Under the pieces are notes generated by a model. That model made no database searches. It was not told where the DNA came from and was given only the letters and a program-made list of their open reading frames with translations. From Polyangia bacterium (lineage in GTDB: Bacteria > Myxococcota_A > Polyangia > Polyangiales > JAUICN01): a stretch of 59,353 bases of DNA. Positions 1-59,353 of this stretch are shown in pieces; position 1 is the stretch's first letter, and the number at the start of each line of letters is the position of its first letter. The position numbers and the translations under genes are program-made. The stretch lies in assembly GCA_030427835.1 (NCBI GenBank), contig JAUICN010000015.1, positions 1-59,353 of the forward strand. The letters are read 5' to 3'.

Positions 1-1621
1 TGTTGTCATCGCAGACTTCCGCCCCAACAACGATCCCATCCCCGCAGATCTCCGTACAGACACTGGGCGTACCGGTGCACTGCCAACCCGTTTCCACGGC
101 ACAGATGTTGTCGCAACCGTCGCCACCGCTCAGATTGCCATCATCACAGGTCTCGTCCGGGTCCACACAACCATCTCCGCAGGGAACGTCACGTACCTCA
201 AACTCGTGCAGAACGATGTTGCCATTCACCCCACGCCCGGGCCCATTCCCAGGAAGGGCGGCGTTGGCAAGCGCCTCGAGCAAAAACCCTGTTATCGGGG
301 CAGAAGGCGTAAACGTGGCCATGATGAAATAGGTATCGTCGTCTGGATCACTGGTAGCGCCTGCCAAACTCTGTCCGCCGGAAACGAATACTTCGTGGGT
401 CGGTTGCGGGCTAAATGTAGAGGCCCGGGCTGACTCCATATGGGTGATGTCCGGAGTGACCCCGGAGGTAGTAAGTACGGTCCACGCCGCCGTTCCCACG
501 GGATCCAAACCCTGACCAAAAGTCGCGCGATCGCTGGTCGTGTACGACAAGCGGAACATCCCAATCGAAAGTTCTCTGTTGGAATTGCTGGTGCTTTTGT
601 AGTTGTGATACATGCGAATTTGCAGCGTCATGGGCACGCCATCGACCCCAAGGTTACTAACCGTCTGTACGCTCAGTTGGTGATCCATTCCCTGCTGCGG
701 AGAGATGGCCCAACCCGCCTGATTTCCCGAATAGTCCCCATCAAGCGCTGCACTGGCAGGCCAGTTCGTTTGCGAGTGATCTGCATCTGCATTTGTCAGC
801 GGCACCTTCGCGCCATAGTTCTCCGTGCATTGTCGACGTACCCACAACCGGTGAATGGTATCGTTGCCAGATCCGTTGGGATAGTCATCCACCTCCCAAC
901 GGTTTCCGTTGCCCTGAATCCCCCAATGGCGAGCACCACCTTCATAAAATGGAAAGTTAGTCATCGCTTCGTCGCCACGGTCCCGGAAGCCGTTGTTGGC
1001 GCTGGCGGGGATGCCTGCAGTATGGTCCGCTTCCGTGGTGTAGTCCCCATCCCTGATGGCCCATTGCATGGTGCCATCGCCGGTCGTAAGGTAGCCAAGA
1101 ACGCCAATGTCCTTCGTCGTGAAGTGAATGGTGCTTGTGGCATTCCTTCCATAAAACCGGAACTCAGCCGGCCCAAGGATGTCCATCCAGCTATTTCCCA
1201 CGTGCCCCCAGTGTGAAGTCCCGCTCTCGTCATCCCCAAGATTGCTGGAACTCAATGTCGGGTAGGTGCCGCTCAAAACCGAAAGCGATGGATTCGTCCC
1301 CCCCTGATGCACGTAGTTCAAAACCTGCAACCAACCACCGCCAGACGCGTTGTCCACCTGAGCCACAACCGACGGCCCACTACCGATTTGCACGTAGTAC
1401 TCACCGGTCGGCACACCGTTGAGTTCAGTCAAACTGGTAAACGGGTTTCCAGAAGATCCATCCCCCAGGGCGCTCACGGAAGAGGCAATGTCGACACCGG
1501 GTTCCGTGGAGCCCGGCTCAGTCTTCTGACTGCAAGCGGCAACCAGAAACACGGTCGCAAAACACGTCAGACCAAAAAACGAAACCCCTCGAATACGCTG
1601 CATTGTAACCCGGTAGCCCAT
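1..1621 (-). CDS. Exported lipoprotein with myxobacterial Cys-rich (DUF4215-type) repeats, C-terminus cut off by the window edge
   Basis: Open from the left edge of the window, so the C-terminus is missing; about 540 codons are visible. I chose the ATG at 1621 because AGGGAGGG lies just upstream; an in-frame ATG at 1603 is an alternative. The N-terminus has Arg residues, a hydrophobic stretch and a lipobox-like VAAC followed by SQKTEPG, so it is probably a lipoprotein. The last visible part carries Cys-rich units with CGDGCVDPDETCDDGN and a second CGDGIVVGAEVCDDN, the signature of the DUF4215 / Myxococcus Cys-rich repeat family. The middle (about 400 aa) was not recognised. Function is unknown; surface location is inferred from the family. 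Confidence 0.85.
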   Translation of the reverse strand, partial: MGYRVTMQRIRGVSFFGLTCFATVFLVAACSQKTEPGSTEPGVDIASSVSALGDGSSGNPFTSLTELNGVPTGEYYVQIGSGPSVVAQVDNASGGGWLQVLNYVHQGGTNPSLSVLSGTYPTLSSSNLGDDESGTSHWGHVGNSWMDILGPAEFRFYGRNATSTIHFTTKDIGVLGYLTTGDGTMQWAIRDGDYTTEADHTAGIPASANNGFRDRGDEAMTNFPFYEGGARHWGIQGNGNRWEVDDYPNGSGNDTIHRLWVRRQCTENYGAKVPLTNADADHSQTNWPASAALDGDYSGNQAGWAISPQQGMDHQLSVQTVSNLGVDGVPMTLQIRMYHNYKSTSNSNRELSIGMFRLSYTTSDRATFGQGLDPVGTAAWTVLTTSGVTPDITHMESARASTFSPQPTHEVFVSGGQSLAGATSDPDDDTYFIMATFTPSAPITGFLLEALANAALPGNGPGRGVNGNIVLHEFEVRDVPCGDGCVDPDETCDDGNLSGGDGCDNICAVETGWQCTGTPSVCTEICGDGIVVGAEVCDDN

Positions 1622-1636
1622 GAACCCTCCCTGTTT

Positions 1637-1681
1637 GGGGGATACACAAAACACGATCGTATCCCCCACTTCGGGAAGTGA
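1637..1681. promoter_or_regulatory. Two adjacent hairpins between the PepSY-like gene and the Cys-rich lipoprotein gene
   Basis: GGGGGATAC at 1637-1645 pairs with GTATCCCCC at 1659-1667, and CACTTC/GAAGTG at about 1668-1681 forms a second short stem. They lie about 80-120 bases after the stop of the leftward gene at 1760 and 20-60 bases before the start codon at 1621. They could be a terminator for the first gene or an operator/leader for the second; no T-run is seen on the minus strand. Confidence 0.4.
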
Positions 1682-1759
1682 CTACCGCATATGGCCACGT
1701 ATTAGCAAGCACCATCTTGAGATGTCTCGAGCAAGGGCCCCTATGGAATCGACGTGGGC

Positions 1760-2851
1760 CTACTCGGCAGACGGCACAGGTCGACCCGTGCCTACTGGCC
1801 GACCTCTCCAAACGAGCGGCACCTGAATCTCCGCAGGAACGCTCACAGTGTGCACACGAAGTTGGCCTTCGGCATTGAAACGAAGCTTGTGTTCACGGCC
1901 CCCCTGTTCCACCTCAACGGCGTACATGACTCGGTTGCGAAACTCCTTCTTTTCGATGTCGTCCACTTCGCCGCCCGGCACCGTACCCGGGCCGGAGGCG
2001 TCAGCAGCAATCGCCGCATGGATGGCGGAACGAACAGCCTGGGGAATCTCTTCCACAGTCACAGGGCACTCGGTGTAGAGGAACGTGCCGTCAGGTTTGG
2101 CAGCCACTTCACAGGTCCTGTCTTCCGCAACCTGTACTTCCACCTCAAAGATACGCCCGTGGCGAGCCGTCCACTCGCTCTCAAACTCAACAATAGTGCC
2201 CCCCTCAAATTTCTCTAGAGCCAGGGCCCGAACTGCCTCAGGTACCGCAGCGGCATCCCCGTGCTCGACCGCCACCTTCACCAACTTTCCCCTGGGGCAA
2301 TAGGAGAGTTCCACGTCATCCACACCCTCAAGCGCAGCCATGGTGCGCAGTACTCGCGGACAGATCTTTCCCACGGGGTGGGCCGCACGTCCGCCAGCAC
2401 ATCCCGGTCGCGTGCAACCGGCGGCACAACCTCGATGTGGGTGCCCAGTATGCTGACCGCGTGGATGCTGACCGCGTGGATGCTGACCGCGTGGATGCTG
2501 GCCGCGTGGATGCTGGCCGCGTGGATGCTCGCCGCGTGGGTGCTCGCCGCGTGGATGCTGGCCGCGTGGATGCTCGCCGCGTGGATGCTGGCCAGCCCGA
2601 CGGGCATGTCCATCATGGGAACCCCTAGCGCTACACCCCTGCTCACAGCGGCCCTCACACGCGGCTTCACTACATCCCTCTTTTTCACAACGGCCACAGG
2701 GGGATCCTTCGCTTTCACCTCCACAGGTGGGTACCGCTTCTGATGGCACACTACCATCTGCCTGAGCTGAAGGTGCTGCCATCAGCAACACACCCAACGC
2801 GGCAGTCCCCATCCAGTTCCAAATCCTATTGTTACGACTAAACATTCCCAT
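1760..2851 (-). CDS. Exported His/Cys-rich protein with pentapeptide repeats and a PepSY-like C-terminal domain
   Basis: About 363 aa. The start at 2851 is chosen because AAAGG lies 8 bases upstream; in-frame ATGs at 2857, 2869 and 2908 are alternatives. A signal peptide ends at APSAQA. It is followed by a Cys-rich segment (CGGESEGSPCGRCEKEGC), then nine HPRG(Q/E) pentapeptides, then more Cys/His. The C-terminal 200 aa resemble PepSY-like / beta-lactamase-inhibitor-like domains found in periplasmic proteins. The many His and Cys residues suggest metal binding, which is inference. The repeat is encoded by a 15-bp DNA repeat, so the linker can change length without a frameshift. Confidence 0.75.
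   Translation of the reverse strand: MGMFSRNNRIWNWMGTAALGVLLMAAPSAQADGSVPSEAVPTCGGESEGSPCGRCEKEGCSEAACEGRCEQGCSARGSHDGHARRAGQHPRGEHPRGQHPRGEHPRGEHPRGQHPRGQHPRGQHPRGQHPRGQHTGHPHRGCAAGCTRPGCAGGRAAHPVGKICPRVLRTMAALEGVDDVELSYCPRGKLVKVAVEHGDAAAVPEAVRALALEKFEGGTIVEFESEWTARHGRIFEVEVQVAEDRTCEVAAKPDGTFLYTECPVTVEEIPQAVRSAIHAAIAADASGPGTVPGGEVDDIEKKEFRNRVMYAVEVEQGGREHKLRFNAEGQLRVHTVSVPAEIQVPLVWRGRPVGTGRPVPSAE
2449..2592. repeat. 15-bp tandem repeat (about nine units) inside the PepSY-like gene
   Basis: Unit GTGGATGCTGACCGC with A/G and G/C variants at two positions; units begin at 2461, 2476, 2491, 2506, 2521, 2536, 2551, 2566 and 2581 (last one partial). It encodes HPRG(Q/E) on the minus strand. The strict 15-bp period keeps several frames open, which explains overlapping spurious reading frames here. 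Confidence 0.95.
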
Positions 2852-3044
2852 GATCATTACCTTTCCCATTCTGTTGCTATTCGTCGGCCTACGGGCCACC
2901 CGTGCCACATTCCGATGGGGAACTCAACGCCCACCCACCTCGGCTTCCATGGTCCACAAACCCCAGTATTTCCACTTCTATTCCTGAAAAAGGGCCAGAC
3001 TTGCCAAAAAGCCCCCAGGCACGATCCTTGCTGCAAACAGTTTC

Positions 3045-4151
3045 GTGAAAAACCCCAAGCTGTACAGGTGGTTAAACCACACGCACTCCGCGCTCTTTCA
3101 GGCGTTCGTTGCGGCCTATGCAGCCGCCCAGGTTTTCGGTTGTGGGGCTGACCGGATCAAACCACCCCACGAAAAGCTGCTGGGCTCCTACACCGAAACC
3201 GGAATCCTAGCCACCACCGCATCAAGCGTTCACCAGCTTTTTCACTGCAACGTAGGGAATAGCAATCACTACGAACTCCGGCCGATGCCATGGCCACAAG
3301 GAACCCACTTCACCGATATCGCTGAGTATCAAGGGACCGTATATGCGCTGCAGCAGGATCGACTCACACAACTGTCCAGCCAAGGCACCGAGTGGCTCGA
3401 TCTTGCCAAATGGGAATCTGGAAAAGCTTTGGACTCCGATGGACATCACCATCTGTTTCTAGGATCCGAAAATGCGACCCACTTTCTTATCCAACCGGAG
3501 TTCCACAAGTTACAGAAAACCAAGAAACTACGAAAGGCAACTGAAGGGAACCTGGTGCCCAACGTGGTTGGGCAAGCGACAGATGTTCTCTCAGTCAACG
3601 ATCAGTGGTTACTTCTCGCCATGAAACCCACAGGAGAGAACGCATGCAGCACGCTGACCCTCGTGCACTACGGAACCAATCGGCAAACCCACACCCTATT
3701 CTGGCAAGTGCCTCGCAGCGGCACATTGTCACCGCCCCTGGGAATACAGGGGTCCGCAAACCCCGCCCAATTGCCCGACACCCCTCAGGAATATGTCGAC
3801 GTGGAGGCCTACTCCCACTGCGACATCAACGGCCTAGCACTCAACAACTCCCTGGAAGTTTCCACGGAAGGCACCCCCCAAATCATCGCGTTTACCCAAG
3901 CGGGTACCCTACTGCAGGTGGAAATCAAAGGGTGGCGCACCACCCTTGCAAACAGCATCCCCCTGGACGCAATCCTTGAGGTGCACGCCACAAGGCTCCC
4001 ATTGGAACAATGGAACCAGCCATTTACCGGAGCCGGCAACGTACGATTCAACTCCAACAACAATGCAGAGAAGCCCAAAGAAACCATCCCAAATGGCCCA
4101 GCACCCAACGGAAGCGACGATTCCCTGCCCTCAAGCCCTCTACCTCTCTAG
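3045..4151 (+). CDS. Putative lipoprotein of unknown function
   Basis: 368 aa from a GTG start. Residues 1-35 form a long hydrophobic N-terminus ending in a lipobox-like VFGC followed by GADRIKPP, so a lipoprotein signal is likely though the n-region is unusually long. The body has evenly spaced aromatic and Gly motifs (for example HHLFLGSENATHF) that could be beta-propeller-like, but no family was recognised. The C-terminus is a low-complexity Asn/Pro/Ser tail. It converges on ilvD with 16 bases between stop codons. Confidence 0.7.
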   Translation: MKNPKLYRWLNHTHSALFQAFVAAYAAAQVFGCGADRIKPPHEKLLGSYTETGILATTASSVHQLFHCNVGNSNHYELRPMPWPQGTHFTDIAEYQGTVYALQQDRLTQLSSQGTEWLDLAKWESGKALDSDGHHHLFLGSENATHFLIQPEFHKLQKTKKLRKATEGNLVPNVVGQATDVLSVNDQWLLLAMKPTGENACSTLTLVHYGTNRQTHTLFWQVPRSGTLSPPLGIQGSANPAQLPDTPQEYVDVEAYSHCDINGLALNNSLEVSTEGTPQIIAFTQAGTLLQVEIKGWRTTLANSIPLDAILEVHATRLPLEQWNQPFTGAGNVRFNSNNNAEKPKETIPNGPAPNGSDDSLPSSPLPL

Positions 4152-4167
4152 CCCGTTTTCCTTCGCC

Positions 4168-5880
4168 CTAAAAGCGATCCGTAACGGCACCCAAATGGGC
4201 CGAAGAAACGGTGCGCGCATATTTGGCAAGCACACCACGGGAAGGCGGCGTAGGGGGTACCCATTGGGCACGACGGTGTTCAAGCTCAGCCCCATCGAGA
4301 TGCACATCCAATCGTCGTTCAGTGGCATCAATCGTCACGGTGTCCCCCTCCTGTAGAAGTGCAATAGTCCCGCCGGTTGCTGCTTCCGGAGCCACGTGAC
4401 CCACCACCATGCCGTAACTTCCTCCAGAAAAACGGCCATCGGTGATCAGCCCAACCTTTTCCCCCAGTCCCTTGCCAATAATCGCAGACGTGGGCCCCAA
4501 CATTTCTCGCATGCCCGGCCCGCCCACGGGCCCCTCATACCGAACCACAATCACATCCCCTTCACGAATCTCGTCCGCCATGATGGCCGCCATGGCATTC
4601 TCTTCAGAATCGTACACACGGGCAGGCCCAGTGATTTTGGGATGCTTCACTCCAGTGATCTTTGCCACCGCACCATCCTCCGCAAGGTTGCCCCGTAGAA
4701 TCACAAGGTGGCCTTCATCGTAGAGCGGAGCGTCCATGGAACGAATCACTTCTCGATCCCCAGTCTCATCCCTAGAAGGTTCCCGGGGCACATCCGCCAA
4801 CGTCTCTGCAATGGTCTTGCCCGTGATGGTAAGGCAATCCCCGTGCAGCAGGCCGCGATCGAGCAACATCCGCATCACCTGCGGAATTCCACCGGCACGG
4901 TGAAGGTCCACCGCTAGGAACCGACCCGACGGCTTCATGTCGCAGAACACCGGAACCCGAGCACGAATCCGTTCAAAATCATCCAGCTCAAGCGACACAC
5001 CTGCCGTGTGCGCAATCGCCAACAGATGCAACACCGCATTCGTGGAACCCCCTACCGCCATCACCACAGAAATGGCATTCTCGAACGCCTCCCGGGTGAG
5101 TATTTGGCCGGGCAGGATCTGCTTTTGAATGGCATTCATCAGCACCCGCGCGCTTTCAGCCGAACTGTCTGCCTTCTCGGCATCTTCCGCGGCCATGGTG
5201 GAGCTGTAGGGCAAACTCATTCCCATCGCCTCAAAGGCGCTGCTCATGGTGTTGGCGGTGTACATCCCACCGCATGCGCCAGCTCCCGGGCACGCGTTCC
5301 GTTCCACATCCAGAAGCCGTTTTTTGTCAATCTTGCCCGCGTTGAACTGGCCCACCGCCTCAAAGGAGCTCACCAGATTCAAATCTTCACCATCCAGTTT
5401 TCCAGCCTTGATGGTACCGCCGTACACGAAAATCGCTGGGATATTCATGCGTGCAATCCCAATCAGGGCCCCAGGCATGTTCTTGTCGCACCCGCCGATG
5501 GCCAACACGCCATCCATGCGCAAGCCCTGGCAGGCGGTTTCAATACTGTCGGCGATCACTTCCCGGGAGACCAACGAGTACTTCATGCCCTGGGTGCCCA
5601 TGGAAATCCCATCCGAAATGGTGATGGTTCCAAACACCTGGGGCATGGCCCCCACCTCGCGCAGGGAATCCTGAGCGCGCTCCGCCAGTACATTCAACCC
5701 CGAGTTACAAGGAGTGATTGTGGAGTATCCATTGGCCACACCCACGATGGGCTTTCCGAAGTCACCGTCCCCAAAACCCACCGCACGCAACATGGCGCGG
5801 TTGGGAGAACGGGCGACGCCCTCGGTCACCTCCCGGCTGCGGGTATTGATACTTCCGTCGGATGTTTCATCGATCGACAT
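4168..5880 (-). CDS. ilvD: Dihydroxy-acid dehydratase IlvD
   Basis: 570 aa from the ATG at 5880, close to the family's usual length; a longer reading from 5955 would add an unconserved extension. It dehydrates 2,3-dihydroxy-3-methylbutanoate and -pentanoate to the 2-keto acids of valine and isoleucine synthesis, using an iron-sulfur cluster and Mg2+. The three conserved Cys regions are present: [17 protein letters not shown] and [16 protein letters not shown], plus the C-terminal [11 protein letters not shown] motif. No other ilv/leu gene is adjacent, so it is a stand-alone locus, divergent from the TPR gene. Confidence 0.97.
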
Positions 5881-6008
5881 GCCCCGTATTTGCCACGGGA
5901 AAGCCCCTTCGTCGACGGTCGAACCAGGGATGCTGGCTGTACAACGGGTGAACACTTCATGTTTCGCAATAGTTGAATGAAACGCTTTGCTGTTGCAGTC
6001 TCACCCAC

Positions 6009-6695
6009 ATGTTCAAACAGGGCCTATTGTGGGGGCATTTCTTGATTCTTAGCTCCACCTGCCTCGCCATGGCAGACGCTTCCACGCCCGCAGGGGCCTC
6101 CGTTCGCCAGGAGCGCATTGAACGCTCTCGGGAGCGTTTCCTGCAGGGTCTTGGCGCCTACAATGCCAACGACTACCGGGCGGCCTACACCCATTTTATC
6201 CGCGCACAGCAAGCCTGGCGTTCCCCTGCCATCGCCTTCAACATTGCACGGGTCTGCGAACACTTGGGAGAAGCGCAAAAGGGTATGTATTGGTTCAGGG
6301 CGTTTCTCACCCATGGAGATCCGGACGAGGCCACCACCCAAAACGTGCGACAGCGCATTCAACAGCTACAGGAGCTCTACGAGCGGCAAAGAGGGCAAAT
6401 ATTCCAGGCCCCGCCCTCCACCGATGAGCTCACCGAGCAGTCCCGAATTTTCTTTGTGCGAGGAGTCGAAATGTTCGCCCGCAAGGAGTACAGCGCAGCC
6501 ATGCAGGCGTTCACCGCAGCCATGCAATACGCCCCGTTTCCTGAACTGCTCTACAACATGGCAGTCACCGCTGAAACCATGGGCACCTACCGTGACGCCG
6601 CCGACTACTACCGCGAGTACCTGCGACTCAATCCAGGCGCACCCGATGGGGAAAAAGTGAAGGCACGTATTCGTGAGCTACGGCGACAACGGTGA
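6009..6695 (+). CDS. Exported TPR-repeat protein
   Basis: About 228 aa from the ATG at 6009; a longer start at 5973 is possible but places Cys residues before the signal. Residues 1-23 are a signal peptide ending near CLAMADA. Two blocks of TPR-like helices follow (FLQGLGAYNANDYRAAYTHF and a second block with YSAAMQAFTAAMQYAP and LLYNMAVTAETMG). The layout matches myxobacterial periplasmic TPR proteins that act as scaffolds; partner unknown. It converges on murI with only 9 bases between them. Confidence 0.8.
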   Translation: MFKQGLLWGHFLILSSTCLAMADASTPAGASVRQERIERSRERFLQGLGAYNANDYRAAYTHFIRAQQAWRSPAIAFNIARVCEHLGEAQKGMYWFRAFLTHGDPDEATTQNVRQRIQQLQELYERQRGQIFQAPPSTDELTEQSRIFFVRGVEMFARKEYSAAMQAFTAAMQYAPFPELLYNMAVTAETMGTYRDAADYYREYLRLNPGAPDGEKVKARIRELRRQR

Positions 6696-6704
6696 CACCC
6701 ACCG

Positions 6705-7517
6705 CTACTGCAAATCCACCTGCTGCACGCAAAGATCATCCACAGAGTCCCCAAGAAAACGGGCCGCCACCTCGCGAAAGCGGCTTGGCAAATCGGTAAC
6801 GTGAATCCGAAGAGATCCCGAACCCGGTGAAACGCCTACGGCCTCGACCAGAACCTTGGCTACGGCGCCCGCGCTGTCCACCACGGTCACTTCGTTGCCC
6901 AAGTCCAGTCGTTCAAGCTGCTCCTCAATCACACGGCGAAAAAGAGGATAGTGGGTGCAGCCCAACACCAGGGTATCCACACCTGTGCCCCTGAATGGTT
7001 CCAGGTAGGAACGGATCACCGCCCCGGCCACAGGGCCATCCAACCAGCCCTCTTCCGCGAGTGGAACAAGCAACGGAGCCTCCTGCTGCACCACCGTGGC
7101 AGAGGGCTCCACATCGGTCACGGCCCGTTCGTAGGCGCCGGACACCACGGTTCCACGGGTTGCCAGTACCCCAATACGGTAACTCCGGGTAGCCGCAAGC
7201 CCCGCACGGGCTCCCGGTTCCACCACGCCGAACACCTCCACGTCCAACATCTCCCGAAGCATGGGCAGTGCTACCGCGCTCACCGTATTGCAGGCCACAA
7301 CCACACAACCCACGTCATGGGTACGCAAAAGGCGCGCACACCGTTTGGCGTACTCCACCACCGTGGAAGCACTGCGAACGCCGTAGGGCACACGAGCCGT
7401 ATCCCCCAAATAAACAATAGAAGTCCCGGGAAGACTCGCCCGCAACGCCCGTACTACGGTAAGCCCACCCAATCCCGAATCAAATACCCCTATCGGGCGG
7501 TCCCCAAGTACCAACAA
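6705..7517 (-). CDS. murI: Glutamate racemase MurI
   Basis: 270 aa, typical length. It converts L-glutamate to D-glutamate for peptidoglycan. Both catalytic Cys motifs are seen, VACNT near residue 75 and LGCTHYP near residue 187, along with IGVFDSGLGGLTV and YLGDTARVPYG. The start is TTG at 7517, supported by GAGGAG six bases upstream; no nearby in-frame ATG fits. It is divergent from the sensor protein gene across 267 bases. Confidence 0.96.
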   Translation of the reverse strand: MLVLGDRPIGVFDSGLGGLTVVRALRASLPGTSIVYLGDTARVPYGVRSASTVVEYAKRCARLLRTHDVGCVVVACNTVSAVALPMLREMLDVEVFGVVEPGARAGLAATRSYRIGVLATRGTVVSGAYERAVTDVEPSATVVQQEAPLLVPLAEEGWLDGPVAGAVIRSYLEPFRGTGVDTLVLGCTHYPLFRRVIEEQLERLDLGNEVTVVDSAGAVAKVLVEAVGVSPGSGSLRIHVTDLPSRFREVAARFLGDSVDDLCVQQVDLQ

Positions 7518-7784
7518 CGTAGTCTCCTCGATGACTCCAAGAAAAGGAGCGGCCTGAGAAGTTACCTAACGCAAGATCTGCCGTACTGCACGTGCCCGTG
7601 TGCCACAACAAACAAACCAGGAACTTGTGCCAAAGCGCAATCGCCCTAGGAACACCACATAGGCGCCCGGGGTAGCAGAACAGGCCCCCCTAGGTAGATT
7701 GGATTCCAAAGCGTTCCCCAAACCCCAAAAGGTACCGAATGATAGGCTTTTCATGGACAACCACGGACCAACGTAAGAGACTCC

Positions 7785-9734
7785 ATGCCTGAGCGTATGC
7801 TGTACAACGCCTCCCCCACCTCGGCCCTGCTCGTCGTCTCCCTGAATCCCCGGTTGGAACGACAGTTGGCGACTGCCCTTACCGCCGCCCAACCCAGGGT
7901 AGCCACGGCGCAATATCGGGTCGTGGCCACCACATCGCCTGCAGTGGCACTGGCATCGCTGAAGGAAAGCCATGCGCCGGAGCTGGCCATCGTCGATCTC
8001 TCACCCACCCAAGAAAAATCCGGTCAATCACGCACGGAGAAGCGCACCTCGGATCATCCTTCGGACACAGCAGCAACCGCGGAGGCCAACCTGGAGGGCC
8101 TTCGCCAACTCCGGTCCCACGCCACACAGGAGGAACTACCCATCCTCGCATTGGTGCAAGACCAGAGGCACATTGCAGATGCCCTCAACGAACAGGCGGA
8201 TGCGGTCCTCGTGCTGCCCTTTAACGAACGTCTCTTACAGCACGAAGTGCAACGCCTATTGGAAAATCGTGCCGTGCGGGCCTCCCTACAGTCTAAACAA
8301 GAGATCGAACAACGGGCCAAAATCGCGGAATCGGAACACAAGGAAAACGGTGGGGAGACAATCGCAGCGCGACCCTTCGCTCCTGTAGGCGCCACCCACA
8401 ACCCGTCCCAGGTACCACCCCTAGCGACTCCATCCCAAGCCCATCGGGACGGTCAGGAGTTCCAGGGTTTTCGCCACTATGCATCACTGTTTGAGTCTGC
8501 AGTGGAAGGTATTGCCGTGGTTACCGTGGACGGCCGCTTGCGGTTTGCGAACCCCCAGGCCTACAACGTTCTGGGAATGCAGGGGCAATCCGTCGCGGGG
8601 GAAAAACTGCGCAACCTTGTGCACCACGACGATCGTGGACGTGCCCAGGAGCTTTGGAAGCAGGTCAGGCAAGGCTCTTTTGCCAAAAACGTGGACCTAC
8701 GGGTATTCCATTCCGACCGATCCCTACGGGTACTCAACCTATCGTTCGCGCCAGTCCGGAACGATGATCAATCGGTTCTTGTCATCTTTCGTGACGTCAC
8801 AGAAGAGAGAGCCACCGAACAGGAGCTCGCACACACCAAGGAGTTCATGGAGTCCCTCATTGACGCCAGCGTGGACGCCATCGTGGCCGCCGACATGTCC
8901 GGCACCATCATCCTGTTCAACCAGGGTTCCTCACGCCTTTTCGGCCGGCTGCCCGCCGAAGTCTTGAACCGAATGAACATCCGTGATCTCTACCCTGAAA
9001 AGGATGCATCACGCATTGGTCACATGATCCGTTCCAAGGACTACGGTGGCCCAGGGAGGCTCGAACCCACACGCGTGGATGTGATGGACGGACGCGGCGA
9101 GGCCCTGCCCACCCTGCTTTCGGCCTCCACGATTTATGTGAACCACAAGCCCGTGGCCACCTGTGGAATTTTCACCGATCTGCGGGACCGCCTGAGCGTG
9201 GAAGAGCGCCTGGAACAGGCCCAACAAAAGCTTGCCATGAGCGAAAAGCACGCGATTGTTGCAGAGCTCGCGGGCACTGCGGCCCACGAAATCAACCAAC
9301 CGCTCACCAGCGTCTTGGGTTACGCCGAATTGCTCAAACGCCAACTCCCCGAGGGCTCTTCGGAGTACCAGGCGGTTTCCACCATCGCCTCCGAAGCGGA
9401 ACGAATGGGTGAAATCGTACGCAAGATTGGGCAAATCACCCGTTACGAAACCAAGGATTACGTGGGCGGCCAACGCATTCTCGATCTGGAACGCGCAACC
9501 GCCGCACCGCCTCCAGGGCACACAAATCACACGATCGACAACCCGGGCCACGCCCTACCGGTGGGGCAGGAACACATCAACCGCCAGGCAGAAACCGAAA
9601 TCCCGCCACCACCCGGCCCAGAAGACCTAGACAGCAACCACGGCCCATCGCCCATCGCCCAGGCCCACCCAGCCAACGACCCCTACCCCACCGAAGACCT
9701 AGACGAACAAACCCTCCCCGAACCCATCGGGTAG
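7785..9734 (+). CDS. PAS/HisKA sensor protein with a pseudo-receiver domain and no ATPase domain
   Basis: 649 aa. Residues 8-165 look like a response-regulator receiver (LLVVSLN, ELAIVDLSP), but the conserved Lys region reads VLVLPFN, so the Lys is missing. Two PAS domains follow (about 225-345 and 350-480: FESAVEGIAVVTVDGRLRFAN and LIDASVDAIVAADMSGTIILFN). A HisKA domain at about 490-560 has the H-box AHEINQPLTSVLGYAELL. Instead of an HATPase_c domain (N, G1, F and G2 boxes) there is a roughly 75-residue Pro/His/Glu-rich tail ending at a stop. It could be a phosphotransfer or dimerisation partner phosphorylated by another kinase. Soluble, no membrane helices. Confidence 0.88.
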   Translation: MPERMLYNASPTSALLVVSLNPRLERQLATALTAAQPRVATAQYRVVATTSPAVALASLKESHAPELAIVDLSPTQEKSGQSRTEKRTSDHPSDTAATAEANLEGLRQLRSHATQEELPILALVQDQRHIADALNEQADAVLVLPFNERLLQHEVQRLLENRAVRASLQSKQEIEQRAKIAESEHKENGGETIAARPFAPVGATHNPSQVPPLATPSQAHRDGQEFQGFRHYASLFESAVEGIAVVTVDGRLRFANPQAYNVLGMQGQSVAGEKLRNLVHHDDRGRAQELWKQVRQGSFAKNVDLRVFHSDRSLRVLNLSFAPVRNDDQSVLVIFRDVTEERATEQELAHTKEFMESLIDASVDAIVAADMSGTIILFNQGSSRLFGRLPAEVLNRMNIRDLYPEKDASRIGHMIRSKDYGGPGRLEPTRVDVMDGRGEALPTLLSASTIYVNHKPVATCGIFTDLRDRLSVEERLEQAQQKLAMSEKHAIVAELAGTAAHEINQPLTSVLGYAELLKRQLPEGSSEYQAVSTIASEAERMGEIVRKIGQITRYETKDYVGGQRILDLERATAAPPPGHTNHTIDNPGHALPVGQEHINRQAETEIPPPPGPEDLDSNHGPSPIAQAHPANDPYPTEDLDEQTLPEPIG

Positions 9735-9764
9735 AGACACCAGAGAAGAAGGCAAATCTGAGAT

Positions 9765-11285
9765 CTACGGAGACGCTGGGAACACACACTTGATGAGCCC
9801 CCGACCACAAGCATCTCGTGCCGAAAGGGCTCCCATGAACTCTTCATTCGCCATTGTGTAGCAAGCCACGGTTCCAGCCGCACAACCCAGCGGAGCCTGG
9901 CCGTTTTGCTCCAAGGGATAACAAACATCAAAGAAAGTATTCGCAAGCAGCATTTCCCCGGCATTTGGTTCTACGAAGGTACCAATACCTAAGATAGCTC
10001 GATACCCCCATTGGCAAAAACCCAAGCCTACGTTCCCTGAAGGATACAAGGCCTGCACACGAGCGATTTCAATCATGTCACCTTGTTTGTCTTCTCCGTT
10101 AGGGAGTGAGTCATCCTGGCCCATTCGATAGATCACGTCTTCAAGAGTCGTTGCTCCCTCAAGTGAAATACCAAGCTGGGCCGCAAGGGTTCTCATCCGC
10201 TCTTGAACTCGAATTGCCGCCTCCTGTCTTTTGGCCAAAATCCAAGAGACCTCCGCGACCTGCTGTTCCACTGATTGCCAGTCACTTGAAGGAAGTGTGT
10301 CATCAAGCACCGCTCCTGGGCCGTACACGTGGTAGGCGAGGGCGTTGTCTACCGCACGGCGGTCTGGAATGCTTAGCAACTGCACAAATGTCGAAACCCA
10401 CCCAAGAACCACACGCTTCGCAAACAGTTTCACTCCCTGGGCAAGAATTTCGGAGGATGAAACCGTGCCTGATGCGGCACCCGCGGAAGAACTCAACGTA
10501 AGAGCATCCACCGCCACAATAGGACTCACAAACTCAAACCCAAGGGCCCCAAATCGAATCGCGGGAAGAAGACCCAACGCAGGAGAAATCCCAGATTCCT
10601 TAAACGCCTCGGCAGTGTCGCCGTTTCCGATCACTCCAAAGTACGGCATGGACCTCAGGTCATCCACCACCTTCAGCAAGTCATCCACACCAGAAACACG
10701 ACTCAATGCCCGGTTCCGGTACTCATGGGTCAAGGCCGCTGAATCTGACACCCACAAGGGCCCAAGAACAACCACGCTGTCATCGCCCACCAGTTTCTTT
10801 CCAAACACGCCCACAGGCATGCCCTGTGCAGTGGACGCGGTGGTGTCTTCATTGGCGTAGAGCACCTTCTCCGCCTCCGTAAACCTGGCCTCAACCCAAG
10901 CCTGTGTCACCCCGGGGCCAGCACCATCCACCAGCGCAAGCGTCTCTGGCGCCGTTTCAAAGAAGCCCACATTGTCCACAACGCAGCGGTACACCTCGGG
11001 TTTCATCCTCCGGCATTCCACACCACTGGGGCCGGGGTGCCCCGTCTCACACAGCGCCCGCCTGTACCGCCCACCGCTAGCACTCTGCAACAGTCCAGAC
11101 GCCTGGTCCGGCACGCAGTTGTCGCGGCGGTACTCCCCAAACACCACCACAGGTTTTCGACCGGTGCCATCATCCACCGAGGATTTGGAACGGCCCTGCC
11201 CAGACTCAGCCGGCACAGAATCGGCCGCACAGCCGGCACCCAAAAGAATCAACAGAACAAAAGAACCCAAGGACATTCGTTTCAT
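9765..11285 (-). CDS. Large lipoprotein of unknown function
   Basis: 506 aa from the ATG at 11285, which gives a standard lipoprotein signal (MKRMSLGSFVLLILLGAGC). An in-frame ATG at 11390 would add an implausible extension. The mature protein starts with a Ser/Gly-rich linker and contains several Cys (NCVPD, CRRMKPEVYRCV, and a C-terminal Cys-rich 70 residues ending in LIKCVFP) that may form disulfides. No domain was recognised. It is probably monocistronic, between the PAS/HisKA gene (convergent) and dapA. Confidence 0.75.
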   Translation of the reverse strand: MKRMSLGSFVLLILLGAGCAADSVPAESGQGRSKSSVDDGTGRKPVVVFGEYRRDNCVPDQASGLLQSASGGRYRRALCETGHPGPSGVECRRMKPEVYRCVVDNVGFFETAPETLALVDGAGPGVTQAWVEARFTEAEKVLYANEDTTASTAQGMPVGVFGKKLVGDDSVVVLGPLWVSDSAALTHEYRNRALSRVSGVDDLLKVVDDLRSMPYFGVIGNGDTAEAFKESGISPALGLLPAIRFGALGFEFVSPIVAVDALTLSSSAGAASGTVSSSEILAQGVKLFAKRVVLGWVSTFVQLLSIPDRRAVDNALAYHVYGPGAVLDDTLPSSDWQSVEQQVAEVSWILAKRQEAAIRVQERMRTLAAQLGISLEGATTLEDVIYRMGQDDSLPNGEDKQGDMIEIARVQALYPSGNVGLGFCQWGYRAILGIGTFVEPNAGEMLLANTFFDVCYPLEQNGQAPLGCAAGTVACYTMANEEFMGALSARDACGRGLIKCVFPASP

Positions 11286-11414
11286 GGCAAGGCACAACAG
11301 AGCAACCATCGTGCCAGCACCAAACAACCGAAACACCGTCATTTTATGGCGACAACGCGCGCTCACTTTGGACAAAAAATATCGGCCCAACGACCCAACT
11401 AGCCACCCAACAGC

Positions 11415-12485
11415 CTAACCCACAAGGGAAGACCAGATAGCGTCATCACCGAGGCGCTCGATGACGTTGACTTCGAATGTGGTTTCGATGGGTGAAAACC
11501 ATTCGGGGCGGGAGACGTGCACCGCCCGGAGTGCGTCGCGAACCACCTGAACCCCTGGCGCGGTCATCCTACCCAGCGGTGATCGTACGGTTGGCGGTAC
11601 CATTCCCAAACCTGCCATCATGGTTTTCACAGGAACCGGATTGCGGAACTTATCCTGCACAGGGACCACGCCAACGCCGGGCACCTCACGTTCACTCTCC
11701 ACTGCCACGCCAACGCACCCAAGCACTGGCTTCAAGCTTTCCTCAATGCCACGGGCACGGGCGACATCGCCTGTGGACATGGCCTGCACCATCCCCACCA
11801 TGGCACCGGGAAATAGGTTCGACATCACACTGATGAGCCCGTCGGCACGAATACCTTCGTCCCCCATCATGGTGAGCGTCAGATCATCGTCGCCCGAAAG
11901 TACACCAAAACCTTCTCCACACAGTTCTCGGGTACGGCGCATACGTGCCAAATCGCCAGTGGCCTCTTTCACAGCGGGCACACGTTCGGGAGCCTGGTGG
12001 TGCAGCACTGCCAAGTCCACCTCAGACAGGGCACAACCCGTGCGACCCGGAATCACGTAGGGCACAAGCGGGATCCCAGGGACCGCGTCCATCACCCGAC
12101 CATAATATTGCGTGCGGAGCTCCAAACTACTGGGGCCGTTGTAATAACAATCCACCAACAGGGCACCATCCGCACCCGCCCCGTGGGCGTGTGCCGTTCC
12201 ACGAATCGCCTCGGTTGTATTGTTGCTGCCCGTACCCGCAAGCACGCCTCCACGGCCATCCACAGTACGGACCGTACGCTCGATCACATCGTCGTGCTCC
12301 TGCCAGGAGAACGCTGGCGATTCACCCGTGGTCCCGCAGGGCACCACCCCCTGTACACCCTGCTCCACCTGAAAGTTCACCAAACGCTTCAACGCGTCCC
12401 CATCCACACCGCCCGACTCACGAAACGGCGTAACCAACGCGGTCCAAACTCCCTTCGGTACAAACCCAGATGTGGCCCCAGACAT
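11415..12485 (-). CDS. dapA: 4-hydroxy-tetrahydrodipicolinate synthase family protein (DapA-like)
   Basis: 356 aa from the ATG at 12485, longer than the usual 290-300. DapA condenses pyruvate with aspartate semialdehyde on the lysine/diaminopimelate route. Family motifs are present: GTTGES, the catalytic Tyr in PYVIPGRTG and the Schiff-base Lys in VKEATGD. The usual Asn after the Tyr is Val here, and the C-terminus has about 45 extra residues. Other class I aldolases of this family (for example N-acetylneuraminate lyase-like) cannot be excluded, but GTTGES and GRTG favour DapA. Confidence 0.88.
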   Translation of the reverse strand: MSGATSGFVPKGVWTALVTPFRESGGVDGDALKRLVNFQVEQGVQGVVPCGTTGESPAFSWQEHDDVIERTVRTVDGRGGVLAGTGSNNTTEAIRGTAHAHGAGADGALLVDCYYNGPSSLELRTQYYGRVMDAVPGIPLVPYVIPGRTGCALSEVDLAVLHHQAPERVPAVKEATGDLARMRRTRELCGEGFGVLSGDDDLTLTMMGDEGIRADGLISVMSNLFPGAMVGMVQAMSTGDVARARGIEESLKPVLGCVGVAVESEREVPGVGVVPVQDKFRNPVPVKTMMAGLGMVPPTVRSPLGRMTAPGVQVVRDALRAVHVSRPEWFSPIETTFEVNVIERLGDDAIWSSLVG

Positions 12486-12505
12486 GGGCCTAGGCCTAGC
12501 ACGAC

Positions 12506-13372
12506 TCAGATGCCAGGAAAGTAGCCGCATTCATCCGTGGCATCGAGCACGCCACAGGGCCCCATACCAGTACACAGCAGCACCTCCGCTCGAATCACGG
12601 TCACATGTGTGCCCTTCAATAGACGTGTATCAAACGCCCATTCTATGCCCTCTGCCCCCACAGCAAACTCCACCAAGCTGCCGGCCATCCAGGGCTCAAG
12701 CATTTGCCAGGCCATCATGGTGTCCGAGTAGGCCACCCGCGAAACGGTTTGAACGGTGAGGGTCCCATCAAGGTTTTGAATGAACAAACGGTACTGCCCC
12801 CCGTGGCCCAGCCTCGCCTGAAAATCCTGACTCGGCGGGTGGTACAACTCGAGATGAACGTACACCCAATTCGCGGTGACCTCTACCTTGAGGGATTGAA
12901 TATCCGCACCGTTGTCAGTGCCCGTGTAGTCCGAAGGTGCATCTTCGATCGTGCCTGAGGCCAACACACCATTCCAATCGCTGAAATTTCCATCGACAGT
13001 GATCGACACCCCCGACTGCATGAGCTCCACGCAGTTGTGGCCATTGCGGGCACGTGAGGATCCCCCATCCGTCACACGTGCATCATGGGCGCCCCCGTCC
13101 GCCCTGCCTGCGTCACCGAAAGAACCGTCCGCCACCCCAGTATCCAAGACCTCACCGTCCGTGGTTCCACTGTCACCCGCAATGCTTCCGTCATGCAGAG
13201 CGCCATCTTGCACAGTGCCGTCAAAAGCAGACCCATCCGCAGCAGTGCCGTCCACCACGGCGCCATCTCCACCCACTCCAGAAGAACTCCCTCCACAGGC
13301 AACACCAACCAGCAAAAGCAGGGTAAAAGAAAAGCGAAACACGACCGCAAGAATACCCCAAGCCGAACCCAC
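12506..13372 (-). CDS. Lipoprotein with Asp/Gly-rich stalk and DOMON/CBM9-like domain
   Basis: 288 aa. The signal is LLLLVGVAC followed by GGSSSG. Residues 30-105 are a low-complexity DG-rich linker of DG-x-x pseudo-repeats (VDGTAADGSAFDGT), which could bind Ca2+ or act as a stalk. Residues 112-285 contain ITVDGNFSDWNGV, the opening of carbohydrate-binding module 9 / DOMON-like domains, with four Cys near the C-terminus. It may bind sugar or heme at the surface; ligand unknown. The stop lies 20 bases before the dapA start, so the two could be co-transcribed. Confidence 0.75.
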   Translation of the reverse strand: MGSAWGILAVVFRFSFTLLLLVGVACGGSSSGVGGDGAVVDGTAADGSAFDGTVQDGALHDGSIAGDSGTTDGEVLDTGVADGSFGDAGRADGGAHDARVTDGGSSRARNGHNCVELMQSGVSITVDGNFSDWNGVLASGTIEDAPSDYTGTDNGADIQSLKVEVTANWVYVHLELYHPPSQDFQARLGHGGQYRLFIQNLDGTLTVQTVSRVAYSDTMMAWQMLEPWMAGSLVEFAVGAEGIEWAFDTRLLKGTHVTVIRAEVLLCTGMGPCGVLDATDECGYFPGI

Positions 13373-13559
13373 ATCGGAGCGCCATCCGCACCCACACCAA
13401 CTTAGTCCAACCGGCCAGATATTTTACGGACCGCCGGAATACGAATGGCCACTCCACAAGCCGTTTCACAGTTTCGCAAACGCAATTGGTTTCCATCCAT
13501 GGGTGGTTGCTCCAAAAACGAGAGGCAACACCCGGCACAGCTTTTGCTACCTCAACCCC

Positions 13560-14438
13560 ATGCGCCCGCAACACAATAGCCCGTCACTGTATCTTCCAGC
13601 GTTGCTCCTACTCATGTCATTCATCCTGCCAGTGGGATGCGGTGCACCTACCATCCACAGGAAAACCGCAAACTCACTCCACGGATGGGTGAACATCGAC
13701 CGCTACCAAATCACCACCACGTGGAACGATGCAAAATGTGACGCGGGAATCGACTCCGTGACAGGCAACCGAGTCTTGCTGAATGTCCATCAGTTACGAA
13801 TCATCGAATCTATTCCCAATACCCACTCCATCATTCACACCGTGAACAGGCTGCAAAGAAAGCACCATCAAACAGGAGAAATAACCTATGACTACAGCTA
13901 CATCAGCCGCACTGTTCCAGCACAGGAAAACACAAAAGAACAAACTGGAAACAGCAGGATCAACTGCAACTTTTCAGAAGACATGGACCTTAGCTTCGGG
14001 CGGGCCATAGGCGGACCGTTCGAAACACGGTACGCCGAGGATCAGTCCGGTTGGCTCCGTGCCATTGCCGAGCCCTGGGCCATCGCTGTGGCATCAGAAT
14101 CAGAGTCATTGAATCCGACGGAACTTGCCACACGGATTCGATTGGCTGCACTACCTACAGAAGACCATCAAATCAGCATTCCCGGATCGCTGCGCCAACA
14201 TTGCAAACAGCGTAGAAAAAACACCTCAGATTTCTGCGACAAGGAGTTGATTCCCGTTTCACCAGGGTCCTCCCTACTCACGCACCTTGTCAACGCTGAG
14301 AATACATGTGCATCGGCACTGGAAATCGCCGTGCTCCATTGCTACTCGCAGCAGAAGCACGAAGACAAGGTCCTGTGCAGTGATGCCTACAAATACACCC
14401 TAGACGAGTGCGTGCAGGGCAAGTGGCTGGCCCCGTAA
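13560..14438 (+). CDS. Putative lipoprotein of unknown function
   Basis: 292 aa from the ATG at 13560, which precedes a clear lipoprotein signal with lipobox LPVGC. Longer in-frame sequence upstream to 12951 lies antisense to the CBM9-like gene and is unlikely to be translated. The mature part has eight or so Cys, including a C-terminal set (CASALEIAVLHC, LCSDAYKYTLDEC) suggesting disulfides. No domain recognised. The stop codon is inside a short tandem repeat. Confidence 0.7.
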   Translation: MRPQHNSPSLYLPALLLLMSFILPVGCGAPTIHRKTANSLHGWVNIDRYQITTTWNDAKCDAGIDSVTGNRVLLNVHQLRIIESIPNTHSIIHTVNRLQRKHHQTGEITYDYSYISRTVPAQENTKEQTGNSRINCNFSEDMDLSFGRAIGGPFETRYAEDQSGWLRAIAEPWAIAVASESESLNPTELATRIRLAALPTEDHQISIPGSLRQHCKQRRKNTSDFCDKELIPVSPGSSLLTHLVNAENTCASALEIAVLHCYSQQKHEDKVLCSDAYKYTLDECVQGKWLAP

Positions 14439-14483
14439 GGATCGGCCCTGCAAGGATCGACCCGGTAAGGATCGGCCCCGCAA
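14436..14483. repeat. Short tandem repeat spanning the stop codon of the lipoprotein gene
   Basis: Units GTAAGGATCGGCCCTG, CAAGGATCGACCCG and GTAAGGATCGGCCCCG follow each other; the first contains the TAA stop at 14436-14438. The remaining 10 bases lead into the stop of the convergent PilZ-like gene. Confidence 0.85.
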
Positions 14484-14493
14484 GCCACCAGCC

Positions 14494-16431
14494 CTACTTG
14501 CCGATGGTGACTTCCACAGCGGTTCCGCGGGCCGCCACCCGGTACTCTGGGATCACACCGGCCACAAACCACAGGGTGAGTTCCGCGTGATCACCTCGAT
14601 TGAGAATCATGGCCCGTTCCACCTTGGGGTGAGTTGCGGCAATGGGGCCCGCACGGTCCAGAGAAAGCGCGCCAGGAACGACAACCCTGATTCCACCATC
14701 CTCTTCGGTACCACGCACGCCGCGCACAGGTCGGCTCATGCGAATCAGGTAGGTCTTTCCCCGCACACTGGAGGCCCCAAACACCGTAGTGAGCTCCTCC
14801 TGAGCCACAGCAACACCTCCGCCAGCAGCCGCACGCAGTTCACTGGGCTGGGCACCGTAGGGAGACGCAGGTGGCACCGCATTCGCGGTCGCTCCCTGAA
14901 ATGCACCCGCATTGGAAGCCCCACTTTCCACGCCAGACCGAGGGGAAGTGCCCACAGAGGAACCGGAACCCAAATCCCCCGACACTGGAACACGCTCTTC
15001 AACGGTTTCTGTGGTGGCATCCCCACCAAACCAACCCCATTGGCGCCCAAGCAAAACGAGGCCGACGCCAACCGCAGCCCAGAGCAACAGCTTTCGGCGC
15101 TTCTGGCTTTTCTCCATTTGGGCACGGCGTGCACGGGTAGACCCAGCGTACACAGAGGAGTTCACCGGTGGCGCCGAGGTCCTGCGGCGAATCCCAGCGG
15201 GCGCCAAGGCAGGCACCAACGTGGCCATACGGATCTGAACGAAACGAAGCACCACCCGAGAAAGGGCCAGCAGCGCACGAACCTGACGACCCAGCCAGGG
15301 AGTTGCCCGACGCACCCCCAACTGAAGCAATGCACCCATTTGAGCAAGCGCCGCGGTAAACCAGGCGCCCATCTGCACCCATAGGTTGTTGGGCATGGCG
15401 GCTCCGCCAGGCTCTGCCGCATCTTCCAACGCATGGTGCTCAAACTCAGGCATCTCGAATCGGTCGGGTTCCATGGCGGCCGGTGCGGCCACACCCATCT
15501 CCTCCACCGGGAGGGAAACCTCAGTATCTTCACCCACGGAGGGATCCATCCAGGCCTGTTCCTCCGCCGAAAAGCCCTGGCCCGGCTCAGAAACCTGCCC
15601 AGAAACCAGTGCGGAGGCCGGAACAGAGACCGGAACAGAGGCCGGCAGCACCTCACCCTGGTATTCCACCTCAAGCAAAAGCTTGGGCACACCATCTTGC
15701 ACAGCCAGATCCACCGAAACTAGGCGCCCGGACTGGGACCAGCCCGCCATGCGCACCCCGGTGCCCAGCCGCAACATGGGCAAGGATTGCTCGACCAAAA
15801 GCCCCTCGCCATCGTCCTGAATCACGTCGCCCTCCATGGGGCTTGGTACACCCTCCAAATGGAGTTCCACGGGCACCCGACGGGCCACCGCGGGGTCCTG
15901 AACCCCTGCCGCAACACCACGCCAGGTGGCACTAAAAGCATCCGAGCCGGACGTGGCCCCGCGTGTGGAGGTCTCCAAGTGACGATGAATGGCCTGCTGC
16001 GCGGAGGTGTTCAGGTCCACGAACCGCAAACCAAACTCACCCACACCCTGGCCGTCCTCACTCGCCGGAGGTTGCACCCACACCACTTCCGCCGCCGCCT
16101 CCACAGGCTGGCCCAGGGGGCCCTCAAAACTACAACGGAGTTGGGAGCCCACCTCGGGCATCTCTGCCGCTTGTAGAGAAAGGCCACCCATTCCCAAGCT
16201 CAGACCCTGGCCGGATTGCTCCAACATCGGTGGCTCAAACGACGGTGCCCCCTGGGCTGGTACCCCGTGAGCTGGCACCCCTGAAATGGGTTCTACCGCC
16301 CCAAAGCCGTGGGCACCCGTTCCAAAGGCACCCTCGGGCTCCAGGGTGCCCCATTGCACCGGGCCATCCCACGCCATTCGTGCGTCCGTTCGTGCGTCCA
16401 ATCCACGTTGTCGTTCAACCATGCCGTCCAT
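14494..16431 (-). CDS. PilZ-like membrane protein with an AMIN-like periplasmic C-terminus
   Basis: About 645 aa from the ATG at 16431, preceded by GGAGG at 5 bases; an ATG at 16485 without a ribosome site is the alternative. The N-terminal 160 aa look like PilZ: RTDAR fits RxxxR, GLSLGMGG resembles (D/N)xSxxG with the first residue changed, and VGEFGLRFVDLN is a typical PilZ end. A roughly 40-aa Gly/Ala/Pro insertion separates the motifs. A second, weaker PilZ-like unit spans about 180-270. Then come an acidic linker, one membrane helix (LLLWAAVGVGLVLLG) and a C-terminal 90 aa resembling AMIN domains (envelope/peptidoglycan binding). It may link c-di-GMP to the envelope. It is divergent from the FHA gene. 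Confidence 0.8.
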   Translation of the reverse strand: MDGMVERQRGLDARTDARMAWDGPVQWGTLEPEGAFGTGAHGFGAVEPISGVPAHGVPAQGAPSFEPPMLEQSGQGLSLGMGGLSLQAAEMPEVGSQLRCSFEGPLGQPVEAAAEVVWVQPPASEDGQGVGEFGLRFVDLNTSAQQAIHRHLETSTRGATSGSDAFSATWRGVAAGVQDPAVARRVPVELHLEGVPSPMEGDVIQDDGEGLLVEQSLPMLRLGTGVRMAGWSQSGRLVSVDLAVQDGVPKLLLEVEYQGEVLPASVPVSVPASALVSGQVSEPGQGFSAEEQAWMDPSVGEDTEVSLPVEEMGVAAPAAMEPDRFEMPEFEHHALEDAAEPGGAAMPNNLWVQMGAWFTAALAQMGALLQLGVRRATPWLGRQVRALLALSRVVLRFVQIRMATLVPALAPAGIRRRTSAPPVNSSVYAGSTRARRAQMEKSQKRRKLLLWAAVGVGLVLLGRQWGWFGGDATTETVEERVPVSGDLGSGSSVGTSPRSGVESGASNAGAFQGATANAVPPASPYGAQPSELRAAAGGGVAVAQEELTTVFGASSVRGKTYLIRMSRPVRGVRGTEEDGGIRVVVPGALSLDRAGPIAATHPKVERAMILNRGDHAELTLWFVAGVIPEYRVAARGTAVEVTIGK

Positions 16432-16661
16432 GCTTCCCTCCAGGCAAGCGACGCCCGCGCCAGGGTGCGATTCACCACTGAACATCTGCGTCGTCTACCG
16501 TCTTCACAAATACCAACGGATCCGTCCAGTTTTCTGCGCCCGGTTTTTGCGACGATTTTCCGCGCTCATCTGTATTGTGGGACTCCACCGGAATCCAAAG
16601 CCCCCCCAAAACAGGCGGAATCCTTGACCGAAGGCCCCACCGGACCGCAACCTCCACCCCC

Positions 16662-17768
16662 ATGGGAATCCGTTTGGAGGTGTTCCTGGAATCCAGCGAC
16701 GGAACTCCACCCGACACCTCACCCACATTTGCCTTCGAATTTGATCTCGACCGGGTGGTCATTGGCCGGCACGCGTCCAGCGACGTACGGCTCCCCCACG
16801 CCGGCATCAGCGGAAACCACGCCGTACTGAACGCCCGGGGTACCGGCTACGCCATCGAGGACAGCGGCTCCACCAACGGAACCTGGGTCAATGGGCACCG
16901 AATCCCGCCGGGGCGACCCAAGCCCCTAAAAACCGGTGACGTCATTCAAATGGGCGAGTTCACCCTGCACGCCACACTGGGCCACGCAGTAGCCCAGGCC
17001 ACCAACGCCGAACGCACTTCGGACCTGGCCCGGGAAATGCTTCGCGGAATGCTCGCAAACGAAAAAGAACGTGCCCTACCCCGACTCATCGTGCTCAACG
17101 GCCCACGTGAAGGCCAGGAAGTCACCCTTACGGACGGCACAGGCCAACTCCACATCGGCCGCGACGACAGTTGTGAGCTCACCCTCCCTGACGGTGACGC
17201 CTCGCGAAAACACGCTGAGATTCGGTGGCACACGGGTGCCGTGACCCTACGGGACCTGGGCAGCAAAAATGGCATCCAGGTCAACGAACGCGAGATTCAA
17301 CAACAACACCTGCACCACCGGGACGGGATTCAAATCGGAGCCACCATGCTCATGTTCGAAGACCCAGCAGAAGAATCCCTCAAGCAGGTCACCCACAAAG
17401 CCGACATCCACCAAGACCCCCCCACACGGGTCCCACAAAGCCGACAATCCAGCATACCCCCAGGGGGTTCCGACGATACCTCGGCGAGCAGTGAATCGAT
17501 TCCCCAGGACGGAATCCCCCCAAGGGCACCCCAAGAATCAGGTGGCCAACAATCAGGTGGCCAACAATCAGGTGGCCAACAATCAAACGGTCACTCAGCA
17601 CACCGCCAATCAACACACGGCCAGCAGCCTGAAACCCAGCGGAACCCTGCACACCTTCGAAGAAAAGGAAAACGCGCTCCCAAACGCACCGACCTACTCA
17701 TTCTCGGAATGGCCGCCATCGTACTCGTCGTAAGCCTATTCGGCATTACCCTGCTGCTGCGCCCCTAA
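16662..17768 (+). CDS. Tail-anchored protein with two FHA domains
   Basis: 368 aa from the ATG at 16662. The first FHA domain (about 20-100) contains IGRHASSDVRLPHAGISGNH and STNGTWVNG. The second (about 145-225) contains IGRDDSCELTLPDGDASRKH and SKNGIQVN. Both keep the phosphothreonine-binding Arg, Ser/His and Asn. A Gln/Ser/Pro linker holds three GGQQS repeats. The C-terminus is a basic stretch (RRKGKRAPKRT) and one hydrophobic helix ending in LLLRP, a tail anchor with FHA domains in the cytoplasm. FHA proteins bind pThr from Ser/Thr kinases, but no kinase is in this window. Its divergent neighbour is the PilZ-like protein. Confidence 0.88.
   Translation: MGIRLEVFLESSDGTPPDTSPTFAFEFDLDRVVIGRHASSDVRLPHAGISGNHAVLNARGTGYAIEDSGSTNGTWVNGHRIPPGRPKPLKTGDVIQMGEFTLHATLGHAVAQATNAERTSDLAREMLRGMLANEKERALPRLIVLNGPREGQEVTLTDGTGQLHIGRDDSCELTLPDGDASRKHAEIRWHTGAVTLRDLGSKNGIQVNEREIQQQHLHHRDGIQIGATMLMFEDPAEESLKQVTHKADIHQDPPTRVPQSRQSSIPPGGSDDTSASSESIPQDGIPPRAPQESGGQQSGGQQSGGQQSNGHSAHRQSTHGQQPETQRNPAHLRRKGKRAPKRTDLLILGMAAIVLVVSLFGITLLLRP
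17539..17583. repeat. 15-bp tandem repeat (three units) in the FHA gene linker
   Basis: Unit CAGGTGGCCAACAAT repeated three times, encoding GGQQS in the linker between the second FHA domain and the tail anchor. Confidence 0.9.
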
Positions 17769-17786
17769 ACCACCCCACTACGCCGC

Positions 17787-17826
17787 ACAGCAACCTCCCA
17801 AGCAGAACAGCAACCTCCCAAGCAGA
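17787..17826. repeat. Perfect 20-bp direct repeat before lipoprotein A
   Basis: ACAGCAACCTCCCAAGCAGA occurs twice in immediate tandem, ending 25 bases before the ATG at 17852. It overlaps where the ribosome site or promoter would lie, so it could affect expression. Confidence 0.9.
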
Positions 17827-17851
17827 AGAGTGCTATTGCTGCAAGAATCCC

Positions 17852-19159
17852 ATGAAGGTTCCCCACCTATTCAAGGCCGGCGTGGCCGCTACAATTTTCG
17901 GCACCGCATGCTTCACGCTCCCATCGTGCACGTCACCCCCTGGGGAGCAAAGCTCCGTCAAGGATCACGTCGCAGGGGACATGCGACCTGCCACGGAGGT
18001 GGAGCGAAGTGCACTGATCAACCTCGTGGACTGGCTTGCACAACGGGGCCTTGAGGAGCTCCCGACTGAGAACGTGACCGTCCCCGGACGAAACCTCACG
18101 AGCGCAGGCTTCCCACCCTGCAAATCCACACTGCAAGAACTGCTCACCCTGGGCCCCAAATGGTTTCGATCCCTCAACACCACGATTGTCATCACGGGCA
18201 GCGGCGCCACCGACGGGGGAACCATTGGAGTCGCACCGCAATCCGTTGCATTTTCGGCGGACTTTGTCCAAATGGCCCTCGTTGCACCCCATCATACCAT
18301 CGCGGCCCTAGCCCAGGAGTTCGCCCACACCGACGACCTCGGTACCGTTCATGCAGGCAAAATCGAGCACCCCCGTTGCCAACCCAACAACGCGGACTTC
18401 ACCACAGAGCTGCGGGGGCTAAAAGCGGAGTCTGCGTTTCTTAAGTACGCCACCAGGAAGGGTGACCTGGAACCCATCGGATCAAACAATTTGTTGTTGC
18501 ACGACTACAACCAATGGAAGGTGACAAACGCGGAAACCCTTTGGCCCCTTTCAGGTCAACTCCTGGGATCAAAACCCGCCACCTACTTTGAACAACAGCG
18601 ACTGCTAGAAAACCTCTACCGAAAACCATTGTATGTTCAACAGCTGCAAGCCTTCCTGAGCCGAAACCCACCCATCACGGATGCCTCCCGCGCAACGATT
18701 CTCAAACGACTCACAGGCGAAGCCGCAGCTCTGCTTGAGGAGCTCGCCCAGTACACAGAAACATTTGTGAACAACCCCAAGAAGAACCGTTTTGAAAACC
18801 TCGTGGAGACCCACATGGCGAACGTGTGGTCTCAAAAAATGATCATCTTTCAACAGATCCACAAAGAACTGCAACAGGTCACGGTACCGCCAAACGCCTC
18901 CCCCATCATGGTGGATTTCAAAACAGCCGTGGAAAAACTAGCCACCGCCTACGCAAATACCAGGGCCAACTCCGACCTGTGGTCACAGATGGAACATGCA
19001 CTGACCCACAGCACCTCGCTCCTGGACTTAATGAACGCAGGAGACTCGAGCGCTTCCTTAATAAAGTTCGCGGCGTGGTGTGGGACACACCAATCCACCG
19101 GTGACCTCGAACATACTGCGAAGGAAATCGAAGCGCTCTCAGCACTCATTGCCCCGTAG
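17852..19159 (+). CDS. Lipoprotein A of a duplicated 435-aa family, function unknown
   Basis: 435 aa with a signal peptide and lipobox LPSC followed by TSPPGEQ. It is clearly homologous to the 435-aa product at 21931-23238 and to the decayed copy at 23250-24044. Shared features include LVDWLAQRGL / LVQWLTHRGL, a CxSTxQxLL segment, an FAH-x-x-D motif (QEFAHTDD), ELRGLKAESAFLK, GDLEPIGSNNLLLH and a coiled, helical C-terminal half (YFEQQRLLENLY). The FAHTDD region hints at metal binding but no HExxH-type motif exists. The adjacent glycosyltransferase/DUF2142 pair starts 113 bases downstream on the same strand. Confidence 0.8.
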   Translation: MKVPHLFKAGVAATIFGTACFTLPSCTSPPGEQSSVKDHVAGDMRPATEVERSALINLVDWLAQRGLEELPTENVTVPGRNLTSAGFPPCKSTLQELLTLGPKWFRSLNTTIVITGSGATDGGTIGVAPQSVAFSADFVQMALVAPHHTIAALAQEFAHTDDLGTVHAGKIEHPRCQPNNADFTTELRGLKAESAFLKYATRKGDLEPIGSNNLLLHDYNQWKVTNAETLWPLSGQLLGSKPATYFEQQRLLENLYRKPLYVQQLQAFLSRNPPITDASRATILKRLTGEAAALLEELAQYTETFVNNPKKNRFENLVETHMANVWSQKMIIFQQIHKELQQVTVPPNASPIMVDFKTAVEKLATAYANTRANSDLWSQMEHALTHSTSLLDLMNAGDSSASLIKFAAWCGTHQSTGDLEHTAKEIEALSALIAP

Positions 19160-19272
19160 GCAACGCGCTTCATCCCCGTAGGGTAGCCCATGGCCCAAGC
19201 ACGTCGATCTGGCCGTTCCCCAGAAACCATACTAGGTTAGCGCCCTCGTCCGCACCCCCCGTCACCTTTACC

Positions 19273-20277
19273 ATGTTGAAATCGTCCAACGTTGCTGTGA
19301 TCATTCCAGCCTACAAAGCGGAAGCCCATATCGAAGGGGTTCTGCGCGGGATTCCATCCTGGGTACACCGAATCATCGTGGTGAACGATGCATCGCCGGA
19401 CGCCACGGGGGAGCGCGCACTGGAGTTCGCCTCCGGGAACCCCAAATGCACCGTGCTCACCCACGAAACCAACCAGGGCGTGGGCGGAGCCATGGTCACC
19501 GGTTTCAAAGCCGTGCTTGAGGATCCAAGCGTCAACGTGGTCATCAAAATGGATTCCGACGGGCAGATGAGCCCAGACAGGCTGAGTAAGTTCCTGGAAG
19601 TCCTACAGCAACAGGGGTGCGATTTCGTGAAAGCCAACCGCTTCATGCACCTGAAGGCCTTGCAGCAAATGCCCCTAATTCGACAAATCGGAAACACAGG
19701 GCTCGGCTTCCTCACAAAAATCGCCACGGGCTATTGGTCCATCTTCGATCCAACCAACGGGTTCTTCGGCATTCGCGCCACCACACTCAAGCGATTGGAT
19801 CTCGAGCAGCTCGCCTCACGCTACTACTTTGAAATCTCCCTGTTGGGGGAACTGGGAATGCAACGTGCCACCGTACGGGACCTGCCCACCCCAGCGGTCT
19901 ACAGCGACGAGGTTTCCAACCTCTCCGTCACACGCACCCTGTTTGATTTCCCACCACGCCTTTTTCGCACATGGCTGCGACGCATGGTCGTACGGGATCT
20001 ACTGTGGTCCTTTTCCGCCAAAACGCTCTTCCTCTTTTGCGGGGTCATCCTGGGCCTCGGTGGCACTATTTTCGGCGGCGTAAACTGGCTGCGCTACGGC
20101 CTCATGGATGTACCAGCCCCTACCGGCACCGTAGTCCTGGCAGCCCTGCTCGTCACCCTTGGTTTCCAGCTATGTTTGCAGTTCCTGGTTCTCGACATCC
20201 AGGATGAACCCAAACAACCTTTGTGGTCCAGACCCACCGACTCACTGTACCCACCCCCAAACGCCAACGTTTTATGA
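19273..20277 (+). CDS. GT2-family glycosyltransferase (dolichol-phosphate-mannose-synthase-like) with C-terminal membrane helices
   Basis: 334 aa. The GT-A domain (1-235) shows VAVIIPAYKAEAHI, VVNDASPDATGE, the gate motif NQGVGGAMVTGF and the metal-binding KMDSDGQMSP. Two membrane helices follow at about 250-310 (LFLFCGVILGLGGTIFGGV, VLAALLVTLGFQLCLQFLV). Such enzymes move a sugar from a nucleotide donor to polyprenyl phosphate at the inner face of the membrane. The stop overlaps the next start as ATGA, so it is coupled to the DUF2142 gene, which may use the lipid-linked sugar. Confidence 0.9.
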   Translation: MLKSSNVAVIIPAYKAEAHIEGVLRGIPSWVHRIIVVNDASPDATGERALEFASGNPKCTVLTHETNQGVGGAMVTGFKAVLEDPSVNVVIKMDSDGQMSPDRLSKFLEVLQQQGCDFVKANRFMHLKALQQMPLIRQIGNTGLGFLTKIATGYWSIFDPTNGFFGIRATTLKRLDLEQLASRYYFEISLLGELGMQRATVRDLPTPAVYSDEVSNLSVTRTLFDFPPRLFRTWLRRMVVRDLLWSFSAKTLFLFCGVILGLGGTIFGGVNWLRYGLMDVPAPTGTVVLAALLVTLGFQLCLQFLVLDIQDEPKQPLWSRPTDSLYPPPNANVL

Positions 20278-21749
20278 TCTCAAAACGCGCGTTCAACCCA
20301 GAGGAAACGGAAGACCTCACACAACCCAAGCATGCTCCTCTCCATGCCGCACATTGGGTTTGGCTCGTCACACTATTTTGGCTAGGCGTCGGCTACATCG
20401 TGGTCCTTCCACCCTTCCAATCCAACGACGAAGCCGGGCATTGGGAACGCACCATGTCCGTCTCCCAGGGGGACATCCTCTGCGACACCATCGTGACCTC
20501 CGCCGCCCCACTGGTAGAGGTTGCTGCCGGGTCCGTAAACAAGAAGCGGGTTCCTATCTACGACCGCGAACGCCTTCGAAAGGCCACACAGATTCGGGAA
20601 GATCCACAGGACGTGGTTCCCTTGCACACCACCGCCTGTCACTACTCCCCGTTGAGCTACATCGTTCCAGCGATTGCCACACGGGCGTCCCTGGCGGTGA
20701 ACTCCCGACTGCTACCGTCCTTGTATTGGGCACGCCTGGCCAGCTGGGTGACCATGGTTCTGGTGCTCATCCTAGCCCTCCACATGTTTCCCTGGGCACG
20801 CCTGTCGCTGTTGGCATTCTTCTCAATCCCAGAAGTCGTGCAACAAACCGCCGCGCTCAACAACGAGTTGCTGATCTTCACGCTGTGCCTTGCGCTTGTG
20901 AAAACCACCTTTGGCCCGGCGTCTGCAAGGCGAGTCCTGGCCATTCTTCTGTGGGTGGCACTACTGACCCTAACTAAAATTGTCTTTATTTTTTTTGCGG
21001 TGCTTGCAATACCGCACCTAATCACCCTCTACCGAAACCAATACCCACGGTTTCGGTTTGTTCTGCTTAGCCTGGCGACCCTTGCAATCCCCATCCTGCC
21101 CTGGAAGGGCTGGTACACCATTGTCGACGTGCACGATTACCTGTGGATTCCCCCCTGGGGCGTAGACCCAGACGCGCAAATCGAGTTTCTAAAGAGTCGT
21201 CCTTCACACGTACTGACACTCGCCAAAAACCAACTGCTGAATACCTTCAAGGATCATCATCTAATGGGCACCTGGAGGTCGATGTTCGGCGTCCTGGGTA
21301 CCACGGCTGTGGTACTCCCCGGTTGGACCTACGCTGCCATACTCACAAGCTTGGGCCTTGGAGCCGTTGGAGACCTTGCCGGAAAAACTGGTAAACCACG
21401 GTTCTGGCCCTACCAAAGCAACAAGGAGCTCGTTTTGGTTCTCGCGCTGATCGGGCTCGCCATCTTCGCTAGCCTGTCCGCCATCGCGTTCTCCATGTAC
21501 CTATTCTTCTCAGGCGTGGGCTCCGACGACATCCTGGGCGTTCAAGGCCGCTACTATCTCCCTCTGCTACTCCTGGCCATGATCATCGGCCTGGCCACAA
21601 TGCTTCGCCTTCGAGGGCAACACGGATCCGACGCCTCCCCCAACCGCCTCCCATTCAAACGACTGGCATGGACTCTCGCACCCATGGTCTGCAGCGTGGC
21701 CGCCCTGTGCTCCGCCGTCGCTGAAGTCGGCCGCCACTTTTGGTGGTAA
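20274..21749 (+). CDS. DUF2142-type polytopic membrane protein
   Basis: 491 aa from the ATG at 20274, which overlaps the previous stop by four bases. About ten membrane helices are visible. After the first helix comes PPFQSNDEAGHW, the DUF2142 hallmark (PPF-x-x-xDE-x-xH), placed like the catalytic acidic loop of GT-C glycosyltransferases. A soluble loop of about 80 aa precedes helix 2. By analogy it may transfer sugar from polyprenyl phosphate outside the membrane. The pairing with a GT2 enzyme supports this; the acceptor is unknown. Confidence 0.82.
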   Translation: MISKRAFNPEETEDLTQPKHAPLHAAHWVWLVTLFWLGVGYIVVLPPFQSNDEAGHWERTMSVSQGDILCDTIVTSAAPLVEVAAGSVNKKRVPIYDRERLRKATQIREDPQDVVPLHTTACHYSPLSYIVPAIATRASLAVNSRLLPSLYWARLASWVTMVLVLILALHMFPWARLSLLAFFSIPEVVQQTAALNNELLIFTLCLALVKTTFGPASARRVLAILLWVALLTLTKIVFIFFAVLAIPHLITLYRNQYPRFRFVLLSLATLAIPILPWKGWYTIVDVHDYLWIPPWGVDPDAQIEFLKSRPSHVLTLAKNQLLNTFKDHHLMGTWRSMFGVLGTTAVVLPGWTYAAILTSLGLGAVGDLAGKTGKPRFWPYQSNKELVLVLALIGLAIFASLSAIAFSMYLFFSGVGSDDILGVQGRYYLPLLLLAMIIGLATMLRLRGQHGSDASPNRLPFKRLAWTLAPMVCSVAALCSAVAEVGRHFWW

Positions 21750-21821
21750 CGCACCACTACAGCGCCCCGCGTGCTCCAGGCACCGTCCAACACCAGCGAA
21801 TCCATTGCGGCAGAAAAACAG

Positions 21822-21840
21822 ATTCTACCGCACAGATAAT
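21822..21840 (+). promoter_or_regulatory. Conserved 19-bp element upstream of lipoprotein B (copy 1)
   Basis: ATTCTACCGCACAGATAAT lies 90 bases before the ATG at 21931. A copy differing at one base is at 50609-50627 on the minus strand, also upstream of a lipoprotein gene and in the same orientation relative to it. A related stretch, TTGCCGCGCAGAAAATAG, follows at 21861-21878, and GATTC/GAATC arms flank the element. It could be a regulator site or a scar of a mobile element. Confidence 0.55.
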
Positions 21841-21930
21841 TTTGCGCGGAATCGGATTTTTTGCCGCGCAGAAAATAGGCAGAATATCCAACGGCACCGT
21901 TGGTACGATCCTTGTAAGAGCACCTCACCT

Positions 21931-23238
21931 ATGCGGTTTCTCCTCCTCTTCCCCACCCTGTTACTAGCGGCCACCTACTCGGCCTGCGCAATTCACACAC
22001 CAGACAATCACACGTCAGAAAACGGCCGTCAGCAAACCAAGGCAACAGAGCAAACGGCATCTGAGATCGTCGAACCCACAAAAGCAGAACAGGACGCCGT
22101 TCAACTACTGGTGCAGTGGCTCACCCACAGGGGTCTGGGGGCGTTGCGCGGCAGAGACATTCCTATTCCCGAACGCGACACGTCCAACCCTTCATGCATC
22201 TCCACCGTTCAGGGCCTGCTCAAACACGGCCCCACCTGGATCAAGACACCAGGGAACCTACTTCTAGGTCACAACAGCAACCGAACCATGCAGGTCCACA
22301 ACGGTCAGTTTGTGGTTGGAAAAACCTTCGTGAAAACCGCATTGGCCGCTCCCTACAATACCCTTGCAGAACTCATCGGCTGGTTCGCCCATTACAACGA
22401 TGCACATGGGCCCAAGGGCGGGTGTTTTGGGGAGGATTTCTGGGAGACCCCCCACAACCTACGCGCCCTCAAGGCATCCACCGCATTCCTGAAAGCCACA
22501 AGGCGTTTTGGAGAACTGGAACCCCTAGGCACCCACAACCTATTGCTCCACGAACAGCAACAAAGGCAAATCAAGACACTTCAAGGGATCTGGCACGTCA
22601 GCGCAATGGAAATCACAAACAACCTCTACCAAAACCGGGATTTACTTGAAACCCTAGAACAACAACTGTTCGCACCCTTCTACCTAAGAGATGTCATTGG
22701 TGCACTCGCGGTCCCAGGAAAAACCAACGCAACAAGCACCGAATACGTGAAGTGGATCACCCAACGCGCCAACCAGGTAAATGCTGAAACGCTTCAATGG
22801 CAGCAGTGGTCCAACGAACAAAAGGCTCTCAGTTACAAGGAACATCAACAGGCCTTCCTATTCCTACAAAACACCCTTGTGCTAAACGCACTCCGTGACG
22901 AGCTGGACAATGTCAAACTTCGAGTGAACTCTGTCACCCCATCCAACCAGCAACCCCATGAATCAACATGGGCAGCGCTCGCCGCAGAGCTTGCGAAACT
23001 CTGGTACACACAGGGCAACCTGGAAAAAGCGAACCGGCTCCAACTCATCAACTACCTCGTGGTCGCCGCCACAGCCAACGACCCCCTCATCGCCCGCGGC
23101 AACCCCAAACTCTCACTCCCACACTTCCACCAATGGCTCGGAAAACACCACAACCATTCCCCCACAGGCCAACAAAAAATCTCAAGCACCCTGCTCAACC
23201 TGAACACCCTCAAATCCCCTCCATCCAGCACCAACTAG
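21931..23238 (+). CDS. Lipoprotein B of a duplicated 435-aa family, function unknown
   Basis: 435 aa from the ATG at 21931, the same length as lipoprotein A. Signal MRFLLLFPTLLLAATYSAC with lipobox YSAC. The order of shared motifs is as in A: LVQWLTHRGLGAL, CISTVQGLLKHGP, a FAHYND region, NLRALKASTAFLK, GELEPLGTHNLLLH and the helical C-terminal half. Identity to A is only partial by eye, so the duplication is old. The start of a third copy begins within about 15 bases after its stop. Confidence 0.8.
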   Translation: MRFLLLFPTLLLAATYSACAIHTPDNHTSENGRQQTKATEQTASEIVEPTKAEQDAVQLLVQWLTHRGLGALRGRDIPIPERDTSNPSCISTVQGLLKHGPTWIKTPGNLLLGHNSNRTMQVHNGQFVVGKTFVKTALAAPYNTLAELIGWFAHYNDAHGPKGGCFGEDFWETPHNLRALKASTAFLKATRRFGELEPLGTHNLLLHEQQQRQIKTLQGIWHVSAMEITNNLYQNRDLLETLEQQLFAPFYLRDVIGALAVPGKTNATSTEYVKWITQRANQVNAETLQWQQWSNEQKALSYKEHQQAFLFLQNTLVLNALRDELDNVKLRVNSVTPSNQQPHESTWAALAAELAKLWYTQGNLEKANRLQLINYLVVAATANDPLIARGNPKLSLPHFHQWLGKHHNHSPTGQQKISSTLLNLNTLKSPPSSTN

Positions 23239-23249
23239 GTAGGTCCGGT

Positions 23250-24044
23250 GTGGGTTCCACAGTGCGGGCATCCCTCAAAACGTCCCCAATGGGCCAAATC
23301 GCGGAATGAAAACGACAACCTAGCCGTAAAACCACCCGTACATCATGGTGTTCCCACTTCTCACCAAGCACTCCTTCCCAATCCTGGTCGCTCTGATCTG
23401 AAGAGTTCACCCACTTTGACGACAAGGTAAACTTCGCCACCAACTCCGCGTCCCACGCGAGTTGCTCCAACTACGTCGCCAGCCAAGTGAAGGAACTGCG
23501 GGGTATGAAATCCAGAACCAAGTTCCTGGATCACACTTGGTTTGCCCTAGGCAACGAACCCCACGGTGGATCCAGCTCCCCATTCCAGAAGCTGATTCGC
23601 TGGACAGTCGACACCACAAAGACGCTCTGGGAAGTCCAGGACCGCTCCGCACAGTCCCTAGAGCTGGAACACTTTCAAACTCAACAAACCCTGGAAAACG
23701 TCTACAGCGTTCCCATCTGCCTACAGGCTCTCTCGGACGTCATGGACAACACCTTGTCGAATCTCGATACCGAAACACGGGACCTCGTATTCCAGCGAAC
23801 GAAATTGGACGTGACCGCCGCCATTGCTGAAACCTCAACCTGGGTAGCCCAGTTCAAAAACGATGCCAGCAAGACGGCGTTCATGGATCCAATCCAAGCC
23901 CAACGCGCCATCACATGGTCTGCCCGGGTGACTATTCTGTTCGCCCTAACAGCAAGGTACCGCGCAATCTTCAGTGCATTGCCAGCCACCGAAAGGGAGC
24001 AGGCCTACCAAAACCAAATCCTGGAGACCCTCAACCGAAACTAG
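23250..24044 (+). pseudogene. Decayed third copy of the 435-aa lipoprotein family
   Basis: Homology to lipoproteins A and B starts near 23256 (STVRASLK against STVQGLLK of B) without any signal peptide or start codon. It stops in that frame at 23307, resumes in another frame at about 23339-23398 (SFPILVALI) and, after one extra base at 23399, continues as EEFTHFDD to the TAG at 24042-24044, matching QEFAHTDD of A. A GTG at 23487 could start a 185-aa fragment (KELRGMKSRTKFLDH onward), but it would lack export signal and half the protein. Multiple indels and a lost N-terminus indicate a pseudogene. Confidence 0.75.
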
Positions 24045-24207
24045 AACCCATCTCATAAATACAAGCGAGTGTATTTGAAGCTCAGGGGAATGGGGATGCA
24101 AGGCGGTAAGGTGCAGGAATACCGCGAGTATTTCAAATCCTTGCCAACAAAGCAGCCGCGTTTGCATGGGCTTCAAGGCGCCGCGGGATTTATGAGATGG
24201 GTTCTAG
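24041..24207. mobile_element. MITE-like element (159 bp) with CTAG target duplication
   Basis: AACCCATCTCATAAAT at 24045-24060 is perfectly inverted at 24188-24203, and both ends are flanked by CTAG (24041-24044, 24204-24207). The interior (about 127 bp) has no coding capacity and contains related GCGAGTGTATTTGAA / GCGAGTATTTCAAA segments. A 4-bp YTAR-type duplication is typical of IS5-group transposases, so this may be a non-autonomous derivative of such an element; no transposase for it is in the window. The left CTAG holds the TAG stop of the decayed lipoprotein copy. Confidence 0.75.
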
Positions 24208-24244
24208 GGTCATCACGGCCAACAGGAGCTCCCAACCTGAACCC

Positions 24245-24823
24245 CTACATCCAGGACCAGCCGACCACGATCCGAGGGCGTACCCGTACATCGGACGCAC
24301 CAGTTCCGAATAGGCCGTGCTGAAGCACATCCACGTAACCGCCGAATACCAGGCCCCGCCAGGGGTAGCGGTAGCCCACCTCCGCACCTGCCCAAACATC
24401 CTTGGTTGCGTCGGAGGTGGTGGCGGTTCCCAACAACGGGCCCACAGCAAGGCCATTCACACCCTGGCCAAACGGCAACCAGTGGTACCCCAGTTCCAGT
24501 TCCAGCTCCGGGTCATCCCCTTGGTTCCGGGTAAGACCCAGCCACACCCCGTGGGCAGCGTGGGGTGCCCAGGAGAACCGCGCACCGTAGTTTTTAAAGG
24601 CCAGGGCCAGAAAATCCGTTTCCAGGGTCCACTTGTAGTACGGCACCTCCGCATCGGTCTCCACTGCGAGGGACGGTGCAGCAGCATCGTTGCCGTAGTC
24701 CGTCGCCCATGTGTCTTGAGCCAACGCATGACCCCCTAGACAGCACAAACCCGCGCAAACTGCGCTGCAAATCATCCAACCAATCGGCATCCACACCCCG
24801 CTATTCTGTTTTTTCTGAAGCAT
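24245..24823 (-). CDS. Small outer-membrane beta-barrel-like protein
   Basis: 192 aa from the ATG at 24823, preceded by AAGGGAG at 5 bases; a longer reading to 25075 overlaps the divergent gene and lacks support. A signal peptide ends at GHALAQD. The mature part shows alternating beta-strand patterns with Gly/aromatic turns (KNYGARFSW, LELELGYHWLPFG, VGYRYPWRGLVFGGYVDV) and ends in a hydrophobic/aromatic strand (RIVVGWSWM), as outer-membrane barrels do. Size suggests about eight strands. Function unknown. Confidence 0.7.
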   Translation of the reverse strand: MLQKKQNSGVWMPIGWMICSAVCAGLCCLGGHALAQDTWATDYGNDAAAPSLAVETDAEVPYYKWTLETDFLALAFKNYGARFSWAPHAAHGVWLGLTRNQGDDPELELELGYHWLPFGQGVNGLAVGPLLGTATTSDATKDVWAGAEVGYRYPWRGLVFGGYVDVLQHGLFGTGASDVRVRPRIVVGWSWM

Positions 24824-24974
24824 TTCGTCTCCCTTGCCGTCAAAAACTGTCATGTCCAGCCCGACTACCCCCTTATCGGAGGATTTGGCCTCCAGTTGTG
24901 TACTTTTTTCTCCCAGAAAAACAGGAGCCCGCACAGCTTGCCCCAAACCAAGTCCCGTGGTTGCATGCAAACCC

Positions 24975-26852
24975 ATGCGCAGCCGCCTTTCCACCCTATT
25001 GCTTCCTGGCCTACTGGCCCTCACCACAACCACACTCCTGTGCGGTTGTGTACCCTCCCCCCGCCGAGCACCCAACCCCTACGGCACCCGGAACTCCGCT
25101 GGCAATCAAAGCTCCGGCAAACAGGCGAACAGCAGCCGGGCAAACGGCAACCCAACAGCCCAGAATCCAAACGCCCACTCCAATCTTCCCCCGGGAGAAC
25201 TCCTACAGAAGGCTCACCAACACATGCTAAATAGGGGGTACCAACCGCTCGGCCCCGCAATACGCAACGCGGAGTTTCGCACGGGAAGTGTCATCCCCTA
25301 CCGCCTTGAAGCCCAAACCGGGCAGTGCATTGCCGTACTTGTGGTGGCCTCTGCCGGCACCACCCCCAACCTGGTGCTCACCAACGCCAGTGGAAACACC
25401 GTAGCCTACAACATGAACCAGGACGGCCACCCCTGGGTACATCATTGCCCCCCCATCTCAGGCCCGTTGACCGCCCGTGTACAAACACTGGGCACCCCCG
25501 ATCCAAACTATCAAAAAGAGTACTACTACGCCGCCTACGCCGGCCCCATCGGCCGAACCCCTACCCTCACCGCGTTTTTTGCGGGCACATCAAGGGCCCA
25601 GGATCCTGAAACCTCCCCAACGCAAACAGGTACCACCACCCCGGGCACCGTCCTGCCCACCGAGATCCAAGCACGGCTTAGCAGACTAGACAGCACACTC
25701 GACAACCAGGGCTTCGCACGCAGCGCGGCCCCCCATGGCGAATCCATGGGCCCCGCCCACGCCCGGGATTTCACTCTCAACCTACGGGCAGACCATTGCT
25801 ACCAGTTCCACGTATTGGGCAGCACCCACGTCACCGACACGGACATGATACTCACCGACATGGCCGGCCAAACCCTGCGCCAGGATCCGGGTGGCTTGCA
25901 AGACGCCCATATCGAATACTGCGCCCCCCAGGCCCAATCCCTACGCCTGCGGGTTCGCCTGAACTCCCTTTCGGGCAACGCAAAAACGGGCCAACTCTAC
26001 ACCGCTGCCTATGCACAGAAACAGGCCGGCGAGGCCCTCAGCAAAACGGTTCTATCCGAACAATCCGAAGACGCAGAACAGCTCCTGGCCCAGTTTCGAC
26101 TGTTGGATTCAGACATGCAGACCCGGGGTTACCTCCCCTTCGGCCCCTCCCAGAACGGCACACTCAACGAAAACCAAACCCAGCGTTTCGCACTGAACAT
26201 CGAAGCCAACAAATGCTACGCAGTGGTGGCCGTGGGCGATGCCGGAGTACGGGATCTGGATCTGGTACTCGAAGACGCCAACAACGCCGTCGTGGATCGG
26301 GACGTGGAAACCGATGCCCGCCCCACAGTTCGCGCCTGTACCGAAACCACCGGAAAACTCAACGTGGAAGTCCGAATGGTTCGCGGTTCTGGCAACTACA
26401 CCTACGCTGCCTACGCCTGGCCCCGTGGAACCCAGGGCCCCTTTGGTCTCCACGGTGTTACCTTCGTACGCCTGTCTGAAATGACCACCCTGCTCGCCCT
26501 AGACAACTACGAACCCGATCTGGACCACGCCCCAGGCAAGGGCACCCTCTCCACATCCAACGCCCACAACACCCACGCCGTGGATCTCACGGCAGGCACC
26601 TGTTACGCGGTGGTCGCCGTGGGAGACGCAGGAATCCACGACCTCAACCTTACGCTTATCTCCAACGCAGGCGGCACCAAGCAAGTCGTTGCCCGCGACG
26701 ACACCCGCACGGCCTTTCCCCACGTGCGCTACTGCCCCACCCGCAGTTCCCAGGCCACCGTTGAAATCGGAAACCGCCAGGGTGAGGGAACCTATTTCTA
26801 CCAACTCTTCATCCAATCCAACGGGACCACCCAGGACTGGATGACCCCCTAG
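24975..26852 (+). CDS. Lipoprotein with four PPC-like beta-sandwich repeats
   Basis: 625 aa from the ATG at 24975, giving signal MRSRLSTLLLPGLL and lipobox LCGC. After a Gly/Ser/Asn-rich linker there are four repeats of about 140 aa. Each has a Cys-Tyr-x-h motif in the first strand (GQCIAVLVVAS, DHCYQFHVLGS, NKCYAVVAVGD, GTCYAVVAVGD), a middle D-x-DL strand (VRDLDLVLED, IHDLNLTLIS) and a second Cys near the end (YCAP, ACTE, YCPT). This fits PPC-like domains, each probably with one disulfide. Binding partner unknown. Divergent from the barrel gene and 45 bases before the DUF2330 gene. Confidence 0.75.
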   Translation: MRSRLSTLLLPGLLALTTTTLLCGCVPSPRRAPNPYGTRNSAGNQSSGKQANSSRANGNPTAQNPNAHSNLPPGELLQKAHQHMLNRGYQPLGPAIRNAEFRTGSVIPYRLEAQTGQCIAVLVVASAGTTPNLVLTNASGNTVAYNMNQDGHPWVHHCPPISGPLTARVQTLGTPDPNYQKEYYYAAYAGPIGRTPTLTAFFAGTSRAQDPETSPTQTGTTTPGTVLPTEIQARLSRLDSTLDNQGFARSAAPHGESMGPAHARDFTLNLRADHCYQFHVLGSTHVTDTDMILTDMAGQTLRQDPGGLQDAHIEYCAPQAQSLRLRVRLNSLSGNAKTGQLYTAAYAQKQAGEALSKTVLSEQSEDAEQLLAQFRLLDSDMQTRGYLPFGPSQNGTLNENQTQRFALNIEANKCYAVVAVGDAGVRDLDLVLEDANNAVVDRDVETDARPTVRACTETTGKLNVEVRMVRGSGNYTYAAYAWPRGTQGPFGLHGVTFVRLSEMTTLLALDNYEPDLDHAPGKGTLSTSNAHNTHAVDLTAGTCYAVVAVGDAGIHDLNLTLISNAGGTKQVVARDDTRTAFPHVRYCPTRSSQATVEIGNRQGEGTYFYQLFIQSNGTTQDWMTP

Positions 26853-26897
26853 CTTGCAGAATCGAATCCAAACATCGAGAAAAGGAAAAGAGCACCC

Positions 26898-28574
26898 ATG
26901 AAAACGCTTCACAGCACCCTCACTCTCACCGGCACCCTGTCAGCGCTCATGCTGGGCACCGTTTCCATGCCGACATCCACCGCCCAGGCATTTTGTGGCT
27001 TCTACGTGAGCGGCGCAGAAGCTTCCCTCTACAACGACGCCACACTTGTGGTGCTCATGCGCGAGGGCCGTCGCACCGTGCTCTCCATGCAAAACAACTA
27101 CGAAGGGCCGCCCGATGACTTTGCATTGGTGATTCCAGTTCCTGAAGTGCTCCAGGAAGAAAACGTCAAAACCCTCCCCAAGGACATCTTTCGCCGGGTC
27201 GACAACCTCGCCGCACCACGGCTCGTAGAATACTGGGAACAGGATCCCTGTTCCCCACGCATTTACGAAGAATCGGTCATGATGCCTTTCATGACTGGAG
27301 CTCCCTCCCGGGCCGTGCAACGAAAAGGCGGCGACGACCTGGGCGTCACGGTGGAAGCCGAGTTCGAGGTGGCTGAGTACAACATCGTGGTGCTCAGTGC
27401 CCGTGACTCCGGCGGGCTCGACACCTGGTTGCGTCAGGAAAACTACAACATTCCCGAGGGCGCCGAACCCGTGCTTGCCCCCTACGTGGCCCAGGGCACC
27501 AAGTTCTTTGTGGCCAAGGTCGACAGCGAGCGCGTGACCTTCCGCAACGGTCGCGCAGTGCTTTCCCCCATACGCGTGCACTACGACTCCGACGACTTCT
27601 CCCTGCCCGTCCGCCTGGGCTTACTCAACAGCAAGGGCTCCCAAGATCTTTTGGTGCACGTACTGGCCCGTGGCCAGCGTTACCAAACCGCCAACTACGA
27701 CAACACCACCGTGCCCACCAACCTACGCGTGGACAACAGCGTGCGAACAGACTTTGGCGGCTACTACGAAGCGCTCTTCCAGGGCGTGGTCAAAAGCAAG
27801 CCCAACACCGTGGTAACCGAATATGCCTGGTCGGCAGAATCCTGCGACCCCTGCCCCACAAGCCCCCTCAACCAGGGTGAACTCATGACGCTCGGTGCCG
27901 ACGTGCTTCCTGGGTCCACATCCAACTCCGACAACCCAATCGGACGCCGGGGATTCCCAGGGGGCGGCTGGGTGCTCACCCGTATGCACTACCGCTACGA
28001 TGCCCAAAGCTTGGACGAGGACCTCATTTTCGAACCCGCACCGCCCATCATCGGCGGCCGCGGCACACCCAACCGGGAAGGAAAGATGGCCGAGCAAACC
28101 GCTGAGCCTTCTGGCATGAACAACTTCCAGGGTCGCTACATCATCACCCACCCCTGGGAAGGCGAAGTTACCTGCGAAAACCCCATCCGTGGTGAATGGG
28201 GCGGCCCACCCGGCTCCAACCAGCCCTTCTCAACGCCCATGGGCGCGGGCTCCGCACTCAACGAACCGGTCCAGAACGCCCGTTCCTTGGTCAAGGGAAA
28301 GACACTGCAACAGCTGACCGTAGACAACCTCAAGGCCTTCGGCATCGCACCAGACGAACCCAAACCCACCGAAACTAAGGGCGGGGTGGACAACAACCAT
28401 TCCACAGAATCCAAAGTCCCACCTGCCACCGCCAAGGGGCGCGGAGGCTGCGCCAGCTGCTCCGTGGGTAACTCGGGAAGTCAGGATTTCACCCTCCTTT
28501 GGTCCCTAGGGCTGTCTCTCCTATGGATACGAACGCGACGGATTCGAATCCGAGCAAAACGTCGACAGGGCTAA
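26898..28574 (+). CDS. DUF2330 protein with MYXO-CTERM-like sorting tail
   Basis: 558 aa with signal peptide (ending STAQAFCGFYV). The FCGFYVSGAEASLYNDATLVVLMREG and PPDDFALVIPVPEVL segments are typical DUF2330. The C-terminus has a Cys-rich motif (GGCASCSVG), a hydrophobic helix (LLWSLGLSLLWI) and an Arg-rich end (RTRRIRIRAKRR), the MYXO-CTERM arrangement that in Myxococcota directs processing by myxosortase-type enzymes and surface attachment. No myxosortase is in this window. Good ribosome site AAAGGAAAAG upstream. Confidence 0.85.
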   Translation: MKTLHSTLTLTGTLSALMLGTVSMPTSTAQAFCGFYVSGAEASLYNDATLVVLMREGRRTVLSMQNNYEGPPDDFALVIPVPEVLQEENVKTLPKDIFRRVDNLAAPRLVEYWEQDPCSPRIYEESVMMPFMTGAPSRAVQRKGGDDLGVTVEAEFEVAEYNIVVLSARDSGGLDTWLRQENYNIPEGAEPVLAPYVAQGTKFFVAKVDSERVTFRNGRAVLSPIRVHYDSDDFSLPVRLGLLNSKGSQDLLVHVLARGQRYQTANYDNTTVPTNLRVDNSVRTDFGGYYEALFQGVVKSKPNTVVTEYAWSAESCDPCPTSPLNQGELMTLGADVLPGSTSNSDNPIGRRGFPGGGWVLTRMHYRYDAQSLDEDLIFEPAPPIIGGRGTPNREGKMAEQTAEPSGMNNFQGRYIITHPWEGEVTCENPIRGEWGGPPGSNQPFSTPMGAGSALNEPVQNARSLVKGKTLQQLTVDNLKAFGIAPDEPKPTETKGGVDNNHSTESKVPPATAKGRGGCASCSVGNSGSQDFTLLWSLGLSLLWIRTRRIRIRAKRRQG

Positions 28575-28617
28575 ACTGCGTATTGGGCACATCACCGCCG
28601 TATCCCTCGCCCTATCC

Positions 28618-30807
28618 ATGGGGTGTGGCGGCCCAAACCACTGTCGGCAGCAAACCCCACAGGTAGCAACGGCCAGGGTAGAAACGGCCAGGGTAGAAAC
28701 GGCCAGGGTAGAAACACAAAGAACCCAAACAGACACTGAAAACCCATACAAACACAGGGCAACACCGTCCCCAATCGCCCTGTTGGAACCATGGCTTAGC
28801 CCCGGCCCCTGGGCACCGGCCTTTACCCAAACCGGCACCGCACTAAAAAACGCAGATCGCCAACCGTGGGCCACAGAGTGGGCCGACACGGCAACCTGTG
28901 CACGTTGCCACAGCGACATCGTCCGGGAATGGAACACCAGCGCACACGCCTGGTCCTCCTTTTCCAACCCCTGGTACCACGCGGTGGTCGACCAGTTTAG
29001 GAACGAAACCAGTTTCGAACGAAGCCGGTTCTGCGCGGGCTGCCACGACCCCATGCTACTCATCTCTGGGGGCATCGATCAACCGGTACGCCCCACCGAT
29101 CCCCTGGCCCACGCAGGCATCACGTGCCTCACCTGCCACGGCTCCACAAAACACACCACCCATGGAAACGGCAGCTACACACTGGACCCATCTCCCATCA
29201 CCATTCCCAAACCCGGTGACCCCACATCGCTCGCAGCCCACCGAAAACGCCTGGGTCCAGACCACCTGCGCGAACCCACGTTCTGCGGAAGCTGCCATCG
29301 GAGTTTCCTTTCCACCCGTGTGGAACACGGTCACTTCCAATCCGGAATCGACGATCTTGGTGGCTGGCAGGCTTCCCAATTCGCCACAACACCCATCGAT
29401 GATCTACAACCGGCCGACCCGAAAACATGCACGTCCTGCCACATGCCAGAGGCCTCCTCCAACAATGAGAATCAAAGGCCTAGCCTCTACCGTTCCCATC
29501 GATTCCTGGGCGCCCACACCGGCCTGCACCGGTTTACCCAGACCGATGAACATTGGAACAACCTAGTCGAACAACTACGGAAAAACATCGCCGTGCACCT
29601 GTTGTGGTGGAACGAACAAAACCAACCCACCACAGCCCTAACCAAGAATGCCTCAGGCACATGGTACCTGGACGTGGTCATTTCCAACAACGGCGTCGGT
29701 CACCACTTTCCGGGGGGCACCCGAGATACCCAGGACACCCAACTGCAGGTCAAGCTGCTGGACGACCACGGGCACACACTCACCCGTTCCACCCACGGGC
29801 TCAACAGCCACAACCTCCGCTCTATCCAGCTTCAATCCGATGGCACGCCCCAATGGACACACGCGGTGCACACCTTTGCATCATCTGCACAGGACCACAC
29901 CATCCCCGCAGGGCACGCACGCATCGCACGTTACGCAGTAGACCTGAACTCACTGACAAAGCACCCCACCCAAGTCTCAGTACAGCTCCTGCACCGGCGG
30001 CACAACACTGCCCTGGAACAGTTCGCGTGCAGTTTCCAAAAACAGAAGCCCGCATTTCGAAACAATGCGCACATCCAAAAAGGGTTCGATGTCAACAGCT
30101 GCCAGCCGCTACCATCCACACCTCTGGTAGATCGCACCCACCGCGTAGCGCTACCCAACCCCAGTCTTCGACAACGTTTTCTCCATGCGCGCGCCCTGCT
30201 TGAAAGCACCACCGATCATTGGTCCCAGGCAGACACGCTGCTGAAGGGAGTGACCTGCAGCACACAGGATCTGGACTGCGCAAACCTCACCCTACTCCGG
30301 GCAAGGCTCTGGGCCCAACGGGGAAAACCAGAAGAAGCCGAAAGAGTACTAAACAGCCTTCCACAGATCTGGACCCATCACGCCTCAGTACGGGCCACCC
30401 GCGCCATGGCCTGGCAACGGGTGTGGAACTGGGAAAACTCTGCCTCCGCCTTGCAAACCGCGTCCCGACAATCCAACCACCCCACACTGCAAGAATCGCT
30501 CGGCCTTGCCCTATTCAACTCAAACCAGATGGAAGCCGCCGTCACCCATACCTGGACTGCCCTTGGAAGTACGCCCCACGCCCAACCCCTCTGGCGCATC
30601 CAAGCCCTCACCCACCAAAGGCAACAACCCAACAACCACACGCTCATCCGTCAACTCTGGACCGCCCACGCCCTCACCACCCCCAACCCCCAAGCCCACG
30701 GCATCCGAGACCACTGCCAAACCAAAATCCCTGGGTGCTTCAACCAGTCCCAACGCATCCCTGTGTACCCGATGCAACCCCTTCGAATGGAAAGCCCTCA
30801 CCACTGA
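28618..30807 (+). CDS. Five-heme cytochrome c with C-terminal helical-repeat region
   Basis: 729 aa from the ATG at 28618. Five CxxCH heme motifs occur within about 80-290: CARCH, CAGCH, CLTCH, CGSCH and CTSCH, resembling multiheme cytochrome c554-like proteins. The rest contains a beta-rich region (DVVISNNGVGHHFPGG) and a TPR-like C-terminus. A better start may be CTG at 28576, just after the DUF2330 stop and preceded by AGGG: it adds RIGHITAVSLALSMGC, which makes a lipoprotein signal that the ATG start lacks. Heme attachment requires export, so the upstream start is favoured but not proven. Likely co-transcribed with the DUF2330 gene. Confidence 0.85.
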   Translation: MGCGGPNHCRQQTPQVATARVETARVETARVETQRTQTDTENPYKHRATPSPIALLEPWLSPGPWAPAFTQTGTALKNADRQPWATEWADTATCARCHSDIVREWNTSAHAWSSFSNPWYHAVVDQFRNETSFERSRFCAGCHDPMLLISGGIDQPVRPTDPLAHAGITCLTCHGSTKHTTHGNGSYTLDPSPITIPKPGDPTSLAAHRKRLGPDHLREPTFCGSCHRSFLSTRVEHGHFQSGIDDLGGWQASQFATTPIDDLQPADPKTCTSCHMPEASSNNENQRPSLYRSHRFLGAHTGLHRFTQTDEHWNNLVEQLRKNIAVHLLWWNEQNQPTTALTKNASGTWYLDVVISNNGVGHHFPGGTRDTQDTQLQVKLLDDHGHTLTRSTHGLNSHNLRSIQLQSDGTPQWTHAVHTFASSAQDHTIPAGHARIARYAVDLNSLTKHPTQVSVQLLHRRHNTALEQFACSFQKQKPAFRNNAHIQKGFDVNSCQPLPSTPLVDRTHRVALPNPSLRQRFLHARALLESTTDHWSQADTLLKGVTCSTQDLDCANLTLLRARLWAQRGKPEEAERVLNSLPQIWTHHASVRATRAMAWQRVWNWENSASALQTASRQSNHPTLQESLGLALFNSNQMEAAVTHTWTALGSTPHAQPLWRIQALTHQRQQPNNHTLIRQLWTAHALTTPNPQAHGIRDHCQTKIPGCFNQSQRIPVYPMQPLRMESPHH
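28662..28717. repeat. 15-bp tandem repeat (three to four units) near the cytochrome N-terminus
   Basis: Unit GGTAGAAACGGCCAG repeated, with a diverged first unit (GGTAGCAACGGCCAG). It encodes ARVET in the stalk between the predicted lipid anchor and the heme domain. Confidence 0.9.
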
Positions 30808-30891
30808 ACGACGCTCTTCCACGCAAAACAAACCGCCCCAAAAAAAGCACCCAGGTTGCTTCAATCAATCCCAACACACCCCGTCTACCCG
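30728..30891. repeat. Imperfect direct repeat of about 42 bp at the 3' end of the cytochrome gene
   Basis: The stretch at 30728-30770 (encoding PGCFNQSQRIPVYP) recurs at about 30849-30891 after the stop codon, where the same frame-independent peptide PGCFNQSQ can be read. The copies share GCTTCAA, TCCCAAC and TACCCG blocks with scattered differences, so it is an old partial duplication. Confidence 0.65.
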
Positions 30892-30978
30892 TTTCTCCCC
30901 GGTCCCAAAACACCCCACCACTGACCCAAATTGAAAATGGCACGCAACTGAGGGCGGCTCTGTCCGATAAAGGAGCAA

Positions 30979-31857
30979 ATGACCATGCCCAGACAGGTAC
31001 TCGCCGGGACCACCTACATGATAAGTCGTCGTTGCACTGATCGACGATTTTACCTACGCCCAAGCCCCTGGCTCAACGCCGTCGCCCTATTTTTGTTGGC
31101 CGTATTTGCGAAAGCGTTTGGCATGGAAGTCCATGGGTTCACTATGATGTGCAACCACTACCATCTCATGCTTACCGACCCCTATGGTCGATTGCCCAAG
31201 TTCATGGAACGCTTCAACCGACAACTCGCCCTAGCTGTCAAATTCTACCACGGAGTGCGAGGAACAGTCTTTGACCCGAGCGTTTCCTATCACGCCATGC
31301 CGCTCCCTACTGCAGAGGCCGTGCTGGACAAGCTCAGCTACATGACCCTCAACCCGGTCACCGCTGGGCTTGTACCTCATCACAAGCAATGGAATGGACT
31401 CCTCACAACACCCGAGCAGTTGGGAACCGTACTGGCCGAAGGCATACGGGTCCCCACTTTCTTCAGAAAGGTCAGATGGCTCGTACCGGCACGATTCGTA
31501 CTCACAATGCCACCTGCACTTCGGGATCAGAACCGAGACGAAGTCGTAACCACACTACAACGGCTCATAGAGCAACGTCGTCGTCAAATACGAGGACCTT
31601 TTCAGGGAATGGAACGCGTTCGACAGATTCCCATAAACTCCCATCCCACCACACAGTCTTCAGCCACGCCCAAAAGGAACCCAACATTTTCTGCCAAAAG
31701 CTCGCGAATCTACCGCGAAGCCCAAGCATCTCTTCGACGCTTCCGCCAAGCATATCGGGCAGCTCTGCTGCTGTTTCGAGAGGGTCACTTCGCCACTCCG
31801 TTTCCAGAAGGAACCTGGTGGATGGTCCACTATGGCGGCGCATCCCCAGCAACCTGA
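30979..31857 (+). CDS. RAYT/TnpA_REP-like HUH transposase-family protein
   Basis: 292 aa. The ribosome site AAGGAG lies directly upstream; ATGs at 30979 and 30985 are both possible. Family features are the N-terminal YMISRRCTDRRFYL, the HUH-type MMCNHYHLMLTD and NPVTAGLV. The usual GHVFQ-type motif reads GTVFDPS, and the C-terminal 100 aa are Arg/Ser-rich and unconserved. RAYT proteins are single-copy relatives of IS200/IS605 transposases that act on REP palindromes. No clear REP cluster was found here. Catalytic Tyr was not placed with confidence. Confidence 0.8.
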   Translation: MTMPRQVLAGTTYMISRRCTDRRFYLRPSPWLNAVALFLLAVFAKAFGMEVHGFTMMCNHYHLMLTDPYGRLPKFMERFNRQLALAVKFYHGVRGTVFDPSVSYHAMPLPTAEAVLDKLSYMTLNPVTAGLVPHHKQWNGLLTTPEQLGTVLAEGIRVPTFFRKVRWLVPARFVLTMPPALRDQNRDEVVTTLQRLIEQRRRQIRGPFQGMERVRQIPINSHPTTQSSATPKRNPTFSAKSSRIYREAQASLRRFRQAYRAALLLFREGHFATPFPEGTWWMVHYGGASPAT

Positions 31858-32158
31858 AACACCAACCATCTCTTTCCTTGTATTGGATCCCGTTCCAAGG
31901 AGCACCGATCCGTCTTCTGGCCCCAAACACGAAGAACATTCCTGCAATATCTCAAGCAACACGTGTAAGCTCCGGAGCTTCAGCTGAAAAAGGGTCCATC
32001 CGCAAGCACTCGATAGGTCTCAAACCGCTTCTAACCGTATCCAGATCTCCCTCACCACCCGATCAACCTGGGTGCAAAACAAGCAGTGTACAGTACACGT
32101 CTACCTGCTACGACCGATTAGATTGGAAGTCCGCCAACGCTGAAGTACGCTCCGTGAA
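31858..32158. other. 301-base intergenic region with three palindromes, upstream of prmA
   Basis: No gene was found. It holds ACACGTGT (31959-31966) directly followed by AAGCTCCGGAGCTT (31967-31980), and GTGTACAGTACAC (32086-32098), which is 60 bases before the prmA start and could be an operator. The region is less regular in codon bias than its flanks and may include 3' debris of the RAYT locus. Confidence 0.5.
32086..32098. promoter_or_regulatory. 13-bp palindrome upstream of prmA
   Basis: GTGTAC-A-GTACAC, a perfect dyad, 60 bases before the GTG start of prmA. Position and symmetry suit a dimeric repressor site, but no regulator is known. Confidence 0.35.
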
Positions 32159-33049
32159 GTGACTGCACCCGATTCAGCTTTCCCTCGCTACACCTATTTG
32201 CATGTGGATGTGCCTGCAAATGTTGAAGACGAGGTGTCTTTTCAACTTTGGGAGCTTGGGGCCAACGGGGTAGAAACTCGAGACCAGGCCACCCTCTCAC
32301 AACCCACACCAGAAGTCGGTAACAGCACCCACATCACACTCATTGGTCACTTTGACAACGACAACGTTGCCAAGGCCGCCAGCACTGCCCTGAAACCCTA
32401 CCCCACATGCATACAACACGTGGTAGGAGACGGGTGGCAGCACGAGTGGAAGCGTTTTTTTCACACCGCACGCATCGGGCGAAACATTGTCGTTCGCCCC
32501 CCCTGGGAGCCAGACGTAGCCACCTCAGATGAAATCCACATCGTCATCGATCCCGGAATGGCATTTGGCACCGGCACCCATGAAACCACCCAACTCGTCT
32601 TGCAGGATCTCGAAGCTCGGGTCCATTTCAGTGACCCGGACCGGGTGCAAACCGTATTGGACGTGGGTTGTGGCAGTGGGATTCTGGCCATCGCTGCACT
32701 CAAGTTAGGAGCACGCAAGGCCCGCTGCATCGACATCGATCCCCTTGCCGTGACCGCAAGTCACGAAAATGCACAACGCAATGGTGTGGGCACGCGCCTG
32801 AAGGCTTCCACCACGCCCTGTTCACGTTTGCGCACTGAATATCCTGTGGTGTTAGCAAACATTGAATCCAGAATACTGCTACCCATGCAGGACACCCTGA
32901 TGCAACGACTCGCCAAAGGAGGCACTCTCATCCTCAGCGGCATCCTCAAGGAAGAAGCACGGGACGTGCACGACAACTACGCCGCCAAACTCGGCCCCGG
33001 CCTCATTCGCACCATGGGCAACTGGGTAAGTATCACCTACCAACGGTAA
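32159..33049 (+). CDS. prmA: Ribosomal protein L11 methyltransferase PrmA
   Basis: 296 aa from a GTG start. PrmA methylates Lys and the N-terminus of ribosomal protein L11 using SAM. The class I SAM site is VLDVGCGSGILAIAALKLGA, preceded by the family motif DPGMAFGTGTHETT; ANIESRIL stands where the family has ANIL. The N-terminal substrate-recognition domain is present. It is followed after 6 bases by rsmE, a common pairing, so they form an operon. Confidence 0.95.
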   Translation: MTAPDSAFPRYTYLHVDVPANVEDEVSFQLWELGANGVETRDQATLSQPTPEVGNSTHITLIGHFDNDNVAKAASTALKPYPTCIQHVVGDGWQHEWKRFFHTARIGRNIVVRPPWEPDVATSDEIHIVIDPGMAFGTGTHETTQLVLQDLEARVHFSDPDRVQTVLDVGCGSGILAIAALKLGARKARCIDIDPLAVTASHENAQRNGVGTRLKASTTPCSRLRTEYPVVLANIESRILLPMQDTLMQRLAKGGTLILSGILKEEARDVHDNYAAKLGPGLIRTMGNWVSITYQR

Positions 33050-33055
33050 CCTAAC

Positions 33056-33805
33056 ATGCACAGGCTTCTCGTACGCAACCTCCCTATCCAAGGCGAATCG
33101 GTCACACTTGATCCAACCGTTGCGAAGCACGCACGGGTGTTGCGCCTTGAGCCAGGCGATCAGGTATTGCTGTTCGACGGCGCAGGGTCGGAATGCCCCG
33201 CCCAGGTGGAATCCGTATCTGAAACTGAAATCACCTGCCGAGTCACAGAAGCCACCCGGCGGTTCACGACTGCAACAGTTCCGCTCCATCTGGTGCAAGC
33301 CATCCCCAAGGGCACGAAAACCGATAGCATCGTTCGCATGGTGACAGAGCTTGGCATCCATGGCGTACATCTAGTCGAGACCGAACGGGTGGTAGCCCGC
33401 TGGGAGCCAAAAAAAGTACAGGCAAAACTGGAACGCCTTCAACGTATTGCCGAAGAGGCAGTACGACAATCCGGTCGTCTACACATTCCCCAAGTGCATC
33501 ACCGCCCGAACCTTCAACATCTAGTACAGGCTGTTCCCACAGAGGCCACCAAAATTGCTTTCTGGGAGGAACACGGCCCCACCCTGCAGCCCCTCGAACA
33601 GGCCGCCAGCGCGCCCACGGAACACGGTATCTGGATCCTGGTCGGCGCCGAAGGCGGTATCTCCGCAAACGAAATCAAACAACTACGTACCAACGGATGG
33701 ATCACCTGTGGTCTCGGCGCCACTATTCTCCGAGTAGAAACTGCGGCTCCCGTTGCCGTCGCCCTCACCCTCGATCGCATGAACCAACTCACTTCCCGTC
33801 GCTAG
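33056..33805 (+). CDS. rsmE: 16S rRNA (uracil-1498-N3) methyltransferase RsmE
   Basis: 249 aa, usual length. N-terminal PUA-like domain (HARVLRLEPGDQVLLFDG) and C-terminal SPOUT knot with the SAM-binding LVGAEGGISANEI and LGATILRVETAAPVAVAL. Methylates U1498 of 16S rRNA. Its stop overlaps by 4 bases the end of the convergent small membrane protein gene. Confidence 0.95.
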   Translation: MHRLLVRNLPIQGESVTLDPTVAKHARVLRLEPGDQVLLFDGAGSECPAQVESVSETEITCRVTEATRRFTTATVPLHLVQAIPKGTKTDSIVRMVTELGIHGVHLVETERVVARWEPKKVQAKLERLQRIAEEAVRQSGRLHIPQVHHRPNLQHLVQAVPTEATKIAFWEEHGPTLQPLEQAASAPTEHGIWILVGAEGGISANEIKQLRTNGWITCGLGATILRVETAAPVAVALTLDRMNQLTSRR

Positions 33806-34035
33806 ATCCGTCGCAATAGAGTGTAGGCCAATCCAAAACCACACCAAAGAAGGGCCGCCATACGATGCCCTGTCTTCCAAAGCAATACAGGTACCATGGG
33901 TGGCAGCAACGCCCACGCCCGACCAGGAATGCCAGAACGAAACAGCAACCAAAACAACATCAGGAGGTGAGCAAACATCCAGGTGCCGCCCAACGCACTC
34001 CACAGCACAAGTTGCTCCCAACCGCCCAGGTTCAT
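33802..34035 (-). CDS. Small membrane protein (77 aa) downstream of the NtrC-like regulator
   Basis: ATG at 34035, immediately after the TGA of the upstream gene (34039-34041); a GTG at 34038 would add one residue. Two hydrophobic helices (LVLWSALGGTWMFAHLLMLFWLLF and LLPPMVPVLLW) plus a third shorter one. No homolog recognised. Tight spacing to the regulator suggests co-translation and perhaps a functional link at the membrane. Confidence 0.55.
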   Translation of the reverse strand: MNLGGWEQLVLWSALGGTWMFAHLLMLFWLLFRSGIPGRAWALLPPMVPVLLWKTGHRMAALLWCGFGLAYTLLRRI

Positions 34036-34038
34036 CAC

Positions 34039-36558
34039 TCAGGCCTCAACCACAGAATCTTGAATCCCAAACCGCTTGAGTTTGTCGTGAAAAGTGGATC
34101 TCTTGAGCCCCAGCGCCCGAGCCGCTTGACTCTTGTTACCACCATTCTGTTCCAGGGCCCGTTCTAGGATACGACGCTCCAAGTCGTCATACGACGCCCC
34201 CACCTCCGGTGCGTCTCCCCGAATTTGAATATTGTCCAGGGTCACCCGGTCCCCTGAGCAATAGGGAAGATGGCTTTGCAGCCAAGCGCGAATCCCATCA
34301 AGGCCACCGGGCCAGTTCATTTGCTTTAGTTTTTCAAGCGCGGCTTGCGTAAAACCCATCGGTGCACGACCCAATCGTCGACGAGCGCACTCCAACTCCT
34401 GCAACAACATGGACTCCAAATCCCTCGGGCGGCATGCGAGATCGGGTACCACAACAAGCGTAGACGCCAACCGTTCCCGTAGTGGGTCCTCCATCCATGC
34501 TGTGGGAAGCCCACCTGGAGAAGACACCCAAACCAAACGAACATCCACGGTGCGAGATCCCGTCGGTCCAGTAACACGCCGAGACACCATCAACTCGATC
34601 AACCGCGGGTGCAGTTCCCTAGGGATGGAAGCACTGTTCAGAAGAACCAACGTTCCGCCCTCCGCATCCACCACCCGCCCAGGTCGAGACCCGTCACCTA
34701 AAAGCCATGCTTCCAGCCCTGAGTCACCAGATTCCTCCGTTCCATCATTGAAAGCAGCACAATCCACAAATACAAGCGGGCCACTCGCCCCCCCATGCTG
34801 GTGCAACCGGTAGCACCACCGTCGAGCCTCCAGGAAAGACTCCATTTCAAGCCAGATGGGAACACCAGATTCACCTAACTTTAACACCTTGTCCAAAGCC
34901 ACCCGACTCCCGTCGTCGTAGGCCGTGGGTTCCACACGAATATCCGCCCACGCCCCATCGTCCTGAATATCCCTATTCTGTAGATGGGCCTCCACGGATT
35001 GCTGGGACAGCAAATCCAGCTCATCCCGCAAACCGTCCCGTTCACGGTGCAAACGGCTAATCTCGCTTGTGAGCCTGAGAGCTCGCTGGTGTGCAAACAC
35101 ACGCACCCCAAGGCCGTGCGCCAAACCGCGCAGAGCCTCCACCTCGTCATGTCGAAGGGGGCTCCGCCGTCGGCCCCGCGGCACCACCAACGCCCCTTCC
35201 AACTCCCCTTGCACCCACAACGGTAGAATACATTGGGCATTCCATTCCTGCATCCACGCCCAAAGGTCCCGAAGCCCAGGTTCACGAACATGCCGGCGTT
35301 CCACTTCCGAACGCAACACCACCTGCAAGGATTCCTTTTCTAGGAAAGACAAGGGAGTACGGCCCATCCACGCCTGGTCACCGTCCACTACGCGGTGGTC
35401 CACGATTTCAGTAACCACTTTGCCCGTACCCTGAATCCTGAAAAGCGCGGGCGGGTCTACGCACAACAGAAGTGGCTGCGCATCCGCCTCACGAGCCGCC
35501 TTTCGAAACGCCACCAACGCCCGCTCCGCAAGATCTTCCAGCGTCACAGCCTGGTGCGTACCCTGCCAGACCTGATGCACCGCGTTCAGCAAACGTACCC
35601 GCCAGGGTGCAAACCAACGAACGAAAAGAGAAAACACCAACGACTGTACCCACCAGGCCGCCACAAGAAGACCGACACACCACAGCCAAAGCACCTCAAG
35701 CTTGTCACCCCCCCAGAGTCGACCAGCCAAAAGACTTACCACCGCAAACGACACACCCCATGAAGCAGCTCGTGAAAGCTGGCGACCGTCATTGAGGCGA
35801 GCACCCGACTCAAGCCCCATGACGTGGCCAACCACCAAGCTAAGTCCGCCCCACACAGAAAGCCATGGCTTCACTTCCCCGAGAAACAACATCGGAGCGG
35901 TAGAGGTCGACAACAGGGCAGACGTCAAGAGTGCCACCACCGCAAGAGCCAGACCGACAAACACCCAGGCATCGCGAACCCGTGGTTCGCTCTTTGCTGT
36001 ACGGCGCAGATCCCAACCACGAATCCCCAACGCCAGAACGCAACTCGCCACAAACCCAGCATGCGCGGCACTCGACCACACCATGGGAACCAACGTAGGG
36101 ACCCCAAAGAGCATCAACAACGGGCCCTCGGCCAACACTGCCGCCAACGTCAACAAACACAGCGCCAGCACCGCTGCCACACGCAGGTAGAGCACGTTCG
36201 CAAAAGCGGACAACCCTGGGCGGTCCAAGCCAAGGTCCAATACAAACACCGCACCCAAACCCACCGCGACACGCTCGAACCAATGCACGACTAGCAAACC
36301 CTCGGGCAATACCCCCAGGGCGCTCCAAATCGCGCACACAATGGTGATGCCAATCGTACGACGGGCCCCTCGAACATCCACCGATCTCAGCGACAGCCAC
36401 CAGGGCACCAACCCAACCCCTAGGCCTATCCCCCAACGAACCCACCGAGCGCTGTCATTCCAGAGCGAATGGACCGCCAGATCCACGGAACCCAGTGTCA
36501 GCCCCTGGGCAAGCGCGTAACACACCACCATAGGGGCAAAAAGGATTCCCCATCGCAC
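34039..36558 (-). CDS. Integral-membrane NtrC-like regulator with a degenerate AAA+ domain
   Basis: 839 aa. Residues 1-320 hold about ten membrane helices. A GAF-like region follows at about 335-490, then a coiled coil (LTSEISRLHRERDGLRDELDLL). Residues 560-760 align with the sigma54-activator AAA+ domain, but Walker A reads GESGVPIWLE where family members have GESGTGKE. The GAFTGA loop is gone, and Walker B reads GGTLVLLNSA instead of GGTLFLDEI. The C-terminus is an intact Fis-type HTH (LERRILERALEQNGGNKSQA, ALGLKRSTFHDKLKRFGI). It probably binds DNA from the membrane without ATPase-driven sigma54 activation. Lies 3 bases after pcnB. Confidence 0.85.
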   Translation of the reverse strand: MRWGILFAPMVVCYALAQGLTLGSVDLAVHSLWNDSARWVRWGIGLGVGLVPWWLSLRSVDVRGARRTIGITIVCAIWSALGVLPEGLLVVHWFERVAVGLGAVFVLDLGLDRPGLSAFANVLYLRVAAVLALCLLTLAAVLAEGPLLMLFGVPTLVPMVWSSAAHAGFVASCVLALGIRGWDLRRTAKSEPRVRDAWVFVGLALAVVALLTSALLSTSTAPMLFLGEVKPWLSVWGGLSLVVGHVMGLESGARLNDGRQLSRAASWGVSFAVVSLLAGRLWGGDKLEVLWLWCVGLLVAAWWVQSLVFSLFVRWFAPWRVRLLNAVHQVWQGTHQAVTLEDLAERALVAFRKAAREADAQPLLLCVDPPALFRIQGTGKVVTEIVDHRVVDGDQAWMGRTPLSFLEKESLQVVLRSEVERRHVREPGLRDLWAWMQEWNAQCILPLWVQGELEGALVVPRGRRRSPLRHDEVEALRGLAHGLGVRVFAHQRALRLTSEISRLHRERDGLRDELDLLSQQSVEAHLQNRDIQDDGAWADIRVEPTAYDDGSRVALDKVLKLGESGVPIWLEMESFLEARRWCYRLHQHGGASGPLVFVDCAAFNDGTEESGDSGLEAWLLGDGSRPGRVVDAEGGTLVLLNSASIPRELHPRLIELMVSRRVTGPTGSRTVDVRLVWVSSPGGLPTAWMEDPLRERLASTLVVVPDLACRPRDLESMLLQELECARRRLGRAPMGFTQAALEKLKQMNWPGGLDGIRAWLQSHLPYCSGDRVTLDNIQIRGDAPEVGASYDDLERRILERALEQNGGNKSQAARALGLKRSTFHDKLKRFGIQDSVVEA

Positions 36559-36561
36559 CGT

Positions 36562-37887
36562 TCAGCGCCCCCGTCCCCGCTCTTTCACAGGCTTGTCTCC
36601 CGCCCCACCGCCACGGGTCCCATAGTCCTCTACCCAGTCCGGAATCGACTCACCACGGGCAACCTTGCCCATCCTGAAGAACTGCACCGCATCCGAAAAA
36701 TAGTCCCGACGGCGAAGGGCACCAAATTTGCCGGACTGCAAGCGCCGCTGGGCCATAACAATCGAGCGCACACGATCCTTCACACGCCTAGGAACCGACA
36801 AGCGCTCCGTAACAGGCTGAAAAAACTCCTCAAACGCCACCGGAAGATCCTTCAGCCCCTCCAACCACTCCTCGAGAGGAGGTCGCAGCAAACAGGCAAG
36901 CAACACCGTATCGTCAAGGGGCTTACCCTCCGCCCCACTCTGATCGATCTGATCCAACATGGACCAGAGAGGATTTCCCACACCTGCGCTGTCCCCCGCT
37001 GCAGCGTCATCCAAAAACGCCGATAGCTCCGGAACCATCATGGCAAGGGAGCCCGTTTCCCAAAGGATCTGAACCGACTTGCGAGATTTTCCTCCCCGTA
37101 GAAGGCGAAGCAGCTCCTCAAAAAGGCGTGGCTTCGCCGCATTGGCCAATTCGTGATGTAAACCGACCATGGCATCCATCAGCGGTGGATCAATATTCAA
37201 ACCCAGCCGAGCCTGAAACTTGATCGCACGCAGGATCCGAATCGGATCCTCACGGAGCCGCACCCAGGGGTCCCCAATCATACGTACCGTGCGGGACTCC
37301 ACATCGCGCATGCCATCCACATAGTCGATGACTTCCTCAGTATTGCAATCAAAGAACAAACCATTGATCGTGAAATCCCTTCGAAGTGCATCCTCATGGG
37401 GACGACCAAAAGTGTTGTCCCTTCGAATCAGCAGTTCCCGGTCGCCCCCTGACGAACGTTTCCCATGGGACCCATCGCGGCGCGTGCCCGGGTCCCGCCG
37501 GAACGTGGCCGTTTCAATCACTTTTCCGTCAGGATAGAACACATGCACCAGCCGAAAACGGCGACCAATGATCCTGGAATTGCGAAACAGGTCACGAACT
37601 TCCTCAGGTCGAGCGTCCGTAGCCACATCAAAATCCTTGGGGGTGGCTCCAAGCAACAGGTCTCGGACACCGCCACCCACCAAATAGGAAGCGTAGCCAC
37701 TCTCATTCAATCGGTGGATCACCCGGCGGGCATCCCCATCGACGGCCTCTGCGGAAATCCGATCGCCGTGGCGCACGGGATCCGGGGCCCTGGGCATGCG
37801 ACGCCGGGCCGGTGTACGAGGCGTACGGGGTTTCCGGGCTTTTTTCGGGGCTGAAGACACCCCGGAAGGTGGGGAACTCGAAGGCAT
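36562..37887 (-). CDS. pcnB: Poly(A) polymerase I / tRNA nucleotidyltransferase-family protein PcnB
   Basis: 441 aa from the ATG at 37887. Adds 3' poly(A) tails that promote RNA decay. The nucleotidyltransferase signature LVGGGVRDLLLGATPKDFDV is followed by RRDFTINGLFFD and the LREDPIRILRAIKFQARLG helix typical of PcnB. A basic N-terminus (KKARKPRTPRTPARRR) and C-terminus (ERGRGR) suit RNA binding. It could instead add CCA, but the length and the DPIRILRAIKF form favour poly(A) polymerase. First gene of a leftward operon with the NtrC-like regulator. Confidence 0.88.
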   Translation of the reverse strand: MPSSSPPSGVSSAPKKARKPRTPRTPARRRMPRAPDPVRHGDRISAEAVDGDARRVIHRLNESGYASYLVGGGVRDLLLGATPKDFDVATDARPEEVRDLFRNSRIIGRRFRLVHVFYPDGKVIETATFRRDPGTRRDGSHGKRSSGGDRELLIRRDNTFGRPHEDALRRDFTINGLFFDCNTEEVIDYVDGMRDVESRTVRMIGDPWVRLREDPIRILRAIKFQARLGLNIDPPLMDAMVGLHHELANAAKPRLFEELLRLLRGGKSRKSVQILWETGSLAMMVPELSAFLDDAAAGDSAGVGNPLWSMLDQIDQSGAEGKPLDDTVLLACLLRPPLEEWLEGLKDLPVAFEEFFQPVTERLSVPRRVKDRVRSIVMAQRRLQSGKFGALRRRDYFSDAVQFFRMGKVARGESIPDWVEDYGTRGGGAGDKPVKERGRGR

Positions 37888-38040
37888 AACGGGAAAAACG
37901 ACCGCAGAGGAAACACACCCTCCGCCAAAAGATGAAGTGGGAGGTTCTAGCAGGAACCCACAAAACGTCGACCATCGCCCCATAGGGAGGCTCAAGAAAA
38001 CGCTAAAAAGGGCACTACACAAGCAAAGGAACCCAACGAT

Positions 38041-39633
38041 TTGGCCACAAACGCACACATTTGGCACCCTCCCCATGTGCAAGGAATCACCCGACGCCAG
38101 GCCACCACCCTACTGGCAGGCCCATTGCTTCTGGCAGCGTTCCATTCGGTCACCGTACAGGCCCAAACGCCGATCACAGAAAACGACTTCAATATCGACC
38201 TCTACACGGGCCCCATTTTAGGGGGCGGTCGTGCCATGGGCATGGGCGGCGCCTACACAGCCATTGCCGAAGGTCTGGACGGCGCCCCCTGGAACCCTGC
38301 CGCCTACGGCTCACGCACCCTATGGCAGTTAAAGTGGTTCGAATGGGAGATTACGGGAAGCCTCATGTTCCCCGGAGGATTTGCTTCGAATGATTTTTAC
38401 AACTCGGGCACCACCGAAGGCTTCGCGGTGGACCGGTTTTTGTTTGTGACGCTCGGAGCACGCCTACAGTTTGGCGACGTGGGTGTGGGGTTCCTGCCCC
38501 AATGGCGAACGTTCACCCTGGATGACGGCACAGGTTCCCCGGTGGACGTCACCTTCAACCAGGGTCACGCCGGATTTGCCTACCAGCTGCACAACGGTCA
38601 AATCGTGATCGGCGGAGGATGGCGATTCGCCAAGGTAAGCCTACGCGACGCAAACAACCTCGAACTGGTTTCAACCTCAGGAAACTCGGCAGAACTGGGG
38701 GTGCTCGTTCGCTACGAAGATCAGCCCTGGCGTCTTGGCGTCGCCACCAAAACCCCAGTTGCCACGGACGCAGACAACGTATCTGGGCTCATGGTACAAG
38801 ACGGAGTTTCCTCCGCCGGTGGCCTCGTGCTCCCCAGAAGAGCCTATATGCCCTGGGAACTTCAGGTCGGCTTTGCCTATCAGTTTGGAGATCGCCCCCT
38901 AAACCAACGGTGGGTCGATCCCCAAAACCGAAATAAGTCCCTACGCCAATCCCAGACCATTCAGTGGCTCAGCCGTGAGCATCAGCAGTGGATGCGAGAA
39001 CAGTCAGCAGCTGAAAGCCCGTTGGGTTCAGCGAAAGCACTCGACGACCCACGCAGCGACCTACGCAGCGACCCACGCGGCAATCCACAAACAGACCAGG
39101 TACAACATCGTTTGCCTTCGGATCCCTACGCCTGGTCGGAAGCCCGACCCCAAAGCCCGAGTTTTTGGAAAGAAGAAAAGCGACGCCGCGAAGAAGAACT
39201 GAAACACATCGATGAGCAATACGAACGTGATGCACAACAGCGCCGGGAAGAGATGGAGTCCATCCCGCGATTCTACGTACTGCTCAGCACCGAAATCCTG
39301 CTCACCGGAAAAAGCTCAAACGCCATTGATCCTGAGGCTTTCCTCCTACAACGCCACCGCCGTTCCGGTACACGCAACTCCTTCGCCTACCGATTTGGGG
39401 CAGAAACAGAACCTCTCGCCCATCGACTCAAGATCCGCGCTGGCACCTACCTAGAACCTGCTCGCATCGAAGGCGCCACGTCCCGCGGCCATTTTACGGC
39501 TGGGACAGATCTACGCCTGTTCACCTGGGACGTCTTCGGACTGTTCCAGAAGTTTGATATTCGGGTGAGCGGTCTTCTGGACGCTGCGCCCCGATACTTC
39601 AACTGGGGAGTCAGCGTCGGCGTTTGGCACTAG
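38041..39633 (+). CDS. Outer-membrane beta-barrel protein (FadL/PorV-like N-terminus)
   Basis: 530 aa from a TTG at 38041 with AAGGA about 10 bases upstream; GTG at 38077 is an alternative. Signal peptide ends near SVTVQAQT. The segment GGRAMGMGGAYTAIAEGLDGAPWNPAA matches the hatch motif of FadL/PorV-type barrels. Residues 300-410 form a charged, coiled-coil-like insertion (EEKRRREEELKHIDEQYERD) before the last strands; the protein ends in VSVGVWH. Possibly a hydrophobic-substrate transporter or a type IX-like shuttle homologue. Overlaps the convergent flippase gene by 23 bases. Confidence 0.78.
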   Translation: MATNAHIWHPPHVQGITRRQATTLLAGPLLLAAFHSVTVQAQTPITENDFNIDLYTGPILGGGRAMGMGGAYTAIAEGLDGAPWNPAAYGSRTLWQLKWFEWEITGSLMFPGGFASNDFYNSGTTEGFAVDRFLFVTLGARLQFGDVGVGFLPQWRTFTLDDGTGSPVDVTFNQGHAGFAYQLHNGQIVIGGGWRFAKVSLRDANNLELVSTSGNSAELGVLVRYEDQPWRLGVATKTPVATDADNVSGLMVQDGVSSAGGLVLPRRAYMPWELQVGFAYQFGDRPLNQRWVDPQNRNKSLRQSQTIQWLSREHQQWMREQSAAESPLGSAKALDDPRSDLRSDPRGNPQTDQVQHRLPSDPYAWSEARPQSPSFWKEEKRRREEELKHIDEQYERDAQQRREEMESIPRFYVLLSTEILLTGKSSNAIDPEAFLLQRHRRSGTRNSFAYRFGAETEPLAHRLKIRAGTYLEPARIEGATSRGHFTAGTDLRLFTWDVFGLFQKFDIRVSGLLDAAPRYFNWGVSVGVWH

Positions 39634-41236
39634 GTTCGTCTTCTCCCAGGGAAACATCCCCACGTTTTAACAACATCGACAGTGCACCCCGGGTCCTTGG
39701 CATCCAAACAAGAACGGCGATGCCGTAAAACACCACGCCCACGCTCACCTTCGCTATGAGCACCCACACCCAGTGGATCCCCTGCCCGATGAGCTGAATC
39801 CCAAGCCACCACACAACCAAGCCCATGGCACCCGCGTTCATCCAAATCGGCACCATGGCACCTAGAGTTTGCCGAACTGAAACCTCGGCGGCTCGATGGG
39901 ACATCCACACCGTGGGAAAAAAGATAAGCACATTGGCCACAGCGTAGGCCTGGGCCACCCCCAACCCACCACCGGGCAGGACCCACACACCATTCTGCGA
40001 TTCCAGCAATGGCAATGGCAATGGCAATGGCAATGGCAACGTGAAGCCGTGCACACCCACCCAAAACGCAAGGGCAAACACCACCGTTTGGGTCAACCCC
40101 ACCACAAACATCGGCCGGCTCTGCCCCTTGGCCAAAAACAGCCACTGAAACGTATTGGAGGTGATTTGCAACACCGACGCCAGGGACAACCACTGAAGAA
40201 TGCCCGCACTCACCCCCCACTTTGCGCCGTACACCAACCGCACCACTTCAGGTGCCACCGCACCAAGGCCAATCGCCACGGGCACCCCCACGGCGCCCAT
40301 CTGACGCGTCACCCGCCCATACATCGCGCGAAACGCAGCCATATCTGACTGCAGCGAAGAAAGGGCAGGCCAAAACACATTGCCCATGCCCTGCACAAAC
40401 AGCGTGGCCGGTAGTGTCATTAAAAAATAGGCCCGGTTGTAGAACCCCAACTCACCTGAACCCCACACGCGGCCAATCAAAATGTTGTCCAGGTTCCGTG
40501 ACAGGTAAAACATCAAGGAGGTAAGCGTAATACCCGCCCCAAACCGAAGAAACATCACCGTCCCCTGGCCTGGCGTAAACCGGGCAGGCCGGTACTTCGA
40601 GGCCATCCACATTCCCACCATGCGCACGCCCTGGGCCACCACCACATGGACAACCAACGCCCAATACTCCGCGCCCCAAAGGCCGGCGACCAGGGCAGAT
40701 ACCACCGCCACCAGTTGTGCCGAAAGCTCCACCAGGGACACCGCGCGGGTGCGTAGCTGCCGGGTAAGGATCGCCGCCGGTTGAAGCGCCAGCCCATCAA
40801 ACACAAACGTCACCCCAAGCAACGCAGAAACCGCCACCAACTCGGGCTGGCGGTAGAACCAGGCAAGGGCCGGCCCCATCATCACACACACACACCAGAG
40901 CAGAACTCCCAGGCCCGCGCTGACCCAAAACAGGTTATCTACCTGGGCCTTCTTGAGAGAAGCGCGCTGAATCGCCGCCGCGCCCAAACCAAAATTGCCC
41001 ACCGTCTGCAACAACGCCGTAAGCGTTGTCGCCTGGGCCACCATGCCGTAGTCGTGCTCCGAAAGCAGCCGGGCCAACACCATGCTCGTACCCAGGCCCA
41101 GCACCCGCATCAACACCACCTGCACCAGGGCCCAACGCACCCCGCCGCGCACAAGCCCATCCAACCGGTCCGTACGGGCTGCAGCCACCTCACCGGGCAT
41201 CACCGAAGGGCTCTTAGAATCGTTTTCAGATTGCAT
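39611..41236 (-). CDS. Wzx-like polysaccharide flippase (MOP superfamily)
   Basis: 541 aa with 12-14 membrane helices. The N-terminus (GVRWALVQVVLMRVLGLGTSMVLARLL followed by YGMVAQATTL) and NLDNILIGRVWG and LGFYNRAYFL are typical of Wzx/polysaccharide-export proteins (MatE-type). It should flip lipid-linked oligosaccharide across the inner membrane. One loop/helix start contains LPLPLPLPLPL, encoded by a hexanucleotide repeat. No other O-antigen or capsule genes are adjacent. Confidence 0.9.
   Translation of the reverse strand: MQSENDSKSPSVMPGEVAAARTDRLDGLVRGGVRWALVQVVLMRVLGLGTSMVLARLLSEHDYGMVAQATTLTALLQTVGNFGLGAAAIQRASLKKAQVDNLFWVSAGLGVLLWCVCVMMGPALAWFYRQPELVAVSALLGVTFVFDGLALQPAAILTRQLRTRAVSLVELSAQLVAVVSALVAGLWGAEYWALVVHVVVAQGVRMVGMWMASKYRPARFTPGQGTVMFLRFGAGITLTSLMFYLSRNLDNILIGRVWGSGELGFYNRAYFLMTLPATLFVQGMGNVFWPALSSLQSDMAAFRAMYGRVTRQMGAVGVPVAIGLGAVAPEVVRLVYGAKWGVSAGILQWLSLASVLQITSNTFQWLFLAKGQSRPMFVVGLTQTVVFALAFWVGVHGFTLPLPLPLPLPLLESQNGVWVLPGGGLGVAQAYAVANVLIFFPTVWMSHRAAEVSVRQTLGAMVPIWMNAGAMGLVVWWLGIQLIGQGIHWVWVLIAKVSVGVVFYGIAVLVWMPRTRGALSMLLKRGDVSLGEDEPSAKRRR
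40007..40040. repeat. CAATGG hexanucleotide repeat (five units plus a partial) in the flippase gene
   Basis: Five perfect CAATGG units from 40007 to 40036, then CAAC. On the minus strand they read Leu-Pro dipeptides. Six-base steps keep the frame, so slippage would only change the length of the Leu-Pro stretch. Confidence 0.95.
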
Positions 41237-41285
41237 CTGATACAGGAGGAACTAGCAGAGCCACTACGCAAAGCGTACACAATCC

Positions 41286-41918
41286 ATGAAACGTAAAGAA
41301 AAAGCGGTCAAAATTTCCGAAATCCTGAACAAACTCTACCCCACAGTGGAGGCACCGCTCCAGCATTCCGATGCCTTCACCCTACTGGTTTCCGTGGCAC
41401 TCAGCGCCCAAACCACAGACAAAAAGGTCAACCAGGTCACCCCCGCCCTGTTCAAAAAGGCACCCGATGCAGCGCGCATGGCCAACACCGAAGTGGAAAC
41501 CATTCGCCAGCTCATTCGTGAGGTGGGCCTCGCACCCACCAAAGCGAAAAACCTCCGCCGCATGTCCCAACTCCTACTGGAACGTCACAATGGAGAGGTG
41601 CCCAACACCTTCGAAGAGTTGGAAGACTTGCCCGGTGTCGGCCACAAAACCGCGTCGGTGGTCATGACCCAATGGTTCGGCGTACCCGCCTTTCCCGTGG
41701 ACACCCACATCCACCGCCTGGCCGCCCGCTGGAAACTCTCTGACGGCTCCAACGTCGTCAAAACCGAACGGGACCTCAAAGCCCTCTACCCCAGGGACCA
41801 ATGGAACCGCGTCCACCTACAAATCATCTACTTCGGCCGAGAACATTGCCCCGCCCGAAACCACACCCCCACCCAATGCCCCATCTGCTCCTGGGCCATG
41901 CCCAAATCCCAGCAGTAA
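41286..41918 (+). CDS. nth: Endonuclease III Nth
   Basis: 210 aa, normal length. DNA glycosylase/AP-lyase for oxidised pyrimidines. The helix-hairpin-helix with the catalytic Lys (LPGVGHKTASVV) and the catalytic Asp (FPVDTHIHRLAARW) are both present. The C-terminal iron-sulfur region reads CPARNHTPTQCPICSWAMPKSQQ-stop: three Cys with C-x9-C-x2-C spacing, and the fourth Cys of the usual C-x6-C-x2-C-x5-C is absent. The 4Fe-4S cluster may be lost or differently ligated. The stop codon is in a tandem repeat. Confidence 0.93.
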   Translation: MKRKEKAVKISEILNKLYPTVEAPLQHSDAFTLLVSVALSAQTTDKKVNQVTPALFKKAPDAARMANTEVETIRQLIREVGLAPTKAKNLRRMSQLLLERHNGEVPNTFEELEDLPGVGHKTASVVMTQWFGVPAFPVDTHIHRLAARWKLSDGSNVVKTERDLKALYPRDQWNRVHLQIIYFGREHCPARNHTPTQCPICSWAMPKSQQ

Positions 41919-41946
41919 AACCCAGCAGTAAACCCCAGCAGTAAAC
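41908..41946. repeat. 13-bp tandem repeat (three units) spanning the nth stop codon
   Basis: CCCAGCAGTAAAA, CCCAGCAGTAAAC and CCCAGCAGTAAAC in tandem; each contains the same CAGCAGTAA that ends nth. The repeat fills the short space before the ligA stop. Confidence 0.9.
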
Positions 41947-41967
41947 CCCAATTGGTTAAAACGGGCA

Positions 41968-44007
41968 CTACTCCGCCAACATGGCTCGAAAGAGGGGTTC
42001 GTCGATGACTTTGGTTCCGTAGCTTTCGGCCTTGTCCTTCTTGGATTTGCCGGTGTTCTCGCCCGCCACAAGGAACGTGGTGCCCTTTTTGACCCGGTCG
42101 TGCACTTCGCCACCTGCGGCGCGAATCTTTTCGTGGATGACCGGGCGCGGTTGGCTGAGAGTTCCTGTCACGCAAAAACTCTGACCCACCAGGGGGCCCT
42201 CACCTGCGGCACCCGCGGAAGTGTCCTCCTGGGAAGTCAGCCCCAGGGCGATCATCCGTTCCAACATGGCCCGCTCCTGGGGATCCCCCAAAAAAGCCAC
42301 CATGCTTGAGGCCATCTTGGCGCCAATGCCGTGCACCTCAGCAAGCTTCTCCTCCAGCTCGCCCAGGTCCTGACCAAGCAGGGCGGGCAAGTCCGGGTAC
42401 AGGCCCGCAATCAACTTGGCCGCACTGGCACCCACCAGGGGAATACCCAGGCCCGTAAGCAACTGGGCAAACGTACGCTCCGTGCGGGATCGTTCCACCG
42501 ATGCGAGCAGGTTGTCCACGCTCTTTTCCGCCATGCGCTCCAACCCAAGCACCGCATCCCGCTTGCTCGGTAGCGCAAACACGTCTGCCAGGTCCTGCAC
42601 CAAACCTGCCGCCACCAACTGATCGATCAACACCTTGCCCAGGTGATCCACATCCATGGCCGTGCGGCGTGTAAAATGGAACAACGCCGCCCGCAGTCGC
42701 CCAGGGCAACGCCCGTTGGGACAACGCAGCGCAGCCTCCCCCTCTTCCCGTACCACCGCCGCTTTGCACGAGGGGCATTCTGTGGGCACCGTCCACGCAA
42801 CCGATTCCGGTGGGCGTTGGTCGAGCACCACCCGCATCACCTGGGGAATAATCTCCCCCGCCTTCTGCACCACCACCGTATCTCCCACACGGATGTCCTT
42901 CGCCGCAATGTAGTCCACGTTGTGAAGCGAAGCGCGCGCCACAGTCGTGCCCGCAAGTGCCACGGGCTGCAGTTCCGCCACGGGAGTCAATGCACCCGTA
43001 CGCCCCACATCCCCCGTAATGGCCAAAAGCCGTGTGGTCGCCTGCTCAGCGGCAAACTTGTAGGCAATGGCCCACCGCGGAAACCGTGCAGTAAACCCAA
43101 GCTCCTGTCGCTGGGACAACGCGTCCACCTTCAACACCACCCCATCGGTGGGGTAAGGAAGCCCTGAACGCTTGCTTTCAAAATCGTCCAAGTACCGGTA
43201 CACCCCGGCGAGCGTCTCACACCGCTGCTCCAAACCATGGGTGGGTAACCCCCAATCCTGCAGCCCCTTCAACATGTCGGAGTGCGTTGCAAAGTAGGGC
43301 GGCGCGCCAGATTCTGTGTACACCAAGTCGTAAAGCGAAATGCGCAACTTGCGCGCCGCGGTCAGCGCCGGGTCGAGCAACCTCAAAGCACCGGATGCCG
43401 CATTGCGTGGGTTAGCAAAGGGCTCTTCCCCTGCCCCACGCCGTACAACATTGACCGCCTCAAGATCCGCCCCGTGAATGAACACCTCTCCCCGCAAAAT
43501 CACTTCACGCTTCTCAGGAATGCTCAACGGCAATCCCCGAATAGTCCGCGCATTCGCCGTGGCATCCTCACCCATCACGCCATCCCCCCGCGTAATGGCA
43601 GCGGCAAGCAACCCATCCCGGTAGATCACCTCAAGGCTCGCGCCGTCAATCTTAGGTTCCGCAACGTACACCGGGGTTTCCCCGTCACCCAACCGTTCCC
43701 GCACCCGCCGATCAAACTCCTCAAGGGCGCCCAGATCGTAGGAGTTGTCCAGTGAGTACATGGGCACCGGATGCTCCGCCTTCACCACCCCCTCCCGGGG
43801 CTGGGCCCCCACCCGCTGGGTGGGCGACTCCGGCGTCACCAATCCCGGGTGTGCCTGCTCCAGGGATTTCAGTTCAGCAAAAAGCCTATCGTACTCCCGA
43901 TCCGAAACCGTGGGCGCGTCCAACACATAGTACGCCCGATCGTGCGCCCGAACCTGAGCCACAAGCTCCCTGTGCCGGCCAACCGCATCCTCACTCACCT
44001 CACCCAT
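41968..44007 (-). CDS. ligA: NAD-dependent DNA ligase LigA
   Basis: 679 aa from the ATG at 44007; eight more codons reach an ATG at 44031. The AMP-accepting Lys is in EPKIDGASLEV. Domains follow in order: Ia/adenylation, OB (VGDTVVVQKAGEIIPQ), a four-Cys zinc finger (ECPSCKAAVV, LRCPNGRCPG), HhH repeats (LLTGLGIPLVGASAA, EVHGIGAKMA) and a C-terminal BRCT (GQSFCVTGTLSQPRPVIHEK). All residues for activity appear present. Confidence 0.97.
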   Translation of the reverse strand: MGEVSEDAVGRHRELVAQVRAHDRAYYVLDAPTVSDREYDRLFAELKSLEQAHPGLVTPESPTQRVGAQPREGVVKAEHPVPMYSLDNSYDLGALEEFDRRVRERLGDGETPVYVAEPKIDGASLEVIYRDGLLAAAITRGDGVMGEDATANARTIRGLPLSIPEKREVILRGEVFIHGADLEAVNVVRRGAGEEPFANPRNAASGALRLLDPALTAARKLRISLYDLVYTESGAPPYFATHSDMLKGLQDWGLPTHGLEQRCETLAGVYRYLDDFESKRSGLPYPTDGVVLKVDALSQRQELGFTARFPRWAIAYKFAAEQATTRLLAITGDVGRTGALTPVAELQPVALAGTTVARASLHNVDYIAAKDIRVGDTVVVQKAGEIIPQVMRVVLDQRPPESVAWTVPTECPSCKAAVVREEGEAALRCPNGRCPGRLRAALFHFTRRTAMDVDHLGKVLIDQLVAAGLVQDLADVFALPSKRDAVLGLERMAEKSVDNLLASVERSRTERTFAQLLTGLGIPLVGASAAKLIAGLYPDLPALLGQDLGELEEKLAEVHGIGAKMASSMVAFLGDPQERAMLERMIALGLTSQEDTSAGAAGEGPLVGQSFCVTGTLSQPRPVIHEKIRAAGGEVHDRVKKGTTFLVAGENTGKSKKDKAESYGTKVIDEPLFRAMLAE

Positions 44008-44132
44008 GCCCCACCTCTGAAGTCTCCCCAAAAGGCACGCAACCCAACCCGGCCACTTCTTCAGATCTGTTCACGCAACCTCACCCCACTCGACCTGTTG
44101 TCAGTCCGTTTCCGCCCCTAAAGAAGACCACA

Positions 44133-44213
44133 AACCGCGGGAGGGAAAGGGTGCGTCCAGAAGAAAAACAACCCCACTTTTTCTGGCGGGCGTGCCCTTT
44201 CCCTCCCGCGGTT
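44133..44213. terminator. Long imperfect hairpin between coaX and ligA
   Basis: AACCGCGGGAGGGAAAGGG at 44133-44151 is a perfect 19-bp inverse of 44195-44213; CCAGAA (44157) and TTCTGG (44181) extend the stem. It lies after the coaX stop and before ligA on the minus strand. It could terminate coaX transcripts, though no strong T-run follows, or be a small inverted element. Confidence 0.5.
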
Positions 44214-44242
44214 CCTGCAGTCTTTCGATCCCTCAAAAAAAA

Positions 44243-45022
44243 CTAGCTCTGCCTGTCGTACAGAATCCGCAAACCATCCAGGGTCAGAAACTCATCCACC
44301 TCTTCAATGGTCTCGCTCTCGGGCTGAATCAGGGGCGCCAACCCACCCGTGGCCACCACCGGGCAAGGCCCACCCATCTCCCCCCAAATACGCCGCACCA
44401 ACCCATCCACAAGGGCCACGTACCCAAACACCAACCCCGCCTGAATCGAGTTCACCGTATTGCGCCCAATCACGCTGGGGGGCTTTGCAATGTCCACCTT
44501 CGGCAACTTGGCCGCCCGTTGGAACAGCGCCTCCGCACTCACATGGATCCCCGGCACAATGGCACCACCCAGGTACACACCACACCCATTTTTCTCTTCT
44601 CGACCAATACAATCAAACGTGGTTGCGGTCCCAAAATCCACCACCACCACATTGGACCCGTACCGCTCGCTCACGGCCACCGCATTCACAATCCGGTCGG
44701 CACCCACCTCACGGGGGTCCTCGTAACGGATCGAAACCCCTGTCTTGATCCCCGGTCCCACCACCAGTGGCCGCACATCAAACGCCCGATCCACCGCCTC
44801 CACAATGGAATCCGTCACAAGCGGCACCACCGACGCCAAAATCGCCCCATCCACATCCTCAGGATCCAACTCGTTGGACACCAAAAGCGAATGGAACAAC
44901 GCATGGTACTCATCCGCCGTACGCCCGGTCACCGTCCCCACACGAAAATCGTGCACCAACGCCTCCCCCTCATACACCCCAAGCACAACCTGCGTATTCC
45001 CAATATCGATCGCCAGCAACAT
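44243..45022 (-). CDS. coaX: Type III pantothenate kinase CoaX
   Basis: 259 aa, typical length. First step of CoA synthesis, ATP-dependent phosphorylation of pantothenate. ASKHA-fold motifs: LLAIDIGNTQVVLGVYEG (phosphate 1), GADRIVNAVA and VVDFGTATTFDCI, GGAIVPGI and VVATGGLAPLI. It follows the acidic disordered protein gene by 58 bases on the same strand. Confidence 0.96.
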   Translation of the reverse strand: MLLAIDIGNTQVVLGVYEGEALVHDFRVGTVTGRTADEYHALFHSLLVSNELDPEDVDGAILASVVPLVTDSIVEAVDRAFDVRPLVVGPGIKTGVSIRYEDPREVGADRIVNAVAVSERYGSNVVVVDFGTATTFDCIGREEKNGCGVYLGGAIVPGIHVSAEALFQRAAKLPKVDIAKPPSVIGRNTVNSIQAGLVFGYVALVDGLVRRIWGEMGGPCPVVATGGLAPLIQPESETIEEVDEFLTLDGLRILYDRQS

Positions 45023-45080
45023 GGCGCAACCCTACAACCAACGGAGAGCAGCAGCCATCCGAGATCGTACCACGAATCGG

Positions 45081-46205
45081 CTACCGCCGAATACGGAGGG
45101 CAAGCGAACGGGCTACCAGATCCCCGAAGGTGGCCGGAGCCTCTGGTGCAACTTGACCCTCGGAAACCGCCACAGGGCCCCCTGCTGAGGGTACGGGAGC
45201 CGCTACTGGAGAAGCTTCCATCACCGGCGCTGCCGCGGGGACCTCGGAAAGCCCCGTGGGCGCATTCGAAAGTGAAGGTTGCTGCGTGGTGGGCGGCTCG
45301 GAATCCGCCGACCCAGAATCTGCCAGAGCGGGATCGACGGGCGCGGGATCGACGGGCGCAGGATCGACGGGTGCGGCAACGGGCACCGGTTGAACCTCAG
45401 AAGTCATCACGTCCGCGAACGACACCTCACCGGGAAGCTCATCCCCAGAAGGCGCCACAGCCTCCTCAGCTCCAACATCCGCCACCGCAAGCTCGGTCGT
45501 GTCTGGCGTCACAAAACCGCCTGTGCTGTCCGCCCGCTCCGGAGCTGTGGGCACCCCCACCTCCGGCGCAGCTTCTGCAGACACATTGCCCGCGGGTCCC
45601 TCCTCAACAGATATGTCCCCTGCAGGAATATCCCCAGTGGAAGAATCGGCCATGCCCGAAAGGTCCAAATCAAGACCAAAATCCGCTTCGGCCCGAGCCA
45701 CCACCTGCTCGGCAGAGTCCCGGTTCTCAGGCGTACCCATCCCAAAGCTCGCTTCCAGATCGGCTGCCTCTCCGGACAGGTCACCGCCAGACAACCCATC
45801 CTCAGCCAAATCGCTTTCCGACAGGGCCATCCCCGCAACTACGGTGGCATCCTCTTCGTTTACGCCATCGTTCTCGGGCATGCCATCGTTCTCAGCCACG
45901 TTGCCCGCCACAACATCGCCCGCCCCAAGCAAATCCTGCTCCGCCAATGGTTCCGCATCCACAAAGGACGGCTCATCCACCACCTCAGGATCATCGGACA
46001 GGGCCAACCGCGCGGGCACGTCCATGCCCTCACTCCCACCCATGGGCGTCACAGAAGGCGCCACCGCAGCGGCCCGTGGCAACCCACGATTCTCCTGGAT
46101 GCGTGCCAGCAATGTTTCCAGCTGCTGTACCCGCTGTTCCACCGGAATGTTCTCGTCCGTAAACGGACCACCCAAGGTACCTCGGCCCAATGTAGATCCA
46201 GTCAT
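45081..46205 (-). CDS. Acidic, largely disordered protein with conserved-looking ends
   Basis: 374 aa from the ATG at 46205, whose ATGA overlaps the stop of the upstream gene. The N-terminal 45 residues contain a short coiled coil (VEQRVQQLETLLARIQENRG). The next 310 residues are rich in Asp/Glu, Ala, Pro, Val and Gly with no predicted fold, including three VDPAP repeats. The C-terminus is a basic amphipathic helix (FGDLVARSLALRIRR). This arrangement suits a flexible tether with binding sites at each end. No signal peptide. No family recognised. Confidence 0.7.
   Translation of the reverse strand: MTGSTLGRGTLGGPFTDENIPVEQRVQQLETLLARIQENRGLPRAAAVAPSVTPMGGSEGMDVPARLALSDDPEVVDEPSFVDAEPLAEQDLLGAGDVVAGNVAENDGMPENDGVNEEDATVVAGMALSESDLAEDGLSGGDLSGEAADLEASFGMGTPENRDSAEQVVARAEADFGLDLDLSGMADSSTGDIPAGDISVEEGPAGNVSAEAAPEVGVPTAPERADSTGGFVTPDTTELAVADVGAEEAVAPSGDELPGEVSFADVMTSEVQPVPVAAPVDPAPVDPAPVDPALADSGSADSEPPTTQQPSLSNAPTGLSEVPAAAPVMEASPVAAPVPSAGGPVAVSEGQVAPEAPATFGDLVARSLALRIRR
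45331..45375. repeat. 15-bp tandem repeat (three units) in the acidic protein gene
   Basis: GGATCGACGGGCGCG, GGATCGACGGGCGCA and GGATCGACGGGTGCG, encoding Val-Asp-Pro-Ala-Pro on the minus strand. Confidence 0.95.
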
Positions 46206-46765
46206 TGCGCAAGCCCCCCAATCAAAGCACCCAGTTCCCCGTGGGCACGGGACATCCCCCACACATCATCCGCCACGGAGGGATCCACCAACACAAACGC
46301 GTCTTCCTCCGGTGTGGGCACACAGGCCACCTCGTTCCCGGTCAACACAGAAAACATCCCCCCAAGCAACGCACCGAGGCCCAATCGATCCCCATCCAAC
46401 TCAGGCGCACCCCCAAGGCGTGCCACCAGGGCGTCGCCCCAACGCTCCAAACCAAAGTGACCAAACCCAAACAGGGCAACGACACTACGAATCGCGTACA
46501 CCGCAGCAGAGGGATCCGCCGAGGAAAAACCTACCGCGTCACCCTCCAAGAACCGCAAGCTCTGCTCCCCAAGTTGCCGGCCAAAATGGCGCAGTGCAGA
46601 CAAATCCCCCGAGTGCACAGCGGCACTCACAAGATCCCGCATCAGGCCATCGGTCACCACCATCATGCGTGAACTGTGGTTCGTAGAGGCCTCTTGCCCC
46701 CCCAAAACCACGCCACGCCCCAAATCAAAACTGTAAAACCCCTCGGGTTGCCGGGCACCGGTCAT
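46202..46765 (-). CDS. Unknown 187-aa protein, possibly V4R-like
   Basis: 187 aa from the ATG at 46765, which has a strong AGGAGG site. No signal peptide or membrane helix. The order of elements (FGRQLGEQSLRFLEG, then AIRSVVALFGFGHFGLERWG, then LGALLGGMFSVLTGNEVACVPT) is reminiscent of V4R/heme-NO-binding-like small-molecule domains, but this is a weak resemblance. Translationally coupled to the acidic disordered protein by a 4-base overlap, so the two likely act together. It diverges from the exported-protein gene at 46843. Confidence 0.65.
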   Translation of the reverse strand: MTGARQPEGFYSFDLGRGVVLGGQEASTNHSSRMMVVTDGLMRDLVSAAVHSGDLSALRHFGRQLGEQSLRFLEGDAVGFSSADPSAAVYAIRSVVALFGFGHFGLERWGDALVARLGGAPELDGDRLGLGALLGGMFSVLTGNEVACVPTPEEDAFVLVDPSVADDVWGMSRAHGELGALIGGLAQ

Positions 46766-46842
46766 TTCGCCTCCTGCCACGTGCAACGCAAACACACGTC
46801 GGCTTGCGTACCGGTGTACGGGGTTTCAAGGCGTCATGTCAA

Positions 46843-48219
46843 ATGTGTGGGCCGCAAAACGTCATTCTTCTCTCCCTAGGCCTCTGGGCCGGCACGTTAG
46901 TCGCTCCCCTCCCCAGGGCACACAGCCAAGAGGACGGCGTACCCGCCCCAGGTGCACCCCTCCCAGATGGACCCCTCCCAGGCATTGACGAATGGGCCGA
47001 AGCCATCGCCCAATCCAGCCAGGGCCGTTGGGCCGGCCAACGGGTCCCCTACCCACTCACGAGCGCCCGACCCCAGGGCCCCAATACCGTCACCCTCTCT
47101 TCCAGCACCCACCCCATCGCCCTGCACGCCTCCAGTCGAATCCCGGTCAACACACTCCAGCACCACCTCACGGCCGCTGAAGACACCCTGGAAACCCTTG
47201 CCCAACTCGGTTGGTCCACCCTTGCCCTAGGCGGCACCCTGGACGGAACCCTTGGGGGTTCCCCCGTACTCGACGTCTACCTACGCCCACAGAACTTCCA
47301 ACCGCAGGGTTCATTCAGTCGGGAGCCGACCCAAGCGGGGACCGACCGCCTCACCCACCACACCCGGTTGGACGGGGCCCACACCCACGCCACAGTCCCA
47401 GAGGCCCTGGCCTGGACCGACATCCCACCCTGCACCTCCACCGCCATCACCCAAGCCCTGCTTCGGGGAACCCACCCCGCCGAAGCCCACACCTGGATCC
47501 GTGAAACTGCCCGCTGGGTTGCCTACCGAACCACCGGCACCTGGGGCTGCACACCAACACAGCAACCCAAAGGAGAACTAACGCAGGAAGAAAACAAGGA
47601 ACCCACGCACGCGTCCGCCGCCCTGCCCGCACCCATGCTGGAACTTCTGGCCAAACGTTGGGGCGATCACGCCATTCATTCCCTCTACGAAATGGCCCGC
47701 CAACACACCTGGGACGGCACCGCCCTGCGAGGGAGCCCCGACCTATTTGAAACCCTCAGAGCCTACGCGACGCGCGCCAAAAACGAGACCATGGAAGACC
47801 TGCTCGTGGACCTCAACATTCAGTACCACCAACTCCAGGGCGCCACCCACCCACCTCAACCTGTCACGAGCGCCAACAACACTACCCTTCCCATCCATCA
47901 CCACACCCCCTCTGTTGCACCCTGGCGCGCCAACCATCTTGCACTCCCCTCCCCAAACCATGACCAACCCCTGCGTGTCTGGCTCCGCGGTGAATACGGT
48001 GTAAAATGGAAGCTTGTGGCCAGCCGCTTTGATGCCAACGGCAAACTCATGGGCCACATCCACGGCACCCAAAAAGAACCCCACAAGGCCTACCTCGTGG
48101 TTGAACCCCAACCCAACACACAAAGCCTGCTGTTCACCGCCATCAACCTCTCCGCCCGCCTCCCCGACGCCGACCGCCCCGACCCCAACACCCGCGCCGC
48201 CACCCTCATTCTCAAATAG
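46843..48219 (+). CDS. Exported protein of unknown function
   Basis: 458 aa from the ATG at 46843; a TTG at 46804 would add 13 residues. Signal peptide ILLSLGLWAGTLVAPLPRAHSQ. The mature protein starts with a Pro-rich stretch, then a compact region with IPPCTSTAITQALLRGTHPAEAH and LLAKRWGDHAIHSLYEMARQ, loosely like gluzincin-type secreted metallopeptidase folds but without a recognisable HExxH. The C-terminal 100 aa look beta-rich. It lies 17 bases before dtd and may be co-transcribed. Confidence 0.7.
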   Translation: MCGPQNVILLSLGLWAGTLVAPLPRAHSQEDGVPAPGAPLPDGPLPGIDEWAEAIAQSSQGRWAGQRVPYPLTSARPQGPNTVTLSSSTHPIALHASSRIPVNTLQHHLTAAEDTLETLAQLGWSTLALGGTLDGTLGGSPVLDVYLRPQNFQPQGSFSREPTQAGTDRLTHHTRLDGAHTHATVPEALAWTDIPPCTSTAITQALLRGTHPAEAHTWIRETARWVAYRTTGTWGCTPTQQPKGELTQEENKEPTHASAALPAPMLELLAKRWGDHAIHSLYEMARQHTWDGTALRGSPDLFETLRAYATRAKNETMEDLLVDLNIQYHQLQGATHPPQPVTSANNTTLPIHHHTPSVAPWRANHLALPSPNHDQPLRVWLRGEYGVKWKLVASRFDANGKLMGHIHGTQKEPHKAYLVVEPQPNTQSLLFTAINLSARLPDADRPDPNTRAATLILK

Positions 48220-48236
48220 CGTGCTACGCATCGGCC

Positions 48237-48686
48237 ATGCGTGCTGTTACCCAACGTGTTTCCCAGGCCCAGGTCACCGTCGCGGACGAAACCGTCGGCA
48301 AAATTGACCACGGCCTACTCGTCTACCTGGGCGCCGCAAAAGGCGACGGCCCAAAGGACATCGAATACATCGCCTCCAAGCTTGCGGGCCTGCGCATCTT
48401 TGCGGACGACGAAGGCCGCATGTCCAAATCCGTTCAGGACGTGGCAGGAAGCGTACTCATCGTCTCCCAGTTCACCCTCTTCGGCGACACCCGAAAAGGC
48501 CGCCGCCCCTCCTTCGACGGCGCCGCCCCCCCCGACCAAGCCCTGCTCCTGGTCGAACAAACCGTACGCGCACTCAAGGCCCAAAACCTCCCCGTAGAAA
48601 CCGGCCGCTTCCGAGCCCACATGCACGTCACCGCCACAGTAAACGGCCCCATCACCATCCTACTCGACAGCAAAAAGCAGTTCTAG
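48237..48686 (+). CDS. dtd: D-aminoacyl-tRNA deacylase Dtd
   Basis: 149 aa, full length. Removes D-amino acids (and glycine from mischarged tRNA-Ala) from tRNA. Family motifs: MRAVTQRVSQAQVTV, GLLVYLGAAKGD, SVLIVSQFTLFGDTRKGRRPSF and the cis Gly-Pro motif NGPITILLDS. Convergent with the lipoprotein gene at 48707. Confidence 0.97.
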   Translation: MRAVTQRVSQAQVTVADETVGKIDHGLLVYLGAAKGDGPKDIEYIASKLAGLRIFADDEGRMSKSVQDVAGSVLIVSQFTLFGDTRKGRRPSFDGAAPPDQALLLVEQTVRALKAQNLPVETGRFRAHMHVTATVNGPITILLDSKKQF

Positions 48687-48706
48687 GCACCAGCGTGCCT
48701 AGTTCC

Positions 48707-50497
48707 CTAGGGGCGCGTACCGTCGTCAGAGTAAAACCCGTCTGGCGAATCGTGACCCAGAAAATCCATAAATCGTCCCAAGTTGTCGTAGATGAACGGG
48801 CGGTAATCTACCTCACCAAGTGTCTCTAGAATGGCAGCCTCCGCCGAACGGATCACATGCATCACAGCGGGGGATCCGCTGTGAGAGACCAAATAGCCAT
48901 AGTGGCCGAGAATAGCTCCGTTCATAGCAATCACCCGCAGCAGTAACTGTGACGTTTGGTTCTGTGTCAGTTCGATGGGCCCCTGTTCTTGAATCAACCG
49001 TTCAGCACACGCAGACAGAAGGGTGTAGGGCAACACAGCCGCCACGTCCTCAAAGTACAAAAGCACATCATCCGAATCGTTCTGTATGTGCGGGTAATTG
49101 CCCAGAGCGTTGTCAATCAGTTGCTGAATCTCATCGCCAAAACCGTCTGGAAGGGGGGCACCATCAGCAACACCCTGGGCAGCTTGAGATAGGGCCAACA
49201 AATAGTCACGAAGCAACAGGCTCATCTCCGTACACCCATCGTTCATGTGCACCAGTTCCCGAAGACGCTCCACCTTTCGCTCGACCTTCTCAATCATACG
49301 TCCCCAACGCGGATCATCCGGACCAACAGACGGATCATCAATAATCGTCAACGGGTCCAGTTGCTCCATTGCCCATTGAGTACCAAGCCTGAGCAGTTCT
49401 TCCGTGTACTCCTTCAAACCCGCCTCGATGCCATTGCGATAGCCCGCAAGGTAAGTCTCGACTGACGCATGGACCCGGCGAACCGCCTCCTCATGGGGCC
49501 GGTGGTAGGTATCGGAATCGTACGTCCCCAGGTGGGCCACCTCGCCCATGGAAAGACTAGAAGTATCCCTCCCATCACCGAGAAGGAACTCAACCTTCCA
49601 TACATCAAACTGTCGCGCAGGGACCGGGTTCAGCGAGAGCAGCTGAAGTGGGATCAGTACTTGCTTAAGCACAAGCCCCAGGGGACGCGCTGCCTGGGAA
49701 ACCTGTTCCGCTTCGGTCACCGCAACCGAAGTTTCTGGAATGTGGGCAGCTGCCATCTCAACCACCTGAGTGTTTGCCGCCGCCCAGCCCCCCAACATAA
49801 AACCATGATTCGTGCGATTTGCCCCGCGTCGCCGCTCCATCATCATCTGGGCAAGCGCCTCCCGCTCGGCCGCGTCATTCGATTCCTCCAGCATCTTGGC
49901 CAGTGCAGCCATTTTCAGATTCACTCCCGCGTACACCATCCGTGTAGGGAACTGGTAGTTCTCAAAGGAGCCCTTCCCTGAGGGCTTTCTGTTCAACCAG
50001 TCCACGTTCTCTCGAGGCCCTACAGCCATCCCCCAGGTTGCGGCCGGACGTACTCCAGTTTGCACTTCGTCGGCCAGAATCGCCGCATGCTCTACCAACC
50101 AGTTGTAGGGCGTAAAACGACTCTCCTTAGCAAACGACAGTGTAGGCGCCGTCACAAAACTTTTCGGGTCAAAGTGCGTGGTCGGGCTCACGTTCTTGAT
50201 GGACTTGCGATCATTGGTCAGCTCCAGGTTCCGGATGGGCACACCCTCCCCACCCCAGATGGGAAGAACATCACACTCCACCGCATAGGTCTCTTGACCC
50301 CCGTTGGGCTCATAGGGTCGGCAGTGCCTGGCGCTCACATCCGCCGTCACCACCAACATCTCCACCTTCTCCACGCCGGCAGCAACTCGCTTTACCTCAC
50401 TCACCGATGGCGCCGTGCAGCCCCCCAATAGAGTGGCAGCCAAGGCAGTGCTCAAGAGCAGGTCAACGGAGGAACGAATGGATGGCAGTACAAACAT
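48707..50497 (-). CDS. Large lipoprotein of unknown function
   Basis: 596 aa. Signal LLLSTALAATLLGGC is a clear lipobox. The mature part opens with a small Cys-containing domain (ARHCRPYEPN, YAVECDVLP) followed by a mostly helical region (for example ALAKMLEESNDAAEREALAQ and IEKVERKVERLRELVH). No family recognised. Its upstream region holds the second copy of the 19-bp element seen before lipoprotein B. Confidence 0.75.
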   Translation of the reverse strand: MFVLPSIRSSVDLLLSTALAATLLGGCTAPSVSEVKRVAAGVEKVEMLVVTADVSARHCRPYEPNGGQETYAVECDVLPIWGGEGVPIRNLELTNDRKSIKNVSPTTHFDPKSFVTAPTLSFAKESRFTPYNWLVEHAAILADEVQTGVRPAATWGMAVGPRENVDWLNRKPSGKGSFENYQFPTRMVYAGVNLKMAALAKMLEESNDAAEREALAQMMMERRRGANRTNHGFMLGGWAAANTQVVEMAAAHIPETSVAVTEAEQVSQAARPLGLVLKQVLIPLQLLSLNPVPARQFDVWKVEFLLGDGRDTSSLSMGEVAHLGTYDSDTYHRPHEEAVRRVHASVETYLAGYRNGIEAGLKEYTEELLRLGTQWAMEQLDPLTIIDDPSVGPDDPRWGRMIEKVERKVERLRELVHMNDGCTEMSLLLRDYLLALSQAAQGVADGAPLPDGFGDEIQQLIDNALGNYPHIQNDSDDVLLYFEDVAAVLPYTLLSACAERLIQEQGPIELTQNQTSQLLLRVIAMNGAILGHYGYLVSHSGSPAVMHVIRSAEAAILETLGEVDYRPFIYDNLGRFMDFLGHDSPDGFYSDDGTRP

Positions 50498-50673
50498 GTA
50501 AGTCGACTAAGCAAACACCGCGCCAACCAAATGTCAGCCCCAATTCCGGCCGAAAAGCCTGCTCAGCCGACCACTCGGGTTTCAAGACCCCGCCCCAAAA
50601 TTCTGCTGATTATCTGCGCGGTAGAATGCGCAGAAATTAGAACGGTGGGGTAATGCCGCTGGTCACAGGTCGG
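50498..50673. other. 176-base intergenic region between two lipoprotein genes
   Basis: Contains the conserved element (50609-50627) inside a larger dyad: TCTGCGC and GCGCAGA are separated by 8 bases around it. No gene is evident. It should carry the promoter of the 48707-50497 gene. Confidence 0.5.
50609..50627 (-). promoter_or_regulatory. Conserved 19-bp element upstream of a lipoprotein gene (copy 2)
   Basis: On the minus strand it reads ATTCTACCGCGCAGATAAT, 18 of 19 identical to 21822-21840, and sits 111 bases before the start at 50497. TCTGCGC/GCGCAGA arms surround part of it. Confidence 0.55.
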
Positions 50674-52083
50674 CTAGGGATGATCCCCGGACGCGAGGGC
50701 TTCGGTATTTCGATGTTCGATGCTCCCGTTGGGGTACGCCAGGGCAAGGGCTTGGCTCACGTAGGTGCTGGGTAAGTGATCCCGCAGTACCACCGTGTGC
50801 AAACGTGGAAGCCGTGCCTCCGCCAAAAGCTGAAGACCCCGATCGGGCACCCCGCTCTGAAGGCTTTCGGATCTTGAAATATCAAACACCTCAAGCGCAG
50901 GAAATCTCACGTAGGGCGTCTCGCCGCTCAACACCTTGTACTGCCCCTGTTGGAAGCTCCGTGCCGACAAACGCAAATACTTCAAGCGTGGCAGCCTGGA
51001 CAAAAACACCATGCCACCACCCACGTCGGTCTCAGAGATGTCCAAACGCTCCAAGTTCGAAAGCTCTCCCTTGGCCAATCCAAAGAACTCCACAGCAGTG
51101 GATGCAACGTTCAAGCTCTTCAATCGCGGCAAGCGGATCAGTTTCCGCAAGTCATTGGGATGAGAGCCCACAGCCGTACCCGCAACCCCTAGAACCTCCA
51201 GGTAGGGAAACTGCGACAACAAGCCCAGTGTAGCCGTACCCACGGAGGTTCCATTCAAATTCATTGAGCGCAGGGAACGCAAACCCACAAGAGCCTGCAC
51301 GTCCCCGTCACCTATGGCCGCACGAACCGAATCGGAAGTTCCTGAAACATCATACTCCGCAAGCGTCAATACAGTCTCCAAATCATCATCGGGTGCACCA
51401 CTCGAAACCATAGGCAGCACAGTGGAACTCCCGCTTTGGTGCGTGGCCGTACAACTCTGGATTTCCACCGCGCTTCCCGGCACCCCAACCGCACCCAGGT
51501 TCAGCGCAATCAATGACCAATCATCCACCGCTGCCTGGGTACCGTCGTCGTAGGAAACCGCGTCGGCACGAAAAACAAGCCGCTTACCCAAGGACGACGC
51601 ATCAGTCGAAAAACCAAACTGAACCTCAAGGGAATGGGCCCATGCCAAAGCAGCTCCAGGGTCCACCGGTTTCCTCAGTGAAGAAAGGTCTCGCCACCCC
51701 ACCGTGATGTCCACATCCGGTCGAGCCCCAAAACCCCAATAGGGCCCCATGACGCCCGGGCGAGCATCGCTCCCATCCCCCGTGAGAAATGCCCAAACGT
51801 TGTCAAGAACTCCATCTTCTCCACCATTGCCAAGAAACGATGGCTTCCCACTCAATCCACGATTCACTCCGTACTCGATCAGGGGAATCACCTGCTCGGC
51901 AAAAGCAACACACCCAAATGCCGTCCCAGTGAGCGACCGTTTCACGGATCCCGACTTTCCCAAACTAGGGCCGTCAAACGGCACCGCCGAACATGCCAGG
52001 ACCATGCAACCAAGGGCACCCACACCCGCCGCAGCACCCAACCGTCGAAACTTGGAAACAACACGATTCAACAACATACCCAT
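50674..52083 (-). CDS. Leucine-rich-repeat lipoprotein
   Basis: 469 aa from the ATG at 52083 with GAGG upstream; ATG at 52107 is the alternative. Signal and lipobox (CMVLAC then SAVPFDG). Residues about 245-440 contain irregular leucine-rich repeats: LRSLRSMNLNGTSVG, FPYLEVLGVAGTAVG, LPRLKSLNVASTAV, LSNLERLDISETDVG, LPRLKYLRLSA. Such surfaces bind proteins. Its N-terminal 240 aa are not recognised. It lies upstream of the 596-aa lipoprotein gene on the same strand, 176 bases apart. Confidence 0.78.
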   Translation of the reverse strand: MGMLLNRVVSKFRRLGAAAGVGALGCMVLACSAVPFDGPSLGKSGSVKRSLTGTAFGCVAFAEQVIPLIEYGVNRGLSGKPSFLGNGGEDGVLDNVWAFLTGDGSDARPGVMGPYWGFGARPDVDITVGWRDLSSLRKPVDPGAALAWAHSLEVQFGFSTDASSLGKRLVFRADAVSYDDGTQAAVDDWSLIALNLGAVGVPGSAVEIQSCTATHQSGSSTVLPMVSSGAPDDDLETVLTLAEYDVSGTSDSVRAAIGDGDVQALVGLRSLRSMNLNGTSVGTATLGLLSQFPYLEVLGVAGTAVGSHPNDLRKLIRLPRLKSLNVASTAVEFFGLAKGELSNLERLDISETDVGGGMVFLSRLPRLKYLRLSARSFQQGQYKVLSGETPYVRFPALEVFDISRSESLQSGVPDRGLQLLAEARLPRLHTVVLRDHLPSTYVSQALALAYPNGSIEHRNTEALASGDHP

Positions 52084-52282
52084 CCACCAACCTCTCAAAA
52101 GGCACATGACTCACATTCAACCCTAGCAAAATCTAGACCATAAAAGCGGCGCCAAATAACCCGGAAATGTTCTCAGATCCATAAAAAGCGGCTACTCAAG
52201 TCGCCCCATGTTCACATTTTGCGCCATTTCAGAATTCACACGGGTTCGTCAAACCCCAAAATAAAAAGTTCAAACAAAACCC
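52084..52282. other. Divergent intergenic region, 199 bases
   Basis: AT-richer than the flanks. It contains a near-repeat CATAAAAGCGGC (about 52139) and CATAAAAAGCGGC (about 52182). It should hold the promoters of the LRR lipoprotein and astA genes; no exact -35/-10 could be assigned. Confidence 0.4.
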
Positions 52283-53380
52283 ATGGCCACGTCCACCCAG
52301 GCTCGAGATACACTGCTCTCCGTGTTCACCATTCGCGCCGCCCTTCCAGGCGACCTCGACGCCATGCTCGAGCTCGCGTCCCACCTGGATTCTGTCAACC
52401 TCCCCCACGACCGCACGGAACTGCAGGCCCTTCTGCAACGTTCAGAGGACTCCTTCGCAGGCGCGTACCCAAACAACCCGGGCAAGCGCCGCTTCATATT
52501 CCTGCTTTGGGATCACGAAAACAACGCCCCCGCCGCCACCTCCATGGTCCACGCCCAGCTCGGTACACGGGAGGCGCCGTACATCTACTTCGCCGTACTT
52601 CCAGAAGAGAAATACAGCCCCACCCTGGACAGCCACTTCCACCACAGGGTGCTCTCCATTCGCTACTCGTTTGACGGCCCCACCGAACTGGGCGGGCTAG
52701 TCGTGCACCCCAACTACCGCAAACACCCCTCTCACCTGGGCTACCTCATCTCCATGGTGCGTTTCCTGTGGATCGCTGCCCGTCGCGAGCAGTTCCAAAA
52801 CCAACTACTCGCGGAACTGCTCCCCCCACTCTCAGGTGACGGCACAAGCCACCTTTGGGAAGCCGTGGGGAAACGCTTCACCCATCTAACCTACCGCGAA
52901 GCAGACAGGCTCTCTCAACACAACAAGGAATTCATTCGGAGCCTCTTTCCGGACGGCGACATCTACGCATCGTTACTTTCCCAGGAAGCACAACAGGTCA
53001 TCGGGCAGGTGGGCCCCAAAACCAAACCCGTGGAGCGCATGCTCACCCGCATGGGCTTTCGGTACGCCGAACGGGTCGACCCCTTCGACGGCGGCCCCCA
53101 CTACATCGCGCACACCGACAAGGTCACCCCCATCCAACAAACCGTACAGGTACGCCTGCAAGATCCCCCACCCAACCCGGATACAACACCCCCCAAAGAA
53201 GAACAGTTGGGCCTCATCGCCACAATCACAAACGAAGCTCCCTGGTTCCAAGCCACCCACGGTACCTACACGCACAACCCCAACACACACACGGTAAGTG
53301 TGACGCAGCCCGTCATGAACACCCTCAAACTGGGACAAAAATCCAACGTTTTTATCCTAGGAACCTCGCCGCAGGGTTAG
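52283..53380 (+). CDS. astA: Arginine N-succinyltransferase family protein (AstA-like)
   Basis: 365 aa, slightly longer than the usual 340. It has the N-acetyltransferase-like fold of AstA with family motifs ELGGLVVHPNYR, LWEAVGKRF, the FIRSLFPDGDIYASLL region, AQQVIGQVG and the C-terminal FRYAERVDPFDGGPHYIA. AstA transfers succinate from succinyl-CoA to arginine in the AST catabolic pathway. No astB/C/D/E is nearby, so the substrate could differ. Confidence 0.85.
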   Translation: MATSTQARDTLLSVFTIRAALPGDLDAMLELASHLDSVNLPHDRTELQALLQRSEDSFAGAYPNNPGKRRFIFLLWDHENNAPAATSMVHAQLGTREAPYIYFAVLPEEKYSPTLDSHFHHRVLSIRYSFDGPTELGGLVVHPNYRKHPSHLGYLISMVRFLWIAARREQFQNQLLAELLPPLSGDGTSHLWEAVGKRFTHLTYREADRLSQHNKEFIRSLFPDGDIYASLLSQEAQQVIGQVGPKTKPVERMLTRMGFRYAERVDPFDGGPHYIAHTDKVTPIQQTVQVRLQDPPPNPDTTPPKEEQLGLIATITNEAPWFQATHGTYTHNPNTHTVSVTQPVMNTLKLGQKSNVFILGTSPQG

Positions 53381-53398
53381 AATCAAAAACGATTTGAA

Positions 53399-54016
53399 GT
53401 GAACCGTGGAATAGGTACAGGCATCAAAGAGTTACACATCAAGTCAGCCACAAGCACCGCCCCAACCATGTTTCCATCCAACACATCCCGCCTGAGCTAC
53501 GGCCCTGCCATCCCCTGGCCCACCGGCGTGCTCCTGGTGGAAGACGACCCCGACCTCCAATGGAACCTGGCCCGATCCCTGACCGTCCGTGGCATACGCG
53601 TGGTGGGCACCGGATCCCCGGAGGGCGCACTGGCCCTACTGCGCCAATGGCCCGTGGACCTCATCCTGCTGGACGAATCGCCACCAAACTCCCCCGCACA
53701 TGCCAACGCAAGCAGCCTTCAAAGCACCACCGCCACCCCCTCGGAGCGCCCCACCCGGGAGGACATCGTGCGCGCCGCCCGCAAGCACCTGCCCGATGTG
53801 TCCATCATCCTCATGGCTGAACCTGGGGCTCACCACTCAGAACAACTCGCACAACAGCTCGGCGCAGATGCCTGGATTTGCAAACCCTTTAAGTTTGAGC
53901 ATCTCCAAGAAGTGGTCTACTCCCTTCGCGATGCCCGAACATTCTCCCTCACAGACCCTAGGCGGCCCCCCCATCGCAGCCCCCCTGCGGGCCGAGACAG
54001 TTTCCCTCCCGCCTAG
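53399..54016 (+). CDS. Single-domain response regulator with an atypical active site
   Basis: 205 aa from a GTG at 53399; ATG at 53468 would drop 23 poorly conserved residues. Receiver motifs: VLLVEDDPDLQ (acidic pair), LILLDESPP (phosphoacceptor Asp), and CKPFK (Lys). The conserved Ser/Thr position reads LMAEPG (Ala), and a 30-residue insertion follows the Asp. The C-terminus is a basic Pro-rich tail with no output domain. The downstream gene overlaps it or follows at once. Confidence 0.75.
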   Translation: MNRGIGTGIKELHIKSATSTAPTMFPSNTSRLSYGPAIPWPTGVLLVEDDPDLQWNLARSLTVRGIRVVGTGSPEGALALLRQWPVDLILLDESPPNSPAHANASSLQSTTATPSERPTREDIVRAARKHLPDVSIILMAEPGAHHSEQLAQQLGADAWICKPFKFEHLQEVVYSLRDARTFSLTDPRRPPHRSPPAGRDSFPPA

Positions 54017-55121
54017 GCCCGTAGGGGGGCCAACGCTAGCGCGTGTCACATCTGCATGGCGCACAGCAGCCGGGGCCACATGGGCAATGGCGATGCTCCT
54101 ACAAGTCACGCCGGCACAGGCCTACAACGAAAACAAACCACGGCTTTGCGTCAACCCACCCACCCGGGCGGGGGTAGACATCGTGGTGGCACGCCACGTG
54201 GTGCGCCAAATCTTTCGCACCGGAGAGCGCCTGGGCTACCAGGTGGTCCAAATTCACCACCAGGATCCCCACCAAACATCCACCACAAACACACCGCCCA
54301 GCCCCACCGAACTCTGGCAGGCGACCCACCGCTGCGGCGGCATGCGAGGCATCTCCACACATGTCTGGGTAGAATCTGGCGAGTACGTGCTCCAGTTTGT
54401 GGTAGCCAGCATGGACGGTGCCGGCCCCTTTCAGGATCGAACCCACACCGATGTTTCAAACTTCGACGAAAGGGTAGACCAAGCGGTCAGGGCAGTTCTC
54501 CCTCCCGCCACCATGCAGCTTGCTCCCGGGCAACGGTTTGAGCCCTCCATTCGCGCCATTCCACAACCCTCACTCGATACCTCCACTTCAAAAGGCACCA
54601 CCCCAGCGGGCATCCACACAGAAGACACCAATACAGAAGAAGCCCCGGCAACTCCACACACAGCAGAATCCAATCACGGGCTCTGGGTTGCCATTCAAAG
54701 CGATTCCGCCGTCGGGTTGTCCCTCGAGGATCCGTTCTACAACCATCTGCTTGGGGCCCGTCTCGACTACCAACTGGCCGACGAACTTTTCCTGGGAGCC
54801 TACCTGGGCTACGCCAACGTCCGTAGCAAGACTGGCCGCGGCGCAAACCTGTTGAGCTACGGCCAGGTGGAAAACCGCATTCCCGTCGGAAGAAGCGGCA
54901 AGGCCCTGCTCCCCATCCGTCTCGGGCTCGGCTACCTTCCTTTCAACGGCCCCTTCATTCGCATGGGAATGGGCGTGCAATTCAAGCTAGACGACGCAAG
55001 CTATCTCGGGTTCGACCTCCTCACCCCCACCTTCTGGGTCCTGCCCGACCGCACTGCCTTCTCCCTGAACGTGGGTGTCGAGTATACCCGCCGCCTTTCT
55101 AGGAAAACCACACACCCATGA
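53931..55121 (+). CDS. Exported protein with a C-terminal outer-membrane-barrel-like domain
   Basis: The start is uncertain. ATG at 53931 overlaps the regulator gene by 86 bases and gives 396 aa with a signal-like segment (RTAAGATWAMAMLLQVTPAQA). ATG at 54086 would leave too short a signal, and non-ATG starts between them are possible. The mature N-terminal half has two Cys (RLCVNP, HRCGGM). The C-terminal 150 aa show beta-strand patterns (LGARLDYQLADELFLGAYLGY, LPIRLGLGYLPFNG) and end in a strand (LNVGVEYTRRL), as in small barrels; similar style to the barrel at 24245-24823. Its stop overlaps the next start (ATGA). Confidence 0.7.
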   Translation: MPEHSPSQTLGGPPIAAPLRAETVSLPPRPVGGPTLARVTSAWRTAAGATWAMAMLLQVTPAQAYNENKPRLCVNPPTRAGVDIVVARHVVRQIFRTGERLGYQVVQIHHQDPHQTSTTNTPPSPTELWQATHRCGGMRGISTHVWVESGEYVLQFVVASMDGAGPFQDRTHTDVSNFDERVDQAVRAVLPPATMQLAPGQRFEPSIRAIPQPSLDTSTSKGTTPAGIHTEDTNTEEAPATPHTAESNHGLWVAIQSDSAVGLSLEDPFYNHLLGARLDYQLADELFLGAYLGYANVRSKTGRGANLLSYGQVENRIPVGRSGKALLPIRLGLGYLPFNGPFIRMGMGVQFKLDDASYLGFDLLTPTFWVLPDRTAFSLNVGVEYTRRLSRKTTHP

Positions 55122-57586
55122 ACCTCCCCCCCTCCACACGGCCACCACCTCCACTACCCAACAAAAATTCGCTACCTCCACAACGCCATGTGGGCCTCTG
55201 GGGTGCCACGGGAGTCGGCGTGGGCGCCATCGTGGGTGGGGGCATCCTCGTATTGGCTGGCGTTGCGTTCCAGGCCACGGGCCCCTCCGCCATGATCGCC
55301 TTCGCCATCAACGCGGCCGTGGCCCTACTGACCGCATTGAGTTTCGCAGAAATGTCCACCCTCTTTCCGGAGAACGGAGGCGCCTACACCTTTGCAAAAA
55401 AAGTCCTTTCCGTACAGGCCGCCTTTGGCGTCGGTTGGATCCTGTGGTTCGCCTACATCGTGGCAGGCGTACTCTACGCACTTGGGTTCGCGGAATACGG
55501 CATCGCCATGGTGGTGGACACGCTACGGGCCCTGGACATTCGCGTTCCCCAATGGCTACACACCCGTGGTACCGCAGTGGCTCTCGCCATTGCCGCCACC
55601 GCCTACTACGCGGTTTCACTTCTCAAGAAAAGCACCGGCGGGGGCCAATGGGCCACCATCGGTAAGCTTATCGTATTTGTGGTGCTCATCATCGCAGGCG
55701 CCATTTCCCTTGCCCTGCGCGACACAGGAGAAGCCGTCAAAAGTCTACGGCCTTTCTTTGCCTTCGGGCCCCTGGGGCTACTTCAAGCCATGGGCTTTAC
55801 CTTTATTGCCCTGCAGGGTTTTGATCTGATCTCGGCCATTGCCGGCGAAGTCAAACAGCCCTCCAAAAACATTCCCAAGTCCATGCTGTTCTCCCTTGGC
55901 GCCGCCATCGCCATCTACCTGCCATTGCTGTTCATCATCAGCACCGTGGGTACACCCAGCCACACCACCATCGCTGCCATGAGCGCAGAGCATCCCGAAA
56001 CCGTCATGGCCGTTGCCGTCCGCCACTACATGGGCCCCGTGGGCTATTGGCTCGTCATGATCGCCGCGGTGTTGTCCACCCTTTCCGCACTGCAGGCCAA
56101 CCTTCTTGCCGCCTCGAGGGTCGCACTCACCATGGCGGAAGACCGCACCCTACCCGGCGTGCTTGCCGAAAAACACCCCACACGGGCAACGCCCACCATG
56201 GCGATCTACGCCACCACGTTGGCCCTGGTAGCGATCCTATTCATGATCCCGGATCTGGCCGCCGCCGGCGCAGCCGCGAGCCTCATTTTCCTCATCTCAT
56301 TTGCCCTAGCTCACGGCACCAGCATTCTTGCCCGTTTGCGATCCGTGGATCGACCGGGCTTACGGCATTCCATACTTTTACCATCCATCGTCGCACCGCC
56401 TCCCGAACACAGGCCGGCCGAGCCAACGGAGCCCACCCTAGACCTCACCTCCCAGCGAACCGACGACCCGTCTATCCACACACAAACGAACGCTGCCAAC
56501 AGTTCCGGCGGATCCGCCTTTCGCACACCCTGGTTTCCTGCTGTACCCGTCATTGGTGGCATCGCCTGCCTATTGCTCGCCCTGTTTCAGGCTGTCGCCG
56601 TGCCTGCGGCAGGTGGCATTACCGTGGTGTGGCTGGGCCTAGGCGGCATTCTCTACTACGCACTCTTCTCTGGGCGGGCCCAAACCGCGGATGCCTATTC
56701 GGAGGCCGCCAATCCAGAACTTTCGCGCCTCAGGGGCCGTTACCCATTGGTTCTCGCCCCCGTCGCCAACCCCGATTCCGCCCGGGGGATTGCAGAGGTT
56801 GCGGTCGCCCTTGCCCCCAATCCCGTGGGCCGTGTTCTGCTGCTTTCCGTCATGAAGCGCCCACGACAGCTTGTGGACGGAGACACCCCCGCCGAGCTCT
56901 TTGACGCCGAAAACGCCCTGCGGGCAGGCTTCGTCGCCTCACTGCATGCCGGTCACCGCCCCGAAGCACTCATGACCGTTTCGTCGCGCCCCTGGAAAGA
57001 AATCGCGCGCGTGGCCCTCGCACGCCGCTGTGAATCTCTTCTCCTGGGTCTGCCAAAAACACCGCCGCAGGTCCATGGCAGTTCGGGCCAGGCCAGCTCA
57101 GGTCAAGATAGGAAAGCCATCGGAAAACACCTAGAGTCCCTGCTCAACAGGGTGGAGTGCGATGTGGGCATCCTGAGTGCACCCAGCAGTTTTCGACTTC
57201 ACGAAGCCACATCCATTCTCGTGCCCGTGGGAGGGAAAGGTTGGCATGACGAACTGCGCGCCCGCCTACTCGGAAGCCTCCGGCGCCTGGGAGGGAGGCA
57301 CGTCACGTTCCTACGAATCCTCCCCACCACCGCAAGCGCCGCCACAGAGCGGGATGCCCGTCGCGCACTTAGGGCACTGGCAGAAGACGAAGTGCCCGAA
57401 ACCTCCGCCGCCAAGGTAGTTCGCTCAGACGATGTCGTACACGCCATTCTTGAAGCCTCCCAAGATATGCACCTCGTGGTACTTGGCCTCATGCGGCACG
57501 GAGGGCGAACACTGTTGTCCGAAGTGAGTTTACAAATCGCGGATCAGGTAAACTGTGCCACCATGCTCATCCGCCGTAAGAGCTAA
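55118..57586 (+). CDS. APC-family amino acid/polyamine permease fused to Usp-like domains
   Basis: 822 aa. Residues 25-420 hold about 12 membrane helices of the APC type, with the first-helix GVGVGAIVGGGILVLAG motif and a FAEMSTLFPENGGAYTFAKK loop. Two further helices occur at about 480-525. The C-terminal 290 aa contain two universal-stress-protein-like units (RYPLVLAPVANPDSARGIAE and ATSILVPVGGKG with a later MHLVVLGLMRHG). Fusions of this type are known and probably couple transport to ATP or nucleotide binding. ATG overlaps the previous stop by four bases, so it is coupled to the barrel gene. Confidence 0.9.
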   Translation: MNLPPSTRPPPPLPNKNSLPPQRHVGLWGATGVGVGAIVGGGILVLAGVAFQATGPSAMIAFAINAAVALLTALSFAEMSTLFPENGGAYTFAKKVLSVQAAFGVGWILWFAYIVAGVLYALGFAEYGIAMVVDTLRALDIRVPQWLHTRGTAVALAIAATAYYAVSLLKKSTGGGQWATIGKLIVFVVLIIAGAISLALRDTGEAVKSLRPFFAFGPLGLLQAMGFTFIALQGFDLISAIAGEVKQPSKNIPKSMLFSLGAAIAIYLPLLFIISTVGTPSHTTIAAMSAEHPETVMAVAVRHYMGPVGYWLVMIAAVLSTLSALQANLLAASRVALTMAEDRTLPGVLAEKHPTRATPTMAIYATTLALVAILFMIPDLAAAGAAASLIFLISFALAHGTSILARLRSVDRPGLRHSILLPSIVAPPPEHRPAEPTEPTLDLTSQRTDDPSIHTQTNAANSSGGSAFRTPWFPAVPVIGGIACLLLALFQAVAVPAAGGITVVWLGLGGILYYALFSGRAQTADAYSEAANPELSRLRGRYPLVLAPVANPDSARGIAEVAVALAPNPVGRVLLLSVMKRPRQLVDGDTPAELFDAENALRAGFVASLHAGHRPEALMTVSSRPWKEIARVALARRCESLLLGLPKTPPQVHGSSGQASSGQDRKAIGKHLESLLNRVECDVGILSAPSSFRLHEATSILVPVGGKGWHDELRARLLGSLRRLGGRHVTFLRILPTTASAATERDARRALRALAEDEVPETSAAKVVRSDDVVHAILEASQDMHLVVLGLMRHGGRTLLSEVSLQIADQVNCATMLIRRKS

Positions 57587-57589
57587 CAC

Positions 57590-58366
57590 ATGCCCATCAA
57601 CGACCCCACACAGGAACCGGACCTCAACCCCTTGATGGGCCAGTTGGGCTACACCTTTCGAAACATCGAGTACCTCCGTGAGTGCCTCACCCACCGGTCC
57701 TTCGCAAACGAAAATCCTGGAACTGAGCACAACGAAAGGCTTGAGTATCTGGGCGACGCCGTGCTCCAATTGGTGGTGACCGCACAGCTCTTCGAACACT
57801 TTCCAGATGTGCGCGAGGGGGATCTCACGCGCAGGCGCGCCGACTTCGTATCCGAGCCCGGCCTTCACGCAGCAGCACTGCGAACCGACTTGGCGGAACA
57901 CCTACGACTCGGCAAGGGCGAAGAGAAATCAGGAGGAAGGGAAAACCCCAGATTGATCTCAAGCGCACTTGAAGCATGTTTTGGTGCCGCCTACCTAGAC
58001 GGTGGCCTCGCGGCCGCACAACAGATGGGCCGCGCCCTCTTCGCGGGCGAACTCTTCACCCAAACCCCAGGTGCACGGGACTTTAAATCCCGTTTCCAGG
58101 AATTGGCCCAGGCCCAGGGCTTGCATACCCCACGCTACGAGACCTACGAAACCACCGGACCCGAACACGACCGCACCTTTCACGTACACGTACACACCGA
58201 AGACCACATCTGGGCCAACGGCCAGGGCGCCTCAAAACTCCAAGCCGAACAGGCCGCCGCCGAACAGGCTTTCGAACTACTGACAAAGGAACAGCGGACA
58301 CTCGCAGCCCAAGAAGCTCAGGAACAGGATTCAGAGGAGCAGCCCCCCGAGGCACTGGGCGAGTAG
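57590..58366 (+). CDS. rnc: Ribonuclease III
   Basis: 258 aa. The RNase III signature NERLEYLGDAVLQL and the downstream acidic residue in SALEACFGAAYLDGG are intact. The dsRNA-binding domain follows (DFKSRFQELAQAQGLHTPRYE, with GQGASKLQAEQAAAEQAFELL). It processes rRNA precursors and double-stranded RNA. It starts 3 bases after the permease stop. A Glu/Gln-rich C-terminal extension of about 25 residues is unusual but harmless. Confidence 0.96.
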   Translation: MPINDPTQEPDLNPLMGQLGYTFRNIEYLRECLTHRSFANENPGTEHNERLEYLGDAVLQLVVTAQLFEHFPDVREGDLTRRRADFVSEPGLHAAALRTDLAEHLRLGKGEEKSGGRENPRLISSALEACFGAAYLDGGLAAAQQMGRALFAGELFTQTPGARDFKSRFQELAQAQGLHTPRYETYETTGPEHDRTFHVHVHTEDHIWANGQGASKLQAEQAAAEQAFELLTKEQRTLAAQEAQEQDSEEQPPEALGE

Positions 58367-58433
58367 CCGCGAATAGGGGTGGCCCGCACCTCTTTTTGAT
58401 CGAAAGGGCTTCGATCCCTTACAATGGAAGTCA

Positions 58434-59216
58434 GTGACACCCACACAAGTCCTCACACAAGCCCTGCTCGCGGCTCTTATTTCGGCGGCAGTCGTAACCA
58501 CTCCCACGGTGCTCGCCGACGAACCTGTCCTCGTCGCGGCGAACACTTCTCCACCCGCGCCCTTAGTCAAACGAGGGGATCGACACTCCAGTTCCAGGCG
58601 ACGTCCCCCCACAACAGCGGCCTACCGTGCGCAACGGGCGCGCTGGCATGAACCTGCCCCACGGGGAATCGTACAACGTTGGGCCAATCAGGAGGTTCCA
58701 CCCCTCGTGCTCATTCCGGCCCATGAAACCGAACATTTCGAACTCACCCCAGAAAGTAGAGACGGTGGCTTCAGCTCACAGGATTTGACCATTGCCGCCA
58801 ACGCCTTTCGGCATCGCCGTGACGGAAAGACCACCCAGGTTCATCCACGCCTGCTCGACGTCATTTACGACGCCGCACTCCACTTCAATGCCCCCTACGT
58901 AAACGTGGTCAGCGGCTATCGAACCACTCGCGCCACCAGCCGCCACTTCCAAGGGCGTGCCGCGGACATCGTACTCCCAGGTGTCACGGACCAACAACTC
59001 GCCGCCTACCTACGCCGGCAAGGCTTCGTGGGCGTGGGCCTCTACCCCGTCAGCGGCTTCGTCCACATCGACGTACGCAACCGAAGCTACTTCTGGGTAG
59101 ACCGCTCCGGCCCCGGCCAACCTGCCCGCCGTATCCCCATGATGCAAGAAACCTGGGCCCGCTTCGACGCCCAAGCCCGCAAACACGGCACCACCCCCAC
59201 CCCCAACCTCCCCTGA
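58434..59216 (+). CDS. Exported DUF882/M15-type peptidase
   Basis: 260 aa from a GTG at 58434, with a hydrophobic signal-like N-terminus ending near VLADE. A Ser/Arg/Pro-rich linker precedes the conserved domain (about 105-250). Zinc ligands appear as SRHFQGRAADIVLPG (H...D) and FVHIDVR (HxD), the M15/DUF882 pattern of peptidoglycan-active D-Ala peptidases such as YcbK/MepK. VVSGYRTTRAT matches the family's substrate-binding loop. The stop is inside a direct repeat. Confidence 0.85.
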   Translation: MTPTQVLTQALLAALISAAVVTTPTVLADEPVLVAANTSPPAPLVKRGDRHSSSRRRPPTTAAYRAQRARWHEPAPRGIVQRWANQEVPPLVLIPAHETEHFELTPESRDGGFSSQDLTIAANAFRHRRDGKTTQVHPRLLDVIYDAALHFNAPYVNVVSGYRTTRATSRHFQGRAADIVLPGVTDQQLAAYLRRQGFVGVGLYPVSGFVHIDVRNRSYFWVDRSGPGQPARRIPMMQETWARFDAQARKHGTTPTPNLP

Positions 59217-59280
59217 ACCGCCCCAAGGTCATGCATCGCCACTTCCCTTGCCCCCTGAACCGCCCCAGGGTCATGCGTCG
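59210..59280. repeat. 29-bp direct repeat spanning the stop codon of the DUF882 gene
   Basis: 59210-59238 and 59252-59280 match at 27 of 29 positions (CCCCTGAACCGCCCCA, AGGTCATGC and TCG blocks); the first copy contains the TGA at 59214-59216. The last 73 bases of the window hold no gene I can support. Confidence 0.85.
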
Positions 59281-59353
59281 CGCGCACCTCTTACCGAGCC
59301 CTCGCACCCCCAACACCCACGCCAGGCACGCCTCCAGGGAGCCCAAAGCCCGC

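Follow-up and report, generated by a model that had tools for sequence, protein, structure and literature searches.

Glycosyltransferase pairs of the GT-A/GT-C kind, together with a flippase, make up multi-component transmembrane glycosylation systems (PMC8035078, PMC11127046). In GtrA-GtrB-Gtr, CsbB-GtcA-YfhO and CsdAB, a GT2 synthase with a C-terminal pair of transmembrane segments stands beside a multi-spanning GT-C-type protein, as it does in the locus described here, and Wzx-type flippases have been proposed for such systems instead of GtrA. DUF2142 proteins are found in the wall-polysaccharide loci of streptococci and lactococci, rgp and cwps (PMC9746298, PMC12599335).

The locus lies in a stretch of 59,353 nucleotides (the window) from a source genome of 3.32 Mb that is 98% complete. 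It consists of a GT2 gene and a DUF2142 gene standing between two lipoprotein-like genes, A and B, with a decayed third copy, remnant C, beyond B (Table 1). The first-pass annotation had suggested that these genes form a new envelope system, a proposal in place of which we put two separable and testable statements, one about a glycosylation pair and the other about an orphan lipoprotein family. With slightly better than even confidence, we favor the explanation that two unrelated things adjoin here, namely a glycosylation module and a lineage-restricted, probably zincin-derived lipoprotein family, whose placement is most likely due to chance.

Table 1. Features of the locus and related genes of the source genome. 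Positions refer to the window unless a locus on another contig is named.
Feature	Position	Strand	Remarks
Lipoprotein-like paralog A	17852..19159	+	435 aa; putative degenerate zincin motif QEFAH (Q155-H159) with E186
GT2 polyprenyl-phosphate glycosyltransferase, GtrB/DPMS-like	19273..20277	+	PF00535, 2.3e-25
DUF2142 multi-spanning membrane protein, predicted GT-C transferase	20274..21749	+	PF09913, 5.7e-32, 111 bits
Lipoprotein paralog B	21931..23238	+	435 aa; putative zincin motif lost: GWFAH, N replaces downstream Glu
Decayed third copy (remnant C)	23397..24044	+	Corresponds to A residues 154-333; EEFTH; N-terminus gone
MITE-like element, 167 bp	24041..24207	.	Perfect 20-nt terminal inverted repeats CTAGAACCCATCTCATAAAT; abuts remnant C
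Wzx-type polysaccharide flippase	39611..41236	-	PF13440, 5.8e-72; ~18 kb from the pair, not adjacent
C12 copy	L006:6436-7809	-	457 aa, intact family member
C7 copy	L007:7678-9132		484 aa, intact family member

The GT2/DUF2142 pair

The annotated coupling of a membrane-tethered GT2 transferase to a DUF2142 protein is borne out, as both proteins match their Pfam families above the cut-off, the genes overlap by ATGA, and the GT2 protein has two C-terminal transmembrane segments (243-261 and 280-298). It matches the dolichol-P-mannose synthase of PDB entry 5mlz (2e-17), the PpgS and AglJ models, and a GtrB-like phage family of PHROG (6e-17). Together with PF09913, these matches agree with the annotated assignment of the pair to the GT2/GT-C type that handles polyprenyl-linked sugars. 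The DUF2142 protein has at least seven hydrophobic segments. The acidic motif that had been noted in its first loop, PPFQSNDEAGHW, is indeed present and has equivalents in DUF2142 relatives (TPPFQAPDEQTHF, TPPLQAPDEGRHL), with a conserved PPFQxxDExxH loop.

The most fitting reading of the pair is a standard module for extracytoplasmic glycosylation, made up of a polyprenyl-phosphate-sugar synthase and a predicted GT-C transferase. Judging from the protein families and gene order, the GT2 protein would work on the inner side of the membrane, where it would load a sugar onto polyprenyl phosphate; a flippase would then turn the polyprenyl-linked sugar over for use outside by the DUF2142 GT-C protein. 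Because GtrA was not found in the source genome, the Wzx-type protein of the window is suggested as the flippase that could perhaps serve the pair. The module would be a standard polyprenyl-sugar one that apparently does without GtrA.

The DUF2142 gene of the pair is the only one in its genome, and a BLAST search of 176 further genomes from the order gave no homolog of it. DUF2142 is patchy across the phylum, where 19 of 377 genomes have a match above the cut-off. Three genomes of the phylum sample (G321, G503 and G581), all from one genus of another family, carry a GT2 and a DUF2142 gene as neighbors, and profile searches detected no relative of the lipoproteins in any of the three.

The lipoprotein family

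The arrangement of homologous lipoproteins and a coupled glycosyltransferase pair is real and far beyond chance. A and B, annotated as paralogs, align over nearly their whole length (119 bits, E = 5e-34, 27% identity over 418 columns), and the decayed third copy is likewise confirmed by its match to A (71.6 bits, E = 4e-19); the same remnant does not match B (E = 0.13). Remnant C is without about 150 N-terminal residues, the signal peptide among them, and carries an in-frame stop where homology begins, while its 3' end is formed by the 167-bp repeat element, whose CTAG gives the stop. At least 10 copies of this element, 99-100% identical, are present in the genome, 6 of them cut by contig ends, and the element looks like a recently active MITE. 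Elsewhere in the window, a DUF2330 protein (26898-28574) adjoins a cytochrome c554-like protein with a TPR-like C-terminal part (28618-30807).

Of the two annotated lipoproteins, B is called by a strict lipobox scan. A is not called, and since it has only the atypical sites GTAC and LPSC, its lipidation is less certain than was first stated. The sites in the C12 and C7 copies are also only atypical, as LPSC, ATAC and GAGC illustrate for the three proteins. Over the whole window, 7 of 41 frames pass the strict scan, with many unnamed putative lipoproteins.

Two further intact members are carried by the source genome on contigs C12 and C7. The neighbors of the C12 copy are priA, an flhB-like gene (both named from translations) and a gene for a DnaJ/receiver protein; those of the C7 copy are a SprT-like protein and other putative lipoproteins. 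The SprT-like protein (HEMLH, L007:9152-9697) lies directly 3' of this paralog. No GT2 or DUF2142 gene was found near either copy, that is, near two of the four intact members. The tree of all five members is close to a star with no supported groups, A and B included, which indicates that these two are not a recent tandem duplication around the transferases and that all members are anciently diverged.

Outside the source genome, BLAST with A and profiles of all five members found no relatives in sets of 55 and of 182 genomes from the same order, or among sampled genomes of the class (317) and the phylum (377). These sets overlap and cover families other than that of the source genome; the lipoproteins may therefore still be common in close relatives. 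The C7 copy as query in a contig scan gave no match, viral and plasmid searches with the lipoproteins were empty, and no matching family was found among Pfam, NCBIfam, PHROG or PDB sequences. The weak profile matches that were examined (E 0.005-0.05), in genomes of one other family, proved to be radical SAM proteins and were set aside as chance; the remaining weak matches in other genomes are short, with E near 0.006-0.05, and were likewise rejected. Most likely, the lipoproteins form an orphan family of their own that is restricted to this lineage.

A possible zincin motif

The best conserved block of the family reads LVHEFAHGDD...SELRAEKARAAF in the C7 copy, with HEFAH at H177-H181. This is the sole HExxH of the protein, and a HExxH occurs anywhere in 3.7% of shuffles of its sequence. 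H181, D184, R209 and F217 (C7 numbering) are invariant in all five members. The first His of the motif is replaced by Q in A, by G in B and by E in both the C12 copy and remnant C. Glu178 and Glu207, the latter in ELR, go together: C7, A and C retain the two residues, and B and C12 have lost them. The sequence of HExxH with a downstream Glu is thus complete in the C7 copy only and not in A, B, C or C12. A metzincin motif was rejected, because in the C7 copy the next His stands at the wrong distance, and this distance varies.

When aligned, the family profile and the HEFAHxxD site of M90/MtfA proteins from genomes of the same order are in register, and the alignment score of 24.5 exceeds those of all 150 column shuffles (maximum 22.3), while the hhalign probability is only 2%. 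No member matches Pfam M90 or any other Pfam peptidase, even with the core alone, no M90 protein was found in the source genome, and the family has no match in the PDB. AlphaFold gave no usable model, whether A was folded alone or together with B and C: the pLDDT is 35 in both cases, and the models are mostly helical.

From the HEFAH of the C7 copy, the joint pattern of the two Glu residues and the in-register M90 alignment, we propose with moderate confidence that the family consists of degenerate zincin lipoproteins, probably derived from a zinc metallopeptidase; membership in M90 is not claimed. Statistically this reading is weak, given the hhalign value, the lack of Pfam and PDB matches, and the pLDDT of A. 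The C7 copy may be an active peptidase, whereas A and B would have retained the fold and serve, without activity, as binding proteins in the envelope. The orphan lipoprotein family is undescribed, and what is new is that one copy has a metallopeptidase motif that the others have lost; this would be a small case of enzyme-to-pseudoenzyme expansion in a bacterial envelope.

Joint system or chance neighborhood

The first-pass annotation envisaged a system in which the glycan of the GT2/DUF2142 pair has A and B as its substrates, receptors or quality-control partners. Such a system is not supported, since each component is also found on its own: family members at other loci of this genome that lack the pair, and GT2/DUF2142 pairs in genomes where no lipoprotein relative was detected. 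We consider it very improbable, even though A-GT2-DUF2142-B lie in this order on one strand, with gaps of 113 nt after A and 181 nt before B, and additional acceptor-recognition proteins have been suggested for such systems (PMC8035078). The annotation had named beforehand two findings that would speak against it, homologs of A or B occurring widely without the pair and the pair in an unrelated conserved locus. Cases of both kinds were found, in small numbers: the former are two of the four intact members, both in the same genome whose sole DUF2142 gene is at the present locus, and the latter are G321, G503 and G581. Relatives of A were seen in no other searched genome, so there is no conserved neighborhood to back a link to the pair, and a comparison of the lipoprotein and DUF2142 profiles gave nothing. 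Putative lipoproteins are, moreover, common in the window by a scan that even misses A. A strong imperfect hairpin (GCGGCAGAAAA...UUUUUUGCCGC, 21805-21870, z -2.7) precedes B and is compatible with separate transcription units, although a single operon would also fit genes that follow one another on one strand at short distances; promoter and terminator scans returned numbers as expected by chance. Alternatively, A and B might be old genes between which the pair was inserted after being acquired as one piece. This would fit both the failure of BLAST to find its DUF2142 protein elsewhere in the order and the patchiness of DUF2142 in the phylum. The base composition of the pair is not clearly different from that of its neighbors, however, and no insertion borders were seen, and we hold such an insertion to be unlikely while still a real contender.

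As for the lipoproteins themselves, it is nearly but not quite an even prospect that they are unrelated to zincins, with the HEFAH of the C7 copy a coincidence in a mostly helical orphan fold. The total lack of database matches, the low-confidence helical models and an hhalign probability of only 2% all fit such a fold, but the motif sits on the invariant H181 and D184, Glu178 and Glu207 are retained or lost jointly across the five members, and the M90 match lies above every shuffle. A stronger version of the zincin reading, a lineage-specific set of envelope lipoproteins in which one active zinc peptidase (C7) gave rise to inactive paralogs (A, B and C12) serving as binding proteins or regulators, seems to us quite doubtful. 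Under the explanation that we prefer, of two unrelated neighbors, at least five exported and probably lipid-anchored paralogs (A, B, remnant C and the C12 and C7 copies) would go back to an ancestral zinc metallopeptidase. Of these, the C7 copy retains HEFAH together with a Glu that is a candidate third ligand; in A and C the first His is gone but both Glu residues remain, and in B and C12 His and Glu are gone alike. The position of A and B around the pair would most likely be a chance of gene neighborhood.

Comparison with known systems

The likeness of the lipoproteins to M90 (MtfA) consists of the HEFAHxxD site and of the strand-helix segment before it, which is in register with the lipoprotein profile. 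The candidate third Glu lies about 25-30 residues past the motif here and about 60 in M90, and unlike M90 the lipoprotein family is exported, is mostly without the ligands and is not matched by the Pfam M90 model. Compared with multi-component glycosylation systems, the present pair has no GtrA in its genome and no adjacent flippase, and it has a DUF2142 protein in place of YfhO or Gtr and no adjoining polysaccharide cluster. The DUF2142 protein is only about 22-26% identical to the relatives aligned and, unlike the lactococcal and streptococcal proteins, stands outside a recognizable polysaccharide locus. It nevertheless belongs to the same Pfam family as the WpsI/WpsJ-like and YcaA-like proteins, which are also found with GT2 genes, and its acidic first-loop motif is common to the DUF2142 relatives with which it was aligned.

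Follow-up and report, generated by a model that had tools for sequence, protein, structure and literature searches.

The sigma54 activators, among them NtrC, NtrX, ZraR, PspF and FlrC, are built on an AAA+ fold with a lid, followed by a C-terminal Fis-type helix-turn-helix (HTH). Relatives lacking the GAFTGA motif are already known: they include R. capsulatus NtrC and HupR, VpsR, TyrR, DhaR and Caulobacter NtrC, several of which have been described at sigma70 promoters (PMC10274813, PMC3162934), with regulation of such promoters by R. capsulatus NtrC, V. cholerae VpsR and Caulobacter NtrC (PMC10274813). Those that have been studied are soluble proteins, several of which still rely on the ATP site. 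ATP binding is needed by R. capsulatus NtrC, and intact Walker motifs by Caulobacter NtrC (PMC10274813). Transmembrane transcription regulators are common and 56% of them are single-pass (survey PMC10269533); in ToxR, TcpP and CadC, a DNA-binding domain and a membrane segment occur in one chain. In PrsK-type membrane histidine kinases (TIGR02916), a membrane region is followed by a GAF domain.

The window analysed here (the whole stretch of 59,353 nucleotides from a Polyangia bacterium, contig JAUICN010000015.1) encodes an 839-amino-acid (aa) protein which shares with the sigma54 activators the AAA+ fold, the lid and the C-terminal Fis-type HTH. However, every ortholog lacks the Walker A lysine, GAFTGA and the Walker B Asp-Glu, and the protein carries ten membrane helices. 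The sigma54-contact loop is lost as in the GAFTGA-lacking activators acting with sigma70 but, unlike R. capsulatus and Caulobacter NtrC, which need their ATP site, this family has also lost the P-loop lysine throughout. To our knowledge, none of the named GAFTGA-lacking activators carries a ten-helix membrane domain. As in the transmembrane regulators, a DNA-binding domain (HTH_8) and a membrane part (ten predicted helices) are found in one chain, but here the helices are accompanied by a GAF and a pseudo-AAA+ domain, and the DNA-binding domain has been lost in several orthologs. The order membrane region then GAF recalls the PrsK-type kinases, whose kinase output is replaced here by the pseudo-AAA+ domain and HTH. 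Both the ATP site and the sigma54 loop are gone across most of a bacterial order, in a domain that is folded, under selection and anchored to the membrane. A literature search found no publications on this family.

Organization of the locus

The gene is an open frame of 839 codons with a GTG start and no internal stops. The features of the locus, all on the minus strand, are as follows.

34039-36558 (-), whole gene, 839-aa membrane-embedded pseudo-AAA+ Fis-type regulator; open frame, full-length orthologs with E down to 1.6e-65
35611-36558 (-), ten transmembrane helices, residues 1-316, N and C ends predicted cytoplasmic; AlphaFold helices, hydropathy, positive-inside charge pattern
35089-35541 (-), GAF domain, residues about 340-490; sub-threshold Pfam match, Foldseek
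34936-35088 (-), signalling helix, residues 491-541, continuing from GAF, a probable dimerization coil; unbroken in the models (model helix 470-540), coil deduced
34441-34935 (-), pseudo-AAA+ alpha/beta subdomain, residues 542-706; sigma54-activator AAA+ fold, catalytic motifs missing
34822-34845 (-), P-loop (Walker A) equivalent, residues 572-579, MESFLEAR replacing GESGTGKE; family alignment
34681-34695 (-), site of the deleted GAFTGA loop, residues 622-626, DGSRP; spacing relative to the intact activators of the genome
34633-34659 (-), Walker B equivalent, residues 634-642, GGTLVLLNS replacing GGTLFLDEI; alignment, and regex with intact controls
34222-34440 (-), lid of the AAA+ domain, residues 707-779; conserved more strongly than the rest of the core (55% pairwise)
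34063-34194 (-), Fis-type HTH, residues 789-832; HTH_8
33802-34038 (-), 78-aa hydrophobic (membrane) ORF, beginning right behind the main gene's stop codon; does not recur in related loci
36562-38082 (-), pcnB-like poly(A) polymerase, upstream and codirectional; PolyA_pol 114 bits, adjacency not conserved

The C-terminal Fis-type HTH, described as well conserved in the original prediction made from the sequence, is indeed a clear HTH_8 match (Pfam, 49.3 bits for a cut-off of 22, residues 792-830). The Sigma54_activat match is below threshold (18.3 bits, cut-off 20.2) and begins at profile position 48, past the P-loop; ZraR, NtrX and PspF are retrieved by PDB sequence search over residues about 582-832. 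The predicted GAF domain is likewise present, with a weak Pfam match (16.5 bits, under the cut-off); the GAF model is matched by 6 of 23 relatives, and Foldseek relates this region to the GAF-containing dual-sensor histidine kinase 6ob8 (2.7e-4).

Membrane part and predicted structure

Mean pLDDT is 82.6 for the AlphaFold model of the full chain and 85.3 for that of the N-terminal part. In the latter, residues 2 to 316 contain ten helices, as originally proposed, followed by the GAF domain and then a single continuous helix of about 70 residues. Positive charges sit after helices 2, 4, 6, 8 and 10, while the odd-numbered loops have almost none. This positive-inside pattern across ten helices places the GAF, pseudo-AAA+ and HTH domains and both chain ends in the cytoplasm. 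Linkers of low confidence and flexible appearance precede the AAA+ part and the HTH.

The similarity of the AAA+ region to sigma54 activators, noted originally, is borne out by the predicted structure. The best match of the pseudo-AAA+ domain is FlrC (Z 24.7, rmsd 2.1, 232 residues across both subdomains) and the top matches are all sigma54 activators, VpsR being among the matches (Z 23.1). The membrane bundle resembles seven-helix GPCR-like folds (Z up to 16), a value near the chance range for helical bundles, and no relationship is claimed.

A PrsK-like membrane histidine kinase encoded elsewhere in the phylum (L214, positions 5345-7651; PrsK-like over its C-terminal two thirds) resembles the family in its linker and GAF domain (hhalign E 1.6e-7), the membrane helices lying outside the match. 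A PrsK-like sensor was not retained as an identity for the N-terminal part: the match is confined to GAF and linker, TIGR02916 is not matched by the N-terminal 540 residues, and the window genome has no TIGR02916 match above the cut-off. Pfam finds no kinase domain in the window protein.

Loss of the motor motifs

Walker A is destroyed, as had been predicted, although its equivalent is not GESGVPIWLE (residues 562-571), where it had been placed. Since β-strand 1 of the AlphaFold model occupies residues 568-571 and the orthologs align GEPGTGLE or GEEGAGLD at 572-579, the P-loop equivalent is MESFLEAR (572-579); the conclusion is unchanged. Where intact copies read GGTLFLDEI, the Walker B position reads GGTLVLLNSA, in agreement with the original reading. 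The GAFTGA loop was also correctly described as absent. The LLG and GR anchors are 5 residues apart, the corresponding figure being 14 for most of the genome's intact activators (these figures hold for the window protein and the intact controls, since the regex was misanchored in many relatives); the motif is deleted rather than mutated.

These losses are common to the family. Intact motifs were sought in 89 collected orthologs, one of which ends at a contig edge ahead of the AAA+ domain. Walker A (GxxGxGK[EDST], by regex) was found in 0/89, as against 15/15 of the other sigma54 activators of the window genome, and the Walker B Asp-Glu (strict pattern) in 0/89, as against 13/15 of these controls. 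No genuine GAFTGA occurs in the alignment of the 89 orthologs, while it is present in all 15 controls; five loose GAFTGA-like regex matches in the family (GSHPG, for instance) were judged not to be the motif. The losses being common to all 89 orthologs, local degradation of the window copy was ruled out. The ATP-driven motor would have been dead since far back in the evolution of the family.

The window genome encodes sigma54 alongside its 15 intact activators, so the sigma54 system is intact and the 839-aa protein stands apart from it. Three other weak Sigma54_activat matches in this genome were considered as paralogs and rejected, being ClpB-, MoxR- and ClpA-like by sequence. The data support the original view of a membrane-bound protein that would be unable to perform ATP-driven sigma54 remodelling, and its HTH looks functional.

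Distribution and selection

A search of 97 related genomes retrieved full-length relatives at 24-34% identity. Using a model of the N-terminal part (membrane and GAF), orthologs were identified in 91 of 106 Polyangiales genomes (Myxococcota), with essentially one copy per genome; the named members belong to Sandaracinaceae and other Polyangiales. Outside Polyangiales, a phylum-wide sample of 379 genomes gave only three weak matches, one of them a histidine kinase.

Across 15 close ortholog pairs, dN/dS ranges from 0.10 to 0.33 for the alpha/beta part of the pseudo-AAA+ domain and from 0.07 to 0.32 for the lid (0.07-0.14 in the HTH-bearing pairs). Purifying selection is alike in HTH-bearing and HTH-less pairs, with dN/dS mostly 0.1-0.3. 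These values describe the family, the window copy having no close relative among the genomes searched. The pseudo-AAA+ domain is maintained rather than decaying, and the persistence of both fold and purifying selection indicates that it has a non-ATPase job. The most conserved segment of the HTH-bearing lineages is the HTH itself (70% pairwise identity), which is almost invariant between close species (dN near 0 in most pairs). Near-universal residues of the GAF domain and lid (V424, R425, R430, P705, L707, R710 and D713) are kept equally with and without the HTH.

With a branch of 1.5 changes per column, the window copy ranks among the two most divergent members of the family; it also departs from several near-universal residues (R262, D376, D641 and E755). 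Its own activity could therefore be weaker or changed.

Repeated loss of the HTH

The HTH is cleanly absent from 37 of the 84 orthologs that could be scored, in which the protein stops just past the AAA+ lid. The HTH-less sets are f12, f7, part of f5 and G065 (loci among L172-L176, L155, L161-L168 and L177-L215); in these the sensor, GAF and pseudo-AAA+ domains remain under purifying selection. A six-frame search for a displaced HTH up to 1.5 kb downstream (less than 600 bases in two loci) gave none, except for a weak chance-level match in G082.

On the tree, the HTH state changes at least three times with 84 rows and at least twice with a 28-row subset of the 87 rows, and on this subset a single HTH-less clade is rejected (AU p = 0.00023). 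HTH-bearing and HTH-less copies of f5 have common downstream genes (rhomboid, ExbB and ExbD), which indicates that the loss happened in place. The counts alone cannot separate loss from repeated gain. However, activators normally carry a C-terminal HTH, which makes loss more likely. We consider that the HTH was lost at least twice, probably three times, and that it is the HTH, and not the membrane part, that is the dispensable piece, a feature new here.

Stages of change coexist: there are P-loops of the GEPGTGLE type, and HTH-bearing and HTH-less copies occupy the same locus within a single family. The family therefore offers a good natural series for the role of an AAA+ domain with its motor off, and also bears on whether a transcription factor can become a DNA-independent membrane signalling protein.

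Possible functions

The reading that we hold to be moderately probable is that of a polytopic membrane protein acting as a one-component regulator and descending from a sigma54 enhancer-binding protein. It would neither hydrolyse ATP nor remodel sigma54 and, in the HTH-bearing lineages, it would bind DNA from the membrane. Signals would be taken up by the ten membrane helices and the cytoplasmic GAF domain and relayed by the long helix, probably a dimer coil, to the pseudo-AAA+ domain, which may act as a rigid conformational or protein-docking unit. Where the Fis-type HTH is present, as in the window protein, it would activate or repress promoters of a sigma70-type polymerase. The sensor, GAF and pseudo-AAA+ domains form the core that the family conserves, and probably act via protein contacts. 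The membrane-bound character and the absence of ATP-driven remodelling put forward originally both hold in this reading; DNA binding as the essence of the protein is not supported, the HTH being lost in the sets given above. Since several lineages lack the HTH and keep the rest, part of the function presumably needs no DNA binding, and loss in at least two and probably three lineages argues against DNA binding as a shared essential function.

Given the repeated HTH loss with the rest under selection, a function of the sensor and pseudo-AAA+ core that needs no DNA has to be taken seriously as an alternative, and may hold in part for every lineage. The HTH loss suggests membrane signalling as the main job of the protein. 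In the strict form of this alternative, which we regard as somewhat unlikely, the protein would serve as sensor or scaffold at the membrane, its pseudo-AAA+ domain docking another protein, for example sequestering an intact sigma54 activator in mixed oligomers, the HTH being an accessory of some lineages. The scattered distribution of the HTH-less copies, the loss in place within f5, the strong selection in HTH-less pairs and the GAF/lid residues common to both groups all point in this direction, and the 15 intact activators and sigma54 of the window genome would be available as partners. However, where present, the HTH is conserved above every other segment, unlike an idle accessory, and no partner gene is consistently linked. 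Tentatively, the family as a whole might be described as a single-copy, order-wide membrane pseudo-AAA+ signalling family, converted from a sigma54 activator and with a DNA-independent core, from which the HTH is shed lineage by lineage and which would act through protein contacts, such as restraining other activators at the membrane.

The flexible-looking linkers ahead of the AAA+ part and the HTH, and the rhomboid protease gene nearby in f5, would also fit a membrane-held regulator whose cytoplasmic part is freed by a protease upon a signal and then acts on DNA. This is improbable: the rhomboid gene is linked in f5 only, lies on the opposite strand and accompanies HTH-less copies too, for which release to DNA would be useless. 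Even less credible is a decaying pseudogene or locally degraded copy of an ordinary activator. The long branch of the window copy and its sub-threshold sigma54-activator score speak for such decay, but the 839-codon frame is open, G+C by codon position resembles that of the neighbouring genes and the HTH is intact, while every ortholog shows identical losses and close pairs elsewhere are under purifying selection.

Gene neighborhood and other observations

The gene does lie between pcnB and the small membrane ORF, as first noted. However, neither neighbor recurs in related loci, which rules out pcnB as a conserved partner and a functional link to either gene. The genes prmA/rsmE and ligA recur beside HTH-bearing copies; in the window they are found at 32159-33805 (prmA and rsmE) and 41971-43998 (ligA), positions that support orthology.

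A gene encoding MshEN, a c-di-GMP-binding domain, and HEAT repeats lies beside HTH-bearing copies in eleven loci, immediately upstream in several (L041, L123, L127, L182-L185 and others). In the window genome, the search for such a MshEN/HEAT partner gave one marginal match and none that is convincing. In f5 (L172-L176), the ortholog is followed by the rhomboid, ExbB/TolQ and ExbD/TolR genes. Some 20 loci have Ser/Thr kinase genes nearby (cluster c1: 20 loci), which were discounted as genes of this type abound in myxobacteria.

Elsewhere in the window, positions 28618-30807 encode a protein resembling multihaem cytochrome c554; close to its start there is a 15-base tandem repeat (28662-28715). 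The 292-aa ORF at 30979-31857 resembles, by eye, a REP-associated tyrosine transposase (NHYHLML motif), with no Pfam match. A perfect tandem repeat of the 6-base unit GCAATG (5.7 copies, 40006-40039) lies within a polysaccharide flippase-like gene (39611-41236), where it encodes a Pro-Leu run and where length changes would keep the frame.
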